From positions 1 to 24,802 of the IMG/VR virus record IMGVR_UViG_3300047352_000061: DNA of 24,802 bases; one strand, 5' to 3'. The position numbers and the translations under genes are program-made. Positions within the stretch are counted from its first letter, which is position 1. Each line of letters begins with the position of its first letter. Origin of the DNA: a virus. The notes under the pieces were generated by a model. The model worked only from the letters and a program-made list of their open reading frames with translations, searched no databases and was not told the origin of the DNA. Shown piece by piece: positions 1-24,802 of this stretch.

Positions 1-2
1 GT

Positions 3-1649
3 GAGCCACACTATCGTGCCTTCAAAGACATTCTATATGACCAGCGGTTCCTACCAGCTGGACGCGTACAGTCAGCGATGGGATCCCCACGTCGTGTGAC
101 CCCGTATAACTGCTTTGTGTCTATGACTATCGAAGACAGTATGGAAGGCATCATGGATGCAGCCAAGCAAGCAGCGAAGACCATGCAGCTAGGTGGTGGC
201 ATTGGTTATGACTTCAGTACCCTACGTCCCCGTGGAGACCTCATTAAGTCCCTGGACAGTAAGTCATCAGGACCACTGTCGTTCATGGGCATCTTCGACT
301 CTGTGTGTCAGACCATTGCATCAGCTGGTCACCGTCGTGGTGCACAGATGGGTGTATTACGTGTCGATCACCCAGACATCGAAGAGTTCGTCACGGCAAA
401 GAACAACAGTACTAAACTGACAGGGTTTAACATCAGCGTCGGCGTGACAGATGAGTTCATGGAAGCAGTGAAGAACGGTGGTGACTTTGACCTGACCTTT
501 GAGGGACGTGTGTACAAGACTGTCAGTGCCCAGGCACTCTGGGATCAGATCATGCGCTCGACCTGGGACTGGGCAGAGCCTGGCATCCTGTTCATCGATC
601 GCATCAACAAGAAGAACAACCTGTGGTACTGTGAGACAATCGCAGCGACCAACCCATGTGGTGAGCAGCCGCTGCCACCAAACGGCGCATGTCTTCTCGG
701 GTCATTCAACCTGGTCAAATACGTCAAGGGCAACGGGATCCACAGTGGTGAGGCTATGTCATTTGACTACCTACAGCTACAGGATGACATCAGACACGTT
801 GTACGCGCCATGGACAACGTCGTGGACCGCGCTGTTTATCCACTAGCAGCACAACAGCTAGAGGCACAAAGCAAGCGTCGCATGGGCTTAGGTGTCACAG
901 GTGTAGCCAACGCCATTGAGGGCCTAGGTCATGACTATGGATCACAAGGGTTCCTACATGTGTTCAAGACGATCATGCAGATCATCCGTGACAGTGCCTA
1001 CCGTGCATCCATTGATCTGGCTATCGAGAAAGGACCGTTCCCACTGTTCGACCCAATGATGTTAGACAGTGCGTTTGCTCGGTCACTGCCCGAGGACATC
1101 CGTGACAACATTAAGGAACACGGGATCCGCAACTCGCACCTACTGTCAGTTGCACCTACTGGGACCATCAGTCTGTCAGCTGACAACGTGTCATCAGGTA
1201 TCGAGCCTGTGTTCAGTCACTTCTATGACCGCACGATCCAGACCTTTGACGGGCCACGTGAAGAGCGTGTGGAAGACTATGCGTTCCGTGAGTGGGGCAT
1301 CAAAGGTAAGACAGCTAATGAACTGTCAGTGTTCGACCATGTGAAGGTGCTGAACGTGGCATCACAGTATGTGGACTCTGCGTGTAGTAAGACATGTAAC
1401 GTAGGTGACGATGTATCCTGGGAAGACTTCAAGAAGGTCTACATGGATGCATACGACGGTGGTGCATCAGGGTGCACGACGTTCCGTGCATCTGGTAAGC
1501 GCTACGGGATCCTGAACGCTGCATCTTCAGAGGACGTAGCCACTGATGATACACCTGAGACATCACAGGTGGTGACTGAGGATGATGCATCTGAGGTCGG
1601 CGGTGCTTGCTACTACGATCCACTGACAGGTAAGAAGCAGTGTGAGTGA
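3..1649 (+). CDS. nrdJ: Ribonucleotide reductase, class II (adenosylcobalamin-dependent), 5'-truncated
   Basis: Reduces ribonucleotides to deoxyribonucleotides in the host cytoplasm, feeding phage DNA synthesis. The frame is open from base 3, so the gene starts upstream of the window; 548 residues are visible. The ATG at base 78 is internal, because the codons before it already read as conserved reductase sequence (RFLPAGRVQSA). Visible landmarks are the first redox Cys in YNCFVS (codon 111-113), the active-site motif NPCGEQPLPPNGACLLGS (Cys codon 657-659), the phosphate-binding PTGTIS near 1155, the second redox Cys in CSKTCNV (1383-1397), and a C-terminal tail with Cys at 1608 and 1641 that could re-reduce the active site. 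Class II is preferred because NPCGEQPL and the end GGACYYDPLTGKKQCE fit NrdJ, and no small-subunit gene follows. An R1 subunit of class I is less likely. It closes the metabolic part of the window. Confidence 0.9.
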   Translation, partial: EPHYRAFKDILYDQRFLPAGRVQSAMGSPRRVTPYNCFVSMTIEDSMEGIMDAAKQAAKTMQLGGGIGYDFSTLRPRGDLIKSLDSKSSGPLSFMGIFDSVCQTIASAGHRRGAQMGVLRVDHPDIEEFVTAKNNSTKLTGFNISVGVTDEFMEAVKNGGDFDLTFEGRVYKTVSAQALWDQIMRSTWDWAEPGILFIDRINKKNNLWYCETIAATNPCGEQPLPPNGACLLGSFNLVKYVKGNGIHSGEAMSFDYLQLQDDIRHVVRAMDNVVDRAVYPLAAQQLEAQSKRRMGLGVTGVANAIEGLGHDYGSQGFLHVFKTIMQIIRDSAYRASIDLAIEKGPFPLFDPMMLDSAFARSLPEDIRDNIKEHGIRNSHLLSVAPTGTISLSADNVSSGIEPVFSHFYDRTIQTFDGPREERVEDYAFREWGIKGKTANELSVFDHVKVLNVASQYVDSACSKTCNVGDDVSWEDFKKVYMDAYDGGASGCTTFRASGKRYGILNAASSEDVATDDTPETSQVVTEDDASEVGGACYYDPLTGKKQCE

Positions 1650-1665
1650 CAGGTGTTGACTAAAG

Positions 1666-1680
1666 GTATCACTATGATAC
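1666..1680. repeat. Short perfect inverted repeat just after nrdJ
   Basis: GTATCA-CTA-TGATAC is a perfect 6-bp inverted repeat with a 3-nt centre, 17 nt after the nrdJ stop. It lies downstream of a TTGACT hexamer (1656-1661). The size and symmetry suit a dimeric repressor operator, but no binding protein is visible in the window, so the role is open. Confidence 0.5.
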
Positions 1681-1701
1681 TTATTCTGTACTAATAACGA
1701 A

Positions 1702-1743
1702 GCTAGGGGCGACCAATGTGTATGTTATGGTCATCTCCCTAGC
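1702..1743. repeat. Inverted repeat / hairpin 2 of the non-coding region
   Basis: GCTAGGG (1702-1708) pairs with CCCTAGC (1737-1743), and inside it GACCA (1711-1715) pairs with TGGTC (1728-1732), leaving a 12-nt loop and a small internal loop. No T-run follows, so it is not a classic terminator. It could fold in RNA or as a cruciform. Confidence 0.6.
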
Positions 1744-1764
1744 CTCATAGTTACTCGCAAAAGC

Positions 1765-1845
1765 AACCAATAGCGTACATATGTTATGACATGTGTATCA
1801 TGCAATAGGCATGTCTATGTGTTCACCTTATGGACGCTATTGGTT
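1765..1845. repeat. Inverted repeat / hairpin 3, 12-bp perfect stem
   Basis: AACCAATAGCGT (1765-1776) is the exact reverse complement of ACGCTATTGGTT (1834-1845). The 57-nt interior contains a nested GACATG/CATGTC pair (1788-1793 with 1810-1815), giving a branched or extended stem. The interior has no tRNA features. It is probably a structured RNA element or cruciform; function unknown. Confidence 0.65.
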
Positions 1846-1967
1846 CACCTAACACCCCAGTAAACACAGGTAGGTACTAAGGGACCCCCTAACGAAGAGA
1901 TAGACCTGTGCTGACACCAAAAGACACAGACTGACGACGAACCTCCCGACGATACGTCAGTTCCAGT

Positions 1968-2045
1968 ATCACAGGTAACCGAACTAGAGTGTGACCTTGG
2001 CCTACTCCCAGCCACTCAGGTCCACACAGGTCGGTTACCTGTGAT
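1968..2045. repeat. Inverted repeat / hairpin 4, 15-bp perfect outer stem
   Basis: ATCACAGGTAACCGA (1968-1982) is the exact reverse complement of TCGGTTACCTGTGAT (2031-2045). Inside, GTGTG-ACCT-TGGC (1989-2001) pairs with GCCA (2011-2014), AGGT (2018-2021) and CACAC (2023-2027) through small bulges, leaving a 9-nt loop. Together this is a nearly continuous stem of about 28 bp in 78 nt, the strongest structure in the non-coding region. A GTGA and TCTACT-CA-AGTAGA palindrome follow directly. Confidence 0.7.
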
Positions 2046-2064
2046 CTACTCAAGTAGAGAGAAC

Positions 2065-2124
2065 ATGAGACATGCTTACAGTGACACAGAGACTGATGTC
2101 TGGCTTGGGTCAGGCTGGAAGTGA
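2065..2124 (+). CDS. Possible 19-residue peptide in the non-coding region
   Basis: An ATG at 2065, 5 nt after a purine-rich GAGAG stretch, opens a 19-codon frame (MRHAYSDTETDVWLGSGWK) ending in TGA. The start sits right after hairpin 4, which could shield or expose it. There is no recognisable family and the length is within chance. It overlaps the 76-codon frame at 2072 in another phase, so at most one of the two is likely real. Confidence 0.15.
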   Translation: MRHAYSDTETDVWLGSGWK

Positions 2125-2302
2125 TTGGGCTTGGAGTGTGTCAATCAATGACATCGCTAGCTCCGCTAGCATCAGCTACAGTCCACCACAGGTGACCGAG
2201 GCTAGCTACGCTAGCGAGGAACCAGTGTCAGAACCAAAGACAACTCATGATCACTCAAGTGATACATCAGCACTCCAGGATCTGTATGTTAGCGACAGCT
2301 AA
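2072..2302 (+). CDS. Doubtful 76-residue hypothetical protein
   Basis: A 76-codon frame from ATG 2072 with no clear ribosome-binding site. The product is Ser/Asp/Glu-rich, with no hydrophobic segment and no motif I know. The two GCTAGC palindromes inside it encode SSAS and ASYAS, which suggests that the DNA palindromes rather than the protein shape this stretch. It could be a real small acidic protein, but absence of a ribosome-binding site and of family resemblance argue against it. Confidence 0.22.
   Translation: MLTVTQRLMSGLGQAGSDWAWSVSINDIASSASISYSPPQVTEASYASEEPVSEPKTTHDHSSDTSALQDLYVSDS
2156..2215. repeat. Tandem pair of GCTAGC palindromes
   Basis: GCTAGCTCCGCTAGC (2156-2170) and GCTAGCTACGCTAGC (2201-2215) differ at one central base. 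Each is two GCTAGC hexamers around a 3-nt spacer, and the copies lie 45 bp apart centre to centre. CACAGGTGACCGA (2187-2199) lies between them and echoes CACAGGTAACCGA from hairpin 4. The arrangement looks like paired protein-binding sites. Confidence 0.6.
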
Positions 2303-2330
2303 CGTATGACTACTACAGTGAGAACATCAG

Positions 2331-2405
2331 ATGACTAATGTCGTCCTATGTGTCTGGTTGTCATCCCTGGTTATCTTGGTGCTTAGGTTGCAGTGGTTGG
2401 ACTGA
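2331..2405 (+). CDS. Possible 24-residue hydrophobic membrane peptide
   Basis: ATG 2331 opens a 24-codon frame ending TGA 2403-2405. Residues 3-20 are almost all Val, Leu, Ile, Trp, Cys or Ser (VVLCVWLSSLVILVLRL), long enough to span a membrane once. GTGAG lies 9 nt upstream as a weak ribosome-binding site. No lysis gene was found elsewhere in the window, so a small holin-like or membrane-acting role is possible but purely inferred. The length is within what chance can produce. Confidence 0.25.
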   Translation: MTNVVLCVWLSSLVILVLRLQWLD

Positions 2406-2429
2406 GGTAAACTGATGTCTGACACCAGT

Positions 2430-2443
2430 GGGACTTAGGTCCC
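2430..2443. repeat. Short GGGAC-TTAG-GTCCC hairpin
   Basis: GGGAC (2430-2434) and GTCCC (2439-2443) enclose a TTAG loop, followed by CGATTTGTACTT. The stem is short and the T-content after it is poor, so it is at best a weak terminator or processing signal. Confidence 0.35.
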
Positions 2444-2501
2444 GATTTGTACTTAAAAGAAACAAGGGTCATCCAGACATGCGTCGCCTAATGTCGCTAA
2501 T

Positions 2502-2517
2502 GTCTGAAACCTCAGAC
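2502..2517. repeat. Short GTCTGA-AACC-TCAGAC hairpin
   Basis: A perfect 6-bp stem with a 4-nt loop and no T-run after it. It lies in a stretch where GTCTGA/CAGAC words recur (about 2418, 2475, 2502, 2512). Function unknown. Confidence 0.35.
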
Positions 2518-2825
2518 CCGAAACCAGAGCAGACATCATATCCTCTCTGGTAAATAATCCAATGAAATCAATGGTTGACCATCAGTCGACATCAGATCCT
2601 CTAGGATTCTGGTACCATGGTCAGTCTTTTGACCCCCCAGTGGTCCAATCAATCAATCGATTTCAAAAGTCCGTTAAAGGTTGTGCTTGTTGTTGTTGTT
2701 GTCAGACCTTTCTAACGAGAGACCCAAGTTCTCCACCAGGGTCCGACCTTAGCTCAACATAAGCTCCCCCCGCCCCACAAAAGTCCGACCTAAGTCAGAC
2801 ACTAGTCCCGAAAGAGGAACACAAG

Positions 2826-3500
2826 ATGGCCTTAGAATCTGGCACGTACATCAACAGTCTGAACGCAGCGAACCCTGCGTCTACTGATGGCCTAGGTCAG
2901 GCTGACGACCACATCCGTCTAATCAAGAGCGCCATCAAGGCCACCTTCCCGAACCTAGATGGACCCGTGACTGCTACAGTCGCCAACCTGAATAGCACCA
3001 CCGCCATCCCTAGCGCCCTAACGGACCTGGGTATCTCTGATGGTAACGACGGTCAGGTACTAAAGACAGACGGCGCTGGCAACTTCAGCTTCTTTACGCT
3101 CCCCGCTGGTACTACCGACACGAACTACTATGTGACTGGTGGTTCTTACAGCGGTACCACCCTGACCCTTACCCGCAACGGCGGCTTAGGTAACATCAGT
3201 ATCAGTGGACTCCCAGCGGCAATCACAAATAACAACCAGTTAACCAACGGTGCTGGCTACGTTACTGCGGCGGCTATACCAGCTGCTCAGTCAACAAGTG
3301 CAGCGGCTGTAGGCACCTACACTTTTGCTCTTTCTAGTACCGTCCCAAGTCCAATTCCTGGGGGTACAGTGAGTGGAAGCCAACTGACGTATTCTGACGG
3401 TTCAGGTACTAACAATGTAGGCACTAGCCCTAGTCAGGGTACATGGCGTCTAATGGCACACTACGTGAACCGATCTTCGCTCTTTGTGCGTGTGTCATAG
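2826..3500 (+). CDS. Phage tail fibre / tail-associated structural protein
   Basis: A 224-residue protein. The N-terminus (MALESGTYINSLNAANP, then DGLGQADDHIRLIKSAIKAT at about residues 22-41) is the conserved opening found in many phage tail-fibre proteins, where it is followed by 'FPNLDGPVTAT'. The remainder is Gly/Thr/Ser/Asn-rich and low in charge, as expected of a beta-structured trimeric fibre shaft. AGAGGA seven nucleotides before the ATG is a good ribosome-binding site. It is the first gene after the non-coding region, so it is the first gene of the downstream unit, and the tail-chaperone-like gene follows 10 nt later. The protein is short for a complete receptor-binding fibre and may be a minor or accessory tail protein. 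Confidence 0.65.
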   Translation: MALESGTYINSLNAANPASTDGLGQADDHIRLIKSAIKATFPNLDGPVTATVANLNSTTAIPSALTDLGISDGNDGQVLKTDGAGNFSFFTLPAGTTDTNYYVTGGSYSGTTLTLTRNGGLGNISISGLPAAITNNNQLTNGAGYVTAAAIPAAQSTSAAAVGTYTFALSSTVPSPIPGGTVSGSQLTYSDGSGTNNVGTSPSQGTWRLMAHYVNRSSLFVRVS

Positions 3501-3510
3501 GAGACATTAG

Positions 3511-3924
3511 ATGACTATAGAAATCACCGAAGTACGCAATGCTCAATCGATGAACGCTGAGAACACACAGTTTGACGTAGAGATTAACCACCCAGACTAC
3601 GGGTGGATACCTTACTCTATACACCCTTCAGACACCGACATGACTATCGACAACACAGCCCTCTTGTCTCTCATTGGTTCTGACTATACTCCATTCTCAC
3701 AGGCTGACCATGATGCACGTGTTGCCACAATGGTAAGGGTCCAACGTGACTCCAAACTGACTAACGAGGTTGACCCTGTTGTCAGCAACCCACTGCGCTG
3801 GGCCGACCTTAGTGCCCAAGAGCAAGCTGATGTCTCTGCATACCGAATGGCCTTGCTTGATGTTCCCCAGCAACAAGGGTTCCCACATACGGTATCCTGG
3901 CCAACCAAGCCAGCTTGTCTCTAA
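3511..3924 (+). CDS. Phage tail assembly chaperone-like protein
   Basis: A 137-residue protein. The N-terminal part has no recognised fold. The C-terminal third (about residues 90-137) carries the pattern RWADLSAQEQADVSAYR, then DVPQQQGFP and SWPTKP. This is the known signature of tail-fibre assembly/chaperone domains: an acidic helix ending in YR, then 'DxPxQxGFP...WPxxP'. Such proteins help fold or attach the fibre encoded next door, which fits its place 10 nt after the fibre-like gene. The upstream TAGGAG, which contains the preceding stop codon, provides the ribosome-binding site. The domain assignment is from recognisable motif order, not from a search. Confidence 0.6.
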   Translation: MTIEITEVRNAQSMNAENTQFDVEINHPDYGWIPYSIHPSDTDMTIDNTALLSLIGSDYTPFSQADHDARVATMVRVQRDSKLTNEVDPVVSNPLRWADLSAQEQADVSAYRMALLDVPQQQGFPHTVSWPTKPACL

Positions 3925-3942
3925 TAGTGAAAGACTACGGAT

Positions 3943-5553
3943 ATGCCAAACCTACCGATCCGCGACCTAGGTTCCGTAGGCGTAATCACTGATGTCGACC
4001 CCTTTAACCTACCGCTCAACGCATATACCCGAGCAAAGAACGTCAGGTTCGACCAGGGCAACATCCGCAGATCCCCAGGGTTCCGTGATGTCTCCACAGT
4101 AACTGGGTTCACCCCTGTATTTATCCACGGTGTCTACAACGCCAATGGTTATGACACAGTGACCGTGGTATCCGACGATTTTGATGTCTACAACTTCAGC
4201 AACGGTGCCATAACACTAGATTACAACTCCAGTGCATCTGTCAGTCCCGCCCAGGTCACCGCGACGTCTCTAGCGAACGTCCAGTACCTGAACCGAGAAG
4301 ACCTGGCGCCCCTCTACAAGTCCCCCGCCCAAAGTAACTATGCCCCCTTAGTTAACTGGCCCTCAGGCTACACCTGTAAATCCCTCAGATCCTTTGGTGA
4401 CTTCTTGATTGCCATGAACACGGACGAGGGTGGATCCTCATTCCCAACTAGGGTCCGCTTCAGTGACATTGCTCTAGCTAACAATGCGCCATCCACGTGG
4501 GACGAGACCGACGTCACCAAGAGCGCTGGGTTTAACGACCTGGCACAGATGAACACCCCGATCATCGATGGTCAGACCCTAGGGTCCAACTTCCTGATTT
4601 ACTCTAGTGACCAGGTATGGCTCATGGAGTTCGTGGGTGGCACCTTTATCTTCAACTTCCGTAAGCTCTTTAATGATGCTGGTGTCGTCAACCAGAACTG
4701 CATTGTGGAGGTCGAAGGTAAGCACTACGTCTTTGACCAGGACGACATCTACGTGACAGATGGTGTCTCCATCCAGTCCATCGTTGATGGTCGTGTGAAG
4801 GACTACATCTACTCTGGTATTGACACCAGTGCATACAACAAGTGCTTCGTACAGTTCGACCAGGCACGTGAAGAGATCTACTTCTGCTACAAGAGCAGCG
4901 ACGACATGGCTGAGTTCACCAATGGCGACGGGTGTAACCGAGCAGCTGTCTACAACTACAGAAGCAACACCTGGTCCTTCATGGATCTCCCTAACGTATA
5001 TGCTGGGGCAAGTGCTAACGTCTCAACAGTTGCAACCTATGCCTCTACGAGCCTTACGTATGATGCAGCTGGTGGTACCTATGCTTCACAGGATGCTGGC
5101 TTCGATAGGCACATCCTAATGTTAGGACAGCTGTCCACTACGGACGGCCTTACTGCCCACAGGATCTATGGTCTCGATGGTATCGACGAGAACTCAGCGT
5201 TAACCAGTGAGCTTAACACTGTCGCCACTAAGGGCATAAAGCTGGAGCGCATAGGCATCGACCTAGATGAACTACAGTTCCCTCTGACAGGCTACAAGAA
5301 CATCAAGAAGATGGTCCCTCAGTTCTCCACAGTTGCATCCGACAAGACCTTCGATGTTGCTATGGGTGCTGCAAACCTCGCCAGTGATGTCCCCACCTAC
5401 GATCAGAGCTACAGCTTTGACAGTAGTACGGACTACAAGATCGACTCAAGATCCGCTGGTCGATACCTCAGCTACAAGATCGAGACGTCAGACATCAAGG
5501 ACTTCACTGTCTCTGGTTTTGACTTTGACGTCGTTGCGACAGGGAGACGTTAA
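3943..5553 (+). CDS. Tail tube / DNA-stabilisation-like structural protein
   Basis: A 536-residue protein rich in aromatic and beta-branched residues, with no signal peptide or membrane segment. The opening MPNLPIRDLGSVGVITDVDP, followed by NVRFDQGNIRRSPGF (about residues 34-48), is a style I associate with a widespread podovirus structural protein. Repeating short strands ended by 'DxVxVxxD' or 'WxFxDLPNVYAG' suggest a beta-propeller-like body, as in tail nozzle or packaged-DNA-stabilisation proteins such as T7 gp12 or P22 gp10. It is probably the lower tail tube, attached below the adaptor encoded at 20716. The identification rests on size, position and fold style; I cannot name a precise homologue. 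The ribosome-binding site is weak (GAAAGACTACGGAT). Confidence 0.5.
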   Translation: MPNLPIRDLGSVGVITDVDPFNLPLNAYTRAKNVRFDQGNIRRSPGFRDVSTVTGFTPVFIHGVYNANGYDTVTVVSDDFDVYNFSNGAITLDYNSSASVSPAQVTATSLANVQYLNREDLAPLYKSPAQSNYAPLVNWPSGYTCKSLRSFGDFLIAMNTDEGGSSFPTRVRFSDIALANNAPSTWDETDVTKSAGFNDLAQMNTPIIDGQTLGSNFLIYSSDQVWLMEFVGGTFIFNFRKLFNDAGVVNQNCIVEVEGKHYVFDQDDIYVTDGVSIQSIVDGRVKDYIYSGIDTSAYNKCFVQFDQAREEIYFCYKSSDDMAEFTNGDGCNRAAVYNYRSNTWSFMDLPNVYAGASANVSTVATYASTSLTYDAAGGTYASQDAGFDRHILMLGQLSTTDGLTAHRIYGLDGIDENSALTSELNTVATKGIKLERIGIDLDELQFPLTGYKNIKKMVPQFSTVASDKTFDVAMGAANLASDVPTYDQSYSFDSSTDYKIDSRSAGRYLSYKIETSDIKDFTVSGFDFDVVATGRR

Positions 5554-5555
5554 GC

Positions 5556-5834
5556 ATGGCGACGAATGAAGTAACCGACGTAACACTCAACACCTACACA
5601 CGACGCCCTGTGCCTTCCCTAGAGGCCAGTCTGATTGTCTACCTAGCACAGGAACTCCAGGCTATCGAGAACGCGGTCAAGAGTGTGATCGAGGGTACTA
5701 TTCAGGTGTCGGACAATCCCCCAGACAAACCAAAGAAGGGCATGGTGCGATATGCCGTGTCCCCCTGGAACCCACTAGGTAATGGGTACAGCGGACTGGT
5801 TGTCTACAACGGATCCACCTGGGTCCAGGTATAA
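5556..5834 (+). CDS. Small virion-associated hypothetical protein
   Basis: A 92-residue protein starting 2 nt after the previous stop, with GGGAG inside the upstream gene as ribosome-binding site, so the two are probably translationally coupled. An N-terminal helical part (residues 20-45, LEASLIVYLAQELQAIENAV) is followed by a Pro-rich turn and an end rich in aromatic residues (GLVVYNGSTWVQV). That ending recalls the 'MRVYDGANW' domain in the fibre at 21336, so it may be a small tail or fibre-attachment component. No named family recognised. Confidence 0.6.
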   Translation: MATNEVTDVTLNTYTRRPVPSLEASLIVYLAQELQAIENAVKSVIEGTIQVSDNPPDKPKKGMVRYAVSPWNPLGNGYSGLVVYNGSTWVQV

Positions 5835-5864
5835 CAAACAATATAATAACGATTGGAGAAGCAT

Positions 5865-6869
5865 ATGTGGGGCCAAATCATTGGTGCTGTCGCTGGCGGC
5901 TTACTTGCCAACAAAGGTGCGAAAGCTGACCGTGCTGCTCAAGAGCGTATGAATGAGCAAAACAACCAGTACATCAACGCAGCCATGCCTTACATCAAGG
6001 ACAACATGGCGAGTGTCAGTGACATGTACAAGAACATGTTGGAGACTGGACCCTACCAAGGCAGCTTCTACGCTGGTCCAAACGACATGCAGACCGCAGC
6101 CAACAGTGCGTTATACAACATGGGCACTGCTAACATGGGCGTCGGTCAGAACCTAATGAACCAGGCTGGTGGCTTTGCGAACAACGCCAATAGTCTCTTC
6201 GGTCAATACTCAGGTATGATCAATCGTCCCGACATGATGTCCCAGGCGACAGACTACGCGATGGACAACATGAACCCGATTGTCCAGGCCATGATGCGCG
6301 ACAGTACACGCCAGTTGAACGAACAGACACTCCCAGGCATCAACAAGGCTGCATCAGGCGCTGGAAACACAAACTCTAGCCGCGCTGGTGTTGCTGATGC
6401 CCTGGCTAACCGTGCATATGATGACCGCATGGCTGACGTCAGATCTGATGTCTTCAACAGCCTACGCAACGCAAGCCTGAACCAGAGCAACACACAGTTT
6501 GGTCAATCTATGGATGCCCTACGCGGTGCAAACGCAGCTAACAACACGTTAGGAAATGCGTTCACTACAGGCACCAACCTTGCGACAGCTGGTGGCAACA
6601 TGGCGCTGGGTGCTGGAGCTAACCAGCAAGGCTACGACCAGGCTGCACTAGACGCTGACCGTGCACAGTTCGATTACTTGAACAACTATGGTTACAACCT
6701 CGGTAAAGACTACCAGGGCTTCCTAACTGGTAACAATGTGAAGGGTGACTACAAGGCCAACACTGTTAATCCAATGATGGAAACACTTGCTGGTGCTAAA
6801 GCTGGCTTTGGCTTCGGTGGTGATTATGGTCCCCAAATTGGTAATTTCATTGGGGGGTTCTTTAAGTAA
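5865..6869 (+). CDS. Internal virion / DNA ejection protein
   Basis: A 334-residue protein. I place the start at ATG 5865, 5 nt after GGAGA; the in-frame TTG at 5853 includes the ribosome-binding site itself and is unlikely. The N-terminus is a glycine- and alanine-rich hydrophobic segment (WGQIIGAVAGGLLANKG, residues 2-18), as in podovirus ejection proteins such as T7 gp14. The rest is very rich in Ala, Asn, Gln, Met and Gly with few aromatics. This composition is usual for proteins carried in the capsid and injected with the DNA to build a channel across the envelope. The C-terminus is again glycine-rich (FGFGGDYGPQIGNFIGGFFK). It is the first of three successive genes of this type; the next starts within its stop codon. 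Confidence 0.6.
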   Translation: MWGQIIGAVAGGLLANKGAKADRAAQERMNEQNNQYINAAMPYIKDNMASVSDMYKNMLETGPYQGSFYAGPNDMQTAANSALYNMGTANMGVGQNLMNQAGGFANNANSLFGQYSGMINRPDMMSQATDYAMDNMNPIVQAMMRDSTRQLNEQTLPGINKAASGAGNTNSSRAGVADALANRAYDDRMADVRSDVFNSLRNASLNQSNTQFGQSMDALRGANAANNTLGNAFTTGTNLATAGGNMALGAGANQQGYDQAALDADRAQFDYLNNYGYNLGKDYQGFLTGNNVKGDYKANTVNPMMETLAGAKAGFGFGGDYGPQIGNFIGGFFK

Positions 6870-7741
6870 TGGCTAATATTATCGATATGCTACTAGGGCG
6901 CACCCCAGCTGCCCCAGGACAGCCTGTGCTATCACAGGGCCAACCACAGTCCCAACCTGTTCTCCAGGGCGCTACAGGCAACGCACGTGGCTCCTCACGT
7001 ATGCCAATGATTCCAGACAATCGCATTGGCATGAATGAAGCTATGATCCGCATCGGGACATCAGGTTTAGGTCAATCTGCAAACAACGGTGCACTTGGTG
7101 TTTTAAATGCTATGGGTGGTACCTACGGCGACATCCAGGACTACAACCGTCAGGCTGACATGGACCGTATGAAGATCGAAGAAGAACGTCTTCTTGAAGA
7201 ACAACGTCGTCAGGATCTCTTGCGTAAGATAAACTCAGGCGGTGGTTCTGATGGTGGATCTGGTGATCCAGAGGCTATTGGTGAGGTCCGTTCAGCAATT
7301 GCTAAACTTCAGTCTGCGCGTGATATGTTTACACAGGACCCAGATAGTAGTTTGACGGGTTTCAACTGGGCAGCTGTCGCAAGTCGCCTGACAGGACGCG
7401 CCGTGGGTAACGAGGACGAGGCAAAGCGTCTGTTCCTACAAGAAGTTCGACTAGATAGCGTCATGCAGCGTGTAGCACAAACCAAAGGTGCAATCTCGAA
7501 TGCCGAGATGCAATTGTTTGCATCACAAGCCCCGACCCTCGACAGTAACGATGTTGTCTGGAAAGCGTGGCTTGATCGTCAGCTTATACTACAACAAAAG
7601 ATCCTCAACCGACTTCAGAATGGCATTGAGATTGCTCCTGATGCACCTCTTGATGCTGATCTAGCTGATCCAAATACAAGCACAGTAGACCAGTCAGTGA
7701 TTGATGAGGCTAACTCTATCATCAACGGTGACGGCACTTAA
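6869..7741 (+). CDS. Internal virion protein
   Basis: A 290-residue protein whose ATG overlaps the preceding TAA by one base (TAATG), so translation is probably coupled. The N-terminal 50 residues are Pro/Gln/Gly-rich and likely disordered. Residues about 90-115 (DYNRQADMDRMKIEEERLLE...) form a highly charged helix, probably a coiled coil. A Gly/Ser linker then leads to a mainly helical C-terminal half. This layout is shared by the middle ejection protein in many podoviruses (a T7 gp15-like position), sitting between a small Ala/Asn-rich protein and a very large one. No enzymatic motif is visible. Function is inferred from position and composition. Confidence 0.5.
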   Translation: MANIIDMLLGRTPAAPGQPVLSQGQPQSQPVLQGATGNARGSSRMPMIPDNRIGMNEAMIRIGTSGLGQSANNGALGVLNAMGGTYGDIQDYNRQADMDRMKIEEERLLEEQRRQDLLRKINSGGGSDGGSGDPEAIGEVRSAIAKLQSARDMFTQDPDSSLTGFNWAAVASRLTGRAVGNEDEAKRLFLQEVRLDSVMQRVAQTKGAISNAEMQLFASQAPTLDSNDVVWKAWLDRQLILQQKILNRLQNGIEIAPDAPLDADLADPNTSTVDQSVIDEANSIINGDGT

Positions 7742-7768
7742 TACCCCCCTTACAATTAGAGGTTCTCT

Positions 7769-10700
7769 ATGGCTCAAGACAACTTGAATGCCTATGCGCA
7801 GTGGCTTGTCCAAAACAAGGACAAGAAGGGGACCCCAGAGTTTGACAAAGTCGCTCGGGCGTTCCAAATGCTACAAGCCGCAGGGCCTCGCCAAGCAGAG
7901 GCACCAGTAAATCCTCCAGGCACTGGTGTTGGACGCGCGTTCCAACGAGGTGTCATAGGTACGAAGCAGGGTATTCAAGCTGGTATTGCAACAAACGCCG
8001 CCAACACCTTGGAAAGCATGGATGTCGACAGGCTGACGACAATCCGACGTGCTTTAAGCCTCGTTGTACCTAAAGATGCTTTAGCAATGATGGAGCGCGA
8101 TGGCACACTCCAGGCTCTCGGCGGTGTACGGAACGAAGATGAACTCAATCGGTGGTTCGACAGTCTAGACCGTGACTTTGACCTAGGCCCACAAAACGTC
8201 GCCAAGTTAAAAGCTATGGTCGGTGGTGCAGAGGCTGCAAAGTCTGACTACCGTGCACCAGGTGGTAAGTTTGAGACTGTACGTCAGACAGGTCAGGATG
8301 CCCTCACACGTGCGTCTGAGCTTGAAGCTGACCGTGCGGCACTTCCAATGTCACCAACAGCCCAGCGCGGTGCACAGGACTTCCAGGATGCCGAAGGTGT
8401 CATGGAATGGGCGCGTAAGTCATTTAAAGATCCTATGGCTGCACTTGCCTTTATTGGTGAGACCGCAGCTGAGACTGGCCCAGCAATGGCGGCTGGTATT
8501 GGTACATCTGTCGTAACAGGTAACCCACTGTTGGGCGCGGGTATCATGATCGCAGCGTCAACACCGCGTGAATATGGCGGCGAGGTCATGAGTTTCCTAC
8601 GTGACCAGGACATCAATGTGTCAGATCCCCAGGCTATCCGTGAGGCCATCGACAATGGCAACATCATGGCTGAAGCACAGAAACGCGGCCTAACTAAAGC
8701 AGCTATCATCAGTGCATTCGAAGCTATCGGCATGAAAGGTGGCGGTAATATACTACTGCAAGGTGGTAAACAGGCGTTCACAGGTGGTGCGGGTGAAGCT
8801 GCGTCACAAGTTGCTTTAGACGGTGAAATCACTTCAGCTAAAGAAGTTGCACTGGAAGCCGTAGCAGAACTTGCAACAACACCAGGCGAAGCTGCAATCC
8901 TTTACACAAAGAATGGCACACTTAAAGACCCAAGCAGCCTGTCAGATACTGAGTCACAAGCCGCAGCATCTCTTGCTAACCGCATCAGAACGATAGCCAG
9001 CCAGAACGGCTACAACCTAAAAGACGTAGGCAGCACTGGTGACGCAAAGCAAGCACTAGAAGCTGCACATGAGCAGATCAGCGGTCAGATCAAAGAGATC
9101 GTAGCCAACCCAGCTGTCAAGAAGTACCTGAACCCAAAACAGGCGAAGACACTAGATCAACTTATTGATGACTATGCAGCTGCACAGGTTGCAATTCGCC
9201 AGGGTAAGAACAAAGTTAAATCTAAGGTCACACAAGAGAACTTCAATGCAATCATGCGTCTACTACCGCCAACGGTAGAGGCACAACAGATTGCCAATTT
9301 GATGCGCGAAGGCAATCAACTTACTGATCTCTTCAAGAATGGCACAAAAGGCGGCATTAGTCAGTTCACTGACACGTTCAACCCGTTCACACGTGAGGAT
9401 GGATCTTATGATCCCTCAAAAGTCATCTCAGGTATGGCAAACAAAGGTGTTGCTATTGCCACTATGGGCGGCTCACTTCCTTACCAGTTTAGTGCAGTAG
9501 GTGCTGGACGTGCTATTGACGCAGTCACAGGGCGCAGATCCGCAGTTAACCGCTTTGTAAACAAGTTTGAAAACAAAGAGACACTACCAGACCCCGTTGG
9601 TCCGTCTTTAATTGCCGCAGAACGTCTAAAGAAAGAACAAGACGACGCCCGAGCAGCTGAACTTGGTGGATTACCTCAAGTCGACAAAGACAATAGCCCA
9701 GTTGGCACCATTTTGTCAGGCACTGGCTTGGATCGCGATGGCCTGAAGGCTGCTATGACCGAGATCGAGGCCGCATTCCCCGATGTTAAGGCCCTCGAAG
9801 ACGTATTTGGTGACATCCGTAAGAATCTGGACGGCGGTACTAACCGTATCCGCAACCTAAATGACATTATCCCTGTCATTAATCAGCATTTGAACACCCC
9901 AGACACCGTAGTTAAACGTGCAGCGGCCCCAGACCAGCTTTTGGCCCAGCGCGGCGGCGTCAACATACCAAACATTGACCAAACTCCAGCCCAGGACACC
10001 CCGACACCTGATGTCATGTCCCAGGCACCCCAGTTTGGCCCACAGCTAACAACCCAGGAAAACTACAACCGTGGCATTGAGGCTAACAAGGCGATGAACG
10101 CTGAGTTGGTCGAGGGTGTCACCACAGATCCTGAGTTGAACCGTGTGCAGAAGGGACGTCTGATTACGTCTCTAGATGTCCTGGCGAACAACCTAGGTTC
10201 AGATCCAGTAGCAGCTGCCCAGGAACAGGTGCAGAAGCTAGAAGAGGCTGGTGTACCTCAGGAAGCCATCGATGCGTACGTAAAACCGTACGTTGACCGT
10301 GTGACACGTCAACAGGCGGCACGTGTATCTCCAGACGAACCAATGTTGCCTGACGTGGATCCTACAAGTGATCCGTCTGTACCTCAGACGCCAGCTTTGC
10401 AGTCCTACGTCAATCCTTTACAGGTTCCAGACAATGAGATTGATGCCACACGTCTGACTACATCACCAAGCGAAGCTGAGATCCAGAAGATGCGTGAGGG
10501 CACCTACAAGCCTAAGACAAAACGCACTCTGGTCGAAGCAGCTGACTATATGCACCAGAAGTGGAAAGCAGCTACAGGACGTGATGAGCCGTTTGAGTAT
10601 ACACCCGAGAATGTCGACATCATCTCGACCTACATGGCGACAGAAGCTGTCAACGCTCTTCAGAGTGATGCTAATGCCATCGGCTGGTATGACCGCAAAC

Positions 10701-12970
10701 TGAAAGCAGCAAAGCGCGTAGTGTCTCTTGTAGACCCGCGTGTTACCCAGTCACCAGACGCAGAGGTAGCATTCGACTTTGCACTCGCAATTACATCAAA
10801 TGGACAGGCCGTAGCCGACAACTTCCAGTATGCCTTAGAGGTATTCCGTTACTTTATGGACAACGGTCAGATGCCTACAACAACCTGGAAGAAGGGTGGT
10901 GAGCGTAATATTGCAATGGTCGAGGCATTCGACTTCTTTAATGCTTACCAGGCGTCAGGAACTAACATGCCTATCCAGGATTTCATGGACCAGGACTTTA
11001 CTGTAAACGAGCTTAAAGATTGGGCTGCTAGTTTCAATGATCGCTACGGTACCAACATCAAAGTGCCTTCCTCGGAAGGTGCTAGTGAGATGGTCAAAGG
11101 GTCATTTATTGCAGGTCCTAAGATCGGTCAGGGCTTCTACCAGAACATCCGTGGCAACTATGATCCACTAACGATGGACATCTGGTGGATGCGTATGTGG
11201 AACCGTCTGGTTGGGCGTCCGTTCGAGGCCAACAAAGATCTTGATACCAACCGTGCGCGTGTACGCAAAGCTCTACAAACAAAGAACCAGGATGCCCTTG
11301 AGAAGCGTTTGACAAAAGAAACACTCAAGGACATGGGTTTAACCAGGGCTGACCTGAAGAATAATGACACTCTAGATGAGTTTGTCTTAAATCTTGAGAG
11401 TAGATACCAGAGCTTCTATCGCCAAGAGTCTAAGCGTCTAAAAGGTACGAATCAGAAGGTCCCAAAACCAGAGTTGGCAAACGCCACAGGGACGATGAAA
11501 CGCAACCTGTCACCACAACTACAGGCTACGCCTAAAGGACCTGGTGAACGCTCGTACATGCGTGACGTCACAAAGGCTGCAATCGCTAAACTACGTGATC
11601 TTGGCTACAATATCGAAACAGCTGACTTTCAGGCACTTATGTGGTATCCTGAGAAACAATTGTTTAGGCATTTAGGTGTTGCCCCTGGAAGAGGCGCAGA
11701 TAATGATTATCTAGATGCTGCAATCATGTTGGCTGAAGCCGAAGGAATAACAAATGACCAAATCCAAGAAGCACTCCCCGATGCAGACGGAGACGGAGCC
11801 GTCAATAATCAGTCAGATCCCTCGGGAGCATATGAAAACGGCAATCGAGGAGCTAGTGGCAATGGCCCAAGCACGGAAGGCCCTACAGAGCCAATCCTCC
11901 GTGATACCAGCCCAGGAGCCAATCCTGACGGACCCAGACCCGATGTCATTCCCGCTGAAAAGCCCCAAGTAACACCTGAGCAATACAAGAAAGCTGTCGT
12001 TGAGCTTATTCGCCCTCAGTTCCAAATTGGACTGAAGGGTGGTGAACTCGAAGATGGCATCAGCAACTTCAATGACGCTGTCGAGTTCGCGAGAAAGCTA
12101 GGTGTCGTCGTTAGACTGGCTATGTCACAAAACGAGCTTAACACCTTGCTCAAGTTGGACACAGGTCAGGACCCATCTAAATTTGGTGATGCCCGTGGCA
12201 TGTTCCAACGAAAAGGCCCTAAGAAACAGGGTAAGGGTACTGAGGGTACAATCTGGGCGATGAAGCCTGGTGCGGACAAGGGTGATGGCACCTATGTCAC
12301 TGACATTGAGGCACTGACCACCCTTCTACACGAAATCTCTCACGCGATCACCTTAGGGCCACTGGATGGCAAGAGTGATCAAGAGGTCTACTCTTACTTC
12401 ATCAACAGAAAGCAGTCGTCTAAACCAGGCACTGGTATTGTAGGTCGTTCTGACTTCACGCCACCAGGGTCGTTTGTGGATAGTGCAATTAAGCCACTAA
12501 TGGATGCGGATTGGGAACAGATGTCTCCTACGCAAAAGAAGGCATATGCAGAAATCGTTGATCTACAAGAGAACGTCGAAGCGTATTCACCTAAGAACCC
12601 TGGTGAGCGAAGAGCCGTAAGGTTCATTCGTAAGGTAATGGCCTCAGGACTTACACCACAAACAAAGCAAGCATACCAAGACTACACTCGTATGGCTGCG
12701 GAGTTTGCAGTGGATCCTGTATGGGTCTACTTGATAAACCCAAAGTTAGCTAAGAAACTAATGCCAACGACATCGAAGATGATCCAGCAAGAGTTCCGCA
12801 AAGCTGACAATAAGGTCATACAGTTCTATGCGCACCCACTAGCGGTTGTCATGGCAGCATTAGTTGCTCTGGAGATGGCTATGGATGACGATGAAGAACG
12901 TAGGCAACAACAGATGCCACCAGGTGCACTAAACGCACCAATGGCACCAGGCATGTTGTCACAAGCCTAA
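7769..12970 (+). CDS. Giant internal virion (ejection) protein with zinc metallopeptidase motif
   Basis: A 1733-residue protein, the largest in the window, at the place where podoviruses encode their largest ejection protein (T7 gp16-like). AGAGG seven nucleotides before ATG 7769 supports the start. The N-terminus (WLVQNKDKKGTPEFDKVARA, residues 12-31) resembles openings of other large phage internal proteins. A hydrophobic Gly/Ala-rich region at about residues 222-263 and another near the C-terminus (about 1689-1705, LAVVMAALVALEMAM) could enter membranes. The central part is helical, with Pro/Asp-rich linkers around 715-760 and 1355-1410. The motif HEISH (H1521, E1522, H1525) inside IEALTTLLHEISHAITLG is a canonical HExxH zinc site; E1604 in ENVEAY is a candidate third ligand of gluzincin type. 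I see no lytic transglycosylase motif. The peptidase may act on the cell envelope or on virion proteins during maturation. Confidence 0.65.
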   Translation: MAQDNLNAYAQWLVQNKDKKGTPEFDKVARAFQMLQAAGPRQAEAPVNPPGTGVGRAFQRGVIGTKQGIQAGIATNAANTLESMDVDRLTTIRRALSLVVPKDALAMMERDGTLQALGGVRNEDELNRWFDSLDRDFDLGPQNVAKLKAMVGGAEAAKSDYRAPGGKFETVRQTGQDALTRASELEADRAALPMSPTAQRGAQDFQDAEGVMEWARKSFKDPMAALAFIGETAAETGPAMAAGIGTSVVTGNPLLGAGIMIAASTPREYGGEVMSFLRDQDINVSDPQAIREAIDNGNIMAEAQKRGLTKAAIISAFEAIGMKGGGNILLQGGKQAFTGGAGEAASQVALDGEITSAKEVALEAVAELATTPGEAAILYTKNGTLKDPSSLSDTESQAAASLANRIRTIASQNGYNLKDVGSTGDAKQALEAAHEQISGQIKEIVANPAVKKYLNPKQAKTLDQLIDDYAAAQVAIRQGKNKVKSKVTQENFNAIMRLLPPTVEAQQIANLMREGNQLTDLFKNGTKGGISQFTDTFNPFTREDGSYDPSKVISGMANKGVAIATMGGSLPYQFSAVGAGRAIDAVTGRRSAVNRFVNKFENKETLPDPVGPSLIAAERLKKEQDDARAAELGGLPQVDKDNSPVGTILSGTGLDRDGLKAAMTEIEAAFPDVKALEDVFGDIRKNLDGGTNRIRNLNDIIPVINQHLNTPDTVVKRAAAPDQLLAQRGGVNIPNIDQTPAQDTPTPDVMSQAPQFGPQLTTQENYNRGIEANKAMNAELVEGVTTDPELNRVQKGRLITSLDVLANNLGSDPVAAAQEQVQKLEEAGVPQEAIDAYVKPYVDRVTRQQAARVSPDEPMLPDVDPTSDPSVPQTPALQSYVNPLQVPDNEIDATRLTTSPSEAEIQKMREGTYKPKTKRTLVEAADYMHQKWKAATGRDEPFEYTPENVDIISTYMATEAVNALQSDANAIGWYDRKLKAAKRVVSLVDPRVTQSPDAEVAFDFALAITSNGQAVADNFQYALEVFRYFMDNGQMPTTTWKKGGERNIAMVEAFDFFNAYQASGTNMPIQDFMDQDFTVNELKDWAASFNDRYGTNIKVPSSEGASEMVKGSFIAGPKIGQGFYQNIRGNYDPLTMDIWWMRMWNRLVGRPFEANKDLDTNRARVRKALQTKNQDALEKRLTKETLKDMGLTRADLKNNDTLDEFVLNLESRYQSFYRQESKRLKGTNQKVPKPELANATGTMKRNLSPQLQATPKGPGERSYMRDVTKAAIAKLRDLGYNIETADFQALMWYPEKQLFRHLGVAPGRGADNDYLDAAIMLAEAEGITNDQIQEALPDADGDGAVNNQSDPSGAYENGNRGASGNGPSTEGPTEPILRDTSPGANPDGPRPDVIPAEKPQVTPEQYKKAVVELIRPQFQIGLKGGELEDGISNFNDAVEFARKLGVVVRLAMSQNELNTLLKLDTGQDPSKFGDARGMFQRKGPKKQGKGTEGTIWAMKPGADKGDGTYVTDIEALTTLLHEISHAITLGPLDGKSDQEVYSYFINRKQSSKPGTGIVGRSDFTPPGSFVDSAIKPLMDADWEQMSPTQKKAYAEIVDLQENVEAYSPKNPGERRAVRFIRKVMASGLTPQTKQAYQDYTRMAAEFAVDPVWVYLINPKLAKKLMPTTSKMIQQEFRKADNKVIQFYAHPLAVVMAALVALEMAMDDDEERRQQQMPPGALNAPMAPGMLSQA

Positions 12971-12989
12971 GACCCCCAAGGAGAGCGAA

Positions 12990-13379
12990 ATGTTAAAGAC
13001 TGCATTGGACCTGGTTCCAATCCTAGAAGCTATTGATGTTGTCAAGAACTCAAAGCTCCTAACCAAAGCACAACAGGACACTGTGTTGCGTGAGGTCGCC
13101 CAGGCGATCCCAGCACCAGTGTTCTGCAAACAATGTCCAGAGACACTGTCTATCATAAACAAACTAGTGGAGACGACAGATGGGCCACAAGCCAAACGTA
13201 CCCCGAAAGAAACAACCCCCAAAGCCAAAGCTGATGCCAGGTCGAGCAAGACCAGCACACAAGAACCCTCTGGCGCTACAACACACGACACCCGAGGGTC
13301 GGGCAAAGTTTCGAGAAGCAATGAGAAACCGAAAGAACAAGGGGGGAAGGCCCCTGGGCGTTCCAGACGGTCACAGTAA
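12990..13379 (+). CDS. Hypothetical protein overlapping the terminase small subunit gene
   Basis: A 129-residue protein with a good ribosome-binding site (AAGGAGA, 6 nt before the ATG). Residues 1-60 are a normal-looking mixed helical stretch with two Cys in CKQC (about residues 46-49). From about residue 64 on, the gene shares 200 nt with the next gene in another frame. That part of the product is a low-complexity Lys/Thr/Ser/Pro/Gly tail, as expected if the frame is overprinted on a gene under stronger constraint. It could be an accessory packaging protein. Alternatively, the shared stretch might mark a programmed frameshift making a fusion with the terminase subunit. No family recognised. 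Confidence 0.6.
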   Translation: MLKTALDLVPILEAIDVVKNSKLLTKAQQDTVLREVAQAIPAPVFCKQCPETLSIINKLVETTDGPQAKRTPKETTPKAKADARSSKTSTQEPSGATTHDTRGSGKVSRSNEKPKEQGGKAPGRSRRSQ

Positions 13380-13668
13380 GGAAACTATCAAACCCATTGT
13401 CGACAAGGCAAAAGAGGACGCCAAAAGGGCGGTAAGTATCATGAAGAAAGAGTATGACATCGAAGACCCACGCGCAGAGGAAGCACTCGAAACCGCAGTG
13501 GAAATCATGCGTACACCAGTACACAACCGTGATCGTCTTCAAGCAGCCAAATTGATCCTGGACTTCACCAAGGTCAAACCTGTCGCCAAGTCTGAGATCA
13601 CTGTCGGTAAAGCTGAGGAGTTCCTAAGCTCACTGCTAGATACCAGTGACGGTGACGAAGCCGACTAA
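13180..13668 (+). CDS. Terminase small subunit
   Basis: A 162-residue protein that would recognise phage DNA and load it into the large terminase. The start ATG 13180 has GGAG seven nucleotides upstream, inside the preceding gene. The N-terminal third is strongly basic, with TPEGRAKFREAMRNRKNKGG and GRPLGVPDGH, a style typical of the DNA-binding start of these proteins. The C-terminal half is helical and ends in NRDRLQAAKLILDFTKVKP, KSEITVGKAEEFLSSL, which matches the usual 'RLxAAKxILxFTKxKP' pattern of the family. The first 200 nt overlap the preceding gene in the -/+1 frame, an unusually long overlap. The large subunit gene follows within 8 nt. Identity follows from motif style and adjacency to the large subunit. 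Confidence 0.7.
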   Translation: MGHKPNVPRKKQPPKPKLMPGRARPAHKNPLALQHTTPEGRAKFREAMRNRKNKGGRPLGVPDGHSKETIKPIVDKAKEDAKRAVSIMKKEYDIEDPRAEEALETAVEIMRTPVHNRDRLQAAKLILDFTKVKPVAKSEITVGKAEEFLSSLLDTSDGDEAD

Positions 13669-13675
13669 GCCGCCT

Positions 13676-15253
13676 ATGGCTACCAAGGAGCAGCTGGCTG
13701 AGGTCCGTAAGCGACTGTATACTGACTTCAGCTTCTACGCGAAGGGCGCACTAAAGATCCGCACCAAGTCAGGTGACATTGCGCCCCTCAAATTGAAACC
13801 AGCCCAGGAGATCCTCAACGACGCTGTCACTAAGCAACTAGAGACAGAAGGCAAAGTCCGAGTGATCATTCTGAAGGCGCGTCAGCAAGGTCTATCGACC
13901 TACGTTGGCGGCTACCTGTACTTCAGCGTCTCCCAGCGCAAAGCTGCGAAGGCACTGGTGATTACCCACCACAGTGACTCTACGCGCGCATTGTTCGACA
14001 TGACCAAAAGGTATCATGAGAACTGCCCTGAGATCCTGAAGCCGCACACTAAGTATTCATCCCGCCGCGAACTGTCGTTTGACGTCCTAGACTCAAGTTA
14101 TGTCGTCGCGACAGCTGGTGGTGAAGCAATTGGTCGGGGTGAAACCCTGACACACGTTCATGCGTCGGAGCTTGCGTTCTGGTCTAAGACCACCGCCGCC
14201 GACAACTGGAACTCGCTGACCCAAGCTGTCCCCAATGCACCAGGAACTGCTATATTTGTCGAGAGTACAGCCAATGGTGTCAGCGGGATCTTCTATGATC
14301 TCTGGAAGGGCGCAGTCGAGGGAACTAACGGTTACGTGCCTGTGTTTATCCCTTGGTTTGCAGACCCAGAGTATCGAGAGACGGTCCCAGAAAACTTCGA
14401 GCGTACACCCGACGAAGAAGATCTTGCGTCCAAGTATGACCTAGATGACGAGCAGCTTATGTTCCGTCGTCGTAAGGTTGCACAGAACGGCCTCGACCTG
14501 TTCAAACAGGAGTACCCCTCAGAGCCTGAAGAAGCCTTCCTGACGACAGGTAGACCCGTGTTTAATCCTGAGCAGCTTCAAGAGTCTATGGGCACTACAC
14601 AGGACGTACAGGAGCGTCTAGCACTCGAAGGTGAAGACTGGCTAAACAACGTCCGAGGCGAACTGACGATGTACCGTCGTCATGACCCTGGTGAACAGTA
14701 TGTTATCGGTGCCGACGTCGCTATGGGCGTCCGAGGTGGTGACTACAGTGTTGCCCAGGTCCTCGACAGTAAGAAACGCCAGGTCGCAACCTGGAGAGGC
14801 CATGTGCACCCAGACTATTATGCAACTGTGTTGTATCACCTGGGCACCTTCTTCAACGATGCATACATTATTGTTGAGAACAACGGTCACGGCCTTTTGA
14901 CGTGCACCAGGCTGGCTAAAGATATGGCCTACCCGAACTTCTTTACTGAGGTTCAGGTCGACAAGCTGACGGACAAAGAGACCATCAAATTGGGCTTTAG
15001 TACGACAGCAAAAACCAAGCCTCTAATCATTGACGAGCTACGAGCGTCTGTCCGTGAGAACGAGATAGAACTCAATGACAAAACAACGATCCGCGAAATG
15101 CTCACATATGTCGTGACTGAGAGTGGATCTATGGAAGCTGAACCAGGATGCTACGACGACTGTGTCATGTCGTTGGCATTAGCCAATCACGTGCACGAAG
15201 GTGCCTGGGAGCCGATAGAGAGTGCAGATGACTATTACATTGAAATGGTATGA
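13676..15253 (+). CDS. terL: Terminase large subunit (ATPase and nuclease)
   Basis: The motor that pumps DNA into the prohead and cuts the concatemer. From ATG 13676 the protein has 525 residues. The frame extends upstream to GTG codons at 13652 and 13646 inside the small-subunit gene, none with a clear ribosome-binding site, so the start is uncertain by about ten residues. The ATPase half shows a Walker A-like LKARQQGLST (near 13871-13900), a Walker B-like HASELAFW (14159-14182) and the coupling motif ESTANG (about 14260-14278). The RNase H-like nuclease half shows GADVAMGVRGGDYS (first Asp near 14715), IVENNGHG (Glu near 14876) and YDDCVMSLAL (last Asp pair near 15154), the three expected acidic positions. 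Length is typical. Its stop overlaps the portal start. Confidence 0.93.
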   Translation: MATKEQLAEVRKRLYTDFSFYAKGALKIRTKSGDIAPLKLKPAQEILNDAVTKQLETEGKVRVIILKARQQGLSTYVGGYLYFSVSQRKAAKALVITHHSDSTRALFDMTKRYHENCPEILKPHTKYSSRRELSFDVLDSSYVVATAGGEAIGRGETLTHVHASELAFWSKTTAADNWNSLTQAVPNAPGTAIFVESTANGVSGIFYDLWKGAVEGTNGYVPVFIPWFADPEYRETVPENFERTPDEEDLASKYDLDDEQLMFRRRKVAQNGLDLFKQEYPSEPEEAFLTTGRPVFNPEQLQESMGTTQDVQERLALEGEDWLNNVRGELTMYRRHDPGEQYVIGADVAMGVRGGDYSVAQVLDSKKRQVATWRGHVHPDYYATVLYHLGTFFNDAYIIVENNGHGLLTCTRLAKDMAYPNFFTEVQVDKLTDKETIKLGFSTTAKTKPLIIDELRASVRENEIELNDKTTIREMLTYVVTESGSMEAEPGCYDDCVMSLALANHVHEGAWEPIESADDYYIEMV

Positions 15254-17289
15254 TCACTATGGATAAAAAAGACTACAAAGCGGTGGACGACGATAAACTC
15301 GTCACGATCCTCGATGATAACATCCGTAGATCTATCGGGTATTACGACAGTCAGATCAGTCGGGAACGCCGTAAGGTAATCGACTTTTACAACGCTACGC
15401 TCCCACGCCCAGCGCACGACGGTAACTCTAAGTATGTCTCTATGGATGTCTATGATGCCGTCGAAAGCATGAAGGCTGCACTGTTAGAGACTTTCAGCAC
15501 AGGCTATAAGACCGTGCGTTTCGCTGCGCAGACTGGAGAGGACGTGCGTATCGCTGAGATCGCTACAGCCTATTGTGACTACGTGGCAAACCGTCAGAAC
15601 AACCTGTTTGAGGTTATGCAGTCTGTCATCCACGACGGTCTCATTGCACGTGCTGGTCTTTGTAAAGTCTACTGGGACGAGCGTGAAGACAGCTACCTAG
15701 AGCCAATCCAGGATCTAACTGAGGAAGAGTTTGACGCTATTGTTGCCCAGGACAACGTAGAGATCGAGGAAGTCGAACAAGACGAACTTGGTCTATACTC
15801 TGGTGACCTACGTGTCTTCCAGGACACTAGCCAGGTAGTCATTGAGGCAATTGCGCCTGAACAGTTTGTCATCGAACCACAAGCCAAGTCTTTAGACGAC
15901 GTTGGCTTCCTAGGTCACCGCACGACCATGACAATCTCAGAACTACGAGAGGCTGGATATGACGAAAAGCTCATTGCTAAAATTGGCGATCACGAAGACG
16001 TCGAAATGGAAACCGATCCAGAAGTCCTGGCACGCCACGAAGAGATTGGTCAAGACCGTGGCTTCAACGCTAAAGGTTTCCAGGATCAAGTTAGAAGTAT
16101 CACTGTTTATGAGCTATATATCGACATCGATCTCGATGGCTCTGGAATCGCTGAGACGTACAAAGTAATCAAAGCTGGGAACGTCGTGCTGCACAAAGAG
16201 AAGTGCACATACAAACCGTTCTGCGCCTTTGTACCACTACCGATCCCACACTCGTTCTTTGGTTCCAATTTCGGGTCCAAGGTTGTCCCCATCCAGACTG
16301 CACGTACAGTTCTGACACGCTCGATCCTGGATCACGCGATGATCACGAACAACCCACGTTACACTGTAGTCAAGGGTGGTCTAACAAACCCACGTGAACT
16401 GATTGACAACCGTGTCGGTGGTATCGTCAACGTGTCACGACCAGACGCCATCAGTCCGATGGTACAGGCACCGTTGAACCCGTTTATCTTCCAGACGATC
16501 CAGATGCTGGACGAAGACAAAGAGGACACCACAGGCGTCTCACGTCTATCCCAGGGTCTTAACAAGGACGCCATCAGTAAGCAGAACTCAGCGGCTATGG
16601 TTGAACAGCTGGCGACTATGTCACAGCAACGTCAGAAGATCATTGCACGTAACTTTGCGAACAACTTCTTGAAACCTTTGTATCAGCTGATTTACCAACT
16701 GGTTGTCGAGAATGAACCACAAGCCAAGATCGTGGAGATCGCTGGTGACTACGTGGCGGTCAACCCAGCTGACTGGGGATCTCAACGTGATGTCACTGTC
16801 GAGATGCATCTAGGCTATGGTGAACAAGAGCAAGAAGCACAGAAGTACCTGGCGCTACACTCAATGATGTCTCAGGATCCAACCCTGGCATCGATGTACA
16901 CTCCAGAGAACCAGTACAAGCTCATGTCACACGTCATGGAGCAGAACGGCATCAAGAATGTCAAAGACTATCTAACGCCACCGACAGAGCTTCCAGAGCA
17001 GCAACCAGACCCAGCGCAACAAATGGCAATGCAGATGCAACAAAAGCAGATGGAATTGCAAGAGCGTCAAACTCAGGTTGCCGAGATGAAGGCACAGATG
17101 GATGCCCAAATTGCCCAGATGAAACTACAGCTGGAGCAAATGAAGGCACAACAAGGCTTTGCAATTCAGTCCGACAGTATGGATCTGAAAGAGGCACAAC
17201 TGGAGCACAAACAGTTTGTCGACAAAGCCGAACTAGAGATTGCGAGAACCGCAGACGACGTCCGCGCAATCGCTTCACCAACTGGATAA
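15250..17289 (+). CDS. Portal protein
   Basis: A 679-residue protein expected to form the twelve-subunit ring at one capsid vertex through which DNA enters and leaves. It follows the large terminase with an ATGA overlap; a second in-frame ATG at 15259 (MDKKDYKAV) is equally possible, and neither has a strong ribosome-binding site. Recognisable portal style includes the N-terminal helix with RRKVIDFYN, then KYVSMDVYDAVESMKAALL and, further on, FFGSNFGSKVVPIQTARTVL, with DTTGVSRLSQGLN around residues 420-432. The C-terminal 50 residues or so (about 586-636) are Gln/Met/Glu-rich with heptad spacing (MQQKQMELQERQ), a coiled coil like the barrel seen in several podovirus portals. Size suits a podovirus portal with such an extension. 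Confidence 0.85.
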   Translation: MITMDKKDYKAVDDDKLVTILDDNIRRSIGYYDSQISRERRKVIDFYNATLPRPAHDGNSKYVSMDVYDAVESMKAALLETFSTGYKTVRFAAQTGEDVRIAEIATAYCDYVANRQNNLFEVMQSVIHDGLIARAGLCKVYWDEREDSYLEPIQDLTEEEFDAIVAQDNVEIEEVEQDELGLYSGDLRVFQDTSQVVIEAIAPEQFVIEPQAKSLDDVGFLGHRTTMTISELREAGYDEKLIAKIGDHEDVEMETDPEVLARHEEIGQDRGFNAKGFQDQVRSITVYELYIDIDLDGSGIAETYKVIKAGNVVLHKEKCTYKPFCAFVPLPIPHSFFGSNFGSKVVPIQTARTVLTRSILDHAMITNNPRYTVVKGGLTNPRELIDNRVGGIVNVSRPDAISPMVQAPLNPFIFQTIQMLDEDKEDTTGVSRLSQGLNKDAISKQNSAAMVEQLATMSQQRQKIIARNFANNFLKPLYQLIYQLVVENEPQAKIVEIAGDYVAVNPADWGSQRDVTVEMHLGYGEQEQEAQKYLALHSMMSQDPTLASMYTPENQYKLMSHVMEQNGIKNVKDYLTPPTELPEQQPDPAQQMAMQMQQKQMELQERQTQVAEMKAQMDAQIAQMKLQLEQMKAQQGFAIQSDSMDLKEAQLEHKQFVDKAELEIARTADDVRAIASPTG

Positions 17290-17294
17290 AAACC

Positions 17295-17420
17295 ATGAAA
17301 CGTCGAAACCCAGTAGCCCGACTAGTGAGGACTACTAGGTTTCGGCCTCAGGTTGTCCAGGCCAAAACCAAGCAGCTTCCACGTAAAGCGAAGCATAAGA
17401 AAAGAGAGCAGCATGACTGA
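17295..17420 (+). CDS. Small basic virion-region protein (41 residues)
   Basis: A 41-codon gene between portal and scaffold. The product begins MKRRNPVARLVRTTRFRPQV and ends with KQLPRKAKHKKREQHD. About 17 of 41 residues are Lys, Arg or His. The opening (M-K-x-R-N-P-V-A) is a pattern I recall from small conserved proteins at this place in T7-like and marine podoviruses, so I regard it as real despite its size. It starts 5 nt after the portal stop and overlaps the next gene by 8 nt. No ribosome-binding site is obvious (GGATAAAAACC), so reinitiation after the portal is likely. Possible roles are nucleic-acid binding or minor virion component; function unknown. Confidence 0.6.
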   Translation: MKRRNPVARLVRTTRFRPQVVQAKTKQLPRKAKHKKREQHD

Positions 17421-17673
17421 AGAAGAACTCATTCAGCACGGTGAGGACGCAGAGGTATTACTCAAGTCCCCATCCTTTAACAATGTGGTCAACAAGCTAG
17501 TGGAACAGACGTTCCAGAACTTTGTGAACTCAAAACCAGAAGAGAACAAAGAACGCTCGATCACCTACTACCACTATCGCGCCCTAGTCGACGTGGTGAA
17601 CACCTTGAAGCAACAAGTCGCAATCCGCGACGAAGTGCTGGCAAAGCGCGACAATAGCGAAGAGGAAGCCTAA
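17413..17673 (+). CDS. Hypothetical protein of the head gene cluster
   Basis: An 86-residue acidic helical protein. I choose ATG 17413, preceded by AAGAGAG, and reject an upstream in-frame GTG at 17353, because that stretch is better read as the basic 41-residue protein in another frame. The product (MTEEELIQHGEDAEVLLKSP..., then FNNVVNKLVEQTFQNFVNSK) has a central helical region and an acidic end (NSEEEA). A short acidic protein between portal and scaffold recurs in podoviruses; its function is not known to me. It ends 5 nt before the scaffold start. Confidence 0.7.
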   Translation: MTEEELIQHGEDAEVLLKSPSFNNVVNKLVEQTFQNFVNSKPEENKERSITYYHYRALVDVVNTLKQQVAIRDEVLAKRDNSEEEA

Positions 17674-17678
17674 GGACC

Positions 17679-18749
17679 ATGGATAACGTCCAAGACAACG
17701 CTACTCAACCACGGGCATTAGACGACATGTTTGATGCCTCCGAAGCCATTCTAGATCGTTGGACAGACGGTGAAGACCTATCTGAAGAGAACGAGGAGCT
17801 AGAGGCGACTGATGACTCAAATGTCGGCGAGACAGACGAAGAGACGTCAGATACCTATGACGATGATGAAGACCTTGAAGAAGTAGAAGATACCGAAGAG
17901 GACCCTGACACGGATGACACTGAAGACGAGGATGAACCAGAGACAGATCAAGAAGATGATGAAACGGAAGTTGAGTTGTCTGACGATACTCTGGTTGAAA
18001 TACAAGTCGACGGTGAAGCCAAACAGGCATCCTTAAAGGACCTGAAGCGACTATACGGTCAAGAGGCATCGTTAACACGTAAGTCTCAAGAAACAGCTGC
18101 CAAGCGTAAAGAAGCCGAAGAGGCTTTGGCTAAGGCAGACATCAGCTATCGAAAGCTCCTGGAACGTGCTGAAGCGCGTATGAAGCCATATGCCGAGGTA
18201 GACATGCTGGTCGCAAGTCGACAGATGTCCACTGAGGATTTCGCTGCATTACGTCGTGAAGCCCAGGAAGCCGAGAGAGATCTAAAGTTCCTACAAGAGG
18301 AAGCTAACGCATTCTACAAGGACGCCCAAGCACAACAACAAAAGCAAGTGCAAGAAGCGGCTCAGAACTGCGTGAAGGTTCTGTCAGAACAACTGCCCGA
18401 CTGGGGTGATGAACTATACAACAACATCCGTTCATACGCAGTCAGTCAGGGGTTACCCCAGGAACAAGTAGATCAATATGTTGACCCAACGGTCATCATG
18501 ATCCTCAACAAGGCACGTCTTTATGATCAGACAAAAGCCACAGCGGAAACAAAGAAAGCGAAGGCCAAAGTGATCAAGACCAAAGAAGGCACCCGCAAAG
18601 TACTGAAGACGAAGAAGGCACCTCGATCTGATGCCGACCTAAAGGTCCAGCGTCAGAAGAGCGCACAAGATCGTCTACGGTCAAACACAAGCCGCGCTGG
18701 TGACCTAGAGGATATCGCTGATGCTCTGATGTCACGCTGGGAGCGATAG
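17679..18749 (+). CDS. Capsid scaffolding protein
   Basis: A 356-residue protein directly upstream of the capsid gene, the usual scaffold position. Residues about 28-105 are extremely acidic (runs such as TYDDDEDLEEVEDTEEDPD). Residues 110-250 form long charged, Gln/Glu/Ala-rich helices likely to coil. Residues about 288-325 are strongly basic (KKAKAKVIKTKEGTRKVLK), and the end SRAGDLEDIADALMSRWER forms a final amphipathic helix, the part that binds the capsid protein in other phages. This polar, low-aromatic, helical composition with a basic C-terminus is characteristic. It directs prohead assembly inside the shell and is then lost. The start is supported by AAGGACC before ATG 17679. Confidence 0.8.
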   Translation: MDNVQDNATQPRALDDMFDASEAILDRWTDGEDLSEENEELEATDDSNVGETDEETSDTYDDDEDLEEVEDTEEDPDTDDTEDEDEPETDQEDDETEVELSDDTLVEIQVDGEAKQASLKDLKRLYGQEASLTRKSQETAAKRKEAEEALAKADISYRKLLERAEARMKPYAEVDMLVASRQMSTEDFAALRREAQEAERDLKFLQEEANAFYKDAQAQQQKQVQEAAQNCVKVLSEQLPDWGDELYNNIRSYAVSQGLPQEQVDQYVDPTVIMILNKARLYDQTKATAETKKAKAKVIKTKEGTRKVLKTKKAPRSDADLKVQRQKSAQDRLRSNTSRAGDLEDIADALMSRWER

Positions 18750-18783
18750 CACTCAACTCTAAAATCAGAAGGATGTAACCAAA

Positions 18784-19909
18784 ATGGCTACATATACTAC
18801 ATACGACCAGGTTGGTAAGAAAGAGGATGTCTCAGATATCATCTCTGACATTACACCAACAGACACACCTATGTTCACAATGATGCGTTCAGAGAAAGTC
18901 TCTGCTCGTACATTTAGTTGGCTTGAAGACTCTTTGGCTGCCGCAGCGAACAACGCACAGGTTGAAGGGGCAGACGCAACTATGGCAACTCTTACAGATG
19001 CCACAGAGCGTACAAACAACACCCAGATCCTACATAAAGCGTTCCAAGTGTCTGCAACAGCTGATGCGATTGCAACATATGGTCGTGCGAAGGAAACTGC
19101 GTTAAGAATGGTAGCGTAGTATAAACGATGTGAATTCAAAGGAAGCCTAAGTCGAAAGATATGGTAACTTTGAGCGAAGCCTCGCAAGAGGAACGTGCAA
19201 CGACTATTCCGTAAGGAAGTACACCCAAGTGGGTGGAAGCGCATCGGTCAGTGACTAACTGACATGACATAGTCTGATCTTATGTGAAAGCATAAGCAGC
19301 CCTCAGGCGGTCTAAGATTAACGACCTTAGGCGAACATTAATGACCAACTTGGTAAGGCACTAAAAGAAATTAAGCGCGACCTAGAACGTGCTTATGTTG
19401 GTGTCGACAACGCGAAAGCAACTGGCTCAAGCTCAGTAGCGCGTGAGATGGACTCAGCGACACAACAGATTTCAACATCTGTCGACGCTGGTGCCAACGC
19501 AACTGACGCTCTAACAGAGGCGAAAGTCCTAGAGCTTGGTGAAGACTGCTTCAACAACGGTTCTGATCCAACAGTTCTAATGATCAAACCAGCGGATGCG
19601 CAGATCGTTGCAAACTTTGCAGCGGCGTCTGGTCGTAACCGTGAGATTGCTCAGGGACGCAACCTGGTCAACGTGATTGATTTGTACGTGTCTCCATACG
19701 GCGAATACAAAGTGGTTCTAAACCGCCACCAGTTGACTACACACGCATTCCTAATTGATCCGTCAATGTGGCGTTCATGTGTACTACGTCCGTTCTCACG
19801 TACACTGTTGGCGAAAAATGGGGACTCCGACAAACACTTTATCGTCGGCGAATACTCATTGAAACATATGAACTATGCTGACGGTGGTATGATCACTGGT
19901 CTTTCATAA
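18784..19909 (+). CDS. Major capsid protein, gene interrupted by a group I intron (join 18784-19102, 19344-19909)
   Basis: The main shell protein. Exon 1 (18784-19102) encodes 106 residues plus the first base of codon 107; exon 2 (19344-19909) supplies the rest. Joined, they give 885 nt, 294 residues, with no stop. The junction restores ETA-Y-QLGKALKEIKR, the T of exon 1 and AC of exon 2 forming Tyr107. Without splicing, translation would end at TAG 19117-19119 after 111 residues. The sequence (MATYTTYDQVGKKEDVSDII, then TPMFTMMRSEKVSARTFSW and later GRNREIAQGRNLVNVIDLYV, ending with MNYADGGMITGLS) resembles the SU10-type capsid family (formerly DUF5309) as I remember it. Location after the scaffold and before a strong terminator supports the call. 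GAAGGA upstream of ATG 18784 is the ribosome-binding site. The intron sits in a conserved segment, as is typical. Confidence 0.88.
19103..19343 (+). ncRNA. Group I self-splicing intron (td-like, subgroup IA2 style), no ORF
   Basis: A 241-nt intron in the capsid gene. P1: exon CTGCGT (19097-19102) pairs fully with guide GCGTAG (19114-19119), ending in the required U-G pair at the 5' splice site. P3: CGATGTG (19126-19132) with CGCATCG (19240-19246). P4: TTCAAAG (19135-19141) with CTTTGAG (19168-19174). P5 carries a GAAA loop near 19154, P6a is CCTC-GCAA-GAGG (19180-19191). P7: GACTAT (19202-19207) with ATAGTC (19269-19274). P7.1 is TCC-GTAA-GGA, P7.2 CACCC/GGGTG (19222-19235). P8: GTCAGT/ACTGAC (19247-19263). 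P9: CTTATG/CATAAG (19279-19296). A later stem is GTCTAAG/CTTAGGC (about 19310-19332). P10: TGGT (19109-19112) with exon 2 ACCA (19344-19347). The last base is G19343. TAAGATTAACGACCTTA near the end nearly equals what I recall of T4 td. No homing endonuclease is encoded. Confidence 0.93.
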
Positions 19910-19931
19910 GATCTAACACACACAAGACATA

Positions 19932-19955
19932 CCTGGGTCCCCCACGGGGCCTAGG
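19932..19955 (+). repeat. GC-rich hairpin after the capsid gene
   Basis: CCTGGGTCCCC pairs with GGGGCCTAGG around a CAC loop, with one bulged T and one G-T wobble. It lies 22 nt after the capsid stop and 9 nt before the terminator stem, without its own T-run. It may protect the 3' end of the capsid mRNA or assist termination. Confidence 0.55.
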
Positions 19956-19963
19956 ACACAGAT

Positions 19964-20039
19964 GAGGGTCATCCTTGTCGTCCTTGGGGTTTTCCGCTCT
20001 CCTTACCCTGGACGACTTGGGTGGCCCTCTTTTTGTTTT
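19964..20039 (+). terminator. Strong intrinsic terminator after the capsid gene
   Basis: The 20-nt arms 19964-19983 and 20010-20029 pair as GAGGG/CCCTC, TCATCC/GGGTGG (with wobble pairs) and GTCGTCC/GGACGAC, separated by one TT/TT internal mismatch and a 26-nt loop. TTTTTGTTTT follows immediately (20030-20039). This is the clearest terminator in the window. It would end or attenuate transcripts right after the capsid gene, raising capsid mRNA relative to downstream genes. Confidence 0.85.
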
Positions 20040-20054
20040 CAATAAGGGGAACTC

Positions 20055-20369
20055 ATGGATAACACCAAGAAACCAGGCGTCGACCTACTAGGCGTCAATA
20101 CGGACTTCATTCAGCAAGGTAATGACGTTGTCCGTAAGCACACACAAGAGATATCAAAAGCATTCCTAGACGATCTTAAAGACAGTCGGAATGCGTCGAA
20201 GGACCAGCGTGAGAGTGAGTTCATGCGCGTGGCCTCGATACCAACCGTCGTCGTTGAGCAGTGGCTCCGCGAGGGTTTCAACATATGGGAAGCTACAGGC
20301 CCTGAGATTGTCAAACGTCTCAGAGATCAGAACCTGGATGGCTTCATGGCAACTGAGAAAAGGATCTGA
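20055..20369 (+). CDS. Hypothetical protein after the capsid gene
   Basis: A 104-residue hydrophilic, mainly helical protein preceded by AAGGGG, 5 nt before ATG 20055. Charged helix residues 20-60 (VVRKHTQEISKAFLDDLKDS) are followed by VASIPTVVVEQWLREGFNIW and a short end. The pattern 'IPxxVxxxWxxEGFNIW' recalls conserved small proteins found between capsid and adaptor genes of marine podoviruses; no function is established to my knowledge. It is the first gene downstream of the terminator and so depends on read-through or an unseen promoter. Next gene starts 3 nt after its stop. Confidence 0.7.
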   Translation: MDNTKKPGVDLLGVNTDFIQQGNDVVRKHTQEISKAFLDDLKDSRNASKDQRESEFMRVASIPTVVVEQWLREGFNIWEATGPEIVKRLRDQNLDGFMATEKRI

Positions 20370-20372
20370 CTT

Positions 20373-20561
20373 ATGGACGGATATAGTGACAAGGGTAAGT
20401 TCACGCCTAAACCAAATTGCCCTACGCCTACAACATGTAGACTTGCTGGTGAGTGCCAAGGTGGCTGCATCAAGAAGTACAGAGATCGCAGTACACCTGA
20501 GGAGCTTAAAGAGCGCAAGATTAACCGAGCACTAAGTGGTCAGAAAGATCGTTATGTCTAA
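20373..20561 (+). CDS. Small Cys-rich protein, possible zinc binder
   Basis: A 62-residue protein with AAGGAT in the upstream gene end as ribosome-binding site. Four Cys lie at residues 16, 22, 29 and 33 (CPTPTTCRLAGECQGGC), a C-x5-C-x6-C-x3-C spacing that could hold a zinc ion or form a compact disulfide fold. The C-terminal half is basic and helical (TPEELKERKINRALS). No named family recognised. It overlaps the next gene by 8 nt. The Cys pattern is seen directly; metal binding is inferred. Confidence 0.6.
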   Translation: MDGYSDKGKFTPKPNCPTPTTCRLAGECQGGCIKKYRDRSTPEELKERKINRALSGQKDRYV

Positions 20562-20712
20562 GACACCTTGGAACCAGGCTAACCCTAAGCCCAAAGCAAA
20601 ACGCAAGAAGATGACAGACGCTCAGAAAGCCAAAGCCCGAGCTAAGGCTAAGAAGGCTGGTCGTCCGTATCCAAACTTAATCGACAACATGGCGATCATG
20701 AGAAGGTCATAA
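20554..20712 (+). CDS. Small basic protein (52 residues)
   Basis: A 52-codon gene overlapping the end of the preceding one by 8 nt. The product starts MSKTPWNQANPKPKAKRKK and continues with an Ala/Lys helix (QKAKARAKAKKAGRPYPN) ending LIDNMAIMRRS. The block 'KAGRPYPNLxDNM' is one I recall from conserved small proteins of marine and T7-like phages, which supports reality. Roughly a third of the residues are Lys or Arg, suggesting nucleic-acid contact. No function known to me. It ends 3 nt before the adaptor start, which likely relies on coupled translation. Confidence 0.6.
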   Translation: MSKTPWNQANPKPKAKRKKMTDAQKAKARAKAKKAGRPYPNLIDNMAIMRRS

Positions 20713-20715
20713 GAA

Positions 20716-21324
20716 ATGAACAAAGGTCAAATCAGGGCGCACTTTAAGGCCCTACTAAATCGCACGGACTGTGATGACGCCCTGGCTGACACCTTTATTG
20801 ACCAGGCGATCACACGGATCCAACGTACACTCCGCGTCCCGAGCATGGAGAAGACGCAGAACTACGCGATCACATCTCAGGTCACAAACATCGTTGTCCC
20901 CAATGACCTCATTGAGATCATGAGTATATACACCAGTGAATACACGATGTCGCGTGTGACACTGCGGGAGATGAAGCAGTTCCAGGCTCTTGGTGAAGCT
21001 GGAACACCTAAATACTTCTGTCGTCAGGGTGAGGACATCTTGTTGTACCCGTTCCCTGCGAACACGACAGTATCAATGGATTATTATAGTCAGTTTGACG
21101 AACTAACTAGCGACACCTCTGAGAACTCTTTGACGAACATTGCGTCTGACCTGGTGACATACACTGCGCTGTCTTACGCAGCTGACTACTTCCTGGACGA
21201 GCGTGGCCCCTTGTTTGACCAGAAGGCGGGTGTCTTCATCACAGAGATCCAGGAACAAGCAAACGAAGCAGAGCAAGCTGGCTCACTTCAAAGTATCCGT
21301 CCGTCAAGCATTCTCGAAGAGTAA
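20716..21324 (+). CDS. Head-tail adaptor protein
   Basis: A 202-residue mostly helical protein expected to sit under the portal ring and connect it to the tail tube. It shows the common adaptor layout: an N-terminal helix (MNKGQIRAHFKALLNRTDCD), a helix-containing 'FIDQAITRIQRTLRVPSME', then beta segments with SQVTNIVVPNDLIEIMSIY, a 'CRQGEDILLYPFPANTTVSMDYY' stretch, and a C-terminal helical pair (SDLVTYTALSYAADYFLDER, ITEIQEQANEAEQA). These features match adaptor or 'tail tubular A'-type proteins in podoviruses (P22 gp4, T7 gp11 style). The spacing to neighbours is tight. The identification is from pattern and position. Confidence 0.65.
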   Translation: MNKGQIRAHFKALLNRTDCDDALADTFIDQAITRIQRTLRVPSMEKTQNYAITSQVTNIVVPNDLIEIMSIYTSEYTMSRVTLREMKQFQALGEAGTPKYFCRQGEDILLYPFPANTTVSMDYYSQFDELTSDTSENSLTNIASDLVTYTALSYAADYFLDERGPLFDQKAGVFITEIQEQANEAEQAGSLQSIRPSSILEE

Positions 21325-21335
21325 GGCATTAGAAC

Positions 21336-23858
21336 ATGGCAAAATCAAGTTTCTTCAGCGGCACTGGTACTAACTCCACTGACGTTGACTCAATCACAAG
21401 TTCCAAGGCCGCAGCAGAAACAGCAGCAACAAATGCCGCTACCAGCGAAACCAATGCTGCATCCTCTGCGTCATCAGCATCTACCAGTGCATCTAACGCA
21501 TCTACCAGCGCATCTAATGCATCTAATAGTGCAACTGCCGCTGCTACTTCAGAAACTAATGCTGCATCCAGTGCATCAGCCGCATCTGTAAGTCAGACCT
21601 CTGCTTCTAACAGTGCTACCGCAGCATCAAATTCAGCTACCAATGCAGCCACAAGCGAGGCTAACGCTGCATCTTCAGCTACAAGTGCCGCATCTAGTGC
21701 AACATCGGCTTCCACAGATGCCGCCGCCGCAGCAACTAGCCTTTCGAACATCGGTGCAGCAGAAACTAATGCAGCAAACAGTGCTACAGCGGCAGCAACA
21801 TCTCAGACAGCCGCAGCCACCTCTGCGACGAATGCTGCAACCTCAGAAACAAACGCGGCGACTTCTGCAACAACGGCATCTACTGCCGCGACAAATGCAG
21901 CGACATCAGAAACCAATGCTGCCACTTCTGAAACGAATGCAGCGACGAGCGCAACCAACGCGGCAACCTCAGAAACCAATGCTGCAACTTCTGCGACAAG
22001 CGCGTCTACATCTGCATCTAACGCTGCAACGTCAGCATCTGCGGCAAGTGCATCACAAGTTTCTGCGGCAGCATCTGCTGCATCAGCGGCGAACTCCTAC
22101 GACTTATTTGATGACCGCTACCTTGGCACAAAGACATCTGATCCTACCGTTGATAACGATGGGAATGCTTTGGTTGCGGGTGCGTTGTACTTCAATAGCA
22201 CAGCTAACGAAATGCGTGTGTATGACGGTGCAAACTGGATTGCGGCATCATCGGCTGGCGGTGCGTCACTGCTTGAGTACAAATACACAGCGACATCTGG
22301 TCAGACTACGTTCTCTGGTGCAGACGACAATGCGAACTCCCTGTCATACACTCAGGACAATCTAATCGTCACACTGAACGGCGTTGTGCTTGAGAATGGC
22401 ACAGACTACACGGCGACAACTGGTACGTCAGTTGTGCTGGCCTCTGGCGCGGCTACAAGCGACGAACTTAACGTCATTGCGTTTAAGACATTCACTACCG
22501 CAGACATGGTTGCCGCAAGCACTGGCGGTACGTTCTATGGTGATGTTGAGGTGCAGGGGACTTTGACCAGCGATGGGCTGACTGTGGATGGTAATGTTGG
22601 AATTGGGACGAGTTCGCCTAGCAATTATCATACTGGTACAAACTTAACTCTTTTTGGGTCTGGAGATAGCGGTGTAACTATTGCATCTGGTATATCTAAT
22701 GCAAGTCGTATTCATTTTGCAGATGGAACATCAGGAGATGCCCAATATCGGGGTTATGTAGTATATGCTCATGCAAGTGACAGTCTTCAAATTGCTACTT
22801 CTGGCTCAGAAGCCATGCGCATCGACAGCAGTGGTAATGTTGGAATTGGGACGAGTTCGCCTAGTGAAAAACTTCATGTAGAAGGTAATGCAAGATTAGC
22901 AGACGCAGGTTCTATTCAGTTTGGTTCAAGTAAATATCAAACACTAACAGGGCAAGCTGGCTCTAATGATTTATTATATAGAACATATGCTAATCACATT
23001 TTTAAAACAACCACAGGACCATCTGATAATTCTGATGGCACAGAACGCATGCGCATCGACAGCAGCGGTAACTTGCTGGTGGGGACTACGAGTTCAACGC
23101 CCCACACGGGAACAAGCACAGGTGTTGCCATCCGCAATGATGGCGGTGTGTTTTTTACAAGAGCAAACGCAGATGTTCTAAATGTAAACCGCACAACATC
23201 TGATGGGGCTATTGCTCAATTCCGCAAAGACGGCACCACTGTGGGGAGTATTGGGACTAACGGTAGTGACCTCTATATAGGTTCAACTGACTCGCTACAC
23301 GGCGGTGTAACCTTTGCACAAAGAGCAATGTTACCTAATTTGAATGGTGTTACACCTAACGATGGTGGCACTGATTTGGGTGGAAGTTCTAATCGTTGGC
23401 GTGACGCTTACCTATCAGGCGGTGTATACCTTGGCGGCACTGGGTCGGCTAATAAGCTGGATGACTATGAGGAGGGGACGCATAACATTACATTAAATCA
23501 AGGTGGTGTAGGTCTTAATACTTCGTATCACGCATGGAGATACACTAAAATTGGTCGGATGGTTTATATAGAAGGTTTGTTTTTGGCAAGCAGTAGTGGC
23601 GATACAAATATTGTTAAAATTAATCTTCCATTTACCTATCTCTCAAGATCAGGAAATACAGCCGATCAAATTATACAAACCGTTGGATCATACGATGTTC
23701 CAACTGGATCGGGAGGATTAAAAGGATCAATTGTTAATAATACATCTTTATTAGAATTTAGAAAGACAGTTGATAATGGAGCGTGGACTTCTTTAGTAGG
23801 AACCGAAATGGCTTCAGGAGATCACATCTATGTAAACTTAGCTTACCCAACAACATAA
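21336..23858 (+). CDS. Tail fibre protein with Ala/Ser/Thr/Asn repeats
   Basis: An 840-residue fibre likely used for host attachment. Residues about 22-252 are a low-complexity array built from Ala, Ser, Thr, Asn and Glu (variants of SATNAATSETNAAT), typical of trimeric fibre shafts. A short domain (FDDRYLGTKTSDP to MRVYDGANW, about residues 256-305) and a beta-rich part (ATSGQTTFSGADDNANSLSY, VLENGTDYTATTG) follow. Two VGIGTSSPS units (about residues 422 and 503) and repeated MRIDSSGN motifs mark a shaft before the tip. The C-terminal 250 residues are more aromatic and less repetitive, ending HIYVNLAYPTT, presumably the receptor-binding tip. No peptidase S74 chaperone motif is seen. The DNA from about 22610 onward is visibly more AT-rich than its neighbours. 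TAAGG lies upstream of ATG 21336. Confidence 0.8.
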   Translation: MAKSSFFSGTGTNSTDVDSITSSKAAAETAATNAATSETNAASSASSASTSASNASTSASNASNSATAAATSETNAASSASAASVSQTSASNSATAASNSATNAATSEANAASSATSAASSATSASTDAAAAATSLSNIGAAETNAANSATAAATSQTAAATSATNAATSETNAATSATTASTAATNAATSETNAATSETNAATSATNAATSETNAATSATSASTSASNAATSASAASASQVSAAASAASAANSYDLFDDRYLGTKTSDPTVDNDGNALVAGALYFNSTANEMRVYDGANWIAASSAGGASLLEYKYTATSGQTTFSGADDNANSLSYTQDNLIVTLNGVVLENGTDYTATTGTSVVLASGAATSDELNVIAFKTFTTADMVAASTGGTFYGDVEVQGTLTSDGLTVDGNVGIGTSSPSNYHTGTNLTLFGSGDSGVTIASGISNASRIHFADGTSGDAQYRGYVVYAHASDSLQIATSGSEAMRIDSSGNVGIGTSSPSEKLHVEGNARLADAGSIQFGSSKYQTLTGQAGSNDLLYRTYANHIFKTTTGPSDNSDGTERMRIDSSGNLLVGTTSSTPHTGTSTGVAIRNDGGVFFTRANADVLNVNRTTSDGAIAQFRKDGTTVGSIGTNGSDLYIGSTDSLHGGVTFAQRAMLPNLNGVTPNDGGTDLGGSSNRWRDAYLSGGVYLGGTGSANKLDDYEEGTHNITLNQGGVGLNTSYHAWRYTKIGRMVYIEGLFLASSSGDTNIVKINLPFTYLSRSGNTADQIIQTVGSYDVPTGSGGLKGSIVNNTSLLEFRKTVDNGAWTSLVGTEMASGDHIYVNLAYPTT
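22589..22864 (+). repeat. Two exact 33-nt direct repeats in the fibre gene
   Basis: Positions 22589-22621 and 22832-22864 are identical over 33 nt, both coding GNVGIGTSSPS. A shorter related repeat, ATGCGCATCGACAGCAG, occurs at about 22815 and 23049. Identity at all codon positions suggests recent duplication or selection for recombination; the distance is 243 nt, a multiple of three, so exchange would keep the frame. Confidence 0.8.
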
Positions 23859-23909
23859 CCCACTGCATAGCTTTGGGTCGGACAGTCCAAGCCATAAAGG
23901 AGATAAACG

Positions 23910-24173
23910 ATGGCACTAACAGAAGAAACAGTACAAGACAAAATAGAGATCGTAGGCGACTTCAAGCACGTTCAGGTGCGCACTGCCACAGTCATCAAGC
24001 GTGACGGTGTAGAGATTAGCCGATCCTTTAGCCGCCATGTGGTTGCACCAGATGCAGACATCACAGGTGAAAGCACAGAGGTGCAAGCCATTTGTGCAGC
24101 GGTTCATACGCAAGCGGTTAAGGATGCCTATGCGGCACATGTAGCAGCGCAAGCAGCCCCATCAGAGGAATAA
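23910..24173 (+). CDS. Conserved phage hypothetical protein (87 residues)
   Basis: An 87-residue protein with a strong ribosome-binding site (AAAGGAG, 7 nt before ATG 23910). The product, MALTEETVQDKIEIVGDF then KHVQVRTATVIKRDGVEISR and FSRHVVAPDAD, ends in an Ala/Val-rich helix. I recognise this as a recurrent small protein in marine phages, especially near fibre genes, but know no function. It lies between two fibre genes, so a link to tail assembly or attachment is a plausible inference. No motif for catalysis or metal binding is visible. The next gene begins 4 nt after its stop. Confidence 0.75.
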   Translation: MALTEETVQDKIEIVGDFKHVQVRTATVIKRDGVEISRSFSRHVVAPDADITGESTEVQAICAAVHTQAVKDAYAAHVAAQAAPSEE

Positions 24174-24176
24174 GCT

Positions 24177-24802
24177 ATGAGTAGAGCAAGAGACTTAGCA
24201 GATAGTGCTGACAAGGACATCGTTGGCACACTCACGGTAGATGGGCTGACAGTTGACGGTGGCGACATCAAGCTGGATGGGAATTATCCTGTTGGTACAG
24301 AAAACGTGGCGTTGGGTAATACTGCGTTGGATGATGCAAGTGTTGGTAATTATAATGTTGCAATAGGCGATGCATCTTTAACTGCAAACACAGGCTCAAA
24401 CAACACCGCTGTTGGTGCATCTTCTATGGCAGCCAATACAAGTGGCGGTGACAATGTTGCAATGGGTGCAGCTACTTTAGATGCAAATACTACAGGCTCC
24501 TATAACACGGCATTGGGTAGACAGGCTTTAACCTCCAACACCACCGCCAGCAACAACACTGCTGTTGGGTATCAGGCATCTTACAGTGGCACAACAGCAG
24601 ATAACACAGTTGCGATTGGGCGACAGGCGCTATACTCAGCAACAACAGGTGGCGGGAACGTAGCTGTCGGCTCTACGTCCATGTATGCAACGACAGGCAC
24701 AGATAATGCTGCGCTTGGAACTTCAACTTTAAGATTTAACACTAGTGGCTCTAGCAATACAGCCATCGGACATCAGTCTCTCTACTCCAACACCACCGCA
24801 TC
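24177..24802 (+). CDS. Tail fibre / adhesin-like protein with YadA-type repeats, 3'-truncated
   Basis: An open frame from ATG 24177 runs to the window end (208 complete codons). It starts MSRARDLADSADKDIVGTLT, a common opening for marine phage fibre proteins, then TVDGLTVDGGDIKLDGNYP. From residue 40 on there are about ten repeats of 14-17 residues on the pattern N-x-A-(V/L/I/M)-G-x-x-(A/S)-(L/M), for example NTAVGASSM, NTALGRQAL and NTAIGHQSL. This is the left-handed beta-roll repeat of trimeric autotransporter heads (YadA type). It presumably trimerises and forms part of a receptor-binding fibre. The missing 3' end should hold the tip or chaperone domain. Upstream ribosome-binding site is poor, so coupling to the 87-residue gene is likely. 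It shares the word GATGGGCTGAC with the other fibre gene. Confidence 0.72.
   Translation, partial: MSRARDLADSADKDIVGTLTVDGLTVDGGDIKLDGNYPVGTENVALGNTALDDASVGNYNVAIGDASLTANTGSNNTAVGASSMAANTSGGDNVAMGAATLDANTTGSYNTALGRQALTSNTTASNNTAVGYQASYSGTTADNTVAIGRQALYSATTGGGNVAVGSTSMYATTGTDNAALGTSTLRFNTSGSSNTAIGHQSLYSNTTA

Follow-up and report, generated by a model that had tools for sequence, protein, structure and literature searches.

An interrupted major capsid gene

What interrupts the major capsid gene of this aquatic tailed phage, whose reading frame stops at position 19119 and resumes at 19344? The gene lies in IMG/VR record IMGVR_UViG_3300047352_000061, analysed here as a single stretch of 24,802 nt (the window), where an SU10-type major capsid gene (18784–19909, + strand, as are all parts of the gene and its insertion given below) lies between terminase, portal, scaffold and virion genes. 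The stop and the resumption, first pointed out in a preliminary description of this DNA, can be seen both in the sequence and in a mechanical list of open reading frames. Unspliced, the frame runs from an ATG at 18784 to the stop at 19119 (111 aa) and a stretch open in another frame follows from 19344, with the ORFs listed across the gene being 18784–19119 and 19448–19909.

We consider it almost certain that a small self-splicing intron of group IA (IA2-like) takes up positions 19103–19343; it belongs to a family which occupies ten sites in this gene and probably moves horizontally. Excision of these 241 nt, which contain no ORF, leaves a single gapless frame of 294 codons in which Tyr107 is rebuilt as T|AC, as the preliminary description had proposed. 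Exon 1 (18784–19102) comprises codons 1–106 plus the T of Tyr107 and covers PF17236 positions 2–106, exon 2 (19344–19909) runs from the remainder of Tyr107 to the stop codon, and the spliced product is a full-length match to the PF17236 family (SU10_MCP, 273.8 bits, positions 2–291/292). Group I introns require a U·G pair at the 5′ splice site and terminate in G. Here, exon 1 ends in U19102, paired as U·G with G19114 in P1, and the intron ends in G19343.

Natural intron-free alleles fix these boundaries independently. Two contigs (L003 and L004), whose capsid proteins are 99% identical to that of the window, lack the intron and show 0/40 nt mismatches around the junction GCGT^ACCA. The originally proposed coordinates and splice sites of the ORF-less intron are correct. 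Two further contigs (L085 and L095) carry the window’s intron at the identical site with 97–98% identity, hence it is no assembly artefact. The broader concern that chimeric assembly or sequencing error in metagenomic contigs produced such introns arises because the related sequences, with a single exception, come from metagenome assemblies and one scaffold is visibly misjoined over Ns (L183:9455–9772, where the start of a codon-107 intron is fused to a codon-222 intron; it was left out of the counts). We regard its probability as negligible, given that identical or near-identical intron alleles come from different samples (L017–L020; L346 and L348; L085 and L095 with the window) and that such an intron also occurs in a deposited circular genome, OQ984150.

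Ribozyme fold and covariation

The Rfam group I model (Intron_gpI, RF00028) matched the window over its full length (model positions 1–253, alignment 19044–19296) with 67.9 bits and E = 1.7e-15, against a cut-off (gathering score) of 50 bits, giving the covariance-model check suggested in the preliminary description a positive outcome. Pairing by hand gave zero mismatches in P1, P3, P4, P5, P6, P7, P7.1, P7.2, P8, P9, P9.1 and P9.2. The conserved pairings P1 and P3–P9 had been claimed beforehand, together with the U·G pair, the terminal G and P10, the last of which is a possible pairing. P1 (19096–19120) joins the exon end ACUGCGU (19096–19102) to the guide GCGUAGU (19114–19120) with 7/7 pairs, including the U·G at the splice site, and is 6–7 bp long in the other introns at Tyr107. 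From its sequence, the putative P10 half GGU (19110–19112) could pair with ACC (19344–19346) at the start of exon 2.

The core consists of P3 (19126–19132/19240–19246), P4 (19136–19141/19168–19173), P5 within the P4–P5 domain (19136–19173), P6/P6a with a GCAA loop (19174–19196; Rfam alignment, hand pairing and covariation), P7 (GACUAU 19202–19207/AUAGUC 19269–19274) and P8 (19247–19263; hand pairing and covariation). The conserved P3/P4/P6/P7/P8 arrangement with its P3–P7 pseudoknot is therefore present and backed by covariation. Between P7 and P3 lie the hairpins P7.1 (19208–19217) and P7.2 (19222–19235), a hallmark of subgroup IA, and the 3′ domain (19279–19332) holds P9 (19279–19296, GAAA loop 19286–19289), P9.1 (19299–19308) and P9.2 (19310–19332). 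The intron is of subgroup IA by these sequence features and appears IA2-like. The 11-nt GAAA receptor (CCUAAG 19146–19151/UAUGG 19160–19164) occurs as a single copy in the window, both strands counted, and sits exactly in P5. Across the 61 distinct introns of the lineage, a GAAA or GAGA P9 loop is found in 17/24 of those with the receptor versus 4/37 without, an association inflated by shared descent.

Compensatory changes point to selection on this fold, since they exceed what shuffled and slid alignments give. Paired cells made up 91.7% of an alignment of nine introns and 95.2% of one of 24; in the latter, sliding the partners by 1–3 columns lowered pairing to 30–42%, and the 37 pairs with changes on both sides were above all 500 shuffles. 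P3, P4, P6a and P9.2 were paired in 100% of cells of the 24-intron alignment. Three pairs in P3, six of seven in P9.2 and all of those in P7.2 had changed on both sides, and the pair G19202–C19274 in P7, presumably the guanosine-binding pair expected of group I introns, was invariant across the 24 introns.

Could the insertion instead be degenerate, leaving a 111-aa N-terminal part and a C-terminal part with an internal start which either cooperate or are dead? Two ORFs are indeed listed separately, and phage proteins split into two working chains exist (Aeh1 NrdA, as cited in PMC7344957). Decay of the insertion is at odds with core helices that are all intact and with the compensatory changes, the C-terminal ORF alone would be without residues 107–141, and the frame is kept exactly over the junction in every relative, even in genes with four introns. 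We therefore find a non-splicing insertion very improbable.

For the self-splicing intron, the fold, boundaries and restored frame can be read from the sequence itself, and the catalytic steps would be those of the group I family. The intron would fold in the late mRNA and place the exon 1 end ACUGCGU in P1, guanosine would be bound at P7 and cleavage would occur after U19102, and U19102 would be ligated to A19344 with the help of P10, so that codon 107 would again read UAC and the capsid protein would have its 294 aa. The intact G19202–C19274 pair suggests that splicing is initiated by guanosine, and it is a fair inference that virion production depends on splicing.

Intron load of the capsid gene across relatives

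Relatives were gathered by capsid protein, by intron patterns and then by the exon between codons 107 and 222. The last query was used for an unbiased count because ranking by full protein favours uninterrupted genes; the intron-pattern scan was lax and also returned many unrelated contigs. At least one intron was present in 35/67 distinct close capsid alleles, a count which refers to the nearest 80 matches rather than to all SU10-type capsids. The introns occupy ten sites (Y7, I19, I23, P25/T26, L51, V60, F87, Y107, V222 and Y225), located by a splice-site search in which the final base of the upstream exon was set as U, with four contigs assigned by eye (L352 to I23, L303 and L353 to P25/T26, L346 to L51). 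Among 145 distinct alleles, all of the spliced capsid genes were free of stops, with the frame continuous over each junction.

The 61 distinct introns measure 235–308 nt. Their stop-free stretches reach 86 codons at most, and none of the introns encodes an endonuclease. The heaviest load was seen in two contigs from different samples, L346 (1169–2800) and L348, whose capsid genes each contain four introns at codons 19, 51, 107 and 222 and splice to a gapless frame of 294 aa. Their introns (252, 273, 242 and 256 nt, each over the Rfam cut-off) total 1023 nt versus 882 nt of coding sequence. The capsid protein of L347 equals that of L348, the L347 gene being without the Ile19 intron, and three introns were found in L083, L089 and L389. 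The scanned contigs reach 41.6 kb in length, and all of their group I hits fall in the capsid gene, with no other gene containing one. At the level of sequence, the capsid gene of this lineage is an intron hot spot.

Deposited phage genomes include only one with a noted capsid-gene intron, and 296/302 deposited capsid matches span 80% or more of the protein in a single stretch. The exception, Phage C72C1 (OQ984150, L082), is a circular genome in which an intron without an ORF interrupts the homologous Tyr codon (GCGT^ACCA). In its record (2157–3349) the gene appears as two separate ‘major head protein’ pieces, with hypothetical ORFs marked within the group I intron; no intron is annotated and the deposited annotation misses splicing. 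None of the C72C1 capsid relatives was interrupted among the best 80 matches listed, a ranking which favours uninterrupted genes.

Genomic context and endonuclease searches

A relative was present in each of four bacterial-genome contigs, the best in a Gammaproteobacteria MAG (77%), which is insufficient for naming a host. The contig of the near-complete relative L095 (39.5 kb; L390:11455–12294) carries a single-subunit RNA polymerase, T7-like replication genes and an integrase, hence the lineage may be able to lysogenise. In the window, a long inverted repeat followed by a T run lies directly 3′ of the capsid gene (19964–20035) and probably serves the late operon as an intrinsic terminator or attenuator. 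The truncated nrdA at the start of the window was also considered as the site of a second intron, which was ruled out, as the frame runs off the contig edge. The only other RNA family detected was isrG, in two weak matches (about 24 bits against a cut-off of 100) that are probably due to chance and lie at 21553–22095 on the – strand, antisense to a repetitive tail-fibre gene.

Homing endonucleases of the common families were sought at several scales. No HNH_3 (Pfam) gene was present in 22 scanned contigs, the window among them being a fragment, and no HNH, GIY-YIG or LAGLIDADG_3 gene in 16 scanned contigs, some of them incomplete. The window and L095 had no gene of any of these four Pfam families. 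When most non-structural ORFs of L095 were compared with PHROGs, no common homing-family endonuclease was seen; the matches were limited to a T7-endonuclease-I-like gene and to unremarkable replication, lysis and integrase genes. Intron-related DNA was also sought in plasmids and E. coli genomes, which gave partial plasmid matches or nothing.

Inheritance and probable movement of the introns

Introns and exons of the same genes differ in how far they have diverged. The window’s intron is 91–92% identical to those of L089, L213 and L221, inside exons which are 71–76% identical (45–50% at third positions), and in this comparison identity is raised within 11 codons either side of the Tyr107 site. 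Structural constraint could explain part of the contrast, although identity is down to about 78% for the Tyr107 introns of L083, L190 and L211. The same-site intron of C72C1 is about 70–78% identical to that of the window in spite of capsid proteins that are only 33% identical over their length.

On the capsid tree, presence of the Tyr107 intron requires 11 changes (10 of them forced by well-supported branches), with 14 for Ile19 and 12 for Val222. The intron tree shows grouping by site, needing 12 changes for ten site labels (minimum 9, shuffled mean 34.9), and the Tyr107 introns fall nearly together (three changes). Such loyalty of introns to their sites is what purely vertical inheritance would give, with patchiness through loss alone, and the exact empty alleles make losses plausible. 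We nevertheless judge this history unlikely, in view of the intron–exon identity contrast, the C72C1 intron and the capsid tree, on which each site needs 11 to 14 label changes. The best reading of the sequences is horizontal movement into a fixed site combined with frequent loss, in which an intron would pass from one co-infecting phage to the homologous site of another, recombination or trans-acting homing being the probable means, and would often be lost again.

The intron-plus Tyr107 alleles (the misjoined L183 excepted) keep the sequence ACTGCGT^ACCAA, with GTTGCGT^ACCAG in C72C1, whereas only 14/54 intron-free alleles use ACTGCGT. The exon 1 side is the cleaner comparison because the pattern scan partly constrains the exon 2 side. 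This bias among synonymous codons would be expected were the codons fixed by P1 pairing or by target choice. In L352 (about 1680–1936), an intron is inserted at Ile23, which is four codons away from the frequently used site at Ile19, and GACAT precedes both; the shared motif hints that movement is guided by short target similarity. The Tyr7 intron of L190 and the Tyr107 intron of L186 are sisters on the intron tree, joined with 99/98 support and on a long branch, and may reflect a switch of site.

We tentatively suggest, while leaning somewhat against it, that the capsid gene is a dedicated landing ground on which endonuclease-less group IA introns spread without a recognisable homing endonuclease. 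The route could be a trans-acting nuclease, recombination alone, or reverse splicing into short targets like the GACAT at codons 19 and 23. The first of these corresponds to collaborative homing, discussed in PMC10448857.

Comparison with known systems

The T4 td, nrdB and nrdD, SPO1 and Twort introns belong to the known phage group IA2 family. The window’s intron shares with them the P3–P9 core, P7.1/P7.2, the 5′ U·G and the terminal G, and differs in its host, a capsid gene, and in having no endonuclease ORF. At the DNA level it has many relatives in phages, at 70–78% identity. Its length had been described as among the smaller phage examples, a claim we do not retain, as there is nothing unusual in 241 nt for an intron without an ORF (265 nt in the BAKA tail intron, PMC3706429; Jug-phage introns average about 206 nt, PMC12363816; those of this lineage are 235–308 nt).

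Recent surveys raise the question of why the group I introns of phages are nearly confined to genes of nucleotide and DNA metabolism (PMC11878797), a preference called ‘mysterious’ (PMC12350094). This lineage is a clear counter-example, its introns being confined, on the scanned contigs, to the most highly needed structural gene. With this intron load, capsid synthesis would rely on up to four splicing events; any regulatory role would be hypothetical. Gene callers fragment such capsid genes, as in C72C1, so that a common marker gene is hidden in metagenomes. Natural alleles with and without the intron, nearly identical in sequence, offer a direct way to test homing, cost and splicing efficiency.

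The preliminary description was right that the intron lies in a capsid gene, though its stress on the location as unusual has to be tempered by precedents. In the cluster J mycobacteriophage LittleE, splicing of a capsid intron was proven by RT-PCR and N-terminal sequencing (PMC3706429), and the same paper cites an intron in the capsid gene of Tuc2009. LittleE likewise has a group I-like intron in its major capsid gene, but the capsid is HK97-type, the 819-bp insertion contains a LAGLIDADG-like gene, and it is a case of one site in one phage. Several group I introns per phage gene are also known, with three in Twort orf142 (tail tube), three in the ICP1 tape measure gene (PMC10448857) and two to three in DNA polymerase and terminase genes of Bastillevirinae (PMC11878797). 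In contrast to these, up to four introns occur here in an 882-nt capsid gene, at ten sites and without an endonuclease ORF. A search of open-licence literature turned up no report of a four-intron capsid gene or of a lineage with capsid-confined introns. As a ribozyme the intron is ordinary, and introns in capsid genes were already known; what our analysis adds is the wider intron pattern of the gene.
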